Assembly: GCA_003116975.1 (NCBI GenBank)
Contig: BGKB01000051.1
Location: 326,684 to 390,683 of the forward strand
Source: Aurantiochytrium sp. KH105
Lineage: Eukaryota > Sar > Bigyra > Thraustochytrida > Thraustochytriidae
DNA length: 64,000 nucleotides
Reading direction: 5' to 3'
Part shown: piece after piece, positions 1 through 64,000 of the stretch
How positions within the stretch are numbered: the stretch's first letter is position 1
Layout of the letters: each line of letters starts with the position of its first letter
The notes under the pieces: model-generated
What the model saw: the letters and a program-made list of their open reading frames with translations, nothing else
Told to the model about the DNA's origin: nothing
Databases searched by the model: none
Made by a program: the position numbers and the translations under genes

Positions 1-218
1 CCGCTGCCGGCGCGGTGCCGCCAATTGACCGTAACGGTCAATTCTGCCAAAAAAAAAAAAAGGAAGAAAAGAAGTGGCGAAACAGAAAGCTCGACTTGGT
101 CGATGTAGTAGCCTATCACTCGCAAGTACAGAGAAGTAAATCGTATTCGGACACTCCAGTGAGCAGAGCATGCACGTATGACTCAGAACAGAGCCCATTT
201 TGGCGGCAAACCTCCGCC
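1..218. other. Upstream region of the CTL gene
   Basis: The frame of the downstream transporter stays open back to position 15, but that upstream part has no ATG and contains a 13-base A run followed by low-complexity codons. I read it as 5' untranslated or promoter DNA. No clear TATA box is visible. Confidence 0.5.
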
Positions 219-2747
219 ATGGCACGGAGCACCTCCCGCAAGGTGGAGGCGATTCCAACGCCGGCCCAGGCCGCCCGAGGCGCACGTCCAGAACGTGCCA
301 AAAAATGCACAGACTGCTGCTTCATCCCGCTCTTTGTAGTCTTTTGGGCGGGCATGCTGATTGTCGCCATCGTAGGCTTTGCCACGGGTGACGCCAGACG
401 GCTCATTTTCGCGACAGACTACCTCGGCCAAACGTGCGGGACGTGCGTTAACGATGGCGAGAGCTGCGGCGCCAGCATCTATTACCCACGCGTTGGCTTC
501 GATGCCATCCTCCAGGGTTATGACCCCGAGGCCTCTGTGACCTCGATCGCGACCGCGGCGCTCGACCTGTACGGAATCTGCGTCGCAAGCTGTCCCGAAG
601 TGGGCTCCTTCGTCTGCACATATGACGTAGAAAAGGCTCTCGGCCAAGTCACAGCCAGTGATGCAGAGAGGCAAAGCGTCCTTCAGTCGTGTGCACTCGA
701 AATGAACGCAGCAAGTCTCGGCGCTCTTAATAACTACGGCATCGACGCTCTTGATGAACCCTGCCGAGAGTTCATGCAAGGATGCTGGTACGTGGCCCAG
801 CCCCAGACCAACGTATTTTTTCGTTGCGTGGGTACAGAGTCCCTCAACGAAACGGCATCATACTCCTGTTACGAGCCGGCCTTTCAGGATGAGGAGCATA
901 CCCAACGCATGCCGGCTCGGGTCTGTCCTGACCGAGCAGATCTCGAGGTTCTTCCCACATCTGAATGCGACCCGGAAGCTTGTCTCGAGCGAGTCGGCAA
1001 GGCCTGCGTCAAGAACGATCGATGTATGTACGAGCTGAAGCGTACGGTGACCTACTCCGTTGTGAATCCGCGCGCAGGCGCCGTGGACATTGTAGCCTCG
1101 CAGTTGGGCACGTGGACGCAGACGATTTCCCGCAATATTGGCGATCTCCAAGAGACCTGGTGGACGATTCTTCTGATCGGCGTGTTTGGGGCCGGCTTGA
1201 TGGGCGCACTTTGGATGACAATTCTTAAACACTTTGTGGGCGCCTTTGTCTGGCTCATGCTCTTTCTCTCCTTTGTCGGGCTCACAGGTCTTGTTCTCGT
1301 TTGCTTTGCCAAGGCCGGGAAGCTTACCGAGACCGTGGACCAGATCTCCGACGCCACAAACGACAACCTTGTGCTCGCCACGATTCTTTCCGCCAACGAA
1401 ACACAGACCCGTCTCTGGAACGCGATGGGCATTCTTTTGGCGATCTTTGAGTGCGTTTATTTTCTCTTTATCGTTGCCATGTGGCACAGACTTAAGTTGG
1501 CGATTAAGGTGTTGATCCAGGCATCCAAGGCCATCGAGAGCATCAGGTCGCTCATCTTTGTTCCTCTCGGCACGTCACTTTGCGTCTTCGTGCTCGGCGT
1601 GTACGCCGTCGGTGTCTTTGGCTACATCGTCACGGCTGGTGCCTCGGAGGTCGAGAACCTGACCATCGAGGGGATCGCGGATGGGGTGTTGAACCAAACG
1701 AGTTCCCTGCAAGCAGCGACGCTCAAAGAAGCAGATGCCGGACCCCGCGACTTGCAGGCTTCTTTCGGCCAGAACCCAGCAAGTGCAGCGCTTGTTACGC
1801 GCGACCTCGCAAGCGTCAATATGACGTCCGTACTTAACGTGGCACTGCAAAAGGTTGTTGGTGTCTCAGGCCTCCCGGGTATGGTCTTGTACCATGTTTT
1901 TGGGTGTTTGTGGACCTATTATGTCATTTCGGGCACCGGCGTGCTCACGATGTCGTCAACTGTGTCGCGGTGGTATTGGCGGGGAGGCAGTGACTACTCC
2001 CCGGAAGACGACGCCGAAAACAAGGACGCCCGGATCTCGGCGATTCGCTCCTACTTTTATGTTCTCCGCTACCACGCTGGAACAGTGTGTTTTGGAGCAC
2101 TTTTGATCTCGACAATGCAGTTTGTACGGCTTATTGTCTGGTACGTTGTGAGACAGACCAAAAAGTTAGAGGAGAACGCGATTACGCGCTATATCCTTTG
2201 CGCTCTTGGAAGTTGCCTTTGGTGCACCAAGTGGCTGCTGCAGTTTGTCACGACGAACGCGTACATCATGGTCGGCATGCACGGGTGCTCCTTTTGTATT
2301 GGCGCAGAACGTGCAGTAGGGGTGCTCGCGCAAAATCTCGGACGTGTTGTGGCCGTTAGCCTCGTCAACACGTTGGTCTCGACGCTTTCCATCCTGGTCA
2401 TCGTCTCGACATGCGCTATTCTCGAATATCTATGGCTCGACCGAGACGTCACCTTTTCATCTGCTGGGGAGCATGCCATCAATTCTTCAGTGCTCTCAAT
2501 CGTGTTGACTGCGATCGCCTCGTTTTGGGTAGCAAATGGTTACATGCAGGTCTACGAGGTCGCCGTAGAAACGATTCTCCTGTGTTTTTGCCAAGATGTC
2601 AAGTTGAATCGCAAAAACAAAACCTACGTCATGAGTGGCGACGTTCGAAAGGTTATGGCCCGCCGTGGCAGGCCTCAACCGAGCAAGGTCAAACGACACG
2701 CTTCTTCCGTTGCAGCCGCTTCTGAACCGATGGTTGCGACCACTTGA
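219..2747 (+). CDS. Choline transporter-like protein (SLC44/CTL family)
   Basis: Polytopic membrane protein of 842 residues in the SLC44 family, whose members move choline or related amines across plasma or organelle membranes. After a short basic N-tail, TM1 (about residues 34-52) is followed by the family signature TDYLGQTCG (about 66-74) and a large cysteine-rich loop, as in other CTLs. The remaining helices lie in the C-terminal two thirds. The end carries the conserved block around NAYIMVGMHGCSFC and the final segment ending VETILLCFCQD, both typical of the family. The ATG at 219 has a good context (ccgccATGg); the open frame extends to a GTG at 15 but looks untranslated. No intron is needed. 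The downstream neighbour is convergent, 226 bases away, with an AGGAA-type microsatellite between. The family is clear; the substrate is not shown by sequence. Confidence 0.9.
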   Translation: MARSTSRKVEAIPTPAQAARGARPERAKKCTDCCFIPLFVVFWAGMLIVAIVGFATGDARRLIFATDYLGQTCGTCVNDGESCGASIYYPRVGFDAILQGYDPEASVTSIATAALDLYGICVASCPEVGSFVCTYDVEKALGQVTASDAERQSVLQSCALEMNAASLGALNNYGIDALDEPCREFMQGCWYVAQPQTNVFFRCVGTESLNETASYSCYEPAFQDEEHTQRMPARVCPDRADLEVLPTSECDPEACLERVGKACVKNDRCMYELKRTVTYSVVNPRAGAVDIVASQLGTWTQTISRNIGDLQETWWTILLIGVFGAGLMGALWMTILKHFVGAFVWLMLFLSFVGLTGLVLVCFAKAGKLTETVDQISDATNDNLVLATILSANETQTRLWNAMGILLAIFECVYFLFIVAMWHRLKLAIKVLIQASKAIESIRSLIFVPLGTSLCVFVLGVYAVGVFGYIVTAGASEVENLTIEGIADGVLNQTSSLQAATLKEADAGPRDLQASFGQNPASAALVTRDLASVNMTSVLNVALQKVVGVSGLPGMVLYHVFGCLWTYYVISGTGVLTMSSTVSRWYWRGGSDYSPEDDAENKDARISAIRSYFYVLRYHAGTVCFGALLISTMQFVRLIVWYVVRQTKKLEENAITRYILCALGSCLWCTKWLLQFVTTNAYIMVGMHGCSFCIGAERAVGVLAQNLGRVVAVSLVNTLVSTLSILVIVSTCAILEYLWLDRDVTFSSAGEHAINSSVLSIVLTAIASFWVANGYMQVYEVAVETILLCFCQDVKLNRKNKTYVMSGDVRKVMARRGRPQPSKVKRHASSVAAASEPMVATT

Positions 2748-2973
2748 TCACATAAAGAATTTTGGCAAAGGAAAGACGAGAAAAAGACACACCAAGAATC
2801 AAAAAGGAAAGGAAAGGAAAGGAAAGCAAAAGGGGGATTCGAAAAGAAGAATGGATGTGCTCACATTCGCATTGACAACTATACGCCTCCGCGTAATATA
2901 ACATGGCTTACAAACACTTTGGTAGTTTACAAGGTGAGAGAATGAGAAAGGCGAGACGCTCGCTCGCTCACCA

Positions 2974-5900
2974 TCATTTGCGAGCAATGTTTTCACTCTC
3001 TAAGAATGCTTCGATCTTGCGCACGTGAAAATTCGAGTTCATCGCCTCGAACTTTTCTTGGAGCTGCTTTAGGAGATCCTTCTTGCGTTTGGCCATCGCC
3101 AACTCGAGGAGCGCCAAGAACTTTAGACGGGGCATCCTTTGATCACGCGCCTGCTCGGCAGCTTTCTCAAAGAGAGCTATCGAGCGTGAGGTATGCTTTC
3201 CAGCTTTGACAGCAGCGAAAATGGCGCTGCAATATGTTGCGTAGGGTTGACAAATGTCGTAAATATCGGCATAGTTCGTGGCGATGTCCAATAGCATCTG
3301 CAGGGCAGCAATGGACTGTTTCTGGGCCGTGCGGAGTGAACCGACCTTGAGCCACTGCGGATAGAGCTTGGACAGCGCCAAACGGTGAGCCGGGTCACGT
3401 CTCTCCACCTTCTCGGTAAGAGACTCGTCCGCGCACACCAATGCGCGATCAACCTCGTCCATTCGCATCGTGGGCCCACCGATGAGAGAGGCGTTCGATG
3501 CTCTTACAGGCTGCGTATCCAAGTTGGGCCGAAGAAAGGTCGACCGACGCGTCTGCACCCTGCCCTGCACCCTGCCCTTCCGACTTTCGAGCGTCCCGGA
3601 CACTGCCTTCCCGTAGCGGTTTTGAGGCGCTTGGTCTCCCGATAAGCTGCCATCCGCGTTCCATGCCGTGTCTTGAAATGGATTGAAACTATCGGCAAAG
3701 ACTTCGAAAATAGCCACAATCCAGGGGAAATTCGTGATGGAGAGGTTCTTAACGTGCATCTCCTCCGCCGCGAGAACGGCAGCCGTGCGCGCTACGACGA
3801 GCGCCAGGCGCGGACAGTTGTGATTCCGCTGCATCAGGAGCGCGAGCACTGCGAGGGCATCGACAGAGCCTGACATGTTGCCGGTGAGCACCAGCTGATG
3901 CGCCATCTCGACGCAAATGTTTTGCAGGTCCATACGGAGAAGAATATCGTCCTCGTCAGCGTCGGACTTGAGTAAATCAAGAGGAACGAACGTCACATAC
4001 TCGAGAATGGTCTGACTCACCGCGTATGATGCAAAGCAGAGTTCGGTATAGCTCACGAGCGAGTTGACGCATTGGATACCCGAGCCAACTTTGTAAAGTT
4101 TTTCGCCGAGAGCGCGCAGCTGCATTGTGTCGCGGCCTGCAAGGAGAGAATGGATGATTTGCATTTCCAAGCTCGTGAGGACCTCGTTGTTAAAGTTCAA
4201 GAACGTGAAAATCCACGTTGCACGCTCGAGATGGTAAGCAGCGCTTTCAAAGTTGCCCGTCAGCAGAGAGTATTCTCCCATGGCAAGCGCAATGGATCCA
4301 CGCACGCTCGAGCTGCGCACTTCGCTGAACAGTGATTCGGCTTCCTTGGCGTATTGTGTGCTCAGCTCGCGCGCCCATGTGCGATTGTTCATGCCAACGA
4401 AAAAGAGTGCTTGAGACGCATAGCAGCTTGCGAGCTGATCTAGCGAGGCGGCGCCCGGGTCGAGCGTACGGTTCTCGATTTTGTGATCGTTCAGGTCGAG
4501 AACAAGATTCGTGTCGCGCGTCGAATTGTAACGGCGCTCCGCACGGTTTCTCGGCCGGCTCTGTGCGCACCTGCAGGCCTCCTGAGCCAAGGTCAGCGCG
4601 TTGAACCTACGCTCCATGGCAACTTCGTCTCTTTGATCGACAATGAGTGAGGCCAGCAGCTCGTAGACCTTGGAGGCTTCGAGAAAGACCTCGACATTGG
4701 TAAAAAAGTCGTCTGCTCGGATCTCGTCAAAAGCAGGCAGAGCCTCCACGCGGCTGTACTGAGCCGTAACATTTTGCACATACTCATGATGCTGTTTGAG
4801 GTTCTTGCGTCGAGATCTTTCCGCAAAGACAGCGCGGAAGAACCCACGGCGCGCATCACTTTTGGCGCCATCTGGGCTCATCTTCAACAGAGTCTCAATG
4901 TAGCTGACACGAGCTTCAATGGAGTCAGGTACGCGCGGAGTCTCGGAGCTAGCGTGCCACATCCCTGTGGATTGCAGCGTACGCACGAACTTGGTATGGT
5001 ACATGCCGCGGTTCTGCGTCTTCTGCATAGTGGATCCGTCGCCGTGGCGGACGCCTTGTCGATCTGGTGAGCTCCCGGTCACTTCCGGGCGCACCAGCGA
5101 GGGACCGGTTTCGTTCGGTTCAGACGAATACGACGAAGTCCCACGCGACACGAGAATACGCGATCCTGCGGGACCTACAGTCCGCGATCCGGCCACTGAC
5201 GCGTCCGGTGGCGAGGACACCGGGCCGTGACTCACCAAGGCGGTACCAGGATCAGAATTGGTTGCAGATGTAGCGGCGTAGGAGGTTTCAGCTTCTGAAA
5301 GCGCTGGACGCGCCTCCTCTGAGGCTCCGGAGGTCCTGTGCGCCTGGCGCTGGACATCCTCTTCCTCGTCTCTGCTATCGTTCTCAGTAAACTCAGATCT
5401 GACAGCCCCCAAAGATGAACGCCGATCATTCTCCCGTTCAGTGGCTTGCGACGAGCGACGCCTATTCCACGTTGACCGAAGCGTTGAGCGCCCGCTCGAG
5501 GCATAGGACGAATTTGAATCGCCGGGAATAAAGACTGAAGTGGTGGCGTCGAGGCGAAGGCATGCGAGCGCGCGGCGAAGAGTCTCCTCGGCAACGTCGC
5601 ATCGCCCAAAGTACATGTAAGCTTCGGCCGCCTTGCGATACCAAGATGCACGTCTCCATTCGTCGACGAGCTGGTTCGAGCGATTGGCAAGGTCCAGCAG
5701 CTTGGAAAAGCAAGTTAACACGTGCTCCATGGTGCGAGTCTCGAGGGAGTCATTTCCGGCAATCTCAAGGAAATACATGGCCTTCTCCGTCATCTCGGCC
5801 GCGTCATAGTGTTGAGCAAGAAGAAAGTAAACGGGCTGGAGATAATCGCCATATTTCTCCTGGTAAAATTCGGCGACGCGACGATGCAGCGCCTTTCGCA

Positions 5901-8900
5901 TGCCCAAGGGAAGTAGACCGTACGCGGACTCTCGCAGCATAACGGACGAGAAGCGAATCGTGATTGACGGGGAGTCGCGGGGTTGCCAACGAACCAGAAA
6001 GCCACGCTTCACGAGGGAGTCAATGTTCTCCTCGAGCAACTTGGAGATCTCGCGCAGATCACCGGCGGCTGCAGCAGATCGAGCGTTGTTGTTATTGCTC
6101 CCCGCGCTCCGTGACGTGTCATCCACGTCGCTCTGGAGTATGGAGCGACTCGAGCTGGGAACATCATCAGAACCGCGGTCCACCCTGGAAGCGACTTTAC
6201 GCGACGACCCGCTGCCCCCTGCGCTTCGCGTGCCGCGAACACTTCGGCCGCTCCCGACGCTGCGCGCGGAGTGACCAAGACGCCTTGAGGAATGCCGCCG
6301 TGCTGATCCCTTTGACGATCGCGAGCTGCCTTCATCACTATCGCCCTGTGAGCTATGTCTTTCGTGCGACTCCTCAAGGATCGGTTCGTCGACGCCTTTA
6401 TAGCTGAGGAGCACACTGGCAAGCTCGTGCATCAGAAACTCAGTGCCAATTACGGCGGACACCTTGAGCGTGAGTTGCTCATTTGGAGGGATGCGATCGA
6501 TGCGGCTCGTCATCAGGCTCGTAATCGTGCTGGGAAGCCTAGGATCTTCGCTGGCCTTGACGAGATCGCACGATTCGCCCACAACGCTTACCAGGCCGAT
6601 CTCAATCATGTAGCGAATAAGCTCGTGTGCAAAGAACGGCTGACCCTGCGTTTTGTCATAGACAATATCGGACAGACGCTGGGAAACTTTGACTGCGCGT
6701 GTCCATTCTTTAATGCAGTCGGCAATGTGGTGTCTTTTAAGAAGCCCAAGAGAAATTTTCACTGCGTGGCCCAGGAGATCTGACTTCGTGTACCAGTCCC
6801 CAGTCGTGTCACCTGCCGCCGTCTGCAGCGCAGGGAACATATTTTCGCGCGCCGTCATAATGATCACAAGAGGTTCCACACGGGCGGCGAGCCGATACAA
6901 GGCCTCCATGGAGAACTGGTCGACCCACTGAAGATCCTCGACGAAAAGACAGATACGCGCAACGTTGTTATTCTCGCGGATCTGCTTCTTGACATCCAAA
7001 TAGCGATCCGCGTGCTCAAGGTCGTGGACCACCTTAACAAAGATCTCGACAATCAGCTTGATGACATGGACGGCATTGCGATCCCAGTCCGTTGCGCCGC
7101 CACTCACGAGGCCATAGCGCCCGCTTCTCGGCCCCGTCTCCTTGACGCGGCCAAGTTCAAAGTACTCGGGCACAATGTGTCGCAGAAGTGGCGCGTACTC
7201 TCGAACGACGCTCGGCATATTTTCGTTCTCGCCCGTGGACAGATCGCTGTGTTGCGTGGCTCGTGTTGCAGCTTGCTCCTCGCCCTCCGTGTCGCTATCG
7301 GTGCCTGCGGATGAATTGCCGCGCTCGCGCTCAATACGATCCAACTCTGCGTCTGTCGACGCACCGCGGCGGCGGCTCGCTCGACTCTCGTCGGCGGTGG
7401 CGAAACCCCCAAGCCCCCCGACGGCGCGCAGAGTGCCATTGGATGGTGAAAGATTTTCAGGATAGGTGTCGCCGTCGATGTTGTCTCCTTGTTCGATGTC
7501 GTCTCCTTGTTGATTGGAGTCAAAAAGATCTTCAGTGGGGAGTCGCGCCGCAAGGAGCTCGTAAAGGCCATCCTTGGACTTGCGATCCAATTTGCCGGGG
7601 CCAGCAAAGGCCTGTAGAAGCTGCGTGAAGAGCGATTTCCAAACAACGAAACGGTTGTGGGATTCCGTATCGTCACCACGCGCGAAAAGCGTGATCCAGG
7701 GCCCCTGCTCAGCTCTTTCCAGCGCGTACTGGCAGAGTCGCGTCTTGCCAATACCTGCGTCACCCGTGATGATGAGCAAACCAGAAGTCGGATTCCTGTA
7801 TTTTTGTGTTCCGCTTAGAATACGTTTCACCTGGGTTTGCTCTTTGCGGCGTCCGACTTGGCGGCTCTTACTCGAATGATCGCGCTGGTCATAGATGGAG
7901 ACGACGAGCCTTTGTTGTTTTGGTCGATAGACTCTGACTGGATCCTGGTGGCCTTTGACGGATATTTCGCGAAAGTATTTTTTGCGAGAGCTGCGAGAGC
8001 CGCGAGAGCCGCGAGAGCAGCTAAACTTGATTCCCTTGTGGGACTCAGAGAAGGTCTGCTCGCAGCAGAAAATGCCCTTTCCGGCAGCGACCATGAAGCG
8101 CGCTGCCAGATTGACCTTGACACCATGCAGAGTATATTCACAACGCACAGAGCCGCCGACGGTGCCGCAAAAGACCTCCCCCGTGGTAATGCCGATCGAG
8201 CACCCGACCACCCAATCTGAGTCTTCCGACTGCATCGCGCCAAGTGAGGCTTGAATTGCCAGCGACGACTTGATGGCGCGCACAGCGTCATTTTCGTGCT
8301 TGAGCGGTGGAAGGCCGAAGGCGCTCAGGACCGAAGCGCCCTTGTCATCGACGATAAAACGCAAGAGGGTGCCTTCAAATTCCTCGACATGACGATGAAC
8401 GACCTCGAAGGCGCGCTGGACAGTGTGGACATCGTCCTTGAACTCCAAACCAACCAAGCGACAGAACATGGTGCTGCAGACTCGCAGTTCCCCACTCCAT
8501 ATTCCGTTGCCGCCTTCAATGGAGACGAGCGCGGGAGGGGGCACGTAGCCGTGCAAGAGGCGTTGCAATCGTCGATACTGAAGCTGGTCACTTTTAGTGA
8601 ACTCATTCATCTCTGTGAAGATGAGATCCTTGTCGCGAAACTCTTCGACCAGAACATCGCCCAAGAGAAAGTTGCCCGAACAAAGGTGCTCGCCGTCGAG
8701 GTGCTCGCCTATAAGATCATACGTCTCGGGAGATACGACTGTCTGGCCCGCGTTGGCCTCCGGCTCGGCACCGGCGATTTGATCCACAGGGTCACCCGTA
8801 ACAACGTATTCCCAACGATCTTTGACGCCATGCACATGATAAGCGACGATTCTGCCGCAACCAACGCCGCAGTGAACGCGGAGCTGAATTTCAGAATCGG

Positions 8901-10308
8901 CCACGGTCTTGAACTCATACTTTTCAGAGACCAGCTCCAGAGCGACTTGACACGCGCACAGCGTAGCCTCCCTTAGACTATTTTCTTCGCAGTCGTCGTC
9001 GTCGTCTTGATCGTCTTTAAAGGACTCTGCCGGAAAGATTGCCAGAATAGCATCTCCTGCAAATTTGACGACATCACCGCCGCGAGTGCAGATCATCTTG
9101 ACCATTTTTTCAAGTGAAGCACCAATGTACCTGCTCAGGTTCTCAGCCGCGTAGGCCTCGTGCGAGATTTCTTTGACAAGCCGCTCAGCAAGGTTACTGA
9201 AGCCAGAGATGTCTGCAAAGAGAGCTGCGCCTTGAAAATTTTCTGTAAACACCTTCTTCGAATGTGACGTGTGCATGTGGTACCGAATGACGCGCGCAGG
9301 CACGAGGGAGGCCAAGAGTTCGAGCTTGGTGATTTCAAGCTGCAGCGCCACCTCTGATTTTAATTGTTCCACGTACTTGTGACAGGCCACTGGGTCAAGT
9401 TCGAAATCGTCCATGTCCAGTGCTTCGTCGTCAGAGAGACCCTTGGACTCTGCAGGAGACTTTCGCGTCATAAAGAGGCTGGAGCTGCGTGCAGTTTTCA
9501 AGGACGCTACGGCACCAGTCCTGAACTTGTCCGTTCTACCGCCCGAGTCCTGCCGGCGAAGTTTTCGATCCTTGTCTTTGGCATTACGCGAGCTTGCTTT
9601 TCCTTGCTGCTCTGAAGGATTTTGTCGCATCTTGCTGAGTCGTGACATGTTTGGTGTGCGAACGGACCCGAAGAGACGCCCTTGGCCTTTGCCGCCTTTG
9701 GGGTTGGCGAAGCCAAATGTGAGTCGCGCTGAACCTGAGGTACCGCGCTTGCGCGACGCAGAATACATGTCATCATATTCAAGCCCCTGATGAGCGTCCC
9801 CTTCTCCATCATCCAGGTGTTCGCCCGAGGCGCTCGAGGAGAAGGAGTTGCTGGCCCGCTCTCCACTACTGATGCGTCTTTGTAAGCCATTGCGCAAAAT
9901 TTCCATTCTGCTAGGCTTTTTCTTCGTTCTAATTATGGTTCTTCCGGCCTCGGCATCAGCGTCAGCGTCGACCTCGGCGTTGTCGTCATCGATATGCCTG
10001 GCGTGTTCATGATCGAGGTTCTCATCCTCGTCCTCGGCCTCATCATCGGACTCGTCGTCTTCAAACTCTGAGTCATTTTCTCCCGCCGAGGACGACAATT
10101 CGGCCTCCGCTTCGATGAGCGCGGCCTCTTCTTCTTGCTGCTGCTGCTGCAGGTCCTCCATTTCGGCGACGCTGCCGCTCGCCGGTCGCCGCGGTCTCGA
10201 TGACGACGAGATCCTCAGCATCTGCGATAATTGCCGTGGCTTGCGGATCCCGCTCAGCATGCCGGAGGGTTCCTTCTCGGGCTTCTTGCCCTCCTCCGTC
10301 GAGGCCAT
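2974..10308 (-). CDS. Soluble (ADCY10-like) adenylyl cyclase with ATPase and TPR-rich C-terminus
   Basis: Single-exon frame of 2444 residues. Residues 1-300 are acidic and low complexity (poly-Q, DE-rich). Cyclase domain 1 spans about 362-545, with the metal-binding motif FADISGF (364-370) and KFAGDAIL (415-422). Cyclase domain 2 spans about 610-760 and ends with GCSIGITTGEVFCGTVGG and KVNLAARF, very like the C2 half of bicarbonate-regulated soluble adenylyl cyclase. A P-loop GDAGIGKT (849-856) and a Walker-B-like LFVEDLQWVD follow, then a long helical TPR-like C-terminus broken by Ser-rich segments. This is the ADCY10 order (C1-C2-NTPase-TPR); at 2444 residues it is much longer than the roughly 1600 of the human protein because of the N-terminal and internal low-complexity inserts. 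Family knowledge predicts conversion of ATP to cAMP in cytosol or cilium. Bicarbonate control is inference. Confidence 0.9.
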   Translation of the reverse strand: MASTEEGKKPEKEPSGMLSGIRKPRQLSQMLRISSSSRPRRPASGSVAEMEDLQQQQQEEEAALIEAEAELSSSAGENDSEFEDDESDDEAEDEDENLDHEHARHIDDDNAEVDADADAEAGRTIIRTKKKPSRMEILRNGLQRRISSGERASNSFSSSASGEHLDDGEGDAHQGLEYDDMYSASRKRGTSGSARLTFGFANPKGGKGQGRLFGSVRTPNMSRLSKMRQNPSEQQGKASSRNAKDKDRKLRRQDSGGRTDKFRTGAVASLKTARSSSLFMTRKSPAESKGLSDDEALDMDDFELDPVACHKYVEQLKSEVALQLEITKLELLASLVPARVIRYHMHTSHSKKVFTENFQGAALFADISGFSNLAERLVKEISHEAYAAENLSRYIGASLEKMVKMICTRGGDVVKFAGDAILAIFPAESFKDDQDDDDDCEENSLREATLCACQVALELVSEKYEFKTVADSEIQLRVHCGVGCGRIVAYHVHGVKDRWEYVVTGDPVDQIAGAEPEANAGQTVVSPETYDLIGEHLDGEHLCSGNFLLGDVLVEEFRDKDLIFTEMNEFTKSDQLQYRRLQRLLHGYVPPPALVSIEGGNGIWSGELRVCSTMFCRLVGLEFKDDVHTVQRAFEVVHRHVEEFEGTLLRFIVDDKGASVLSAFGLPPLKHENDAVRAIKSSLAIQASLGAMQSEDSDWVVGCSIGITTGEVFCGTVGGSVRCEYTLHGVKVNLAARFMVAAGKGIFCCEQTFSESHKGIKFSCSRGSRGSRSSRKKYFREISVKGHQDPVRVYRPKQQRLVVSIYDQRDHSSKSRQVGRRKEQTQVKRILSGTQKYRNPTSGLLIITGDAGIGKTRLCQYALERAEQGPWITLFARGDDTESHNRFVVWKSLFTQLLQAFAGPGKLDRKSKDGLYELLAARLPTEDLFDSNQQGDDIEQGDNIDGDTYPENLSPSNGTLRAVGGLGGFATADESRASRRRGASTDAELDRIERERGNSSAGTDSDTEGEEQAATRATQHSDLSTGENENMPSVVREYAPLLRHIVPEYFELGRVKETGPRSGRYGLVSGGATDWDRNAVHVIKLIVEIFVKVVHDLEHADRYLDVKKQIRENNNVARICLFVEDLQWVDQFSMEALYRLAARVEPLVIIMTARENMFPALQTAAGDTTGDWYTKSDLLGHAVKISLGLLKRHHIADCIKEWTRAVKVSQRLSDIVYDKTQGQPFFAHELIRYMIEIGLVSVVGESCDLVKASEDPRLPSTITSLMTSRIDRIPPNEQLTLKVSAVIGTEFLMHELASVLLSYKGVDEPILEESHERHSSQGDSDEGSSRSSKGSARRHSSRRLGHSARSVGSGRSVRGTRSAGGSGSSRKVASRVDRGSDDVPSSSRSILQSDVDDTSRSAGSNNNNARSAAAAGDLREISKLLEENIDSLVKRGFLVRWQPRDSPSITIRFSSVMLRESAYGLLPLGMRKALHRRVAEFYQEKYGDYLQPVYFLLAQHYDAAEMTEKAMYFLEIAGNDSLETRTMEHVLTCFSKLLDLANRSNQLVDEWRRASWYRKAAEAYMYFGRCDVAEETLRRALACLRLDATTSVFIPGDSNSSYASSGRSTLRSTWNRRRSSQATERENDRRSSLGAVRSEFTENDSRDEEEDVQRQAHRTSGASEEARPALSEAETSYAATSATNSDPGTALVSHGPVSSPPDASVAGSRTVGPAGSRILVSRGTSSYSSEPNETGPSLVRPEVTGSSPDRQGVRHGDGSTMQKTQNRGMYHTKFVRTLQSTGMWHASSETPRVPDSIEARVSYIETLLKMSPDGAKSDARRGFFRAVFAERSRRKNLKQHHEYVQNVTAQYSRVEALPAFDEIRADDFFTNVEVFLEASKVYELLASLIVDQRDEVAMERRFNALTLAQEACRCAQSRPRNRAERRYNSTRDTNLVLDLNDHKIENRTLDPGAASLDQLASCYASQALFFVGMNNRTWARELSTQYAKEAESLFSEVRSSSVRGSIALAMGEYSLLTGNFESAAYHLERATWIFTFLNFNNEVLTSLEMQIIHSLLAGRDTMQLRALGEKLYKVGSGIQCVNSLVSYTELCFASYAVSQTILEYVTFVPLDLLKSDADEDDILLRMDLQNICVEMAHQLVLTGNMSGSVDALAVLALLMQRNHNCPRLALVVARTAAVLAAEEMHVKNLSITNFPWIVAIFEVFADSFNPFQDTAWNADGSLSGDQAPQNRYGKAVSGTLESRKGRVQGRVQTRRSTFLRPNLDTQPVRASNASLIGGPTMRMDEVDRALVCADESLTEKVERRDPAHRLALSKLYPQWLKVGSLRTAQKQSIAALQMLLDIATNYADIYDICQPYATYCSAIFAAVKAGKHTSRSIALFEKAAEQARDQRMPRLKFLALLELAMAKRKKDLLKQLQEKFEAMNSNFHVRKIEAFLESENIARK

Positions 10309-10714
10309 CGCGGCTGCTCCTGCCCCTGCTCCTGCTGCTCGTCTTCCCCCTCCTTCTTCTTCTCCTTCTTCTTCTACCCGGGCACGCGCGGGTCGCCTTC
10401 ACGACAGGGCCGCGGCCGGAACACCAGCGCGCGCGCGCGGGCGGCGGGACACGCAGCGGCGGCGGCGGCTGCCTGGCTGGCTGGCTGGGCTGGCTGCCCG
10501 GGCGGCGGCCTGGCCGGCTGGGCTGCTTGGCTGGCGCGGTGGTTCGCGCGCGCGGGATGGCGCGAATGGACGCCGACCGATGGATGCCGCGCACTCGAGC
10601 CCGCCCCGTGTGCGCCGCGCCTCGCCGCGCCGCGCGGCTGCGCGCCTGAGCTCGCGCGGGCCGGGGCGCAGGGCGGGGGCAGAGGCGGGCCGGGACGCTC
10701 GTGACGCGCGCCTG

Positions 10715-10799
10715 CGAGCGAGCGAGCGAGCGAGCGAGCGTGCGCGCGCGCGCTTCTCTTCGCGTGGCTTGTTTGTTTGTTTGTTTGTTTGTTTGTTTG
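10715..10799. repeat. GAGC and GTTT microsatellites
   Basis: A run of about six GAGC units (10715-10740), then a short CGCG block, then eight GTTT units (10768-10799). The pair lies about 400-490 bp upstream of the cyclase start codon. Confidence 0.9.
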
Positions 10800-11378
10800 C
10801 GGCGTGTGCGCGCGGACTCGCTTTTGTTGTGGTTTTACTGCTTCTGCGTTTGGCCGACTTGCTCGCGGCCGGATAACTGACTGTGCGCGGGCGCCAGCAA
10901 GTGAAGAAAAGAGCGGGGCTGAATGGGCTAGAGAGCGGCAACTTGGTTGGAGGGAATGAGAAATTGTGTTCACCTTTCGCGCCGAGGCTGTGGTCGAAGC
11001 ACGGAGGGGCTCGAGAGCCAGGTGACCAGGCTAAGCGGCGACGCGCGCGAGATTGCTCTGCTGGACAGCATTGCAACGAGAGGAGTGGAGCTTTCTTTAA
11101 TATTGCTCAATCACAGGTCTATTCACCAATCACAGGTCCGTCTGTTCGTCAGCAACTAACTGTGGAAACTGTAAACTCGAATGGCGCGGCCCAAGGCCTT
11201 GCGAAGAAAACAGTTTACTTCAAGAAAGATCGAACGAAATCTCTCGAGCTTTTGCGAAAAGACTCGAAGGAAAGTTTTCGCTCATAGTAACGAGTTGTGT
11301 AGGGGCCACAAAAGGAGAGCAAAAGAGATTGACTTGGCTTGCGTGCTCGCTTGGAACAGAGCAATCGTCATCGGACTT

Positions 11379-11530
11379 GAAAGCAAAATAGAAATTGTGC
11401 GTTGAGTGATTCCGTTATGTCATGTTTTTTTCCTGTTGCATGAATGTCTAGAAGCGTCGGTCGCTGTCGAAAGCAAGGTAAAATCGTGCGTGAAGTGATT
11501 CGTTTATATATCATGTTTGTTTTCTGGTGT
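11379..11530. repeat. Diverged 90-bp tandem duplication
   Basis: Two related segments begin GAAAGCAA at 11379 and 11469. Both continue with a GTGCGT(T/G)(G/A)AGTGATTC(C)GTT block and a TCATGTTT block, so the period is 90 bp with many substitutions. Non-coding. Confidence 0.6.
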
Positions 11531-11578
11531 TTATGTGTTCATGTTTGTTTGTTTGTTCGTTTGTTTGATTGATTAACA

Positions 11579-14500
11579 TCAAGGGCTCACGTCACCAGCC
11601 TTCCACGCGGCGATAACGCGAGAAAGTGCAGATGCGTCGGCCGCTGTCGCAGCACGCATGACGACGGGCGAATCGATGTCTTTGAGAACGAGGGAAAAGC
11701 AACGAGAGTCTGTGGCATTTACATGCGAGGCATCGCGCACAGCACCAATGAGAACACCGGCCAGATCGTCACGATACAGAACGAGACGACCCTTGCTCAT
11801 GTGCAGCGTCTGGCGCATCTTGGACGCAATGGTGATGGACATGGGGGTAATGACAATGTAGCGCGAGCGAACTTTGTCCTTTCGGCTGGCAGCCTTGATC
11901 TGTGCCACGGGGATGCGGCGGTTCATGAGGCGCGAGGCCTCGTGCGAAATAGCGCTCGCTCCTGGACTTGAAATGAAGAGCTCGTGCGGGGCAACGCCAA
12001 GCGTCTCTGCCGTCGAGGCTCGGGACTCTGAAAGAGTCGACGTTGTCGCGAGATCGCGCGGCCGCCGCGAGGATGCGGGCGAAGAAGAAAAGATTGACTC
12101 GGAGCTAAATGCGGATCCGAGCCTTTTCATTTTTTCCATGGGCGTGCGTTTCACCCGGCTGGCGTTCCCGGTTCGGTCCTCTTGAGCATCTTGAAAAGCT
12201 TGGGGCGGAGAAGAGTCTGAAGCCTGCGCTTCGGATACGGCCTCCTTGGGATCTTGGTATCCGTCTATCTGCACTTTGAGCTCCCGCAAAAGGCCTTCGA
12301 ATCGCTGCGCGAGGACCTGGTCTGGAGCAAGCGTCTCGAGTGACATTGAGCACATGTCGAGGGCCTCCTCCTGACGTCCAAGCGAAGCCAGCGCAAGGGC
12401 CTGCATGTAGAACCCGAGAGGTCTGGCGGCACCTGCCGAGGGAGCTATACAAACACGCTCTGCGTATGCAAGAGCCTTTTGCGCACGACCTGTCTCTAGA
12501 CAGAGCTGTGCCTTGCTGAGAAGCACCTTGAGGAGGATGTCCTTGTACACGGCCTCTGCCTCTCGCTGTAGCTCGTGGCGGTACGACTGCTGCGCATCGT
12601 CAAGAATTCGCTGCAAGGATGCAGGAGCCTGCTGCCGCGCTTCGGACGAGGTCTCGGAGGGATCCCCGCAGTCTGTTCCAGCGTCCGCGTCAGCCGTCAC
12701 AGATGACGCCGACGCTGACGAAGAGGAAGAAGCTTGTGGAAAAGTGGGTGTAGCAGCACCAGGACCAGCGCCAGCACCAGTAGAAGGAGGTGGAGGACTT
12801 GCGTTGGCGCTCGAGGCAGACTGTTTGCTTCGGTTCGAAAAGGAGGGACGGTGTTCGACAGTCTCACGGAGCGCGTCGAGGAAGGCGTCTCCTGCGAGGA
12901 GCGAGTCTTGGGCGTCGGTCGTGTACGCCTCGACCTGATCCTCGACGAGCTCGTAGCACGTGATGGCAGTGTCAAAGTCTTTGCGATTTAGTGCTCGGTT
13001 ACCATAGCCTTTGATGGCGAGAATTTGCACATCAAAGCTCCAATCGTCCTCCAAGCTCGGTTTACCGGGCTCTGCCGCGGAGACGGAAGCTCGCGTTGAA
13101 AGTCCATCATTGTCAGAGTCGCCCGTGAGATAAGCGAGCGAAGGAACCGTGCTCGTTCTGTGCACCCGTGGCAGCGGCGCTTGGCCGACGCAGGCGCGCC
13201 ATTTGAGTTTTTGCATTTCAATAACAAATCTGTTGTCGTCGCCAAGATGAAAGAGCTCGGCACCACGTTCGTCGGGTAACACGCACGTGTACAAGACGGC
13301 GCGACCGCGCGTAATAAACCAAGCATGAACGTTGTCGCCGGTATCTGGACGCTGCACAGTTTCAAGCGAGAGAAGACAACCCTTGCCGTTCTCAAATACG
13401 TAGGTCCCGTTCTTGGTCTCTTGCGGGACGTAGACGCCATTGGCCGCAGCCGTTCCACATCTGTCAATGTAAACGTTGAAAAGAGTGGCACGTTTGACGC
13501 TGAGCGCCTTGACAGTGAGCTCGCCCGCCTTGCCAGAGAGCAGATTGGCAGCCGCGAGGCGGGCGCCAGAAAAGACACCGACACGGACGACGCGTTGCGG
13601 GCCCGCATCGGCGAGACGGCGCACATCCTCGGGCGCGCATACGGGCGTGGCGTTGACTGTGACAATTTCGTCTTGGTCGTAAATTTCGCACGACGCAATT
13701 TTCTCGCGGCCAGTTGAAGTGAGACTGACTTTCACGACTTCGATATCGTCTCGGTGATCCTGACAAATTTGGACGCCAGGCGCATCAAGAAAGTCCTTGG
13801 CAAATTGGTTGCGGTCGTTGAAGAGTAGGATGCGATCGAGCAAGAGATCGGGACCCCATTCGTCGCGCTGCAGCACGGCTGCCGCCACGGGACCAACAAC
13901 TCGTTCGCCGTCCAAGTCAATGCAGGTCCAGCGCATTTTAGCAAAAAGGTCGTCAACGCGACGCTGCAGTACAGTATTGGTCGGGTCCACCACGAGTCCG
14001 CAAACGTATGCGATGCAAGCATCCAGAGGTTTTCCCATGGCATCAAGTGCAGCACCCTTGCATACGTAGCTCATGGGCCACTCTGGCTTGAGCGCGCAGC
14101 ACATTTCGGCGTCCTTGAGCGCTGCCAGGGGTTCGTGAAGACGCAGATAGCATAGCGATCGACTGACGCGCACTGTATGAGATAGAGGGTCTCGCTCGAG
14201 TACGCTCGAATATACATGCAAGGCCTGTTCAAATTCGCCAGCGGAGAATTTGAGATAGGCTGCGCCATAGTGAGCTCCCTTGGCTTTTGCGACAGCCTTG
14301 GGTGCTTCGACTGTTGCCCTTTTGTTTGCAGCAGGAGCGCTACTTCGCGTCCCAACAAGAGCTGCTGCCGCCGAGGCAAGGAGAGATTGGCGCGGCGCTT
14401 CAGAAGGCGCCGGCACAGTCTGTTTCGACAAAGCATTTGGTTGGGGTGGTGACGAAGGTGAATGTGACGGGTTTGCAGGAGCTGCGGAGCCGGAAAAATA

Positions 14501-14962
14501 AGACCACGTGGGTAGAGAGGGAAGGTACTCTCGCCATCCACCTGCGCGCCGAATCTTGCCAAAGAGAGCCTCGTCGTCCATGGCGTGCGACTCGAGGGTC
14601 CCGGCCTTGAGTTCACGATAATATAAATAGGGGTCGGTGAAACTGAGCACAACCATGGAGATATCCTCGCTTGAAAAAGCATCGACGTGGAGGATGTCAA
14701 GAACGTCGGCATGTGGCGTTTCGTGGACCAGCTTTCCGTTGATGGCAAAGAGAACATCCCCGACTTCGAGCACGGAGGAATCCGATAAGGTTGCCCTCCT
14801 TGGTCGCGCCGTGGGCGCCCGTTCGTCGAGGCTCTTCCTGGAGAGCTCTACGTTGAGCGGTGTGAGCATGGATTTGACGACTGCGGCGTTACCTCGGGCA
14901 TCTGGCTCCACGAGGATGCCGAGCGCGCTCATCTCGACGCTTGCAAAGAGGACCTTTTCCAT
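11579..14962 (-). CDS. PDZ and TPR scaffold-like protein with C-terminal PH-like region
   Basis: About 1127 residues from the ATG at 14962 (context agcaccATGg); an in-frame ATG at 15007 would add a Lys-rich 15-residue tail and is less likely. The N-terminus resembles a PDZ domain: a GILVEP stretch, then VLEVGDVLFAINGKLVHETP, then VLSFTDP (about residues 1-120). A TPR group follows at about 235-350 (AHYGAAYLKFSAGEFEQALH onward). A second PDZ-like piece with GREKIASCEIYDQDEIVTVN sits in the middle, another TPR-like helical stretch at about 650-900, and a C-terminal beta-rich region resembling a PH-type fold ending RVIAAWKAG. Poly-Ser and Pro linkers separate the parts. No enzymatic motif is visible. 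I infer a cytoplasmic scaffold; no specific orthologue is recognised. It is divergent from CSN7 across a 653-bp spacer. Confidence 0.75.
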   Translation of the reverse strand: MEKVLFASVEMSALGILVEPDARGNAAVVKSMLTPLNVELSRKSLDERAPTARPRRATLSDSSVLEVGDVLFAINGKLVHETPHADVLDILHVDAFSSEDISMVVLSFTDPYLYYRELKAGTLESHAMDDEALFGKIRRAGGWREYLPSLPTWSYFSGSAAPANPSHSPSSPPQPNALSKQTVPAPSEAPRQSLLASAAAALVGTRSSAPAANKRATVEAPKAVAKAKGAHYGAAYLKFSAGEFEQALHVYSSVLERDPLSHTVRVSRSLCYLRLHEPLAALKDAEMCCALKPEWPMSYVCKGAALDAMGKPLDACIAYVCGLVVDPTNTVLQRRVDDLFAKMRWTCIDLDGERVVGPVAAAVLQRDEWGPDLLLDRILLFNDRNQFAKDFLDAPGVQICQDHRDDIEVVKVSLTSTGREKIASCEIYDQDEIVTVNATPVCAPEDVRRLADAGPQRVVRVGVFSGARLAAANLLSGKAGELTVKALSVKRATLFNVYIDRCGTAAANGVYVPQETKNGTYVFENGKGCLLSLETVQRPDTGDNVHAWFITRGRAVLYTCVLPDERGAELFHLGDDNRFVIEMQKLKWRACVGQAPLPRVHRTSTVPSLAYLTGDSDNDGLSTRASVSAAEPGKPSLEDDWSFDVQILAIKGYGNRALNRKDFDTAITCYELVEDQVEAYTTDAQDSLLAGDAFLDALRETVEHRPSFSNRSKQSASSANASPPPPSTGAGAGPGAATPTFPQASSSSSASASSVTADADAGTDCGDPSETSSEARQQAPASLQRILDDAQQSYRHELQREAEAVYKDILLKVLLSKAQLCLETGRAQKALAYAERVCIAPSAGAARPLGFYMQALALASLGRQEEALDMCSMSLETLAPDQVLAQRFEGLLRELKVQIDGYQDPKEAVSEAQASDSSPPQAFQDAQEDRTGNASRVKRTPMEKMKRLGSAFSSESIFSSSPASSRRPRDLATTSTLSESRASTAETLGVAPHELFISSPGASAISHEASRLMNRRIPVAQIKAASRKDKVRSRYIVITPMSITIASKMRQTLHMSKGRLVLYRDDLAGVLIGAVRDASHVNATDSRCFSLVLKDIDSPVVMRAATAADASALSRVIAAWKAGDVSP

Positions 14963-15615
14963 GGTGCTACTCCTCTTCTTCCTCGTCTTCGTCTCCTTCT
15001 TCTTCACGTCCTCGTCCTCCCTCCTCTATCGAATGAAAAACCTCGCGGCACACCAGACAGCGCGCCCGCTAGCGACGCCTCGTCGTGTTTGGAGCGGCGT
15101 CGCGGCGTCTTCGCGGCGCGGCTAGCGAGCGCCGCGCTGCGCTGCGCTGCGCCTTCGTCGCTTCAGCGAGATGTTGTTTGCTTTTGGCTTCCCCTCTCCC
15201 CTCTCTCTCTCTGCTCTGTCTGTTTGGGAGCCGGGTCCGCCTCGCCTTTCCGCCGGCTATATTCGACTTGCGCGCGGCTTTGCGCTACTTGCACGGCAGA
15301 CCGCTCAAGGGCCTGTATGAGAGGGCACGCAGCGATACTTTTCGCGCAACGCAAACTCGGTGCTCCGAACCAACAAGGGACAGTGCGCCCGACGGACCGC
15401 GCAAAGTACGCAGGGTGCCCCCGGGACGTATCTTTGCGCGCAGGCCGCCAGAACCGTGGCGGGCTCGCGTCGCGGCTCGAGATCGAGAGCGCGGCAGCAG
15501 AAGAAGAAAGCGGGGAAGAAAGGAGGCTCCGACGGCCGCTGCGCGACCCGCCTGCGCTGCGGCCCCGCTCCGGTCGGGCTGCTGCTCGTCTGTGTCCACG
15601 AACGGCCCGTTCAAG
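14963..15615. promoter_or_regulatory. Divergent spacer between the PDZ/TPR gene and CSN7
   Basis: A 653-bp GC-rich interval separating two head-to-head start codons, so it should hold both promoters. A CT-rich run lies at about 15190-15215. No TATA box or other defined element is evident. The CSN7 frame is open through most of it but has no good ATG before 15616. Confidence 0.5.
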
Positions 15616-16374
15616 ATGGAGGTCGATCAAGGGAGCGCGGCCGACGGCGCGGCGACGTCGACGACGACGACGACGACGGTGACGCGCGACGGCGCGAGCG
15701 TGAGCGCAGGGTTTGGCGGGAGTAACGACTACGTGGAGCAGTTTAAGATCCTTGCCAAGACTACGAGCGGTCGCGCGACGGTGGCTATTCTGGAAAAGGT
15801 AATGAACCACAAACAAATCTATGTTTTTGGTGAGATCCTGGAGCTGGAGCGCGTGCAAATGCTCCGCGGCACAGAATTCGAGGGCGCCCTGCGCGCCTTG
15901 GAGATTATGGCGTACGGCACGCTCGGGGACTATGAGGCTGAACAGTCGTCTTTGCCAGCGCTAAGTGAAGTGCAGCAGCGCAAGCTGCGAATGTTGACGT
16001 TGGTATCGCTGGCAAGCAAACAAAAGTCCCTCCCGTACGCCACGGTACGCACTGCGCTGCGCATGCAGTCCGATCGTGAGGTGGAGGATGTTGTTATTGA
16101 AAGCATATATGCTGGTCTCTTGCGTGCGCGACTGTACCATCGAGAACGTCTGGTCGTTGTGCACTGGGCGATGGGCAGGGATCTTCGGGACGAGGATCTT
16201 GATGCAGTCGCGGAGAAGCTTAGTGCATGGTGCGAGAACGCCGAGGTCGTCCTCGGGACCTTGCAAAAGTCAATTGCGCATGTCCAATCTACGCGAGCGA
16301 GCGAGTCGAGTGAGCGCAAGGACCTTTCTTTCTTTGTGGCCCAAATGGTCTGCGAGGGTCAGAAACGATCGTAG
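15616..16374 (+). CDS. CSN7: COP9 signalosome complex subunit 7
   Basis: A 252-residue PCI-domain protein. The COP9 signalosome removes NEDD8 from cullins and so controls cullin-RING ubiquitin ligases; CSN7 is a non-catalytic PCI subunit of its core. Family landmarks are easy to see: DYVEQFKILAKTTSGRATV near the start, then YVFGEILEL, ALRALEIMAYGTLGDYEAE, KLRMLTLVSLASKQKSLPY and VEDVVIESIYAGLLRARL, in the order and spacing of animal and plant CSN7. The length matches the family. I use the ATG at 15616 (tcaagATGg), just before MEVDQGSAADG; the longer open frame upstream is Arg/Ala-rich and lacks homology. No intron. Confidence 0.93.
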   Translation: MEVDQGSAADGAATSTTTTTTVTRDGASVSAGFGGSNDYVEQFKILAKTTSGRATVAILEKVMNHKQIYVFGEILELERVQMLRGTEFEGALRALEIMAYGTLGDYEAEQSSLPALSEVQQRKLRMLTLVSLASKQKSLPYATVRTALRMQSDREVEDVVIESIYAGLLRARLYHRERLVVVHWAMGRDLRDEDLDAVAEKLSAWCENAEVVLGTLQKSIAHVQSTRASESSERKDLSFFVAQMVCEGQKRS

Positions 16375-16856
16375 ACAGATGCGCTTGCTTGCATGCATGC
16401 ATGCATGTGTTATGATGTATGGTATGAGCATGACGACGAGCCCTGCTTCAAACAAACTCGCTCGTGATGAAAGATGGTGCTTTTTATGGGGTGGGAGATG
16501 AAGGGGAGGTTGTAAGGATGAAAACAACATTGATTGGACATGGATGCGTTGTTTGATGATCACACGCATTCATGTGTCGTCGATAACGATTTCAAAGGAT
16601 GAAGGCAACTTTGATTGGACATGGATGCGTTGTTTGATGATCACACGCATTCGTATATCGTCGATAACGATTTCTGTTCACCTTCAAAAAGAAAATGGAG
16701 CAAGCAAAAGCTGTGTGCTGCGCAAAGACACGTTGGCTTTGTAATTGTTGGGGATTGAACTCAAAACTAGATAAAAATCACGAGATAAGACTTTTTGTTC
16801 GATTAATTTGGAGGCACGCACACGTTGGCTGCCATTGCGAATGGTAAGAACGCTTG
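16375..16856. other. Convergent intergenic region with an 81-bp direct repeat
   Basis: Lies between the 3' ends of CSN7 (+) and the AGC kinase (-). It holds a GCATGCAT self-complementary run at about 16390-16407 and the 81-bp direct repeat listed separately. No gene is seen. Confidence 0.6.
16514..16674. repeat. Direct repeat, two copies of 81 bp
   Basis: Copies at 16514-16593 and 16595-16674, each starting AAGGATGAA and ending CGTCGATAACGATTTC, with only a few differences (for example CATGTGTCG versus CGTATATCG). A recent tandem duplication in the 3' flank shared by two convergent genes. Confidence 0.9.
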
Positions 16857-19379
16857 TTAGCGCGTACTGCGCAGCTGGGTGTCGGTGATGACAGGGTAGA
16901 GCTCGGTGTCAAATACATGCTGCGGGGCTGAAGCAGGCGCGAGAGGTCTGTCGATTGGAGTCTGCGTAGTGAACTCGTCACCAAAGTGAGCAAGCGACAG
17001 CGAAGACTGATTCCCGAAAGGATGATGCGGAGAAATGCGCTCATGGAGGAGATCATCCCAATCAATACCTGCAAAAACAGCGTGCGAGAGCACGATGCGG
17101 ACGTCAGAGCGACGGTAACCAAGGCGAAGATCCTGGGCTCGAACGAGAAGGCGGCGAATAAGATCATACTCGGGACGGCCTTCTACGACGGGCGGACAAG
17201 GCTCGAAATCGACTGTGCAGATGAGATCGCAGGTTTCCTGGTCGTTGGCGCCCTCGAAGGGCATAAACCCGGTGTACAGTTCGTAGGCAAGGATGCCAAG
17301 GGACCACCAATCGGACTCGTAGCTGTGCGGAGTACGACAGAGAACCTCGGGGGCAGTGTAAGTGAGCGTTCCGCAGGAAGTCACGACCTCGCGGCGCCCG
17401 TTAGCCGAGGTTTGCGCCTCCTCTGAGTCAAGAAAGACGGAGAGTCCAAAGTCGATGAGACGGACGTGGCCGCGCGCGGAAAGCGTAATGTTCTCGGGCT
17501 TAAGATCGCGGAAGAGAATTCCGTGACTGTGCAGGTGATCCAGTGCGAGCGCGATTTCGCCAACGTAAAGGGGGATGTCATCGTGTCGAATGTGCGATTG
17601 CGACATGTACGAGAAAAAGTCCCCGGCGGCACAAAACTCCATGCCTACGTAGAGGCGCGTAGAGGTTTGGCAGGCGAAAACAAAGGTGGCGATGAAAGGA
17701 AAATTACCGACAGTGCGTAGCACCTGGACTTCCATGCAGGCTTGTCGCTGGAGCGCCTCAGTGCGCAAATTGCTCTTTTGCATGACCTTGACGGCAAAGA
17801 AGCGTTGTGGGGCGGCGTTGGCAGGGCCCAAAGAGAGAGACGCCACCTCATCGACGGCGCTCGCGTGGCGTGAGGAGGAGGAGTTGGTCTCAGGGCGTCC
17901 GTCGGCGACGTCTTCGCAGAGCCGCGGGCGGCTGTGGGCCGGTGATGCCGTGGAGCTGCGGGAAGAGCAGCGTGGGGCGGCCGTCGCGCCGGTCGCCCCG
18001 CTTTGCTCAGAGCCGCTCAGTGTAGTAATAAGAGGCGGCGAAGAAGAAGAAGAAGAAGAAGAAAAGTCTTGTTGGTCGTGATGGCGCGAACGCTCGCGTG
18101 TCCCAACCGCACTCCCATGTGCAGTCGGGTGATGCGCGATTTGATCGCTGTGGGCAGGAGAGGTCTGGTTACGACGTGGTGTTGTCGCGGAGGCGCTCGT
18201 GTTGCCCTCAAAGGAGTCTTTTGGGTTACGTCGCTCGGTGAGAAAAACGCGCCCGAAGGCGCCTTCTCCGATGACAGCCAAAAGTCTGAGGTTATCTATA
18301 ACAGTGCGCGAGGTCGCGCTGGGCTGTGCAGGGCCCCCGAGTCCCATCCGGGCACCTTGCGCAGTCTCATTCACTGCGGTTGATGTTGATGTTGATGTTG
18401 ATGTTGTTGCTGTTGCTGCTGCTGCTGCAGTTATTTCAGGTTCGGGGACGGCCGCCGAGGAGGACGGTCTTAAGTCCTGGAGTGGAGCGAGCGCTAAGAC
18501 ACGATGTTGGTCGTGCATCGATGGAGGCCAGGTCATCCGCAGAAGCTCTGTGGGGTCAAGTGTGGATGCAAGGCCTCGAGGCTTGCGATGTTGCTTGACG
18601 GAGGTCGTGCTGCTTGCCGGTGTCGGTGGTTCTCTGGCAAGACTCCTTTCCCCCTCGCTGGTATCGTGAGCACGAGCCCGGTGCGGCGAGTTGGCGTCGA
18701 GGTTGGGTCGCGGGCTCTTGGGTCGATCCCGCACAGCGTGCGGGTTTGACGTCTCAACTTCGAGCCATGCAGCTAGAGGACGTGCCCTCGAGGGTCGCGA
18801 TGGCGATCGCGATGCAGAAGAGAATGCAGAGGATGAAGTGAGGGCCGCACTTGAGGACGTCGACACAGAAGCAGGTGAGGATGAGGATGACGAGGATGAG
18901 GAAGACAACGAAGAGGAGGTGGACTGGTCTTGTTTGTGCTGTTGTCCATGCAAAGTCCAGGTAGCATGCGCCTGCGAGGCTCCGGTGCGTCCGCTGGCTC
19001 CTGTGGCTGTGATGAATCTTCGGGCCTGGGCAGGCGATGCAGGAGGACGAGGTCCAGAGGGAGGTGCTGGTGTGAGGGGTTTTGTGGGTAGATTCGGAAG
19101 CCTTTTTGCGCTGCCGGAGCTGCTCGTGCTGCCAACGCTCGCGTGGCTTGCGCCGCCGGGACTGCCGAAACGAGGGCTCGAATGACTTTTTCCGAATCCG
19201 CCGCCGCCGCCACCGCTGTTGCTGCTGCTGTTGCTGCTACCTCTGGCTCTAAAGTTCCTGGTTTCTGCGTCGTCGTCATCATCGTCGCCGCCGCCAGCAC
19301 CACCACTGCTCTCGTCGCGGCTCCTCCCTGCCTGTGCCTGGTTGGAGGCCGAGGAGGGGCGCGCTCTGTTGCCCTGCAT
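16857..19379 (-). CDS. AGC-family Ser/Thr protein kinase with a large insert in the N-lobe
   Basis: 840 residues. Residues 1-360 are low complexity (poly-Ser, poly-Asp, Pro-rich). The kinase domain starts with the glycine loop GEGAFGRV (about 371-378), but the ATP lysine (AVKVMQK, about 529-535) comes only after a ~140-residue Ser/Thr/His-rich insert. Catalytic motifs follow: FRDLKPEN (HRD loop with Phe-Arg-Asp, about 623-630), DFG (643-645), a TSCGTLTYTAPEV activation segment, and DWWSLGILAYELYTG. After the domain the tail has FGDEFTTQTPIDRP, matching the AGC C-tail turn region seen in S6K/RSK-type kinases. All catalytic residues are present, so an active kinase is expected; its subfamily cannot be fixed. 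The insert contains no stop codons, so I treat it as coding, though an intron cannot be excluded. Confidence 0.88.
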   Translation of the reverse strand: MQGNRARPSSASNQAQAGRSRDESSGGAGGGDDDDDDAETRNFRARGSSNSSSNSGGGGGGFGKSHSSPRFGSPGGASHASVGSTSSSGSAKRLPNLPTKPLTPAPPSGPRPPASPAQARRFITATGASGRTGASQAHATWTLHGQQHKQDQSTSSSLSSSSSSSSSSPASVSTSSSAALTSSSAFSSASRSPSRPSRARPLAAWLEVETSNPHAVRDRPKSPRPNLDANSPHRARAHDTSEGERSLAREPPTPASSTTSVKQHRKPRGLASTLDPTELLRMTWPPSMHDQHRVLALAPLQDLRPSSSAAVPEPEITAAAAATATTSTSTSTSTAVNETAQGARMGLGGPAQPSATSRTVIDNLRLLAVIGEGAFGRVFLTERRNPKDSFEGNTSASATTPRRNQTSPAHSDQIAHHPTAHGSAVGTRERSRHHDQQDFSSSSSSSSPPLITTLSGSEQSGATGATAAPRCSSRSSTASPAHSRPRLCEDVADGRPETNSSSSRHASAVDEVASLSLGPANAAPQRFFAVKVMQKSNLRTEALQRQACMEVQVLRTVGNFPFIATFVFACQTSTRLYVGMEFCAAGDFFSYMSQSHIRHDDIPLYVGEIALALDHLHSHGILFRDLKPENITLSARGHVRLIDFGLSVFLDSEEAQTSANGRREVVTSCGTLTYTAPEVLCRTPHSYESDWWSLGILAYELYTGFMPFEGANDQETCDLICTVDFEPCPPVVEGRPEYDLIRRLLVRAQDLRLGYRRSDVRIVLSHAVFAGIDWDDLLHERISPHHPFGNQSSLSLAHFGDEFTTQTPIDRPLAPASAPQHVFDTELYPVITDTQLRSTR

Positions 19380-20087
19380 TATCCCTTTTTCTTTAGCAAA
19401 AGAAATTGATCGCGGATCAGAAAGGCTCTACACACGCGACTAATGTTGATGCACGCGTTCTCTTTCTTCTCCTCCTCCTCCTCCTCCTTCTTTGCTACTT
19501 GCGAACGTGCGGCGCTCTCCCTCGAGTGCTCGCCCGGTCGCGCGTGCACTAATATCTAAGCTAACGCTGTCGGTCTTTTGTCTATGCGAAAGAGGCGCGT
19601 GCTGAGGAGGCTGGGCCAGCCAGGGGTCGCGTGCAGCGCTCTCTCGCGCCTCCCGCCCGTCCGCGAGCGTGGATCGGGGCGCGTGAGGCCGAGGACAAGG
19701 CAACGGGGAGTCACCGACGGGCGCTCGAGCGCGTGCGTCGGGCGCCGTCGCGGAGGCCTTGCGCAGCGGCCTCTTTCTCCGGCGGCTTTCGTGCGCGCCG
19801 ATTCAACGAAGGAGCAGCGCGCCGCGGACACGGGTGCCGATGCCTGCCGACGCACGGTCGCTCGCGCCGTGCCGGCGGCTCGCCCGCCGCGTGCTGCCGA
19901 CGTATCGCCGCGGCCCCTCTTGCTCGCTCGCTCGCTCGCTCGCCCGCCGCGGCCCGGCCGCGCCGGCCGCGCGAGGCGCGCAGGCGTCGCGCTTGCCAGG
20001 CGGTGTTTTGCACTTGGGGTTCTGCCAGTGACGGATGACGACTGGGCCGCGCTCCCTCCCCTCTTTCCCCCCGCTTTCCGCTCCCTT

Positions 20088-20089
20088 TC

Positions 20090-20152
<63 letters not shown>

Positions 20153-20153
20153 T
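20088..20153. repeat. TTTC microsatellite
   Basis: About 16 near-perfect TTTC units in a row, flanked by GC-rich sequence. Confidence 0.95.
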
Positions 20154-20204
20154 GCGCTTTCTGAAGGGCCTCCTCTGCCTGCCTGTGCCTCTGGCCGTCT
20201 CTCT

Positions 20205-20221
20205 CTGCCTGCCTGCCTGCC

Positions 20222-20254
<33 letters not shown>

Positions 20255-20278
20255 GCGTGCGTGCGTGCGTGTGTGTGC
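20205..20278. repeat. CTGC / CTGT / GCGT compound microsatellite
   Basis: Consecutive runs of CTGC, then CTGT (about nine units), then GCGT units passing into GT-rich sequence; one compound tetranucleotide tract. Confidence 0.9.
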
Positions 20279-21393
20279 GTCTGTGCGAGAGTCTGTCTGT
20301 CTCCTGCGTCCGCGTCGTGTCGAAGTGCTCGACGCCGATTCTTTCGACCCCGAGCCGCGTCGCGCCAGCTAGGTCGATCGGTGTGAGTGAGTTGATGTGG
20401 AGGCGGCGTCAATCAAGGCCACTGTCGGCTTGGAGGCCGCGGCGGGAGGAAAGGAAGGAGGGAGGAAGGAAGGAAGGAAGCTCGCCGCGCAGCAGCCAGC
20501 AGCAGCCGGAGGCGACCGTGACCACCTGACCCTGAGGGAAGCCAAGGGCGGCGCAGCGCGCCACGGACGGACGCCGCAGTTGCCTTGCCTTACTTTGCCT
20601 TGCCTGCGCGACGAGTGGGACGCGCGGAATCGCCGCAGCCGCTTCTTCTCGAGGCCAGACAGTCGCCGCCGGGCTGGAAGACCTCAAACAAGGAGCAAAT
20701 TAAGATTGCGAGCTCTGCGATGGGCCGACCGACAGACCTCGGCCGGGCAGAGTGACTGACTGACCGGCGGCCTCCGTCCCTCTGGCAAGCAAGCGCTCCA
20801 ACCTCGAGCGCGACAGGCGCGGCAGACCCGCGGCCCGAACAGACGTGCTCGCGCGAAATCGCCGCGCGGCCGCCGTCTGCCGCCTCGACGTTGCCTCGGC
20901 GGTGACCACGCACACGGGCACAGACTGTCTGTCTCAGTCTCTCTGTATACGTCTGTCTGTCTGTCTTTCGTTCTCCCCGCGAGACCGTGATTGATTCGCC
21001 CCTACAGAAGTTCGCCCTTCCTCCTGCCCTCAATCTATCTGTCAATTTCCGCTCGCCTCGCCCCGCCGACGCGGGAAGGAGGGAGGCAGGGAGGCAGGGA
21101 GAGACGCGCCCGCGGGGCCCTGCGCGAGGGCCGGGCGCGGTCACCGGGACGCGGAGCCGGAGCGCCGCGGCGGAAGCGGCGCCGAGGCGAGCCGCGGCTG
21201 CGGGCCCTGCTACGGGGCCGGAGATCGCTGGCTCGGCCGCTCGCGCCAAAATGACAAGTTGCCTGCCTGCCTGCCTGCCTGACTGCCCGCGCCGCGTCCG
21301 TACTGCTACCGTCCCAAAGGACGTGGCTCGGGGCGAAAGCGGCAGCAGTCTCGTCTGTCTCGATTCGACTAGGATGTCGCCAGAGAAGTGAGT

Positions 21394-21420
21394 TGATGAT
21401 CTGATCTGATCTGATCTGAT
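21394..21420. repeat. GATCT pentanucleotide repeat
   Basis: Five tandem GATCT-type units (tgatctgatctgatctgatc), followed by two CCGGT-type units. Non-coding context. Confidence 0.8.
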
Positions 21421-23221
21421 CCGGTCCGGTTCGAAATCTAGAGAGAGCGCGAAATCGACTTTTGCCACGGAAGAAGAAAAGGCAAATTAGAGGCAGCCAC
21501 CCTGCCAGACCAGTTGGCAGCTTGCAGCCTGCAGAGACTGGAGCCAATGTATGATGGTTCGGCAGCGTGCAGGGCCCTCCCTCACCGGCCGGTTGCTTGC
21601 TTGTGTGTTGGTGCCTTGCGCCTGGCCTGCGCCTGGCCTGCCTAGTCCTTACACCGCCGCGAGCGGCCCTGGTGAGAAAGGGCTCTGCGTCCGCAGATGG
21701 CCGGGGCCGGTGCTCCTTTTAGAGTTGCGGGAATTGGCCAAAGAGGAGCTTGCTTGGTTCTTCGCTCGCTCCGAGTCGTCCCTTTGTTGATCGGCGAGCG
21801 GGTCGATCGGTTAGAGTTTGATTGCCAGTGGGACTGGCCGAGTCCCCGTGCGAACTACTGACCCGGCTAGAGACCCAGCTCAAGCCGGCCCAGTCCACGC
21901 TGCCGATCCAACGCCCCGCGACGCGACGCTACGCCAAGCTCAGCCGCGGCGCCCTAACACGAGGCGTTTGGCCAATTTTAGGACTTGGGGTTTCCTCCTT
22001 CCTGTTCACCGCGCGAGGAAAACGCCAGCCAGGACCGTGGAAAGGCCGCTCCCTTCCTTACACACGCAACCCTTGCCTCTCGCCGGCGTGCAAGGTGTCC
22101 ACGTCGCGGTCAAAATCCGCAAAGCTGTCTTTGAGGCTGCCTCCGGCGGCTGCTCGCCAAATTGTGTTCACCTCCCTTGCGTGCGAAGCCTCAAAGAGAA
22201 AATATCTACGCGCCTGCTCTGCCCTGCTCGTTGCCTGTCGCTGCCGCGCTCGCTCACTCGCCCTCTCGCTCGCTCGAAGCGCGACCCGCGGCGCGCCTGC
22301 GCGCCTGCAAGGTTCGGGTTTTTAGCCGGAGCTGGGAGGAGCTGGCGAGTGGCCCTCGCTCGCTTCGTCGGGTCGTGGCCGCGAGGGACTGCGATGCGAT
22401 GCGACGCGGCGCCGCTGATGGTGGTGACCGGTGAGTTGACCTCGCGCCCGACAGCGACGGCGGCCGACCCGCCAGCCTCCTGCGCCTGCTCGCGAGTGGG
22501 CGACCGGACGGGCGGACGGACGCACCGCGGCGCCAGCGCCCTCGAAGCCTCGCACGCAAGCGGCGTCTTGGGCGCCCTTGGGTCGCCGCGAGTGGTGATC
22601 GCGTGCGCGTTCGGGATTTGGGCGCAGTCAATCAATCAGTGGTACTCGTGTGATAATACCGGGGATAAATTGATGACGGCCAATGTAATCATTTCTTCTT
22701 ACTGCCACTGCCCTCTCTTTTCCTTTCCCTCTGCAAGACCTTCGACATGCAAGCTCAAATGGCAAGTGGGAAGGATCCAAGGGAAGCAAGAGAACGAGCA
22801 CGCGAGCCAGCCTCTGCAAGCGGTGGCGACCGCATGCGAGACGAGCACGGCCGCGGTACGGTGGGAATAGCGAGACAGGCAAACAAACGGGCGCAGGCGC
22901 TTGCCGTGGTGGGCGAAGCTGTCATGTGCTGCGGGTGTGCAGCGGCTCGAGGACCTACCGCAGTCTACGTCTTCGTCCCCCGCAGATGCGGCGCCAGGGC
23001 CCCAAGAGGAGGAGCCTGTAAACCTGATGATCAGCTGGTGTCTCTGTGGGGAGTGCGGAGGAATTGCGGAGGCGCGCTGGACATTGGCCACGATGGCTGC
23101 GGGCGGCATGGCGCCCGAGCCCTGGAACTTGGGGGAGTTGTGGGCGACAGCTGAGGACTAAGAGGGCCTCGAAAGACATCGCATAGCCAGCCGCCTTGAC
23201 GTCCGGCCGATCGACAGCGAC

Positions 23222-23270
23222 CAAGCAAGCAAGCAAGCAAGCAAGCAACAACGCAACGCAACGCAATGCA
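23222..23270. repeat. CAAG and CAACG microsatellites
   Basis: Seven CAAG units followed directly by CAACG units (acgcaacgcaacgcaatg). Confidence 0.9.
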
Positions 23271-23800
23271 AGCTGAGACGGCAAGTGCTGGTGGTTGCAC
23301 TTGCAACCCGTGTCGGCGTGCGTTGCGCTACGTACGTGATAGTCGTCAGCCTCGCATTGGCTGTTGTTCTGTTTTTTTTGTCGCATCGGTCGGTTGTCGC
23401 AATGGCAGTCAGTGGTTGGCAGGCACAGAGGCAGGATGCAGGCATCTAGCTTTGCTGCAGGCAGGCAGGCCGGCCCATCCCACAAACGATCCAGGACAGA
23501 CTGACAGAGAGGCAAGCATGCAGTGGTAGGTAGACAGCGAGCCAGCCACCAGCCTGGTCTGCGCTGCTTGGCGCAGGTCAGAAGAGCGTGCGCGGAGTTC
23601 GCGGCCGCCCAACGAGCCGTGCCACGCACGTTTCAGAGCCGCAGCGCCAACGATCCAACCTCGCCCGACTTCGCCTTCCTCACGTTGGCCTCAAGTTGGC
23701 TTCACTGTCAAGTCGAGTTGGCTTGGCTGCGGGCTCGCTGACGGGCTGGAAATTCAGTCGCGCGCACTAGCCCCGTCGCGAACGCAGCTGAGACCAAGTT

Positions 23801-23851
23801 TTCCTCCTCCTCCTCCTCATCCTCCTCCTCCTCCTACTACTACTACTACTT
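23801..23851. repeat. CCT / TAC trinucleotide repeats
   Basis: Two CCT runs separated by CAT, followed by five TAC units. Non-coding context. Confidence 0.85.
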
Positions 23852-24045
23852 CATGATGGGGAAGGCGAAGCCAAGTGCAGGATGCGGCGAGCAACCGTGG
23901 CCATCCAATTCTTCTTGAACAGGCAGGCCGACCGACGGACGCGCTCGAACTGCCTCTTTCCGGCCGGCGACCATGGCATGTGAAGGCGAAGATCGATCGC
24001 TGCAGCTGAAGGCAGCCAAATCCAAACCAAGCAACCTTGTACTGC

Positions 24046-24092
24046 GAACGCACGCACGCACGCACGCACGCATGCAAGCACGCAAGCACGCA
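24046..24092. repeat. ACGC microsatellite
   Basis: Six ACGC units passing into ATGCAAGC and ACGCAAGC variants. A similar ACGC/ACGG tract recurs near 24507-24540. Confidence 0.85.
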
Positions 24093-25460
24093 ATGGCGCC
24101 TGCAGCAGCCAGCAGTGCAGGCGGCAGCTGCTGGCTGCTGCACGAGGCCGGCAACCAACCGTCCCGCAGAAAGAAGGATATGGAGGCGGAGGAGGAGAAA
24201 GACGCACGCACTTCGCCGCAAGCCTTGCGCAGTCGTCGACTCCAGGCTCCGGTGCCGCTTGCCTCGCCCGCCCGGCGCGAGCCCGGTCGCCGCGAACTCG
24301 CGGCGCGCGTCCCTCGCTCGTTCGCGCGGCACGCCGGCCAGGGAAGCAGCGCGAGCGCGAGCGGGACGGCCGCCGGCTCCTGGGCGGCAGTGAGCAGGGC
24401 GAGTGGCCAGCATGGCCGCCGTTCTTTCCCACAACGCGGCAGGTAGCCTGCCCTGCTGCGTGAAAGACAGGCCGTATACGTTTGTTGGTTGGGGCCTGCA
24501 CACCCACGCACGCACGCACGGCCGGACGCACGGACGGACAACTGCGAGCCAGGAGCCAAGACTGCCAGCCCGAGGAGGCCCGTCGGCAGCGGCGACGCGG
24601 AGCGAGTGGCGACGGCAACCCGCCCGCGGCAGGGCAGGTAGTTGCGATTGATCAACTGCGCCATGCCGACGCTGCTGCAGCAGCCAGCAGCCGGCAGCTG
24701 CCTGCTTTCGTTCGCCTGGCGCGCCTGCGGCGGGGGGATCGCGCCGCTGTGGGCTGCGACTGCGGTCCCGCTCTCCGCGCCACTGTGGCAGTGCTAGCTC
24801 CAGATGCAGCTGCTTCTTTCGTCTTTCTTTCAAGTGCACCGCACGGGCCGACCAACGGTCGCGACGACGAGGACTCGACCTCGCGATCTTGTGCGCGAGG
24901 CATCCGCGGCATGCGCGACGGCTGCGCTGCGCTGCGTCGCGCTGCGAGCTGCAGAGGCGGCGGCTGCGGACAATCGCGTCGCGTTGGCGGACGATGGGTG
25001 GCTGGTAGCGCCGGGGTGGCGGTTGGGCGCGCCCGCTTGCGGGGTGTGTGCGCAGGATCATTAGTAGCAGAAGCACAAGCAGTGGGGTCCGTCGATCCTG
25101 TGTCCACGAAAGTGGCGTGCGCAAGGCGCTGCTTGTGACTACCGTGCCGACCGGGGCGATTGAGCACACCGCCAACGCCCGATCCTGGCTGGCAGCGGTC
25201 GAAGACGGCCGGGCTGGAGAGGCATACATCCTTCCGTCCATCCGTCCGTTCGTTCGTTCGTTCATTCATACGGCGGATCGCGGGGCGGGAATCGAGCGAC
25301 CTGGCTTGCGGCCAGACAACACGCGAGCGAATAGACAGGTCGTCCGCAAGACGACCGACGAGCGACTGGAGACCCCCGTCTCGTGCTGCCCACTGCCATC
25401 ATCATCTGAGAGGCTGATTGTGAGCGAGCGAGGTCGCGCAAGAACGATCAGTCTTCTTCC

Positions 25461-25516
25461 CATTGATGGATTGATTGATGGATTGATTGATGGATTGATA
25501 TTGATGGATTGATTGA
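25461..25516. repeat. Tandem repeat of a 12-bp unit (ATTGATGGATTG)
   Basis: Four to five copies of ATTGATGGATTG with one AT insertion before the last copy. Confidence 0.9.
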
Positions 25517-25719
25517 CCTGCGCCACGCACCGACGTACGGGCTTGCATCGCGCGCCGGCGCGCGAGGTTTCGTCTGGTTCTGTGCTCCGGCGCGTCCTGG
25601 ACCAAGTCGCTCGCGATTCTTGGACGCCTCGAGCCAGCCACCGACACAAGGGACACTGATTGTGTCGACTTCGCAACGCCACAGACAGCCAGACTGACGC
25701 ACACGGACACGAACCAATC

Positions 25720-25789
25720 GAGGCACGGGACAGAAATGGACCAAATGAGGCGCGGGACAAAAATGAACCAAATGAGGCGCGGGACAGGA
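25720..25789. repeat. 27-bp tandem repeat
   Basis: Two and a half copies of a 27-bp unit beginning GAGGC(A/G)CGGGACA and ending CCAAAT, with few differences between copies. Confidence 0.85.
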
Positions 25790-26498
25790 AGGACACAACT
25801 TAAAGCTCAAGAGAGTCAAGACCAGACTTGACAAAACGGGACAGGACAGGACGAGAAAGAAAAGGAGGGAAAAGGAGGAGGACTTGTCGTCACCTGCAAG
25901 GAAGAAGATTGTTGCAAACCTCGTCGCTTTTTAAATTTGCCTCTCAGTACGCAGGCGACAGTATCTGGCGTGGCCGCATTCTGACGAGACTAAAATTTAC
26001 AAGTGGGGAAGAAGCGCCATCACCACAACATGTAGCAGACCAAAAGAGAACCGAGTAAACCGCTGCGAATGATGACCGTCACCTTTGCGGAGTGAAAGAG
26101 ATTCTCGAGCATTCAATCGTCTCGTCTCGGCCTTCCTCGACTGATCTTCGCAAAGACAAAATGATTGCAGCAATACAAATGTCTCGCGTAAGCAAAGCTT
26201 CTCCCGACTATCCTATCGTCGACAATGATCATCGTGGAGCGGTATAGCAACGCCTCTTGGAAGACACGACCCAAATTTCGTTAATCCTTGCATAACACGC
26301 CTCGGCGCACTCATAGTAAGGCACATTGAGCGTATGTGCACGTCCGCATCATCGGCAACGGCAGGCTGTTCCACACCTTTAGATCAATGACAGGCTACCT
26401 CACGCATGCAGAAGTACATATGTACGTTTGTTTACGGTAACTTTAGACGCTACTTCCCTTCACGATGGAACGCAGAGTTTGCTGACTAATACTACCTA

Positions 26499-26502
<4 letters not shown>

Positions 26503-26529
<27 letters not shown>
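26503..26529. repeat. (CAG)9 trinucleotide repeat
   Basis: Nine CAG units. The plus frame reading them as Gln continues only to about 26670, so I do not call a gene here. Confidence 0.9.
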
Positions 26530-27039
26530 TCGTGGATGATCTTACGGAAAATCCCTCTGGACCCTGGACGCACTGAAAGTCTCCATGTAAGTGAGGCGCC
26601 GTGGCCGCGAAATTGCGCGCAGTTTCCGGAGGATCATCTTGAGCTCGTCTCCGCCAAGGGGGTGCGGTAACGCGCCGAGAAGGCGAGAAATGAACTGCGC
26701 CTAGATGCTGGCGATGGAGGGTTTCCGTCTGCACAATGTCTCGTTGATGAACGGGGCGGCGACTTTTCTCGAGGAAATCGCGCGGCAGTTCCTCCAGGTC
26801 GCATGTTTTTTTTTCAACTGACGCATCGATCTTGAATGCAGTCTCGACGATTTTCATAGCTCTGTCTCCGATCATTCAACGCTCGCGTGCGCCTTGTCAA
26901 TATTCAGCAGCGAAAACAATGCAGAGAGCTGGAAGGACGAATTCAAGAAGATGATTGACCAGGCTGTCGAGGCGAATGTGGACGGTGGCTATGTGACACC
27001 GATTAAAGAGGTCAACCATAGCGCGCAGGCACAACGCCT

Positions 27040-27390
27040 GCAAATGGCGCGAGACGCAATAGTAGAGCCTCGCAATGGTGGTGGAGATCCGCGCAAGTTT
27101 GCCAAGATTCTCCATTGCACGGGTCAGTTATTGAGAAGTCAAAGCGAGTTATTACGATGAAGCACTGTCAATTGGCGAAGAAAGTCTTGACGAGCGGCAT
27201 CCCAAAGTGGCGACATCATTGCCTGACGCACACAAGACCACCACGAGGAGATCTTAGCGTACTTCGAGCAAGTGATGCTCACAGGAAAGTGGGTTTTGGC
27301 GACCGTCATCCCTCGGTGGCGATCATGGCGAACAACTTGAACGCCACTCGCGGAGAAGAAATGCTGACTGGGAAAGGCTTTCACATTTAA
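27040..27390 (+). pseudogene. Degraded TPR (kinesin-light-chain-like) pseudogene
   Basis: Fragments typical of KLC-type TPR repeats are spread over three reading frames. One frame reads FAKILHCTGQLLRSQSE (about 27092-27145). After a frame change at about 27150 it reads YYDEALSIGEESLDERHPKV followed by ATSL. That frame stops at a TAG near 27253. A third frame then gives VGFGDRHPSVAIMANNLN. The KLC/TPR_12 consensus is roughly Y-x-EAL...GxxHPxVAxxLNNLA, matched twice. With two frame breaks and a stop this cannot make a continuous protein. An open frame from 26894 leads into it but has no recognised domain. It is either a relic of a longer TPR gene or an inserted fragment. Confidence 0.7.
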
Positions 27391-27736
27391 AAATTTTTAA
27401 AAATGTAAACTTTAATTTTTAAAAATTAGCCTTCCTACGTTGTGGTACTCTAGTATCCCGGGCCATGGGGTGATTGCTTGATGATAGGGAAATCGTGATT
27501 TTTACTAAAATTTCTATAAAAGTCTGACGACTCCACGACGAGCAGAGCTCAGTTCTGTGGCGGTTCCTAAAATGTTCCCTTCATCTCTCGGTTCTGCTAC
27601 AGTTCCTAAACCGTTCCATTGATTTCTCGACGGTTATCAGCAAACTCTTCTGCGAGCAAACTCTTTTTACGAGCACAATCCTGCGAGCAGCGTGTGGACA
27701 AGCAAAGCGTGCTTCCGCCCGCATTTAGCCGGCAAC
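27391..27736. promoter_or_regulatory. AT-rich spacer with TATA-like box and short tandem repeats
   Basis: Starts with an AT-rich block (27387-27428, TTTTTAAAAAT type). TATAAAAG lies at 27515-27522, about 215 bp before the small ORF at 27737. A ~39-bp imperfect duplication (GTTCCTAAA...GTTCC) spans about 27552-27630, followed by GCGAGCAAACTCTT-type repeats near 27640-27690. The TATA box may serve the small downstream ORF; this is inference. Confidence 0.4.
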
Positions 27737-27952
27737 ATGGACACCAAGCTCCGCGCCCGCGCAGACGAGCTGCAAGGCGCCGTTGAGAGACTCGGCGGCC
27801 TTCTCAAGGAGACATCGCAGCACGTGGACCGGGCTGGCGCAGCCTTTTCGTGCGCGGTAGACTTGGCTGCGCTGGCTTCGAGGCTTGCAGATCAGCAGGG
27901 CTGCGTGCGCGCCGAAAAGCACATGCAAGTACATCAAGAAACGGGTCGATAA
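27737..27952 (+). CDS. Small helical protein of unknown function
   Basis: A 71-residue frame beginning MDTKLRARADELQGAVERL, predicted by eye to be almost entirely helical with heptad-like hydrophobics, ending AEKHMQVHQETGR. Upstream is a TATA-like box and the ATG context is acceptable (caacATGg). The end may be wrong: a possible donor (GTACAT after CAA, near 27926) could splice to a further exon, and another frame continues KYIKKRVDKLLLFFDIL. Small coiled-coil subunits of larger complexes (for example kinetochore or trafficking complexes) look like this, but I cannot assign one. The next gene on the right is convergent. Confidence 0.4.
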   Translation: MDTKLRARADELQGAVERLGGLLKETSQHVDRAGAAFSCAVDLAALASRLADQQGCVRAEKHMQVHQETGR

Positions 27953-28123
27953 ATTGCTCCTTTTCTTTGACATCCTTCTTTTTTCGCCATGCGAGATGGC
28001 TTCTGGCGTTCCTGGCCTCGCGCAACACAACGCGACGCGATGGGAAGACAAGACAACTGTATTTTATAAACATCACTATACCCATGAGCGGTTCTCATCT
28101 ATTCAATCGTTCGTTTCAATTGT

Positions 28124-29043
28124 TCATGCCGAGGTCGCTGGAAAAGCGTCTGCGATAAACTCGAGGACCGGATCGAGCTTGGCGCCACCCTCGAGAACGG
28201 AAGCGGAGCAAAACTCAACCTCGCAACCTGCGTCGCTGTCAAACTCGAAGGGCACGCCCTCGGTACCGAGAGCAATCTCCATTTCGTCGTCGCCTTCCGT
28301 ATCAATGGAGTGACGCGTCGTCTTGAGACCATCAATCTCCTTTTCAAGCTTCTTGCGCAGATCTTCGGGCGCAATCGCGCCAGACACCTCGCACTTGTTG
28401 CAGACAATAAGCATGCGTGGCTCGCAACCACTGCGAATAATCTCCACGAAAACGTCATACAGTAAACTAGAAATTTCGCGAATATCCTTGGGCTTGACGG
28501 CCGCTGCATCCACGAGAAACACCAGGCATCGCGCCTGCACAATCACATCGGGAAGCTGCGTGCGGAGACGCGCGTGGCCGGGAAAGTCAATCACGCGGCG
28601 AGGAGTATCTACGTCGGCACCCACGAGTGGGAAACGCTTTTCCTGGATCTCCATCGAGGTCACGCATTCTGGACATTTGTCGGCGAGTCTGCTCATTTTG
28701 GCAAAGTGCGGTGTTAGTTTGTTGATTCCTCATCTTTCGTTTGACGTTTTCCAATCGACACTTACAGCTTGTAGAACAGCGAGGTCTTGCCGGAGCCCGA
28801 ATTGCCCAATAGCACGACGGCATCGCCTGTACGTTTGCGGCCGCCTGCGCCGCCGCCGCTGCTGTTGCCGCCGGTCACAGCCCACGTGGCGAGCACAATT
28901 GCCAAGAGCGTTGCGGCGATGAGGATTGCCAGTGCTGCATCATCCGATACGCCTAGCTGCCGCGCGACCGCCGCCTCGGCGCTTGCGAGCGGCGTCTGCA
29001 GCGCGTCAGGCACGGCGCCGCGCAGGGTCTCCATGTCGCCCAA
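28124..29043 (-). CDS. SRPRB: Signal recognition particle receptor subunit beta
   Basis: Two exons, 29043-28766 and 28688-28124, joined across a 77-bp intron (GTAAGT donor, ACTAAC branch-like site, CAG acceptor), giving 280 residues. The SRP receptor beta subunit is an ER-membrane small GTPase that anchors SR-alpha and so docks ribosomes carrying secretory proteins. Visible features: one N-terminal transmembrane helix (ALAILIAATLLAIVLATWAV), the P-loop GNSGSGKTSLF at the exon 1 end, the switch-II motif DFPGHARLR, the family stretch ARCLVFLVDAAAVKPKDIRE, and CNKCE where most relatives have NKxD. An acceptor three bases upstream (GAG) would insert one residue. The intron falls just after the P-loop. 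The start could also be the second Met, three codons later. Confidence 0.92.
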
Positions 29044-29651
29044 AAGGTTCGCGACGTTTTCCTTCTTCTCGCCTTCGTTCTCTCCTGCTTGACTTGCACC
29101 TGCGCGCGGTGCTACGTTCGTCTACTCTCTCTCTCTTTCTCTCTCGAGCGGTCTGCGCTCTCGTCGCACGCGCCCGGCGCGTCTGGACGCGTCCCGTCTT
29201 GCTCCACTATGTGTTCTGCCGCGTGGCACGCTAGGTGTAGGCATAGTCTAGTCACCGCTAGAGGCTGTTTGTTGTAGTATGTTGGGCGAGAACAGGTCGC
29301 CACGCTGATTGCAGTGCATACCACCAACGTAAGGTTGGCCATTGCGAAAGCCACTCGTAGGACTTTGTTGGCTGTCGTCGGGAGCTGTGGAATTTGCAAA
29401 AACTCGAGGGGGCACATTGGCAAGCTTAACTTTTTCTTTTTATAGTGCTATAGACCGTGACGTGAGAGGAAAGGAGCCAGAGCAAGGCGAGCGGCCATAC
29501 ACCATCGAGAAAGACGTCATGTTCTGCCTCGAGGCATGTTCTTTTTCCTCTCACACTTGTAGTACATGATGTACAGAAGAAAAGAAAAGAAAAGAAAAGA
29601 AAAGAAAAGAATGAAAGGTGGGGAAAGAGAGCAAACACGGGGAAAACAAGG
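29044..29651. other. Intergenic region between SRPRB and the RING gene
   Basis: Holds the SRPRB promoter side (CT-rich tract near 29126-29147) and the 3' flank of the RING gene, with an AAAAG microsatellite at 29576-29610. No gene is seen. Confidence 0.6.
29576..29610. repeat. AAAAG microsatellite
   Basis: Six to seven AAAAG units just downstream of the RING gene stop codon. Confidence 0.9.
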
Positions 29652-31253
29652 TCATGGGTCCGCAGTGTCGCGCAGAGACTGCTTGCATGCAACACAAGTG
29701 TCATGATCGACGAGCCAGGGGTCGATGCAGTCCTTGTGAAAAGCGTGCTTGCAAGGCATAACCTTGAGCTCCTCGTCCTCCTCATACGGATACTGGCAAA
29801 CCAGACACTTTGTGGTGTCAACGCCTCGCAGGGCGCCTTCGTCGTGCGAGGCAGCCTTAAAGACGACCACGGGCAGAGCCTCCACCAACGCACGACCGTC
29901 AACACGCCAGCGCTCCTGCTTGACGTTGCCAATGCGCTCGCCAAGCTCTACGAGTTCATCGTACGACATATCGTCCGGATCAAAGTCAGCGCCTCGAGCA
30001 GCCTCCTCCATTGCCACCCGAACACGATCCGCCTCGGCTTCCTCCTCGGCCATGAGCCGCAGTGCGAGAGCGACGCTCTCATCCTCTTCTGAAGCGGCAG
30101 CCCCAGACGTAGCACCTTCGGCGCCGCCGCTTGCCTCGCTGGCGTTCGCCTGCGCGACGTCGCTTCCCGTACGATGCATATTTCGCATCGCCTCGAGCTG
30201 GACTTGGTGAAGACGTTCCAAGAGCTGATCTTCCTCTTCAGCCATGAGCTGGCGCGCCAGACGCTCCGACTCGTCCAGGAGTTCCTGCTCGGTCTTGCCC
30301 TCTGTGCTCGCATCATTCATTGTGCTGCTCGTGGAGGACCACTGCAAACCACTCTCCGCGACGTTGCCCGTGAGGTCGATGGCCGAGACATCATGGCTAC
30401 TCATGTCGGCGTCGTTGTCGTCATCGACGACGTCTTCGAAGGCATCGTGCAGATTGACATCGCCGTCGGCATCCTCATCCTGATTGCGAGGGCCCGCTGG
30501 AGAAAGTGCTCCGGAAAACGAAAGACGCAGCGAAGCCGACCTTCCCGCAGACGTCGCATGCGCTCGCGTCTGGCGAGGTCGGTCCTGCGTGGTGGCCCAC
30601 AACAACTCGACGGGACTTGCCCGAATTTCTCGGCGATGACCCGGTCGCGGGGCGTGAACCTGATCATCCGCGCCCTGCAAACCAGAAGAAGCGTCGCGAG
30701 CGCGCCGTTGCGGGCGGTGATGGCTCGCGTACGCGTCTTGGCCTGTGCTGCTCGAAGAAAAAGAAGAAGAAGAGGAGGAAGAAGAAGAAGCCGTGGCGCC
30801 AACAGCGCCACCGCTCGTAGTGATGTCTTCAGCTGTCAAATCAATCGTCCCGACCGCCGCAGGCGTTTCGCAGCCTGCGGGTGTCGACAAGTGAAAGGGG
30901 ACATGGCGCGAAAACTGCTCTTGATGCTCATGGTGGAGCTGATGACGATGATGTCCACCGCGACGCGAGGACGAAGACCCGGATCCACGACGTGAAGCGC
31001 TCGTGTGCTCCAGTTCTGCCTCCTCCAAGTCGTCAAAGAGCTCGCGCGAGTCGGGCGAGAGGTCTTGCATGGTGGACTGCCACAATTGGTCTCTGCGCAC
31101 AGAAAGCAGAGACCGTGTTCCGCGGTCCTCATGGCGCGAGTCTTCTTGCGCCTTGACCTCGTCTTCGTCCACTAGCACGCTGGCTGGCGTCTTGAACCTC
31201 AAAGATGCGCGCCGTCTTCGCACGGGCGAGCCCGTCGGGTCCTGGCGCTGCAT
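29652..31253 (-). CDS. RING-H2 type E3 ubiquitin ligase
   Basis: 533 residues from the ATG at 31253; the longer open frame begins with GTG at 31286. Most of the protein is low complexity (Ser, His and Asp/Glu-rich). The C-terminus carries a complete RING-H2 domain: CLVC, then PCKHAFHKDCIDPWL, then CVAC, the C3-H2-C3 ligand pattern. Before it lie two related acidic-hydrophobic helices containing LMAEEE (LARQLMAEEE and LALRLMAEEE), which resemble ubiquitin-interacting motifs without the usual serine. The layout (long disordered N-terminus, terminal RING-H2) is that of many RNF126/Arkadia-type ligases. It should bind an E2 and transfer ubiquitin; substrates are unknown. No transmembrane segment. 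Confidence 0.85.
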   Translation of the reverse strand: MQRQDPTGSPVRRRRASLRFKTPASVLVDEDEVKAQEDSRHEDRGTRSLLSVRRDQLWQSTMQDLSPDSRELFDDLEEAELEHTSASRRGSGSSSSRRGGHHRHQLHHEHQEQFSRHVPFHLSTPAGCETPAAVGTIDLTAEDITTSGGAVGATASSSSSSSSSFSSSSTGQDAYASHHRPQRRARDASSGLQGADDQVHAPRPGHRREIRASPVELLWATTQDRPRQTRAHATSAGRSASLRLSFSGALSPAGPRNQDEDADGDVNLHDAFEDVVDDDNDADMSSHDVSAIDLTGNVAESGLQWSSTSSTMNDASTEGKTEQELLDESERLARQLMAEEEDQLLERLHQVQLEAMRNMHRTGSDVAQANASEASGGAEGATSGAAASEEDESVALALRLMAEEEAEADRVRVAMEEAARGADFDPDDMSYDELVELGERIGNVKQERWRVDGRALVEALPVVVFKAASHDEGALRGVDTTKCLVCQYPYEEDEELKVMPCKHAFHKDCIDPWLVDHDTCVACKQSLRDTADP

Positions 31254-31716
31254 GCTCGCGTGCAGAGAAGAAAACTCCCCAAGCACTTGCTCCTCTCGCG
31301 CAAGAGTCGCGTGGCTCTCTTTGACCCGCTTCTCGCTCCTGACTCGTGGCGTCCGCGGCGCTCGGCGTCCTGCCAGTTAGTTTGAGATGTGCAGCGTGAC
31401 TCCTTTTCGCAGGCGCTCACATCACCTTGCGGCGCTCGTACAACGCGCCGCTGGGGGCCAGAAACCGTCGCGAGCCATTCGGGGTTGCGCAGATCATTCG
31501 AGGAACTAGCAAGGAACCGCAAAATGTTTGCATTCGATTCACAGTCACAGCGATTCACAGTCCCAGTGATCGAGGTGTTGTTCGCTCTTTTGCGGCAGCA
31601 GCAGCAGCAGCGAGCGGCAGCAGCGAGAGAGAGAGCAGAGTCGAAGCGGCGGCGTTGGCGGCGACACAAGAGGCCGCGGGCCGAGCAGAGGTGGGCAGAT
31701 AAGAGTGGCGACGAAG
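31254..31716. promoter_or_regulatory. Divergent spacer between RING gene and FabI
   Basis: A 463-bp interval between two head-to-head starts, expected to hold both promoters. It contains a short CAG run at about 31594-31612 and GAGAGA sequence at 31626-31636. No clear TATA box. Confidence 0.5.
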
Positions 31717-32553
31717 ATGGCCAAGACGACGTCGACGCTGCTGCTCGGCAAGCGCGGCCTGGTGGCGGGCGTGACGAATGCGCGGTCGCTGGGCTGGGCC
31801 GTGGCCAGAGCGTGGCTTGCTCACGGCGCCGAGGTGACCTTGCTCGCCAAAAATAAAAACCTTGCCGATAAGGTCCATGCACTCTGGGACCGAGAGCTCC
31901 CAGAAGTGCCCAAGCGAATCATGCAGCATGACCTGGGGTTTGAGGATCATCTCACATGGGACGATCTACGCTCTACGGTGGACTTTGATCTCCCTTCAAA
32001 GCTCGACATGGCGTGCCATGCAGCAGCCTTTGCACCTCGCGAAGCCCTCCACGGACGAGTCGTGGACGTGAAGCGAGATGACTTTGAGTACACCATGGAC
32101 TCGAGTGTGTACAGTTTTATTGCGCTTGGCCGACTTCTCGAGCCTATCATGACGCGAGACGCAACAGAGGAAAGCGCAAGTCTCATGACCCTGACATTTG
32201 ATGGTTCACAGCGCGCAGTACCTGGATATGGTATCATGGGCCCTGCCAAGGGCGCCCTCGAGAGCACGTGCAGGTATCTCGCGAGTGAACTTGGCCAAGG
32301 CAATATTCGCGTCAACGCCATCAGTGCGGGTCCCATTAATACCTTGTCGGCGCGTGGGCTTCGTGGATTTCACGAGCTCCGCGACCACGCCAATGCAAGA
32401 CGCACGCTACCGGATCCCATTTCCGCACAGGATGTCGGCAGCATTGCAACTTTTTTAGCCAGCGATCTTGCTGCTCACGTCTCAGGTCAAACCATTTTCG
32501 TTGATAGCGGCATCTCCAGCCAGGCGTTCGGCGCTGCGGACCGTGCCGACTGA
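31717..32553 (+). CDS. fabI: FabI-type enoyl-[acyl-carrier-protein] reductase
   Basis: 278 residues from the ATG at 31717; a GTG four codons upstream is the only alternative. A short-chain dehydrogenase of the FabI branch, which reduces the enoyl-ACP double bond with NAD(P)H in the last step of type II fatty acid elongation. Seen: the cofactor loop GLVAGVTNARSLGWAVA; the FabI-specific active site YGIMGPAKGALE, where Tyr and Lys are spaced Y-x6-K as in E. coli Tyr156/Lys163; RVNAISAGPINTLSARGL; and the C-terminal DVGSIATFLASDLAAHVSGQ. The position of E. coli Tyr146 is Phe here (LTFDGSQRA versus LSYLGAERA). No plastid or mitochondrial presequence precedes the domain, so location is uncertain. 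Transfer from bacteria or an organelle ancestor is possible. Confidence 0.9.
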   Translation: MAKTTSTLLLGKRGLVAGVTNARSLGWAVARAWLAHGAEVTLLAKNKNLADKVHALWDRELPEVPKRIMQHDLGFEDHLTWDDLRSTVDFDLPSKLDMACHAAAFAPREALHGRVVDVKRDDFEYTMDSSVYSFIALGRLLEPIMTRDATEESASLMTLTFDGSQRAVPGYGIMGPAKGALESTCRYLASELGQGNIRVNAISAGPINTLSARGLRGFHELRDHANARRTLPDPISAQDVGSIATFLASDLAAHVSGQTIFVDSGISSQAFGAADRAD

Positions 32554-34292
32554 TGTGCCGAAACCTTGATAGATTTTGCAATTTGTGTCTTTTATTTTTC
32601 GCCACCACCACCACCACCCTTCACCATTGATTTCGTTTCGTAGACTGTTTTGAATCAAAGGCAGACGAGAGTTCATCATCGCTTGCTGCTATCACCATTC
32701 TCATCTCGTCTGGTCAGGTGCTTTTTACTTGTTCTCGCCATTTGGCTCCGACTTGAACATTGAACGCAAGCAAGCGTGGGTTTTCGGCGCCGGGGGGGGG
32801 GAGGGGGGGGGGGGGGGCGTGTCGGCGATGATTCGATTCGGATAAAAATAGATGTGAAGCCATCGTGCGCGATTTTCTTCTTGGTCTTGTTTGTCACAAC
32901 GCATGATGCTTACAATGCAAACATCATTGCAACCACGACCTTTTGGAGTCCTGAAAAATCTAGATCGGACGCCCGAGTCATTGCTCACATTTTCTCCCCT
33001 TCCTCTCTCGTTAAAACAAAGCAGGTGAGCATTTCTGCCTATTGTGTGCCCATTTAGGCCGGTACGCCTACGCTCAGATGCGTGTCACTCCGTGGGAAGC
33101 CTTTGCTTCATTCTTTTCTGCCTCTAGTAGTATACGTGATCCAAGGACCCCATCATGATGACCCCTAGTATTTCCCTGGGAGTCATTTATTCCTCCGGCG
33201 GGTCGGCCAAAAAATCCTTGCTAGCCGATGAGGTGTTGGGGACCATACCTGTCATTGACCGACGCTGTCCGCTCACCGCCGCGACCTTGCAGCGTCGTGC
33301 TTTCCTAAGAGCGAGCCGATACGAAGACTTTCAGCAGCGTCCGAGGGGTCCGTGTTCCCACCAGCACCGACAGTCACAGTCACGGTCGGGCACCGTCGCA
33401 TACAAGACAGCCTGACAAGTCCAGTGACCGGCTACATATTCTCCACTGTGGCGTCAATTTCCCTGAAAGTCGCATTTGCTGGCTGTTGCTCTTGTGCCGA
33501 CATTCGCTGCATTGACAACCAAGCAGCCAGGCAGCCAGGCAGCCAGGCAGCCAGCCGGCCGGCCGGCCAGCCGCCGTCACACCACACCAGCCAGTTTTTG
33601 GTTTCAAGAGAGAGAGTGAGGGAGAGAGAGACCCCATTCGCCGAAACACCGCGTGAGTTTGAGGTGAGTGTGTGCCGCCTCGCCTCGCCGCCGCGGCATC
33701 ACCCGCTCTTTCTGTTCTGAGATTCTTCCCGCGCTCGCTCTCCGTCTCCGACGCCACTGGCCGAAACCCGACAAAATAGAAAGAGAGAGGCTGAACGACA
33801 GCTTGAAGCGTCACCTCTTCCGCGCCAGTTCGGCCGTCCGCAGCCGCTCTTGCTGCGCTTGCCGTGCGTGAAGCGGGAGTTAGTCACGGCAGGCCGCTGC
33901 ATCAGACGGTCGTGGTTTCGTAGTGCGTTCTTTCTCCCTTCGGCTTCTCCATTCTTTCCATTGCGGCAGTCAATTTCCAACTAAAGTCCTTGCTTTCCCA
34001 GGCAAGCAGACAGCATCGAGGACTCGACAGAGCAAGAGCAGACGAGAGCAAAGCAGAGCAGTCCAGCATCGCGAGGTCGGCCCCTTCCCCGGTCGCGGCT
34101 GAGCGTGCCCTGTAAGCGGCGGCGGCGGCGGGGCGTCGAAGCGGATCAGGGTCGTGTCGCGCGTGAAGTCTGTCCGCGCAGCGCGCAGCGGCGACGCGCG
34201 GACGCAGCCGTCAAAGAACGAGCAAATAAACAATCAAGCAAACGAGCAAGAAAACAACAAACAAATAAGACCTTCTCGCGCGCCTTGCGACG
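32554..34292. other. Intergenic region upstream of the sulfatase gene
   Basis: About 1.7 kb without a recognisable gene. It holds a long G tract (32792-32817), a CAGC/CCGG-rich microsatellite near 33520-33572, a GAGA stretch near 33607-33632, and the AAACAA-rich 5' flank of the sulfatase gene (34220-34270). Confidence 0.6.
32792..32817 (+). repeat. Long G homopolymer tract
   Basis: Ten Gs, one A, then fifteen Gs, about 240 bp past the FabI stop codon. Such a tract could form a G-quadruplex and is also a place where sequencing length errors are common. Confidence 0.9.
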
Positions 34293-36314
34293 ATGGCGCC
34301 TTGGCGCAGCCTTGCGACGGCCGTGGCCGTCGCGACCATGGTGCAGTCCACAATGGGTATCTCGTCAAGAAGCCAGGACATGATTGACGATGTTCTTTTC
34401 AAGCAAGCAGTTCTTGCAGGCGATATCGACGTTGCGAGAAGCTCCGAAACGTACGAATGGCGAAGGTCGCACGAGAACGTCACGCCACCGGAAACTCTCG
34501 ACGGCGAAGAGGTCTCGGTGTCTGACGAGGAGGCGCAGGCTGCCGTGGGCACGAAACCCAACATTTTGGTTTTTCTGTGGGATGACCTCGGCCTCGCAGA
34601 CGCGGGATTTGCGCCGCAGGCGCGAGAAGAGACACAAGAATCGATGCCGTTCTTGACGCAGCTCGCCGAAGAGGAGGGCGTCATTTTGACGCGTCACTAT
34701 GCCTCGTGGCACTGTTCGCCGTCGCGACGCTCGTTTCTCACGGGTCGGGAGCCAACGCATGTGGGCGGCGACGAACTCACGGACTTTGAAGACGACGACA
34801 TGGACATGCGCATGACGTGGATTTCGGAAAAGCTCGCAGACGCTGGATACTACTCTCTCTTTTACGGCAAGGGCCACATTGGGGCGCGGTCGATCCGCAT
34901 GCTGCCACGGCATCGCGGTTTTCACGAACACATGGGCTTTCTCGGCGGAAGCCAAACGTATTATGGCTCAGGAGGTCGGTGGAAGAACCTGGAAATGGAC
35001 ACGGACTCGACGTACAGCGCTCTGTACTGGGGTAATAGCATGGTGTCAAATATCAAAGACGAGCTGGCCGAATCGAGTCCGCGACCAATCTTTCTGTTCT
35101 ATTCCCTGCAAGCCCCGCACACGCCGCTCAAGTCAATCCCATCAAACAGTCGGTACTCGAACTCGTATGGGAGCACCAAGTACTATAACGAGTACCAGGA
35201 TGCAAATGTGGAGAACTTTGACCTGTTGCAATGGAACGTGTACGCCGCAGACGTGGAGATCGAGCGCGTGGTGAGCTTATTCCAGGACGATGAGGCCGTG
35301 TGGAACAACACGCTGGTGGTGTTTATCAGTGACAATGGCGGCACAAGCAACAAGGCGCCGGGCAACAACTACCCCTTGCGGGGAGAAAAGGGCACCGCGT
35401 TCGAGGGCGGTTTCCGGACGGCATCCTTTGTGAGCGGCGGTATCATTCCTGCGTCGCAGCGCGGATCGTTCAACAACAAGATTTATCACATTTCCGACTG
35501 GTACCGGACGTTTTGCAACTTGGCGGGTGTTTCGGGCGACGATGATCCACCGATGGGGCCTGCTTTTCCTAATTTGACCCTCGACGACGTCCCTGACGCG
35601 CAGTACCCGAATGTTACGGACCCAACGAACTCGAGCAGGCAGGTGGACGCCTATGGCATGCTGAGCTATCCGCCCGTGGACAGCAAGGACATGTGGCCGT
35701 CGCTGATGCAGCCGACGGAATATGCACGTGACGCGGTGCACCCGGTGCTGGTGCTGAGTCGGGAAGCCGTCCTCATGGGCGACATGAAACTGATCTTGGC
35801 GCAGCCCTGCTCCATGGGTATCACTAGTGATATCGAATGCAAGGATGATGTCCACTTTGGTTGGGTCGACCGCGACAATATCTTTTCTGATGACGATGGT
35901 CTTGACTGTCTGCAATTCTTTGACAACCGTGATGTGGAAGCCTTTATGGATGGTAGCTTTCGCTTCCGGCCGTGCCTCTTTAACGTGACGGCCGACTATC
36001 GCGAGAAGAGTCCCATTGATGACGTGGAGACGCAGACCAAGCTGTGGGCGGCTCTCAACGAGACGCTCTTGTACCAGTACACGATTCGCTTGCCGATCAA
36101 GGGCAAGTTTGGTATGACGCCCTTTTACTGCAGCGGGCCTTGCTTCGAATACGACTATGCGCTCACGTACTATGGTCTGAACCCGTCGAACTCGAAGCAA
36201 TCTAGTTACATGGTGCCGCAATGTGGCGTGTATCAGACGGACGCGGTTGGCCACGACTTTTGTCCAACAGGCGGCCCGGGCAACCTGCCGCTCGCGGATG
36301 GGTCTCGCTTGTGA
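34293..36314 (+). CDS. Secreted arylsulfatase (S1 family, ARSB-like)
   Basis: 673 residues. Sulfatases hydrolyse sulfate esters of polysaccharides or small molecules using a formylglycine made from a cysteine. Here the modification motif is CSPSR (141-145) followed by RSFLTGR, matching C-x-P-S-R-x3-L-T-G. Metal ligands and active-site residues are visible: WDDLG (DD at 97-98), GKGHIG (about 192-197), APHTPLKS, and SDNGG (DN at 347-348), followed by LRGEKGTAFEGGFR. A hydrophobic N-terminus (MAPWRSLATAVAVATMVQS) looks like a signal peptide, and several N-x-S/T sites suggest secretion or lysosomal routing. About 70 residues between the signal and the domain are acidic and unassigned. The C-terminal part has extra cysteines. 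Substrate unknown; sulfated marine polysaccharides are a plausible guess. Confidence 0.92.
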   Translation: MAPWRSLATAVAVATMVQSTMGISSRSQDMIDDVLFKQAVLAGDIDVARSSETYEWRRSHENVTPPETLDGEEVSVSDEEAQAAVGTKPNILVFLWDDLGLADAGFAPQAREETQESMPFLTQLAEEEGVILTRHYASWHCSPSRRSFLTGREPTHVGGDELTDFEDDDMDMRMTWISEKLADAGYYSLFYGKGHIGARSIRMLPRHRGFHEHMGFLGGSQTYYGSGGRWKNLEMDTDSTYSALYWGNSMVSNIKDELAESSPRPIFLFYSLQAPHTPLKSIPSNSRYSNSYGSTKYYNEYQDANVENFDLLQWNVYAADVEIERVVSLFQDDEAVWNNTLVVFISDNGGTSNKAPGNNYPLRGEKGTAFEGGFRTASFVSGGIIPASQRGSFNNKIYHISDWYRTFCNLAGVSGDDDPPMGPAFPNLTLDDVPDAQYPNVTDPTNSSRQVDAYGMLSYPPVDSKDMWPSLMQPTEYARDAVHPVLVLSREAVLMGDMKLILAQPCSMGITSDIECKDDVHFGWVDRDNIFSDDDGLDCLQFFDNRDVEAFMDGSFRFRPCLFNVTADYREKSPIDDVETQTKLWAALNETLLYQYTIRLPIKGKFGMTPFYCSGPCFEYDYALTYYGLNPSNSKQSSYMVPQCGVYQTDAVGHDFCPTGGPGNLPLADGSRL

Positions 36315-36567
36315 CGTGACGTCCGTCGCGAGTTTCTCTTTAGCCCCACGTTGTTCATAAGCTATTGAAGCTCGTTGTTCTTGATGTCCTCTTTTGATGC
36401 TGGCTGTAGCTGGCTTGGCTCTCGTAGGCTACGATTTGCCTTGTTCCTCTGGCCGGCTCGCTGCCTCCGCTTGTTGTCCATGAACGGCATTCCATTGTTC
36501 GTGGCGGACACCATCATCGCCTTCGCCATGGATGCTGGAATTGCCAGCCAGAATCACCATCGCACAG

Positions 36568-36605
<38 letters not shown>

Positions 36606-37045
36606 ACGAGATGACCGCGGCACGTTCCACAGCCACCATCTCCAACGTGCGCTCCTTCTCCCTCCCTCCCTCCCTCCCTCCCTGGACCGGGCCCGTCAGG
36701 CTGGCTGTCCACGCTGGCCGGGACTTCTCCCCTGGCGCCGGCCGGCTCGGCGCGCGTGCCGGCTTTCCCTTCCGGCGGCTCGCTGCCCCTCCCTCCCTAG
36801 CGCCGCGGCACCGAGCACGTGCTGCAGCAGTCTCTGTCAGTCCCTGTCTGCCAGGGCAGCAGCGCAGACAGACGCGGAGGGAGGGAGGGAGGCGGAGAGA
36901 GTTGCGCAGAACCGACCGAGCGCGAGGAGGCGGCGGAGGCGCGAAGGGACGCGCGCGGAGGCGGCAGAACCGAAGGCGGAGGCGGAAGGGCGTCAGGCGC
37001 GAGCGGGTGCGGGCGAGAGAGAGAGGGTTCTTCGCGGAGCCAGCC
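36315..37045. other. Intergenic region with TGCC and CCCT microsatellites
   Basis: Upstream of the MIT-like gene. A CTGC run lies at 36571-36604 and a TCCC run at 36659-36683; the rest is GC-rich. The downstream frame stays open through much of it but is Arg/Pro-rich and lacks a convincing start before 37046. Confidence 0.6.
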
Positions 37046-38053
37046 ATGGGCGGCGGGCCGGACGGGCCCGAGGATGGCGGCGGGCGCGGAGGGGCCGCGG
37101 CAAACCCGCAACCCCCGGCGTACGCAGAGGCCGTCGCGCGCGGAGGCATGGTGTTCGAGGCGCCGGCAGGACAGCAAGCGCAGCGAGGAGGAGAAGCACA
37201 GCGAGAGCAGCAGCCGAGGCAGCGTTTCCGCGGCGAGGCCGTCGTGGAGGAACAACTGCAGCAGCTCAGAAGCGAGGAACTGCCCCTGACGATGGTGGAG
37301 GCTTCGGACGTGGCGCGGCAGGCCGCGGACGCAGAGAGCTGCGGCCTTGCAGAGGTCGCGCGCGACCGGTACGAAGAAGCAGCAGGCGCTCTGCGCAATT
37401 TGGCGCGGGTGACTCGGGATCCAAACGAGCGAGCCGCGCTTGAAATGCAGGCCAGCGAGTACGAGGACCACAGCCGTGCAATCGAAAAGAACCAGAACCA
37501 GAACCAGACACCGGCCGTCCAAGGAGTTCCTGCCCCTGTCGCGGGTCGCTCGAACGACGTGGTCGATAGGTTCACGCATCGCGAGATCAAGTCGGGCGCC
37601 CAGCTCATGGGCACCGGTATGGGCGCCGGCGTGGGCGCGTTCCTGGGCGTGCCCATTCTGGGCGGGGCTGCAGGCTTTTTTGCAGCGAACCATTTCGTGG
37701 ACAAGGAGGACGAACATGGCGCGCGGACGCGCGAACTTGGTCTTTTGGGTGCACGCATGATGAGCTCGGCGCGCTCGTGGAACGATCAGTTCAAGTGGAC
37801 GGATCGTGCCAAGGAGTCCGCGAGCGGACTTTGGTCGTCGACCAAGGAACTGAATGAAAAGCACGACTTGACGGGCAAGGCGGAACGCGCTGCGACGCAG
37901 GCTGGCAATGCTGTGCTGGAATTTAATCGCGAGCACCGCGTCACGGAGCGCGTGTCGAGCTTTGCCTCGGAGAAGATTGGCCAATTGGTGGATGGCGGTG
38001 AGCACAACGAGAAGGCTGTAGCCAAGGTGAATCCGGCCGAGGACAGCAAGTAA
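37046..38053 (+). CDS. MIT-like domain protein with glycine-rich hydrophobic segment
   Basis: 335 residues from the ATG at 37046 (gccagccATGg); the frame continues to 36611, but that part is low complexity. Residues about 85-148 form a helical block (ARQAADAESCGLAEVARDRY onward) with the spacing of an MIT domain, a three-helix unit that binds ESCRT-III tails and is found in VPS4 and spastin. An Asn-Gln linker follows, then a glycine-rich hydrophobic stretch (MGTGMGAGVGAFLGVPILGG, about 188-207, continuing to 217), which could insert in a membrane as a hairpin. The C-terminal third is amphipathic with weak internal repeats (FKWTDRAKES, KHDLTGKAER, EHRVTERVSS). No enzymatic motif. I infer a membrane-associated trafficking protein; the MIT call rests on pattern only. 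Confidence 0.65.
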   Translation: MGGGPDGPEDGGGRGGAAANPQPPAYAEAVARGGMVFEAPAGQQAQRGGEAQREQQPRQRFRGEAVVEEQLQQLRSEELPLTMVEASDVARQAADAESCGLAEVARDRYEEAAGALRNLARVTRDPNERAALEMQASEYEDHSRAIEKNQNQNQTPAVQGVPAPVAGRSNDVVDRFTHREIKSGAQLMGTGMGAGVGAFLGVPILGGAAGFFAANHFVDKEDEHGARTRELGLLGARMMSSARSWNDQFKWTDRAKESASGLWSSTKELNEKHDLTGKAERAATQAGNAVLEFNREHRVTERVSSFASEKIGQLVDGGEHNEKAVAKVNPAEDSK

Positions 38054-38750
38054 GGAAATGATCACTTTTGCAACAATAAATGAGAAGAAGAACGAGACAA
38101 AAAAAAATTTAATAGGGAAAACCACAAAGCGATCATTCATGTACAACGTATGAAGCTCGGAAAATGCAAGCATCGTTTCCTTGTTTCTGGTTTATGTCAT
38201 TTGTTTCCAGTCGGCTTTGCTTGACATGGTAAAAGAAGATTTCAGTCTGTAATCGACGATGCTAGCCATCACCTTAACAGCAGATGGTAAACTACTGTAG
38301 CATACACGCACAGCGTAAATCCAAAGTACACACCCAGCGTGCGGACCGCAAGGCGCACCGCAACGCGTGCGACGTGTGTACCTCTTGAAGGAAAAAGAAA
38401 AGAGGCTTATCAATTCTTTCAAAAATTATCCGAGGATGAGCTTGTAAGCGATCGCGGATGGAAAGTATACGTAGGCCAACCTACCTCTCTCTAGAGCTTT
38501 GTCGAAATTTCTGTTTTCATCAACTGGCAAGGAAGGAAGATTGATTACCAAGCGCAAAGACTTGAGGTTCAAAAGGCTACCTGACAGACTGACGTCGATC
38601 ACCGAGTCAAGGACATACTCTGTAAAAGCGTATACAACGTTCGCGCAGAGAACTGCCTCTCCTCCGCCTGCATGCCGTGATCGTTTCATAAAAATCATAT
38701 TTTCTTTTCTATTCCTTTGTTTTCATTTCTTGTCTTCATGTCATCACTAT
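38054..38750. other. Convergent intergenic region
   Basis: 697 bp between the 3' ends of the MIT-like gene and CCDC124. AT-richer than its surroundings, with an A run and AATAAA-like sequence soon after the first stop (38090-38115) that could serve polyadenylation. No gene is seen. Confidence 0.6.
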
Positions 38751-39629
38751 TCAGGCCGCATTGTCCTCGACCTGGTTGGCCGGGTTCTCGGGCGACTTTT
38801 GCCAAAGCTTCCACACGTGATCCTTGAGCTGGCTGCGCTTGAGACCTGGATTCTCGGCGCGAAGACGCGCGATCTCTCGCTCTTCATAGGCCGAAAAGAG
38901 AGCCTTGCGGTTGGGGCCCTTGTGACCGTGTGCTTGCGCAGCGGCAGGCGCGCCGGGTGGCGCGCTCGCGATGGCGTGGTGCTTGTCTTCGCTGCTGCTG
39001 CTGCCGCCAAGACCCGAGGCCTCGAACGCGGCGAGGGCGGCGTCAATGCCCGAAGCGCTGATATGGCCCTGAGCAGCCTCCTCGGCACGTTCCCGATTAA
39101 GGTTGGGCTGAAGCTCCAACATGGGCTCGACGTTGGCGGGAGCTGGCTTGGCAGAGCCCGTGTTGGCGGCCGAGCCTGACGCCTGGGCGGCCTTGCGCGC
39201 GGCCTTTTCCTTGGCCTCCTTCTTTTCGCCTTCGAGAAAGGCGTCAAGGAGACTCGTGTCGTTCTTGGACTTCTTCTTGGACGCCTTGCGCGCCTTGCCG
39301 GCGGGGACGCGCATCTTGGCCAGGCCGGCCTCATCCGCGGCGAGAGCCTCCTTCTTGGCCTGCGCGGCCGCGAGCTTGGCCTTTTCCTTTTCCTCGGCCT
39401 CGCGCTGCCGCTGCTCGGCGCGAGTGTTGGCGCCGTCCTCCCATTGCTTGGCTACGCGCGCCTCCTTGGCCTTGTGCGCCTGCTGCTCCTTGGCCTTTTG
39501 CGCCGCCAGCTTTTGCGCCTTGGCCTTGGCCCCCGGCCCGCGCGGGCCCTCGTCGCCGCCGCCGCCGCCCTTCTTGCGCGCCATCTTGCCCGCCGTGCCC
39601 TCGGGCTCGCTGCTTTGCGCGACTGCCAT
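38751..39629 (-). CDS. CCDC124: CCDC124 / Lso2-family ribosome-associated protein
   Basis: 292 residues, very rich in Ala, Lys and Glu. The family (CCDC124 in animals, Lso2 in yeast) binds idle 80S ribosomes through a basic N-terminal helix and helps their recycling after stress. Seen here: a basic N-terminal coiled coil (residues 30-115), the family block ELQPNLNRERAEEAAQGHIS with a following SGIDAALAAF, and the C-terminal signature KALFSAYEEREIARLRAENP then LKRSQLKDHVWKLWQKSPENPANQ in two adjoining pieces. This closely matches the C-terminal end of animal CCDC124. Met16 (MARKKGG) is an alternative start that would fit the short N-termini of relatives (MPKK). The upstream interval has repeated CCAAT-type boxes. 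Confidence 0.9.
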   Translation of the reverse strand: MAVAQSSEPEGTAGKMARKKGGGGGDEGPRGPGAKAKAQKLAAQKAKEQQAHKAKEARVAKQWEDGANTRAEQRQREAEEKEKAKLAAAQAKKEALAADEAGLAKMRVPAGKARKASKKKSKNDTSLLDAFLEGEKKEAKEKAARKAAQASGSAANTGSAKPAPANVEPMLELQPNLNRERAEEAAQGHISASGIDAALAAFEASGLGGSSSSEDKHHAIASAPPGAPAAAQAHGHKGPNRKALFSAYEEREIARLRAENPGLKRSQLKDHVWKLWQKSPENPANQVEDNAA

Positions 39630-40203
39630 CTTCTCTCTTGTGTCTCTTTGTTAACCCCCGTGTACGCGCACCAAGGGGGGCTTGCTGCTTGCTGTTTCTT
39701 TTCTGCTGCTAGCCTGGATGGAGGCCCGGGGCCGCCCGCGGCGGGGGCTGCCGCCCAGTTGAGGTTTTGCTTGCCTCCACGGATGGATCCTCGCATGCTT
39801 GCTCTTGCCTCTCCGCGCTCGCGCTCTTTGCTAGACATGGGCTCGCTCGAGAAGGGCCAGGGCTCGCTGAGCGGCGCGCCGCCAGGCCGGCTTTTGCGGC
39901 CAGAGCAACTATGGTGATTATGAAGCGGCTTCTTGCATTGGTTGCATTTTGGCTTTTTTTTTTTCCACTTGTGATTCATGAGCCACGATAGGCCTAGCCA
40001 GCTCTTTTTTTCTTTCCTTTCTGATTGAAGGCTGCGATTGGCTCTTTCGCAGGTTTGGGCACCGTGCCTACAGAGTGTGGAGTCGGGGAGCACGGTGGGC
40101 GATTGGCTCTTTCCTGTCAATCGAAGTTGGCTCTTTTCGTCAGGGTATAAAAAAGATCATGAGCCAGCAAGAACATCGATGGATAAAATTTATGGATGAT
40201 GAT
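39630..40203. promoter_or_regulatory. CCDC124 upstream region with repeated CCAAT boxes
   Basis: A conserved sequence GATTGGCTCTTTC occurs at about 40036-40048 and 40101-40113, with a weaker AGTTGGCTCTTTT near 40125-40137. On the minus strand these read GAAAGAGCCAATC, a CCAAT box with a fixed flank, about 400-490 bp upstream of the CCDC124 start. They could be binding sites for an NF-Y-like factor. The rest of the interval is the 3' flank of ADPRM. Confidence 0.4.
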
Positions 40204-41380
40204 TCAACTATGGTGTGATGATGGCTTGTGGGCATCAAGAAGGCGAACACAAGCGTGTGCATTCTCGATGCAAAGACCAGCGTCCGAAAGGACAAGTGTG
40301 GCATGGCATGTGGGTTCCTCGGCCTCGACTGCGGCCCGAAGAGAATAGTGCGGAATGTGGCGCTCTTGGCCTCGCCACACAAAATGATGATCGGTCGTGC
40401 CCCCGGAATGGTCATGGCCACTGAAAACAGCAGCAACTTCCGCATCCGTACTCTCGAGCACAGAGAGAATGGCGTGATAGTTCCAGGGAAGACACGTGTA
40501 GCGATATGCAGCCTGTTGCGCGAGCGGGTGAAGAGGAATATGTACGAAAACAAGGACGCGTTGGCCAGCGTCGTGAGCTTCTGCAAGCTGGGCGCGCAAC
40601 CATTTCAGCTGCGCGTCGCCCACGGCGCCATTGTAAGGCACGAATCGTTTCATGGCCCCTTCGAGTCCCGTCTGAAAGTCAACTCCCGGCTTTCTCCAAT
40701 CGTTCGGATTGGATGCAGATAGCATCGCCTCGGCCTCCTTTGTGGCATCGGGGCCAATGACCGTCAACTCGTAAGAGTCGAGTATGATGCCGCGCCAGCC
40801 AGAACACGGCTCGAAGCTGTAATACGGGTCTCGTTCTGTCGTCGCAAACACGGCTGCCAGCTCGGCCTTGGTCAGATTGTACAGGTCGTGATTGCCAATA
40901 ATGTGATGCACGTCGGAAAAGCCTTCGAACTCTTCAAGAACGCGCTGGAAAGCCGCCTTTTTGTCCTTGCTTGCCGCATTCTTGCCGTCAATGAGATCCC
41001 CCAGCTGCACGACCGTCTGTACGCCCTGCGCGTGCCAGTCTGCAGCTGCCCGCGCCAAGACTTGTTGCGCGTTTCTGTATTGCCTGTGCGCGAGTCCGGA
41101 GAAATCGGTGCCATCGTCCACGTCCGCGTACTGGGTAACGCGGCAGTCTCGGTCAGCCCGGCATCCGAGCGGCCTCGCGCTCTCCAGTCAACCAAAAGCT
41201 CTCTCTCTCACGCGCGCGCAAGAGCGAAATGAGCTCGCGCGCTCGACCCTCTTTGCGTCAACTCACTTGGACGTCGGCGATAAGACCCAGCCGGAAGCCT
41301 GAAACGGCGCCAGGAGAGCAAGACGACGACGACGACGACCTCGCTCTTCCCTTGGCTTTCTCTGCGCAAAGGCTTGCCAT
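40204..41380 (-). CDS. ADPRM: Manganese-dependent ADP-ribose/CDP-alcohol diphosphatase
   Basis: Two exons, 41380-41267 and 41130-40204, across a 136-bp intron (GTGAGT donor, CTGAC branch-like site, CCCAG acceptor), giving 346 residues, close to the ~340 of animal ADPRM. Splicing joins GLIADVQ to YADVDDGTDF, recreating the family motif IADVQ-(F/Y)-AD; without the first exon the first metal ligand is missing. Further calcineurin-like phosphoesterase motifs are QLGDLIDG, GNHDLYN, the family stretch LDSYELTVIG, HIPLHP, and SGHDHSGG. The enzyme hydrolyses ADP-ribose and CDP-choline or CDP-glycerol in animals; the substrate here is inferred from family. I chose the ATG at 41380; upstream in-frame ATGs (up to 41518) would add an unconserved basic tail. 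Confidence 0.92.
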
Positions 41381-42177
41381 CGTGGCCGCGCGGCGTCGCA
41401 TGCGCCGCGCCGACTCGCAAGCAGGATCTGCTCCGCACTTGCCCTGTGTCGGCCCCTTTTTCGCTGCCAGAGCGTCAACCGAGCGAGATCCTTGATCATC
41501 GAGATCTCCAGCACACACCTTCCAGAGGTGGTGTGTGCTCTTGCAGGGGTCCTCGTGGGGACGCTGGTAGCCGTTGGCTATTCTCGGTGCCTTCCGCCCG
41601 TCCCGAACGAACGTCCTCTGCTCGAGCCAAGCCGAGCAATGAGTCGCGTCCTCCCCAGGCTCGCCCGCGCGATGACAACGATGGAGTCAGCCGTGCTGCA
41701 TGCCGGCCATCCGGCCGGCCGACCGTCCGACCGGCCGACCGACCGACCACGCGCGCAAGCCATGCCAATCGGCACAAGTTGCGTTGATTGCGGGACTCGC
41801 GCCAATCGAAAAGAGGGTGAATGAATGACAGCTCGAGCTCGGAGTGAGTGAGTGAGTGAGGGTGGGCCGGTTTCGCTCTGCAGAGGACACCCGCGCAACG
41901 TCCAGGCGGGGACGCAGGCGTGCAAGCACAGCAAGCACAGCAAGCACTGCAAGCACAGCAAGCACAGCAAGCACAGCAAGCGAGCAGAGCTCAGCTGTAG
42001 CTGCAGACGGCCAGCCAGGTGAATGACCGGCCAGCGGAGTGGGATGCGCTATTTGTGAAGGTTTGCTCAGCTGTAGTCGCGTGCGGGCAAAGCAAGAGCT
42101 GCGGCGACGGCAAAGCTCGAGCCGACGAAGCAGCCAGGCGGGCCAGGGAGCACGCGGGCTTGCGCGGCGAGGCGGAA
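41381..42177. other. Divergent spacer with several simple repeats
   Basis: Lies between the ADPRM start and the large membrane protein. It holds a CCGG/CCGA tract (41705-41746), a GAGT run (about 41841-41860) and ten-base CAAGCACAG-type repeats (41922-41984). The membrane protein frame is open from a GTG at 42019. No further gene. Confidence 0.55.
41922..41984. repeat. 10-bp tandem repeat (GCAAGCACAG)
   Basis: Six copies of a decamer GCAAGCACAG, one with CTG in place of CAG, about 195 bp before the next start codon. Confidence 0.9.
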
Positions 42178-45100
42178 ATGATCACGCTCGTGGACAATGA
42201 ACGCGCGGGCGGCACGTGGCTGCAACTAGGCCAGGATGTCGGCGCCAGCGGTGCCAGCAGCGTACGCTTTCTAGGCAAACTCGGGCTGCACGCCCTCTTT
42301 GTGGCCACCGTGGTGATCCTCGCGCTCGCCTCTGACGGCGCGCAGATCCCCTGGGCCGTCATGTATGGTCCACTTCTGGCCGTGCTCGGGCTCACGCTCA
42401 CGTGGTTTGTCGTGGACCTCGTTTGCAGAGCACCGCACCTCGAGGAACGCGCCCTCTTTACTCTTTCCTTTGCGGTCTTTGTCCTCATCATCGGCACGAC
42501 CTCGGGCGCCATGGCGGCTCTCGTGGCTCGTGGCGTTCGCATCGTAGAATACGACAGCGTACTCGCCGACATTCCGAGCATGGACCTCACCTCGGGATCG
42601 CTCATGCGGCAATGGTCCGGCGCCAAACTCGGCGCCGATGACACGAGCGCCTTTGTTCAACTTGCCGAGGGCGACCCCTTTGCGGTCACGAACACCAACA
42701 TGAAGACCTGGATTGGGCTCAACATTAGTCACGCGGCCATTCAGCCCGTGTACAATGTGTCTCGAGTCAAGGAACGCTGCTTTGCGGAGCGCTCCGATGG
42801 CGTCTCCCGGCTATGCGCCTTGGACGAGGCTCCGGAAAATAAAATTGAGAGCAATGGATCCGCAACGGCCCAGTTCTGCTCCATTGCAGACCTTATTGAC
42901 GCGCCCTTTGAGCAGACGTGCCGATCTGTAGCCGATGCACGCTGTTCGCTCTATGTACGCCCCACGACCTTTTATGATTCAAGCGACGATCGAGCACTTG
43001 CGAATCGAATTGACAGCGGCATTCAAGACCTTGGCGAGGGCGCTCTCTGCTCCAACACGTGCCGCTACAATGGTGACAGAGAATGTGACGACAGTGGACC
43101 GCGCTCCTTGTACAGCGTGTGTTCATTCGGCACAGATTGCCAAGACTGCGGCACGCGAACGTGGCACATGCAAGGTTTTGCCAAGAGCATTTATTTCCCC
43201 ACATGCGGCTACTTTGAGGACTCGGACGCATCCACGGGCATCGAGAGCGGATTTCCTCAGCGGTACACGTCTCCCTGGGCCTATGGTCAGCGGGCTGTAT
43301 GTCAGCAGCCCTGCGCGGCAAGCCAGCTTGCCGCGCTCGAAGAAGCTTGCGATCTCGACTCTTCGACGCGATGTCAAGCCTCGACAAATGACGGAACCGC
43401 ATTTCTCGCCTATGCCACTTATCGGGAGGACGCTGCTGACAATATGACGTGGTGCTGCGACGCAACGACGTCCGAGGAAACCGAGACTGACACCTTTGCG
43501 ATTGTCGAGGCTCTTCGCGTAGAGAAAACGAGAGCCTTGATCTCAGTGCAAGACTGTTTCCAGGCCTGTCTTGTACAGTATTATTACGACCAAGGTGCGT
43601 GCAGCCTCGTTCAATTCGACACCGAGTCCGGGCGTTGCGAGCGCGTTGATCCGCGCGGCACAAGGCTTTGCAAAAGAACCTCTTTGGGCGACCTCGACTG
43701 CAGCGCGTCGCTTGCTCTTGTCCAAGCGCCCAAAGCAAGCAGCACCAGCAGCGCCAGCACTAGCACCAGGAGTGGCAGCGCTCTCGAAAATCAGCTTTCC
43801 TTTCCCGTGGGGGCCCCGCTCTCGGCAGAAGTAGCTCTGAGCACGGCAAACGTAGAGGATCCGTGGAATCGGCTCCAGGTGGCACCTTTGCCAGGCGTTT
43901 GGACGCACGCCAGTGCAACCTGGACAATGCACGTCATGCTGGCGCAAGGTTTTGCCGGGGACACGCCCTCGTCAATCGCATTGAACATGGACATGCAAGT
44001 CGTGCTCGCCCCATTTCTTTGCATCCCTCTAGTGCTTGCACTGCTTGCAATCTGCGTCTGCTGCACGCCAATCAACTGTCTTCCTGATGTTCGAGTCACG
44101 GATGAGGATGTGTGCGCCTGGGATTATGTTTGCTTTAAAGGTCCAGCCTATGTGCACGCGCAAGCCCACAACTTTCGACTGCTGACAATGGCGCTCATCC
44201 TCAGTCTCAGCGCCGTCTACTTGCTCTTTCGTAAACTCGTCTTTGGCCGCGCCGACCCGACTGCGCCCTCGTGGGCCGCCGTCCTCGTGCCCTTTTGGAT
44301 TGTAAGCGCGCTCGTGCTGGCAAGCTTTGCATCTTTGCTTGTCACCGCTCGACTCGTCTTAGCCAGCTCGTGTGGCTCGTATACGCAGCGCGCGCGCCTC
44401 GGCTTGCACAGCAACAGCTACCAGGCTTCGTCTCCACGAGGGCGGTTCTTGCTCTGCGCTTTTTGGATCAGCCTCGTGCTTTTGGTGCCCGCAGTCCTCT
44501 CGCTCATCCTGCTGAGCGTGCGTCTTGAGCAGAACGCACAACTCGAGTCATCGAGCGAGGAACGTTTGCATTTTGTGCTGCGTGTTGACGCCTTTAGCAC
44601 GACAATTCCTTTTCAACTAGGTCTTTTGATCAACATGGCTGGCTTTCTCATGTACAGTCTTACGGCCTTGTGCATTCGACTGTACGAATGGAAAATGACC
44701 CGTCTCGAAGCCCTTGAGCTCAGCGTTCGAGCCAAACTACGTCTCGACCGCGCCAAGCAAATTGCGCATCTCAAGGATCGCTTTTTGGAGCCGCAGAGAA
44801 CAAGTCAAGAGCTTATTGAGATTCTTCAGCTGTTTGTCTTTCGTGGTCGCGACTGCGCCGTCTCGCACGAGGAGGTTCGTAATTTGGGTCACGCCAAGCT
44901 CGCGCTACTCGAAGCATCTGGTCAAAACCTTGCGCAAACGTGGACTCCAGAAGTAGCTCGCGAGTACGGCGAGCTTCTCCGTTTCTTGCTCTCGTCTGCT
45001 TCAGATTGGCCACAGCAGACTTGTGGCGATAGCGCGGACAGAACCTTTAGTCCATCGAAGCGACTTTGCTTGCGCGATCTTGGATTTTCAACCGTCACGG

Positions 45101-45384
45101 GCTGGGCGGCTCTCGTTCTGCGTCCAGCGAGCATTCAGCGACGCATGCTTGCTCATCTCGAGGACGAGGCCGCCGCTGCGACTGAAAATTCGCAAGGATT
45201 CCTCAAATTCCTTTCCACAAAGCGGCGCGTTGCCAATGCGTTTTCTGCTCGCTTGGACGCCAACGAGCAACCTAACGAAGAGCAGCTTTTAGGAATCAGT
45301 TCTGCATCGTCATCAGGGCACAACGATGACGCCGAGGAGGAGAGGGAAGAGGAGCATATCCATGTTCAGCTCGCAGTCGTGTAG
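42178..45384 (+). CDS. Large polytopic membrane protein with cysteine-rich ectodomain
   Basis: 1068 residues from the ATG at 42178; the frame runs back to a GTG at 42019, where CAG/GTGAAT also resembles a splice donor, so an upstream exon is possible. Three hydrophobic helices near the N-terminus (LGLHALFVATVVILALA, then one in VMYGPLLAVLGLTLTWFVV, then FTLSFAVFVLIIGTT) are followed by an about 490-residue Cys-rich loop with several N-glycosylation sites. In it is CSNTCRYNGDRECDDSG followed by CSFGTDCQDCGTR, a Notch-LNR-like pattern frequent in stramenopile surface proteins. About five more helices follow, then a ~240-residue cytosolic tail with no known domain. I do not recognise a family. 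By layout it could be a surface receptor, channel-like protein or adhesion protein; none of these is shown. Confidence 0.75.
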   Translation: MITLVDNERAGGTWLQLGQDVGASGASSVRFLGKLGLHALFVATVVILALASDGAQIPWAVMYGPLLAVLGLTLTWFVVDLVCRAPHLEERALFTLSFAVFVLIIGTTSGAMAALVARGVRIVEYDSVLADIPSMDLTSGSLMRQWSGAKLGADDTSAFVQLAEGDPFAVTNTNMKTWIGLNISHAAIQPVYNVSRVKERCFAERSDGVSRLCALDEAPENKIESNGSATAQFCSIADLIDAPFEQTCRSVADARCSLYVRPTTFYDSSDDRALANRIDSGIQDLGEGALCSNTCRYNGDRECDDSGPRSLYSVCSFGTDCQDCGTRTWHMQGFAKSIYFPTCGYFEDSDASTGIESGFPQRYTSPWAYGQRAVCQQPCAASQLAALEEACDLDSSTRCQASTNDGTAFLAYATYREDAADNMTWCCDATTSEETETDTFAIVEALRVEKTRALISVQDCFQACLVQYYYDQGACSLVQFDTESGRCERVDPRGTRLCKRTSLGDLDCSASLALVQAPKASSTSSASTSTRSGSALENQLSFPVGAPLSAEVALSTANVEDPWNRLQVAPLPGVWTHASATWTMHVMLAQGFAGDTPSSIALNMDMQVVLAPFLCIPLVLALLAICVCCTPINCLPDVRVTDEDVCAWDYVCFKGPAYVHAQAHNFRLLTMALILSLSAVYLLFRKLVFGRADPTAPSWAAVLVPFWIVSALVLASFASLLVTARLVLASSCGSYTQRARLGLHSNSYQASSPRGRFLLCAFWISLVLLVPAVLSLILLSVRLEQNAQLESSSEERLHFVLRVDAFSTTIPFQLGLLINMAGFLMYSLTALCIRLYEWKMTRLEALELSVRAKLRLDRAKQIAHLKDRFLEPQRTSQELIEILQLFVFRGRDCAVSHEEVRNLGHAKLALLEASGQNLAQTWTPEVAREYGELLRFLLSSASDWPQQTCGDSADRTFSPSKRLCLRDLGFSTVTGWAALVLRPASIQRRMLAHLEDEAAAATENSQGFLKFLSTKRRVANAFSARLDANEQPNEEQLLGISSASSSGHNDDAEEEREEEHIHVQLAVV

Positions 45385-46423
45385 ACGATTACCACTTTTT
45401 CCCAAAACTTATGTAATATTGGCATTCCCTTTTCACCATGGATTTTTGTGAAAGTCGTTGTTGTTATTGATCGAGGCTGCGTCTTGCATGCATAAAATCC
45501 AAGCTTGAGCAATATGTTGCTCTTTCCTCGGAGCTATGAGCGTTTTCTCGACACACCCATCATCACGCAGTCAGCCAGCATGCGATGCCACATGCACAAA
45601 TGTATTGATCCACATTAATGAAGCGGACATTCCCAAAGACCTGATGCCAGGCGGGAAGCTGCTATCAGAGAGGGAGAGACATCGGAGGGGCGCGACGCAA
45701 GAACAGGACGTCGCGCGTGCACAACACGCCGGGTGCATTCGGTGTGTATACCCAAAATAACCTCAGGGTAGTCATAGACCTACATAGCAGAAATGGACCA
45801 GGGTCGCGACCTGGGACTGAGCGGAATAGACCTGGCAACGACCAAACTCGATGCCAGAAGCTGGCAGAACCGAAACCCACCATAATATTGATCTACACCA
45901 AAGCTAAATCCGAGCAGCAGCGTGAAAAGCCTACAATTTACTTTCCCCGTTTCGTGCAAGCCACAAAACGAAATTTCTTTTACGTTTATTGAAATCAACT
46001 TCATCTCTCCATTCTTTCTGACCTCTGAGGAATCACTGTCAACAAATATGCAAGTGAACAATGCACGTTCCATCCCAGGCTTATTGTGAGAGGATGATAT
46101 TCGGGTCGCCCATGGCAAACGTAATGGCTGGCGTGAAACTCCCCTTCATTATATAGCGCGGCTAGTTTCCTGCGGAAGTATTTTTTGCAAAAGGAATGAA
46201 GATGGCAATACTTGTATGTGAAGGCCTGTCTGCACCCTTACGCGCGAAGTCTTTCCGAGCGTGCGGGCGAGTCATGCAAGGACTTTTCTGTTGTGGTGCT
46301 CTTTGCGCCACTCTGACGAGAACATCCTTTGAGGATGAGCCCATGAAATGGCGAGACTCAAGCAGGGCAACAGGATGCGACCCATAAAATCGATTCCATT
46401 CTATAAAATCACATTCTCGGCAT
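45385..46423. other. Convergent intergenic region
   Basis: About 1 kb between the 3' ends of the membrane protein and the LRR-kinase-RING gene. AT-richer than the genes. Short open frames on both strands have no recognisable motif. Nothing else is seen. Confidence 0.6.
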
Positions 46424-49400
46424 CTATTGTTCGAACCTAAAATTGTCGCCGACAATATCCGGGGTAAGGAGAGGGCGCAGGCTCTGCTGGACGTGGGCAC
46501 GTACGTCTGCGTCTTCGATCTTTTCCGTCATGTAGCGGCGGAGACGCTGTGCACGAAGCCGAGCCCACGCTTGCTTTACAACAGCAACATCGCTCAAGAA
46601 TGGGCCTTCTTCGCCAGCAGGCTTTGACGCGCATGTTGCAACGTGCCGATGACAAGCGTCTGCATCATCGCCTGTGTCCTGCAGACACCATGCGCAAAAG
46701 TAGCATGGGCAAGCGGCACATTTGAGAGCGCAGCAGCCGTCAAAGTCAGCAAAGACTGTCGAGCAACGCGGGCACGACATGGCGAGGACCTCATCTTGAA
46801 TGTCGCGAATGTGACTTTGCGTCGTCTGGTCCAACTCATGTTCGCGAAGTGCTGCGTCGACGCGATCACGGAACTGACGCTCTTGTTCGGCTGCGGCGTC
46901 TCGCTCAAATTGCGCGCGCACAATGGCGAGTAGAGCTGAAAGATCCCCGTCTGGAACCGCGGATGCAATGGCTCGTCCAGAAACAAGGAGTTCACAGTCG
47001 GGCGCGCCACAGCATACGCTTCCATCTCGTAATACCTTGACGTGCGAGTGAGCCTCAATGGCAGCACGAACCGACTCGCTCAGGCACTCTATACACGCAA
47101 AGTGGCCATCAGCGCAAGAAACGCCTCCACTGACTGGATACACGTCGAGACAAATGACACATGAGGCCTCCTTTATAGGCTCAACTTGAAAGGCTTCGTG
47201 ATGCAAGGCCTCAAGCGCAGTGGGTCGCTGTGTTGGATCTGCAGACTGGAGAGACGAAACGAGTGNGCAGACTGGAGAGACGAAAGGAGGGCTTGAATTG
47301 CGTCAGACACCTCTGAGCCGTCAAAGAGTTCCGCGAGCACCACACCCACAGAAAACATGTCCACGGCAGGCTCGACCTTGTCGACATTTCCGTTGCGGAG
47401 TTCTGGCGCCATGTACTTGATGGTGGCCTGCATCGGCTGCGTCATGGTCACATTGTGCGTCTGCACGCCGTCAAAGTCGCCCAGCACCGGTGACAGACCC
47501 TTTGCGAGAAAGACGTTTTCTGGCTTGACATTGCAGTGCACGAAGCCTCGCGAATGCAGATCGTGGAGGCCAGAAAGGAGGCCAATGGCAATGCGCAGAC
47601 GAATTGCCATGTCTGCGTGCGAATGATCGCGAATCCACGTGGCGAGGTCGCCACCCGGATAAAACGGCATCAGAACGCAGCCCTCACGTGCATCCTGCAT
47701 AAAGGCGCCCTGAATCTGGACAATGTAGGCCGATTGAATCTGGGCAAGTGCCGCAACTTGATGGTAAAAGCGACTGCTCCACGCCTCGCTGGCGAGATGA
47801 AAGGCCTTGAGCACGAGATCGCGGCCATCGGGGCCACGTACTTTTTGCACAGACTTGCCAGGCTTGGACGCAAGCTCCTTGAGAGTGACAAAGTGCTCGC
47901 GACGAGCCGTTGTCCGCCATAAGGTCAGCTTGGACAGCTCCAACGGTGCTCCGCCGTCGCCCAAACCCAGCCGCTTCAGCCACTCCTGATCCCGGAGCAG
48001 CTCAGGGTAGTGCTCTTCTGCATGACGCAACAAGCGAGCTCGCTCCTTGCGCAGCTCGCTGTCGAGTTTGTCAACACTTCCGGTTTGAGCAAGCTCTTGC
48101 TCCAGGTCAGCGATTCGCGCTTGAGCTTCCTCGTCACCTCCTCTGGCATCTTCGCGGGCGTCGTCGAGTTCGAAAGCAAGACGCTTAAGCTTTCTCGTCT
48201 TGTTTCTGAGACTCTTGAGAAGAAGCTCTGCATCTTCGGTGTTTGGCTCAGTGAGTCCAGACGTGAGGCGCGAGAGCAAATGCCCAAGGACCTTTACGCG
48301 CGAGACCACGCTCGAAATCGTACGAGTGTAAAACGAGAACATGCAGGCCAACGCACGTCGCACTTCGTCGAGCGGGGCATCTGCCATGGGATCGCCTTTC
48401 TTCAAGACGTTGAGCTCCGCAATAAAAGCTTGGTGCACGTCCTGAAGTTCCAAGACCAACTCCTGTGATCTTTCGGGATAAGTCAGCGTTTTGAAGAATG
48501 TAGGCTGAATGCCAAGGCGCTTCGTGCTCTCTTCTAGTGCGTTGAGAGCTGCAGTGGTGCGTTCGCGTGCAGCAATCGCATCATGGCGAGCCTCCCACGC
48601 CTTGATGGCCTCCATCATGGTTCGAGTTGCCTCCTGTACTTGTCCAAAGGTCACTAGCTCCGCTGCATCGTCGATATTTTCTGCTTCGCCCAGGATATCC
48701 CGCCAGAGCTTGCGACAAGTGTTGGCCACGTCGTTTGCATCATCTTCCAGCTCCTGAAGCTTGGTTTCTGAAGATATTGCGAGAGTCTCTCGAATACACG
48801 TGAAAAGGTTGCGCCGCACCTGGTTCCGTTCAAGGATCTTTTCTGGGTCTGCCTTGACGGCTTCCTGCAGTGTGGTGAGCGCTTGCTCTTTCTCAGGTAC
48901 AGCTACTTGCTGCGAGTCAAAGTCTGCCACAATGGCACTCGGATTTTCGCGTGAGAGCTGCTCGGCAAAGAAATCGCGCAGCATTGTATGGAGTTCAGCC
49001 TTTTCCTCGCTACGCTTTGCCCGGGCATTGGAAAGCTTCGAGGCAATAATCTTGAGCTTGCTCGTTTGCTCAGGACCTACAAACGCTTGCAGCAACGCAC
49101 GGCGGTCTTGCAAGCTTGCTATCCCCAGTTTCTCAAACTGGGCGGAAGTGAGACTGCGAAACTTTTTCAATGTCCGCATGCCCTGCTCGTAAAGCTTGAC
49201 AACCATCTCTCGCAGTGCGTTGGTTTGTAGCCGCGCTAACGGTAACGAGTGTACGAAAAGAAGGAAGGCGTACAGCGTCAAATGAAATCTGGAAGAAGCA
49301 GCCGCAATGGCCTTCCTGATCCCGAGGGACTCGCTCGAAAGACCTGCGCTGTGCTTGAAAAGAAGCTTGGCTACAATAAGAGCATTGTCCTTATCCGTGC

Positions 49401-52400
49401 CTTTGCAGGCGTAGAACAGCGCTGTCTGACCTAGAGTGTCCCGCGCGTCGATTTGAGTCCCATTGACCACCAACGTTTCTGCCTCCGAGATGTCGCCGTT
49501 CTTGCACACTTGCATAAGAGGCGTCTGGCTCTGTTTGAGCAGAGTTTGATTGCGTTCGAGAGCGGCTTTGAGAGCAGGATTGTCGTAGTCGATGCTGTGA
49601 TTTCAAAATGTCAGAAGTAGGAATTTGATGCGGGTTGTGAGCTCTCTTTGAAACTTACCTGAGCGTTTGTAATGTTTTGTTTTCTGCGAGTGCGTTCGCT
49701 AGCGCCGTAGCGCCCTCGTGGCCGATATTGTTGTTATAAAGACTGCGCTCGTCATAACATGAGACGCCAAGATGAACGAAATCGCGCCCAAGGGTTGCAT
49801 TCCGTCGCACCTCATGCGTGCGTGCGTACGTGAGTTGTGGTCAGCCCTTGTTGCTTTCTTCTTGGGCTTCTCGCCTCACTTTCACTTTGTCGCAATGACT
49901 TACTCTAGCGTCTGCAGCGACTCATTGTTTGCGAGTGCGTTCGCCAGCGCCGTAGCGCCCTCTGCACCGATCTTGTTGTTATAAAGACTGCGCTCGTCAT
50001 AACATGGGACGAAAAGATGAACGAAATCGCGCCAAGGGTTGCATTTCGTCGCATCCCATGTGTGCGTGAGTGCGTGCGTACGTGAGTTTATGGTCAGCTC
50101 TTGTTGCTTTCTTCTTGGGCGTCTGGCCCCACTTGCACTTTCTCGCAATGACTTACTTTAGCGACTGCACCGACTCATTGCTCGCGAGTGCTTTCGCCAG
50201 CGCCTTGGCACCCTCTGCGCCGATTTTGTTGCTATTGAGACTGTGCTCGCCATAACATGAGACGCCAAAATGAACGAAATCGCGCCAAGGATTGCAATCC
50301 GTCGCATCCCATGCGTGAGTGCGTGCGTTTTTAAGTTGTGGTCAGCTCTTGTTGCTTCTTGGGCTTCTGGCCTCACTTTCACTTTCTCGCAATGACTTAC
50401 TCTAGCCTCTGCAGCGACTCATTGTTTGCGAGTGCGTTCGCTAGCGCCGCGGCGCCCTCGTGGCCAATATGGTTGTCATTAAGACTGCGCTCGCCATAAA
50501 TATGCGACGTCAAGATGAACGAAATCGCGTCAAGGGTTGCATTCCGTCGCATCCCATGCGTGAGTGCGTGCGTTTTTAAGTTGTGGTCAGCTCTTGTTGC
50601 TTCTTGGGCTTCTGGCCTCACTTTCACTTTGTCGCAATGACTTACTCTAGCCTCTGCAGCGACTCATTGTTTGCGAGTGCGTTCGCTAGCGCCGCGGCGC
50701 CCTCTGCGCCAATATGGTTGTCATTAAGACTGCGCTCGCCATAAATATGCGACGTCAAGATGAACGAAATCGCGTCAAGGGTTGCATTCCGTCGCATCCC
50801 ATGCGTGTGTGGGTACGTGAGTTGTGGTCAGCTCTTGTTGCTTCTTGGGCTTCTGGCTCCACTTTCACATTGTCGCAATGACTTACTCTAGCCTCTGCAG
50901 CGACTCATTGTTTGCGAGTGCGTTCGCTAGCGCCGTAGCGCCCCTGTCGCCGGTCTCGTTCCACCCAAGACTGCGCTCGTTATAACATGAGACGCCAAGA
51001 TGAACGAAATCGCGCCAAGGGTTGCATTCCGTCGCATCCCATGCGTGTGTGCGTGCGCACGTGAGCTGTGGTCAGCTCTTGTTGCTTTCTTCTTGGGCTT
51101 CTCGCCTCACTTTCACTTTGTCGCAAGGACTTACGATAGCATCTGCAGCGACTCATTGCTCGCGAGTGCGTTCGCCAGCGCCGTAGCGCCCTCTGCGCCA
51201 ATATTGTTGTCCCGAAGACTGCGCTCGTCATAACATGAGACGCCGAGATGAACGGAATTGCGCCAAAGGTTGCATTCCGTCGCATCCCATGCGTGAGTGC
51301 GTGCGTTTTAAAGTTGTGGTCAGCTCTTGTTGCTTCTTGGGCTTCTGGCCCCATTTTCACTGTGTCGCAATGACTTACTCTAGCGTCTGCAGCGACTCAT
51401 TGTTCGCGAGTGCGTTCGCCAGCGCCGTAGCGCCCTCGTCGCCGATAATGTTGTCTCTAAGACTGCGCTCGTCATAACATGGGACGAAAAGATGAACGAA
51501 ATCGCGCCAAGGGTTGCATTTCGTCGCATCCCATGTGTGCGTGAGTGCGTGCGTACGTGAGTTTATGGTCAGCTCTTGTTGCTTTCTTCTTGGGCGTCTG
51601 GCCCCACTTGCACTTTCTCGCAATGACTTACTTTAGCGACTGCACCGACTCATTGCTCGCGAGTGCTTTCGCCAGCGCCTTGGCACCCTCTGCGCCGATT
51701 TTGTTGCTAGTGAGACTGTGCTCGCCATAACATGAGACGCCAAAATGAACGAAATCGCGCCAAGGGTTGCATTTCGTCGCATCCCATGCGTGTGTGCGTA
51801 CGTGAGTTGTGGTCAGCTCTTGTTGCTTTATCCTTGGGTTTCTTTATGGCCCCACTTTCACTTTGTCGCAATGACTTACTATAGCGTGTACAGTGACTCG
51901 TTCTTTACGAGTGCGTTCGCCAGCGCCGTCGCGCCCTCGTGGCCGATATTGTTGTGCTCAAGACTGCGCTCGTCATGACATGAGACGCCAAGATGAACGA
52001 AATGGCGCCAAGGGTTGTATTACGTCGCATTCCATGCGTGCGTGCGTACGTGAGTTGTGGTCAGCTCTTGTTGCTTTCCTCTTGGGCTTCTGGCCCCACT
52101 TTCACTCTGTCGCAATGACTTACCCTAGCGTATGCAGCGACACGTTCTTTACGATTGCGTTTGCCAGCGCGGTGGCGCCCTTGTCACCGATGTTGCTGTT
52201 AAAAATACTGCGCTCGCCATAACATGAGACGCCAAGATGAACGAGATCGCGCCAAAGATTTCATTCCGTCGCATCCCATGCGTGCGTGAATGCGTTAGAT
52301 TTGATCAGCCGTTGTTGTGTCTTTTGTGAGGTCTCACAATTGGTCATTTACGTACCTGATTTCTTTCTCGCCGTTTTCGATCGCCTCAACTGCTTTTTGG

Positions 52401-52435
52401 ATTGCATTCTCGCCTCTTAAACGAAAAAAAAGCAT
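46424..52435 (-). CDS. LRR / ankyrin / degenerate kinase / RING-IBR multidomain protein (13 exons, frame broken by an assembly N)
   Basis: Exon model: 52435-52356 (ATG start); eleven 84-nt LRR exons 52207-52124, 51963-51880, 51715-51632, 51462-51379, 51218-51135, 50970-50887, 50729-50646, 50484-50401, 50240-50157, 49987-49904, 49742-49659; and a long last exon 49594-46424. Every junction is phase 2 with GTAAGT-like donors (GTACGT for the first). Each LRR exon codes one 28-residue ribonuclease-inhibitor-type repeat (LYNNKIGAEGATALANALAN type). The last exon gives an ankyrin-like start (SQTPLMQVCKNGDISEAE), a long coiled coil, a kinase-like domain (VLKAF, HCNVKPEN instead of HRDxKxxN, GDFDG instead of DFG, MAPEL), a RING (CVICLDVY...CADGHFACIEC) and an IBR-like zinc region (SCPRC...CHRHVATC). 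An N at 47266 with a duplicated 19-mer shifts the frame; dropping 26 bases gives about 1382 residues. Likely a pseudokinase-E3 ligase sensor protein (inference). Upstream coding beyond the first ATG is possible. Confidence 0.78.
47241..47285. other. Assembly join: single N inside a short duplication
   Basis: The 19-mer GCAGACTGGAGAGACGAAA occurs at 47241-47259 and again at 47267-47285, with the window's only ambiguous base (47266) between. Removing one copy with its spacer (26 bases) restores a continuous kinase-to-RING frame (ALLSSLQSADPTQRPTALEA), which aligns with SLISSLRPEDSSQRPTALDA in the nearby paralogue. This is most likely a contig-merging artefact. Confidence 0.85.
49595..52207 (-). 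repeat. Tandem array of LRR exon + intron units (11 copies, ~245 bp period)
   Basis: Eleven units, each an 84-nt exon plus an intron of about 157-169 bp (the last intron, 49595-49658, is shorter and different). Exon ends are spaced 241-253 bp apart. The introns are as similar to each other as the exons: each starts GTAAGTCATTGCGA or a variant, contains CCAGAAGCCCAAGAAGCAAC and a GCATGGGATGCGACG block, and ends GAGCGCAG or GAGCACAG. None of the eleven exons carries a stop or frameshift. Confidence 0.9.
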
Positions 52436-54647
52436 CGTTTCGACCTCGTTGCACCTTGTAGCTTCTAACGCGGCCTCCTCACGAAGAGCACAACTTCAAA
52501 TCAATGCTCTGCAGGGACCAGTATACGCTTGCAGCTGATACAACGTCGACACGTCTTTCTCCAATATGACGTCGTGAATCTGGCGGCGAGAGAGAGCACG
52601 TTGTTAAGCGACGAGCGAAAGGAGAGACCGCAGCGGCGCCGCAGCCAGAGAAAGTTGGCGCCACGTGCACGAGGGCAAGGCGGATGCGTTGTCCGTTTAA
52701 CGCGGCTTCTCTACGAGCGTCTTGCGCTTGGTGTCGACGACGCAAGCGCGCAGCAGGCAGACAGTCAGATGTGACGAAGACGGCGTCCGTCCGTCCGGCT
52801 GCTCAGTACGCCGCGCGGGTCGAGAGCAGGCAAGAAAGGCGCGCAGCGAAGTGAGCGCGGAAGGGGGCGCCACACGTACGAACGACGCGTACGAGCGCGC
52901 GCGCGTTTGCCTCGAGCCGAGCCCGCCAACGTGTGATCGATCGCGTTCTGCTCGCATCGCGATCTCGCAAGGATCGACCGGGGAAACTTTCCCTCTCGGG
53001 AAAACAAGGATCCCCGGACCTGTTGCCTCCTGCGTAGACCCAAGTTTCTCCGTAGTCACCGTAAATTCTCCGAAGCACGTGCGGCGTGTCTGCGAAGAAG
53101 CAGGCCAGGCCAGGAGCGCAAGGCAGTCGCGTTCCGAGCAGGGAGGGCTGGCAGGCGCGGCGCTGCGCTGCGCTGCTGGCGCTGACGCGCGCATGGAGTG
53201 TTCCGCTGCTGCTGCGCCACGAAGAGACCTCGCGTCGGCCCGCTGCACTGCGAGCTTTCTTGCCTCGGTGACCGATCGATCGAGCGAGCCGGCGGCCGGG
53301 TTCTCCTTTTTGGGCGCGCACACCCTCTTTCTGGGAATCGAGGCGGCAGTGGCGGGCAGGGACGAGCCGCCGCGGCTACGTGCATTCGAATGCTGCAGTG
53401 CGCGGAGGGAAAGGGGAGAAGGAGGAGAGAAAGGGGGAAGTCCGAAGCTGCGGCACGCGCCGCGAGAGCCGCCTCGAGGATGCTGCTGCTGCTAGGGTCA
53501 GCATCGCGCGCTGCGCCAGAGCGGCCTGGGGGCTGACAGCTGGCTGGCTGGCTGGCTGGGGGCCCGGGGCGCAAGGAGGAGACGCGCTGCCCCTGGTGGC
53601 TGCCGAGACGATGATACCTGGGAGACGAACCGAGTGGGCACGCGGTGGGGGGAGGTAAAGAAAGGTGGTCGTGCAAGGGCAACTTGCGTGGCCGCCAAAG
53701 AGATCGACAGACGAGTGGAGATCTTCATCATCTTCTTATTCTTACTCTCGGCGACGTGTCGCTTGGACGGTGGTTAGTGCCATACGGTGATAATAGAAGA
53801 CGTTTGGCGAGAGACGGGGGCGAGACCAGCTGTGAGTTGGTTGAGCGCTAGCATTTTGTTTCCTCCTTCCATGGGGTAAAAGGCATGACGGTTGCGGCAA
53901 TGATGAGCACGTCTTTTCGAGCAGTGACAAACATTCGCCCTTGATTCTTCTTCTCTTGGGCCAAACAGGCCTGGCCAGACTGCCTCGAGCGCCACGCGTC
54001 TGGCTTTGGCGTCGGTGTCCAACTTGCCGCGCTGCAGCTGCGAGCTCGTCGATGTGGGTGCCGAGATCTACAACAGCAAAGTGTTTTATCCGCGCGCTGC
54101 AAAGTGAATCATTGGTCCGTGCAAATGAACAAACAGTCAGGCGCAATCGGCAAAGGCTTGGCGAGTCTCTCTTGTCTCATCGCCGCCGCCGCCGACGCAG
54201 ATGATGATGCCCGGAATCGCGGAGACGCTAGGGGCGCGCCCAGGCAGCGCGCGGGCCCTGACAGAGGGCGTTGAGGGCCCGATGTGTTCAGGCGGACGCG
54301 CGCTCGTGGCAGGTCTTGCCGCAGCGCCTTGCCGCATGGAGCGGCTTGGAGGTGGATGGATTGAGCCAACGACGATGTGCCCAACGACGAGCGAAGGCGC
54401 GAAGGCGGCGACTGCAGGCGTGGGTGTCGGCGACGTGAGCGAGAGAGCCAGGAGAGAAGCGGGGGCCTGAGAACGGTGAGCTGCAGTGGACACGTGCAAG
54501 TAAGAAAGACCGCCTCGCGCTACCCGAAGATTCGACCTGGTGTGCACTAGCAAGCAAGGCGAAAAAAAGGCTGCAGCAGCGTCTTGGGCCTCGACGAGCA
54601 CTTCTGGTCAGGGTAAGGGCGTTTCAAACATTCTCGCAACATTTACC
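52436..54647. other. Region between the LRR gene and its decayed paralogue
   Basis: About 2.2 kb. The first part upstream of the LRR gene has a short open stretch in frame with its start (reading ALREEAALEATRCNEVET) that may be a missed upstream exon. The rest is GC-rich with a GGCT run near 53540-53562 and no convincing gene on either strand. Confidence 0.5.
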
Positions 54648-56491
54648 AGTCGAACCTAAAGTTTTAGCCGACAACGTCCGGCGTAAGGAGTGGACGTAGC
54701 CTGGCCTGGACGATGGCACGTATGCCTGCATCCTGAATACGATTTGCCATGTACTCACGGAGACGCTATGCTCGAAGTCGAGCCCATGCTTGCTGCACGA
54801 CAGCGAAATCGCTAAAGAATGGATCCTTTTCTCCACCAGGTTTTGGTGCGCATCTCGCCACGTGCTGATGACAAGCCTGTGAGTTATTGCCTGCATCCTG
54901 GAGACACCATGCGCAGAAACGACACGGGCAAACGCCGCATGACAGGGCACAGCAGCCGTTAAAGTCGGCAAAGGCTGTCGAGCAGCGCGGGCACGAAATG
55001 ACGAGGACTGAATTTTGAATTGTGTGAAGGTGATTCTGCGTCGTCGGATCCAGCCCATGTTCACGCAGAGCTGCATCGTGACGAAGCTAGAGCTGGCGCT
55101 CCTGCTCGGCTGCGGCGTCTCGCTCAAGATGCTTGCGCACGATGTTGAGCCAATTCGCAAAGTCTTCTGGGACAGCAGTTGCTATGGCATGTCCTCTGAT
55201 GAGGAGCTCGCAGTCTGACGCGACACAGCGCATGCTGCCACCGCGTAAGAAATTCACGTGAGCATCAGGCTGAGCCGCGGCACGGACTGAGTGGCCCAAG
55301 CACTCTTTGCACGTAAAGTGACCGTCAGCGCAAGAGACGCCCTCATCGGCGGGATAAATGTCAAGGCAAATGGCACACGAGGCCTCCTTCACCGGCTCGA
55401 CCTGAAAGGCCTCGTGATGCAAGGCGTCGAGTGCAGTAGGCCGCTGACTTGAATCTTCAGGCCGCAGAGACGATATTAGTGACTTGGTTGCTTCTGATAT
55501 CTCTGTGTTCTCGAAGAGCTCTGCGAGAACCACGCTCACAGAGAACATGTCCACGGCAGACTCAACTTTGTCAACAACTTCGTCGCGCAGCAGCTCGGGC
55601 GCCATGTATTGCTTGGTCGTTTGCAAAGGCTGCGTCATGGTCACGTCGTGCATCTGGACGCCGTCAAAGTCCCCTAGCACTGGTGGAAGACTTGGCGCGA
55701 GGAAGATATTCTTTGGCTTGATGTCGGCATTGCCACGAAACCTCGCGAGTACAAATTGTGCAAACCGTACAAAAGACCGGTGGCGATGCCCCTGCGCGTC
55801 GCCAAGTCTGCAAACGGGTTGTCTCGGATCCAGGCATCAAGGTCGCCACCCTTGTAAAAGGGCATCAAAATGCAGCCCTGATGCGCATCCTGCATGAAGG
55901 CGCCCTGAATGTGCACAATACAGGCTGATTGTATCTGATCAAGCACTGACGCTTGACGGTAAAAGCGACTGCTCCGCTTTTCGTTGGCGAGATGAAAGGA
56001 TTTGAGCACAAACTCATGGCCATTAGATCGCGTAGAAGTAGGACAAATTTGCCAGAATTGGATGAAAGCTGTGCGACAGTCTCAAAATCTCCACGCGTTG
56101 CGTTTGTCAGCCAGAGACCCAACGTGGACAGCTCGTGGGGTATGCTATTTTGTATGCGCAAGCTCTTGAGCCAATCTTGGTTTTGTATCAATTCAGAAAA
56201 ATGTTCTTCCGCATGTTTCAACACCCGTGCGCGCTCTTTGCGCAGCTCGCTGTCGAGCTTGTAAACACTCCCGATCTGAGCAAGCTCATGCTCGAGGCCA
56301 GGAATCCGAGCTCGAGCTTCTGTATCTCCGTCATTGGCATCCTCGCGGGCGTCGCGAAGATCATGTTCAAGCCGTTCACGCTTCCGCTTCGTTTTGTGCA
56401 TGCTTTGCATGATCTCTTCTACGTCCGTCTTGCACGGCTCACATAGTCCGGGAACGTGCTGAGACAGCACCTCGGTGAGCTCTTTGACGCG
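54648..56491 (-). pseudogene. Decayed paralogue of the kinase-RING/IBR half of the LRR gene
   Basis: Aligns with the last exon of the neighbouring gene from RVKELTEVLSQH (after an ACAACAG acceptor at 56492-56498) to its C-terminal end. Damage: a frame change in the N-lobe near 56030, another at the catalytic loop near 55735 (HCNVKPEN position), an in-frame TAG after AAAEQERQL (about 55085), a TAG where the intact copy has Gln (RLRA-stop-RLREYM, near 54770), and TAA before NFRF at the end (near 54665). The kinase C-lobe and RING stay open between 55680 and 55087 (MLGDFDGVQMHDV, CAICLDIYPADEG, CADGHFTCKEC). The LRR and ankyrin parts are absent; the 1.4-kb repeat array takes their place upstream. 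Several independent breaks argue for a pseudogene rather than one sequencing error. Confidence 0.85.
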
Positions 56492-59400
56492 CTGTTGTAA
56501 AAAAAGAAATGACGAAAAAACAAGAAAATGAGGTGTGGCTTTGTGGCAGGAGATCGAGAGAGCGAGGAATGGCAGAGGCAACGCAAAGGCAGGAATGGCC
56601 AGCGAAATACTGAGGCAAGATCTGAGCGTGGTTGCTTTTGCTGTCTATGACCACGTGCGACAGTGAAGGATGGTTCAACTTGACCAAAAAAGACGAAATC
56701 ATATTGGGAGCGAGTGTTTATGGCAAACGTTTGCTACGTCACGGCCACGAAAAAAGTACGCGCGTGGCAGGACGAAGCGGCGCAGGGTAGGAGCGAGTGC
56801 TGAGGCAAGCGCTGACCTCGCCGGCACAGTCATTGTCTCTGCAGTGGATGCGAAAAGAGGCTCGTTATCGAGAGCTAAAAAAAATGGCAAGCTGGTTGGG
56901 CTTGTTCGCCGCAGATCTCGCTGGGAAGGCTGCAGATCGTTCGCGCAGGCTGTGTACAGGCTTTGACAAGATGTTGCGGCGTCATGTAAGCATTTTGGCA
57001 TGGATCAGAGGCCTTGGCGGTGGTCCATGAGGCGTTTGTTTCACCGAAGAGGAGGTGAGCTCGGGCGAGCGAAGCAGCTACACAAGCTGCAGACCCGACG
57101 AGACGTGCTCGCCACGCTGACTGGCACGAATGAGCGCAAGGCAATATGGAGAGTCGTTTCTAAGATCGCTGACGCAGGTTACAGGATTGTTTGGTGAGGA
57201 AGAGAGCCCAGAGTGCATTGCACGTGCAAAGTCTTGTCTTGGAGATTGGTCTTACGGATAGAAAAAGGTGTCGCATCGTCAGCGAGGGGTCAAATTTGCG
57301 TGCAAGAGCTTGTGTGAGAGCTGGCCTACGGATCAGCGGAATTTCAGCTGCGCTCGAGGTGCAAGAAAGAGAGCAAGGTGAAAGTGAACAATATGAGGCA
57401 GCGCTGGCAACGCGCGCGAGAGCAAGCAAATGTTGCGCGATCCTGGTCGCAGAGCTTGTGGAGGACTGGCAGGGATGTGGTAGATCAGCGAGAGCAGTTT
57501 TGGCAGCGTGCTGCTTGTGTATGTCAAGGCTAGTGTTGCAAACGAGGTGTTGCTTGGCTAAATTGATGTACTTTGGTCCGCTCGGGGCTTGAGAGGGATG
57601 GCGGATGAACTGCAGATGAGCTTGCAAAGGCTGATCCAAGTGTACAGGTTGGATCTATGGCTTTTAATTGGATCGAGCGACTTTTGTTGAAGAGAAAAGC
57701 ATGCTAATGAGTTTGACCTGTTTTTCTGTTTTTTATTTTGAACCGAGCTCTTTGTTGGTTTCGTTGCCTGCAGCAGAATTGGGCAGCGTCATTGGACAGA
57801 ACAGCGCGGGCGATGCGTAGGTTTTGCGCAGCGAAGTAGTGTGGCTTGATATCGTCGGCGTGGGCGGAGAGCTCGTGCAGGCAGCGTTGTTGCGAAAGAT
57901 AAAATAGACGACGCAAAAAAGAAAGAAAATGTGGTGTGGCTTTGTGGCAGGAGATCGAGCAAGCGAGAGATGGCAGAGGCGAAACAAAGACAGCAGTAGA
58001 CAGCGAAGGTCTAGTGCAAGAGCTGAGTGTGGTTGATTTTGCTGTCGGTGAACACGTGCGGCAGTGAGGATAGTTGAAGTTGGCAAAAAAGAGGCGAACA
58101 AATAAGGGGAGAATATGTGAGCGAATGTAGGGCAGGCGATTGCTACGTCAAGACCATGAAAAAGTACGCGCATTGTAGGGCGAGACGGTGCAGAGTAGGA
58201 GCTAGTGCCGAGACAAGCGCTGGGCTCGTCGGCACAGTCATCGTCTTTGCAGTGGATGCGAAAAGCGGCTGCTTGTTGAGGCAAAAAAAAGAAGAAAAGC
58301 TGGCTAGGCTCGTTCGCCGCAGATCTCGCTGAGATGACTGCAAATCGTCTGCGTACGCTATGTGCAGGCTTTGGCAAGATGTTGTGGCATCGTGTCATCA
58401 TTCTTGTATGGATCAAGGGCCCTGACGGTGGTTTTTATGGCGTTTGTTCACTGAAGAGGAGATGGAGAGCGGGTTCGCGACGCAGCCACGCAAGCTGCAG
58501 ACCCGGCGAGACGAGCACGTTGTGCTGATTGACCGTGAATGGGTGCTAGACGGTGTATGTGATCGCTTTTAAGATTGTTGACGAGGGCTGCAGGTGTGCT
58601 TGGTGAGGAAGAGAACCCAGAGTGCGTGGTATGAGCAAAGCAAAGTATCGGCTTGGACAGTGGCTGCACGGGCAAAGAGGGATTACATGGCCAGCAAAGG
58701 GTTTGGTTTGCGCTAGCGAGCCTATTTAAGAGCTGGGCTTGGGATTAGCGGACTTTCAGCTGCGTTCGAGGTGCCAAGAAGGCGAACAAAGTAAAGGTGA
58801 ACAATATGGGGCTTCGTTGGCAACGCACGCGAGAGCAAGCAAATGATGCGCGATCATGGTCGAAGAGATTGGGGAAGGCTGCCAAGCATGTGGCAGATCG
58901 ACGAGAGCGGTTCTGGCAGCGTGCTACTCGTGCAAGTCAAGGCTAGCGTTGCGAACGAGATGTTGCTTGGCTAAGTAGATGTGCTTTGGTCCGCTTGGGG
59001 CTTGAGAGGGATGGCGGATGACCTGCAAATGAGCTTGCCAAGACTGGTCCAAGTCTGTAGCCTGGCTCTATGGTTTTAGTTTGGATCGAGCTCGTATTGT
59101 TGAAGAGAAAAGCATGCTAGTGCGTTTGTCTCCTGCTTTTTTGTTATTAGAACTGAGCTGTTTGTTGGTTTCGCTGCCTGCAGAAGAGATGAGCAGCGTC
59201 GTGAAACAGAGCGATGCGCGCGCTGCGTAGGTCTTGCGCAGAGAGGTGGCGTGGCTAGATTTCGTCGGCAATGGCAAAGAGCTTGTGCAGGCAGCGCTGT
59301 TGTGAAAGAAGAAAATGACGACACAAGAAGAAGAAGAGAATGAGGTGTGGCTTTGTGGCACCAGACGGAGCGAGAGAGCAACGGAAGAGACAAGACAGAG

Positions 59401-62400
59401 GCAGCCGGAGGCAGCGCAGGTCTAGCGCAAGAGCTGAGCGTGGTTGCTTTTGCTGTCGACGACCACGGGTGGCAGTGAAGGGTGGCTAAATTTGAACAAA
59501 AAAGACGAAATAAATAAAGAGAGAATGGGGAAGCGAGTATTCATGGCAGGCGTTTGCGATTGCAAGAACACGAAAAGGTACGCGCATGGCAGGGCGAGAC
59601 GGTGCAGAGTAGGAGCTGGTGCTGAGACAAGCGCTGGGCTCGTCGGCACAGTCATCGTCTCTGCAGTGGATGCGAAAAGAGGCTGCTTATTGAGGCAAAA
59701 ACAAGAAGAGAAGCTGGTCGGGCTTGTCCGCCGCCGCTCTCGATGAAAATGCTGTAGATCGTCCGCGCAGGCTGTGCACAGGCTCTGGTAGGATTTTGTG
59801 GCGTCAAGTAAGCTTTTTCGCATGTATCAGAGACGCTGGCGTTGGTTTTTATGACGTTTTTTTACGAGAAGATGAGCTGTGTACGAGTGAGCGAGGCAGC
59901 CACGCAAGCTGCAGACGTGACGAGGCGTGCTCGACGAGCTGACTGGCATGAATGAGCGCCGGACATTATATGCGATCGTTTACAAAAAGTTTGACGCATG
60001 TTGCAGGTGTAATTGTCAAGAAAGAAAGCCAAGAGTGCGCGATTCTGCAAAGTATCGGCTTGAAGACTGACTGCACGGATAGAAAAAGGCGCCGCATCGT
60101 CAACAAATGGTCAATCTTGCGTGTAAGAGCTTGTGTGAGAGCTAGGCTGCGGATCAGAGAAATACCAGCTGCCTTCGAGGTGCAAGAAAGAGAGCAAAGT
60201 AAAGGTGAATAATATGGGGCAGCGTTGGCAACGCGCGCCAGAGCAAGCAAATGCAGTGCGATCATGGTTGCAGAGCTTGGAGAAGGCTGGCAAGCATGTG
60301 GCAGAAGCACGAGAGCAGTTTTGGCAGTGTGCTGCTTGTGTAAGTCAAGGCTAGCGTTGCGAGTGAGGTGTTGCTTGGCTAGCTCGGTGCGCTTTGGTCC
60401 GCTTGGGGCTTGAAAGGGATGGCGGATGGAGTGCAAATGAGCTTGCAAAGGCTGATCCAAGTGTATAGTTTGGCTCTATGGTTTTTGTTTGAATCGAGCG
60501 AGTGTTGTTGGAGAGAAAAGCATGGTAGTGCGGTTGTCTCTTGTTTTCTTGTTATTTGAGCGGAGCTGTTTGTTGGTTTCGCTGCCTGCAGAAGAGATGA
60601 GCAGCGTCATAAGACAGAACGACGCGCGCGATGCATAGATCTTGCGCAGGGAAGTTGCGTGGCTCGATTTTGTTAGTATGGGCGGAGAGCTCGTGCAGGC
60701 AGCGCTGTTGTGAAAGAAAGATCGACACTACTAAAAGCAGAAAATGAGGCTGGCTTTGTGGCAGGAGATCGAGCAAGCGAGAGATGGCAGAGGCGAAAAA
60801 AAGGCCGCCGGAGGCAGCGCAGGTCTAGCATAAGAGCTGAGCGCGATTCTTTTGCTGTCGGCAACCACGTGCGGCAGTGAAGGATGGTTAAAGTCAACAA
60901 AAAAAAGGCGAACAAATAAGGAGAGAAAATGGGAGCGAGTGTAGATGGCAAGCTTTGGCTGCGGCACGAGTGAGCAAAAGGTACGCGCATGACAGGTTGA
61001 GATGGTGCAAGGTAGGAGCTGGAGCTGAGGCAAGTGCTGAGCTCGTCGTCACAGTCATCGTCTCTGCAGTAGATGCGAAAAGCTGCCTTGTCGAGAGCCA
61101 ACTGTTGAGGAAATGAACTGTAAGATGGATTCTGTTTTAACGCTGATTGGCTACGAATGATTCGGGTCTGCTCGTGACGGGACCGCTTTGGCTCGGCGCC
61201 AGGTCCGAGACTTGGATAAGTGATGTGCAGAGAAGCTGGTGAGGAGCACGGGACTTTGTCACACTTTTCGGCAAGGAGATATTCACTGCCGTGACTTTGT
61301 AGTCTGTCCTCACCAAGTACACTGACCGCTGCAAGGGGTTTAGATGGGGCTTTTTTTATGGGCGAAAGGTTGAAGTCATCTTGTCCATGCCGTATCAGCC
61401 ATGGTGGCGTCATTGTCTTATTTCGATAGCCAACAAAGAAGGCAAGCTGGGTGGGCTTGCTCGTCGCAGAACTCGATGCAAAGGCTGCAAATCGTCCGCG
61501 TACGCTGTGAGTAGGCTCGCGTAAGATGTTGTGGCGTCATGCGTGCGATTTTGCATGGATCAAGGGTTGAGTGGTGGTCTGTGAGGCGTTTGTGCGCGAG
61601 AAGAAAGATATGTATGGGCTGTTGATGATGGTACACAAGCTGCAGACCCGGCGAGATGAGCTCGCTGAGCTGATTAGCATGAATGGGTGTTGGTGAATAT
61701 ATTTGTTCGTTTGCAAGATGATTGACGCATGTTGCAGGTGTCGTCGGCGAGGAAGAGAGCCTAACGTGCATTGTAGTGCAGAGTGTTGGCTTGAAGACTG
61801 GTCTCACGGATAGAAAACGTGCCGCATCGTCAGCGAATGGTCAAATTTGCGTGCGCAAGCCTGCTTGGGAGATAGGCTTCGAGTCATCAGGAATTGTGCT
61901 GCGCTCGAGGTGCAAGGAGGCGAGCAAGGTAAAAGTGAACAATATGGGGGCAGCGTCGGCAACGCACGCGAGAGCAGACAAATGCAGCGCGATCATGGCC
62001 ACAGAGCCTGGGGAGGCTGGCAGGCATGTGACAGATCCGCGAGAGTAGTTTTATCAGCGTGCTGCTTGTGCAAGTCAAGGCAAGCGTTGCGAACGAGGTG
62101 TTGCTTGGCTAGCTTGGTGTGCTTTGTCCTGCTCGGGGCTTGAAAGGGATGGCGGATGATCTGCAAATGAGCTTGCAAAGGTTGATCCAAGTGTATAGGC
62201 TGACTCCATGGCTTTTGTTTTGATCGAGCGATTGTTGTTGCAGAGAAAAGCATGCTAGTGCGTTTGTCTCCTGCTTTTTTGTTATTAGAGCTGAGCTCTT
62301 TGTTGGTTCGCTGCTTGCAGACGAGGTGAGCAGCGTCGTGAGACAAAGCGAGGCGCGCGTTGCGTAGGTCTTGCGCAGATAGGTGGCGTGGCAAGATTTC

Positions 62401-62860
62401 GTCGGCGTCGGCGGTGAGCTCGTGCAGGCAGCGCTGTTGTGAAAGAAAGAACGACACAGATACAAGAAGGATATGAGGTGTGGCTTTGTGGCAGGAGATC
62501 GAGCAAGCGAGAGATGGCAGAGGCGAAACAAAGGAAGCCAGAGGCAGCGTAGGTCAAATGCAAGAGCTGAGCGTGGTTGCTTTCGCTGTCGACGACCACT
62601 TGCGGCAGTGAAGGATGGCTAGAGTTGATCAAAATGACGCGAGCTAAAAAGAGAGAAAATGTAGATGGCAAGCTTTTGACTGCTGCGCGAGTGAGCAAAA
62701 GGTATGCGCATGGCAGAGCGAGATGGTGCCAAGGTAGGAGCTGGGTGTGAGGCAAGTGCTGAGCTCGTCGGCACAGTCACTGTCTCTGCAGTGGATGCGG
62801 AAAGCTGCCTTGCTGAGAGCCAAGAAAGAAGGCAGGCTGGCGGGGCTTGCGAACGGCAAA
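56492..62860. repeat. Tandem array of five ~1.4-kb units
   Basis: The marker TGGCTTTGTGGCA (variants) recurs at 56536, 57937, 59348, 60751 and 62481, so spacings are 1401, 1411, 1403 and 1730; the last is longer because of a 332-bp insertion. Whole units align: for example CACAGTCATCGTCTCTGCAGTGGATGCG-type and AGCATGCTAGTGCGTTTGTC-type blocks occur in each (given here only as short signatures). Divergence is moderate with small indels. On the minus strand each unit ends with a T-rich stretch and an ACAACAG acceptor-like site before a partly open segment reading RCLHEL. No unit contains a long open frame with a recognised domain. Confidence 0.85.
61103..61434. mobile_element. 332-bp insertion with 7-bp target-site-like duplication
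   Basis: Present in only one of the five 1.4-kb units. It is bounded by AGCCAAC at 61096-61102 and 61428-61434; the other units read through this point (for example GAGAGCCAAGAAAGAAGG near 62817). Removing it brings the unit to 1398 bp, in line with its neighbours. Its ends (TGTTGAGG and TTTCGAT) are not inverted repeats, there is no A-tail and no coding capacity. A small non-autonomous element is the best reading; the family is unknown. Confidence 0.6.
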
Positions 62861-64000
62861 CAATATGGTGGCGAGATCTTTCGCGAGCGAGCAGCCGGCT
62901 GCGCAAGAGACCTTTTCATGTGCGATGACCAGCAAGACAGGGCGGTCTGTGCGTGTGGCGCGTCGTGTGTCGGGTTGGTACAGATCGAATTGGTTCTTGT
63001 ACTGCAACAAGGGCAACAAGAAGCTTGACTTGTGAAAGCCTCGCACGGCTCTATGGTGTTGGCTGCGTTGCAGCAAAAAAATGTCAGACGCTGGTGTCAT
63101 ACTTGTTGCAGCCGCGTGAGGGTGCACGGATGGTGTCGCGTCGCTCGCTGAACCTGTAGCCTGACCGATAGATGAGCAGAAAATGAACAAAATGGGCTGT
63201 GTTAGATGCACTTCTTGCTGCACAGCGACGAGAGGAGCGAAGCTCGGGCACTCAAAAAGTCCATAGTAGAGCAACAGGACGGACTTGACGTTTGGGTGCC
63301 CAAATGAGGTCCTCGAAATCAAGTGCCAGGGCGGCGCAAGGGCGGTGAGCAAGGGGGCGTACATGGTCAAATACATTCGAGCAAGTTGGACCAAGTCGAT
63401 TTTTGCAAAGAATTTTTTGACGATGAGAGCAAATTTAGGTGTTCATTGAGGGTACCTATTCGTGAACAGTGAGCCCCACAGTGTCGCACACGAAGATCTT
63501 CGCGCCGATCACTTTGTCAGCTCAATTTGACGTTGATCTGCAAGCCTGTCTCTCGGCTACCAATTTTTTTCGAGCATGAAAGAAAGAGGCCTATTCAAAT
63601 TTTTTGGGCCTATTTCGAGTCCAACGGTCTGGGACTGCGTTTCGCAAGAGGCGCGGCAACGGATCATTTTGGTCTCTTCATTTTCTTCGGGGTTGCGTGC
63701 GGACTCTGGCTGGCGGAAGTGCTTCTGTGATGGAGGCGCGGAGCGGGTAGGAAGAAGCGCGCTAAGATTTGTTTTTAGTTGAGGCAGCGCACTGGCGTTT
63801 GGCAGTTGATGTCGATGCCGGTGGTCACGGTGCCGCAGAAGTGGAAGCTTCGTTTTCGTACGCTGTTGCGAAACGTTTTGAACTGATACCGATGGTGTGG
63901 AGACCGTTCGAGCTGTTTTGTTTGATTGATTTCGAGCTTGAAGCAGCGTGGGCACTCTACAACAAAGGTCCTCCTAGCGGCGCTTGATTATAGCGCGAGC
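62861..64000. other. Right end of the window beyond the repeat array
   Basis: The similarity to the 1.4-kb unit fades near 62860. Frames of 132-205 codons exist on the minus strand (62777-63394, 63557-63955) but show no motif, and one overlaps the repeat. I see no supported gene; a gene starting beyond the window could have its flank here. Confidence 0.5.

Follow-up and report, generated by a model that had tools for sequence, protein, structure and literature searches.

Tandem arrays in which exons of one fixed length each encode a single leucine-rich repeat (LRR) have been described in brown algae and in Tetrahymena. In the available portions of the source, LRR-ROCO genes of the brown algae Ectocarpus and Saccharina possess 72-bp, phase 2 exons of one LRR each, arranged in shuffled arrays with positive selection at four sites of the concave face, and are proposed to be immune receptors (PMC11378527). 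The accessible text on Tetrahymena describes 90-bp, phase 2 tandem exons, again of one LRR each, every one of the ten species except two having more than 1,000 LRR genes, and with young genes that are also subtelomeric (PMC6564038). For the vertebrate NLR genes, LRR exons of 171 bp holding two LRRs are given for NLRP3 in the part of the source at hand (PMC6642158). Amongst thraustochytrids, Thraustochytrium aureum is stated, in the text available, to have relatively few LRR proteins in comparison with other species (PMC8917795).

The window considered here, i.e. the whole 64,000-nt stretch of Aurantiochytrium sp. KH105 DNA that was analysed, ends where contig C51 ends, and harbours a gene with an array of this kind. 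An earlier reading of its letters (the sequence-only reading) had described the array as modular, receptor-like and able to change its number of repeats. Viewed alongside its relatives, the gene probably belongs (probability roughly 0.62) to an expanded family, often located at contig ends, of intracellular LRR-kinase-RBR-like sensors that would have been diversified by selection together with the exchange of units.

The array and the gene that carries it

On the minus strand, a scan of the sequence finds exactly eleven stop-free exons of 84 nt, each preceded by CAG and followed by GTAAGT, from 52207 down to 49659 (Table 1). The codon at every border is split 2+1 (phase 2), the introns measure 157–169 nt, and Tandem Repeats Finder reports the array with a period of 244, 10.6 copies and a score of 3372, the runner-up among 42 rows scoring 280. 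Each exon translates to one 28-residue RI-type LRR (Pfam LRR_6, E 6e-58) of the form LxxNxIGxEGAxALANALxxNxSLxxLx, in which the final residue is the intron-split codon; the 28–29-residue LxxLxLxxNxIG repeats that characterise the RI-type (LRR_6) class are therefore present. Solved LRR structures matching the array include ribonuclease inhibitor, NOD2-type (5irm) and NLRP chains. The eleven exons proposed by the sequence-only reading are thereby borne out, and are not a product of chance, because units of this kind turn up again at each of the 18 further loci that were parsed. The exon junctions of the gene are predicted, on the basis of its sequence and of one protein model of the same plan (P0001) from the thraustochytrid Hondaea fermentalgiana. 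No further LRR unit occurs elsewhere in the window, and Rfam returns no match at 49000–53000 (E up to 1) and none window-wide at gathering scores.

Table 1. Features of the gene and its surroundings (window positions)
Feature	Position	Strand	Remarks
Putative first coding exon	52356..52435	-	80 nt; ATG; phase 2 end before GTACGT; N-terminus like Hondaea P0001 'AVEAIENG..EI'
LRR exon 1	52124..52207	-	84 nt; phase 2
LRR exon 2	51880..51963	-	84 nt
LRR exon 3	51632..51715	-	84 nt; near-identical to exon 9
LRR exon 4	51379..51462	-	84 nt
LRR exon 5	51135..51218	-	84 nt
LRR exon 6	50887..50970	-	84 nt
LRR exon 7	50646..50729	-	84 nt; 96 % identity with exon 8
LRR exon 8	50401..50484	-	84 nt; 96 % identity with exon 7
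LRR exon 9	50157..50240	-	84 nt; near-identical to exon 3
LRR exon 10	49904..49987	-	84 nt
LRR exon 11	49659..49742	-	84 nt; last-repeat type (ENKTLQTL)
Long 3′ exon: ankyrin-like repeats, helical region, protein kinase domain	47173..49594	-	Pfam Ank_2 2e-6, Pkinase 1.2e-24
RING/RBR-like C-terminal region	46424..47302	-	Frame differs from upstream exon in the assembly
Second, incomplete family fragment	55087..56644	-	Kinase match in Pfam; visual inspection suggests coiled-coil and RING-like pieces; without LRR exons
Tandem repeat of ~1.41 kb	56496..62634	+	Copies at ~92 % on at least nine other contigs; consistent with a subtelomeric repeat

The frame of the long exon stops at 47173. Close by, at 47266, a single N falls within the C-terminal coding region, around the point where the frame switches from the kinase part to the RING-like part; in many paralogs, the C-terminal part is an open frame of ~1050 aa. 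Because of this shift near the N, and because the second haplotype of the locus, on contig C172, is without ~850 bp of the C-terminal exon, the window locus may be decaying. An AlphaFold model of the 3′ exon, built from seven sequences, has a mean pLDDT of 51.

In the long exon, Pfam identifies only ankyrin and kinase families, with no NB-ARC, NACHT or TIR domain seen there, and no ROC-COR domain was detected in Pfam scans of the window gene and its Hondaea relatives. By these scans, the gene is neither a ROCO, for want of ROC-COR, nor an NLR, for want of an NB-ARC or NACHT domain linking the sensor part to the effector part. Genome-wide, NB-ARC gives two matches only, at 27 and 25 bits. A TIR domain is confined to some family members, namely Hondaea P0003 and the loci on C343 and C229, at both of which loci the TIR and kinase-part matches report an equal open frame length (1211 and 1215 aa, respectively). 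Across the genome as a whole, at least 150 TIR_2 matches exceed the curated cut-off (150 of the 258 candidates that were scored, with the two haplotypes counted separately), and many of them lie in open reading frames of 800–1500 aa (e.g. C8:194982-195323 and C16:579190-579504), which is a very large TIR repertoire for a protist genome with just two NB-ARC matches.

The kinase domain occurs as two subtypes amongst 20 loci, 11 displaying the motif HCD and 8 HCN, with the motif not found in one; GDFDG is present in 18 of the 20. The window copy is of the HCN type and so possesses a kinase domain lacking the HRD-type catalytic Asp of an active kinase. Since 8 of 20 loci have HCN rather than HCD, some members might serve as sensors or decoys and not as enzymes. 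In the RING/RBR-like region, a Cys/His-rich pattern is conserved in 16 loci, the comparison covering 16 of the 18 usable RING-like regions. Its matches to known proteins are weak, with RNF216 at E 0.006 (RING1), RNF4 at 0.008 for the second Cys cluster (RNF4 being a RING, not an RBR, protein), HOIL-1 type at 0.34 and RNF31 at 0.78, and with Pfam below cut-offs.

Members of the family, their unit number and position

Within the genome (76 Mb in 367 contigs), the array DNA finds 49 matches including the window, the others at 75–88 % identity, and the C-terminal protein finds at least 66, again including the window, the others at 45–94 %; the latter is a lower bound because 59 of 564 candidates were scored, and one locus may give several rows. 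Against 5.8 billion proteins (7993 candidates scored), the C-terminus has 21 matches, of which seven are strong and all from Hondaea fermentalgiana, the next standing at 8.7e-10. Hondaea proteins P0001–P0006, annotated as 'Protein kinase, putative', resemble the window gene in C-terminal architecture at 50–90 % identity; LRR arrays are present in P0001 and P0002, and P0003 ends in TIR. The highest identity between a Hondaea protein and any of the family loci compared is 92 % (to P0001), and the two organisms are probably different species. Among the matches listed from titles and abstracts on thraustochytrids, Hondaea and labyrinthulomycetes, in a search that took in little of the subscription journals, the exon-array family is undescribed.

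Nineteen loci (the window and 18 others), which form part of the 49 array and 66 C-terminal matches and to which the pairs C51/C172 and C44/C122 each contribute both partners, were parsed into units. They contain 17, 16, 15, 15, 14, 13, 12, 11, 11, 11, 10, 10, 9, 9, 9, 8, 8, 5 and 4 units, or 207 in total, of which 203 were read as 84 nt long, three as 87 nt and one as 78 nt, all of them multiples of 3. Unit 10 of locus L010 (donor GTCGCT) was probably cut short in parsing from a longer in-frame exon, which leaves 202 clear 84-nt units. The acceptor is CAG in 199 of 207 units and the donor GTAAGT in 199 of 207, and no unit contains a stop. Exact-length, one-repeat, phase 2 tandem exons of the ROCO and Tetrahymena style are thus a property of these loci at large, at 84 as against 72 or 90.

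Both haplotypes seem to be contained in the assembly, because only one other full copy, at 97 % and on C172, exists of a 4.4-kb stretch next to the window gene. Identity between C51 and C172 is 96–99 % at 42000–46250, 91–94 % at 46250–47000 and 95–98 % at 48500–49250, then 79–90 % across the array (49250–52500) and 92–96 % at 52500–53750. In the pair C44/C122, a 1.2-kb inner flank exists in just these two full copies, at 94 %. Allelism is based on the 3′ flank for the former pair and on the inner flank for the latter; upstream similarity was rejected as proof, because the 30 upstream pairs listed are already 88.7–96 % alike. Flank queries from C151 and C44 matched many repeats.

The modularity and changeable unit number put forward by the sequence-only reading are upheld by the spread of 4–17 units over the 19 loci, by repeated blocks within arrays (units 1–2 of L015 against 6–7; units 1–3 of L010, which resemble 6–8) and by the first gene of C44/C122, with 17 against 9 units between homologous haplotypes. 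The second gene of that pair has six clear units and one partial versus 11. A change in number is not seen at the window gene itself, as C51 and C172 have 11 units each, but of different contents (exon identity 0.63–0.90, intron 0.87–0.95).

With regard to position, 20 of 26 family places, these being the ones on contigs of known length, are no more than 25 kb away from a contig end (16 % expected), on 18 contigs that measure 100 kb or more. The family is probably subtelomeric, although assembly breaks at repeats would also produce such a bias. No run of the two types of telomere repeat tried was found in the family loci examined. In the ~1.41-kb repeat stretch beside the window gene, GC skew is strong (0.21–0.29) and no gene was identified. 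Separately, an element of ~450 bp at window positions 45600–46053 has ~40 dispersed copies in the genome, mostly 79–87 % identical, and no Rfam match.

Probable exchange of units and divergence of the expected concave face

Introns had been held to be duplicated along with exons, and this is confirmed by exons 3 and 9 of the window gene, which differ at 1 of 84 nt, and by their introns, which differ at 0 of 169. Exons and introns also part company. Identical exons have introns 10–11 sites apart in units 1 and 6 of L010, as well as in the first units of L017 and L018, and identical introns have exons 10–11 sites apart in the third unit of L050 versus its fourth, fifth and sixth. L050 (C293:1-3500) is a young-looking array, in which three units are the same or one nucleotide apart, 6 of 7 introns are equal in length with 0–3 differences, and exon differences reach 12 sites, most of them within the first 35 nt.

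Rate statistics were drawn from 186 of the 207 units, unit 10 of L010 among them; those omitted were 19 last units, the one of 78 nt and another that has a long intron. Linkage between polymorphic sites of a unit falls from an r2 of 0.077 (1–3 bp) to 0.034 (4–10 bp), 0.018 (11–25 bp) and 0.010 (26–50 bp), against 0.0054 after permutation, and is near background by ~50 bp; no tree entered the calculation of linkage or pN/pS, and r2 can be depressed by homoplasy where codons are saturated. For introns alone, r2 is 0.030 (1–3 bp), 0.014 (26–50 bp) and 0.005 (91–140 bp). A test for templated tracts gave 32 of 61 distinct runs, the permuted mean being 24.4 and the permuted maximum 32.

The sequence-only reading had proposed comparing substitution in exons and introns, and introns prove to be more alike than exons: between genes, the mean distance is 0.201 for exons and 0.108 for introns, with the exon value higher in 96 % of 4000 pairs sampled from 16277 (bootstraps were over genes, with up to 1500 pairs each). 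Divergence is concentrated in a few codons. The split codon has a pN of 0.47, and residues 2, 3, 5 and 8 have 0.71, 0.62, 0.38 and 0.44, respectively; residues 12, 20 and 26 are intermediate (0.24–0.29), and conserved L, N, I, G and A positions range from 0.016 to 0.12. From established LRR structure, the split codon and residues 2, 3 and 5 are expected on the concave face. Together, these four display a pN of 0.540 (0.516–0.562, bootstrap over genes), which is 2.5 times the pS of the other codons (0.221; 0.197–0.239) and 4.5 times the divergence of introns (0.120; 0.112–0.129), and they give rise to 156 different four-residue patches among the 186 units. When all 28 codons are counted, pN (0.186) is lower than pS (0.245). 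In the attached exon, pN/pS across 16 paralogs is 1.0 for the first 30 codons, 0.49 for the ankyrin part, 0.43 for the helical part and 0.22 for the kinase, which is under purifying selection. The description of the array as receptor-like gains support because divergence is concentrated at the expected concave-face residues and the array is fused to kinase and RING/RBR-like regions.

How strong positive selection appears depends on the yardstick, i.e. the pS of other codons or that of the same codons. By the latter, the four concave codons have a pS of 0.444 and a pooled pN/pS of 1.22 (1.06–1.40), and the values differ amongst codons. It is conceivable, if improbable, that concave codons owe their diversity to a locally raised rate of mutation or import (targeted hypervariability, or conversion that copies in old alleles), each change being under little positive selection. 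Three of the five variable codons do have an elevated same-codon pS, namely residues 2, 5 and 8 (0.70, 0.49 and 0.49 versus 0.22 elsewhere), where pN does not exceed pS (ratios of 1.0, 0.8 and 0.9); pairs with the same residue use different codons in 48 % of cases at residue 2 and 34 % at residue 5, against 17 % at other codons; and units with identical introns already differ at hypervariable sites. The synonymous variety at residues 2 and 5 is suggestive of a local rise in mutation, or of old alleles that were imported. Weighing against this explanation, pN is well above same-codon pS at the split codon (ratio ~2.9; 1.5–10) and residue 3 (~2.1; 1.7–2.8), codon differences between same-residue pairs at the split codon, residue 3 and residue 8 (7 %, 16 % and 7.5 %) are not above those of other codons, and codons replaced many times inflate the pS that is counted. 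Selection is clear at the split codon and residue 3, because of these ratios and the absence of elevated codon differences there, and raised mutation, old alleles or repeated codon replacement could contribute at the others. That the excess of exon over intron divergence stems from homogenised or functional introns, rather than from fast exons, is very unlikely. Framework pS of the exons, at 0.22, is ~1.8 times intron divergence, and near-identical introns do stand beside differing exons; in the 11 genes for which both parts were available, however, intron divergence (0.126) is close to pS in the kinase (0.121) and helical (0.112) regions, with concave pN at 0.559. Introns therefore evolve at about the synonymous rate of the gene body, and are not unusually conserved.

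Interpretation and comparison with known systems

Under the favoured reading of a diversified family of intracellular sensors, unequal crossing-over and short gene conversion would add, remove and reshuffle units, with near-identical introns providing the homology for exchange among units, haplotypes and loci. Exchange between introns would keep the reading frame, because the exons are multiples of 3 and of a single phase. Selection would then retain novel concave binding faces, the kinase and RING-like parts being held constant, and a ligand on the concave face might switch kinase and/or ubiquitin ligase output. The targets, we infer, would most likely be viruses, bacteria or other cells. A more far-reaching proposal, possible and held tentatively, is that contig-end LRR cassettes recombine among loci, perhaps with raised mutation of binding codons, into a combinatorial intracellular immune repertoire, in which each haplotype (perhaps each clone) would have private binding faces wired to kinase, ubiquitin-ligase or TIR output.

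Recognition need not mean immunity. Self/non-self recognition (allorecognition), adhesion or mating recognition is a less likely role, yet divergent binding sites and divergent haplotypes suit any recognition system, in which rare faces would be equally favoured; it is the kinase, RING-like and sometimes TIR modules that suggest intracellular signalling instead. Little likelihood attaches to the arrays being for the most part subtelomeric repeats without function, whose similarity would be maintained by concerted evolution and whose regularity would be a by-product of tandem duplication. Such an account draws on their contig-end location, on stops in some C-terminal matches, on the loss in C172 and on the window's change of frame near the N, but is at odds with the complete lack of stops in the 207 units, the low kinase pN/pS and the excess of concave pN over intron divergence. 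Scarcely likely at all is an assembly artefact, whereby collapsed repeats would give wrong unit numbers and contents. Several arrays do reach a contig end, and the window gene has its one N; nevertheless, Hondaea models share the plan, and the units of the window would not easily be collapsed because most of their exon pairs are 10–30 % different.

Read as a family of intracellular sensors, these genes would add another protist lineage with shuffled, phase 2, one-repeat LRR exons, here tied to one signalling module, so that receptor and output, residing in one gene, can be studied together. Thraustochytrids include culturable laboratory organisms, and their culture could let recognition diversity in a unicellular eukaryote be tested across clones and strains.

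Of the described systems, as far as the available text of each extends, the ROCO genes of brown algae share with this family a stramenopile host, one LRR per exon, phase 2 borders and shuffled arrays, and the variable concave-face residues found here agree with their selected sites (PMC11378527). They differ in having 72-bp exons and a ROC-COR GTPase, whilst the present genes join 84-nt exons, each encoding a 28-residue RI-type LRR, to an ankyrin-helical-kinase-RBR-like(-TIR) module. Tetrahymena is a ciliate with exons of 90 bp, whereas here there are 84-nt exons, tens of loci and one shared signalling module (PMC6564038). With vertebrate NLRs, the family has in common RI-type LRRs, frame-preserving exon modules and a border at a fixed place of the beta-sheet, as the accessible part of the source describes (PMC6642158), but the long exon of the window gene is without their NB-ARC or NACHT domain. 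The one-repeat-per-exon array that the sequence-only reading singled out in a protist is consequently real but, given the Tetrahymena and brown algal exons, not new for protists, and exact-length phase 2 LRR exons may have arisen repeatedly as an evolvable format. Whilst that format was already known, the lineage, the 84-nt exon and the kinase-RBR-like(-TIR) module are new here.
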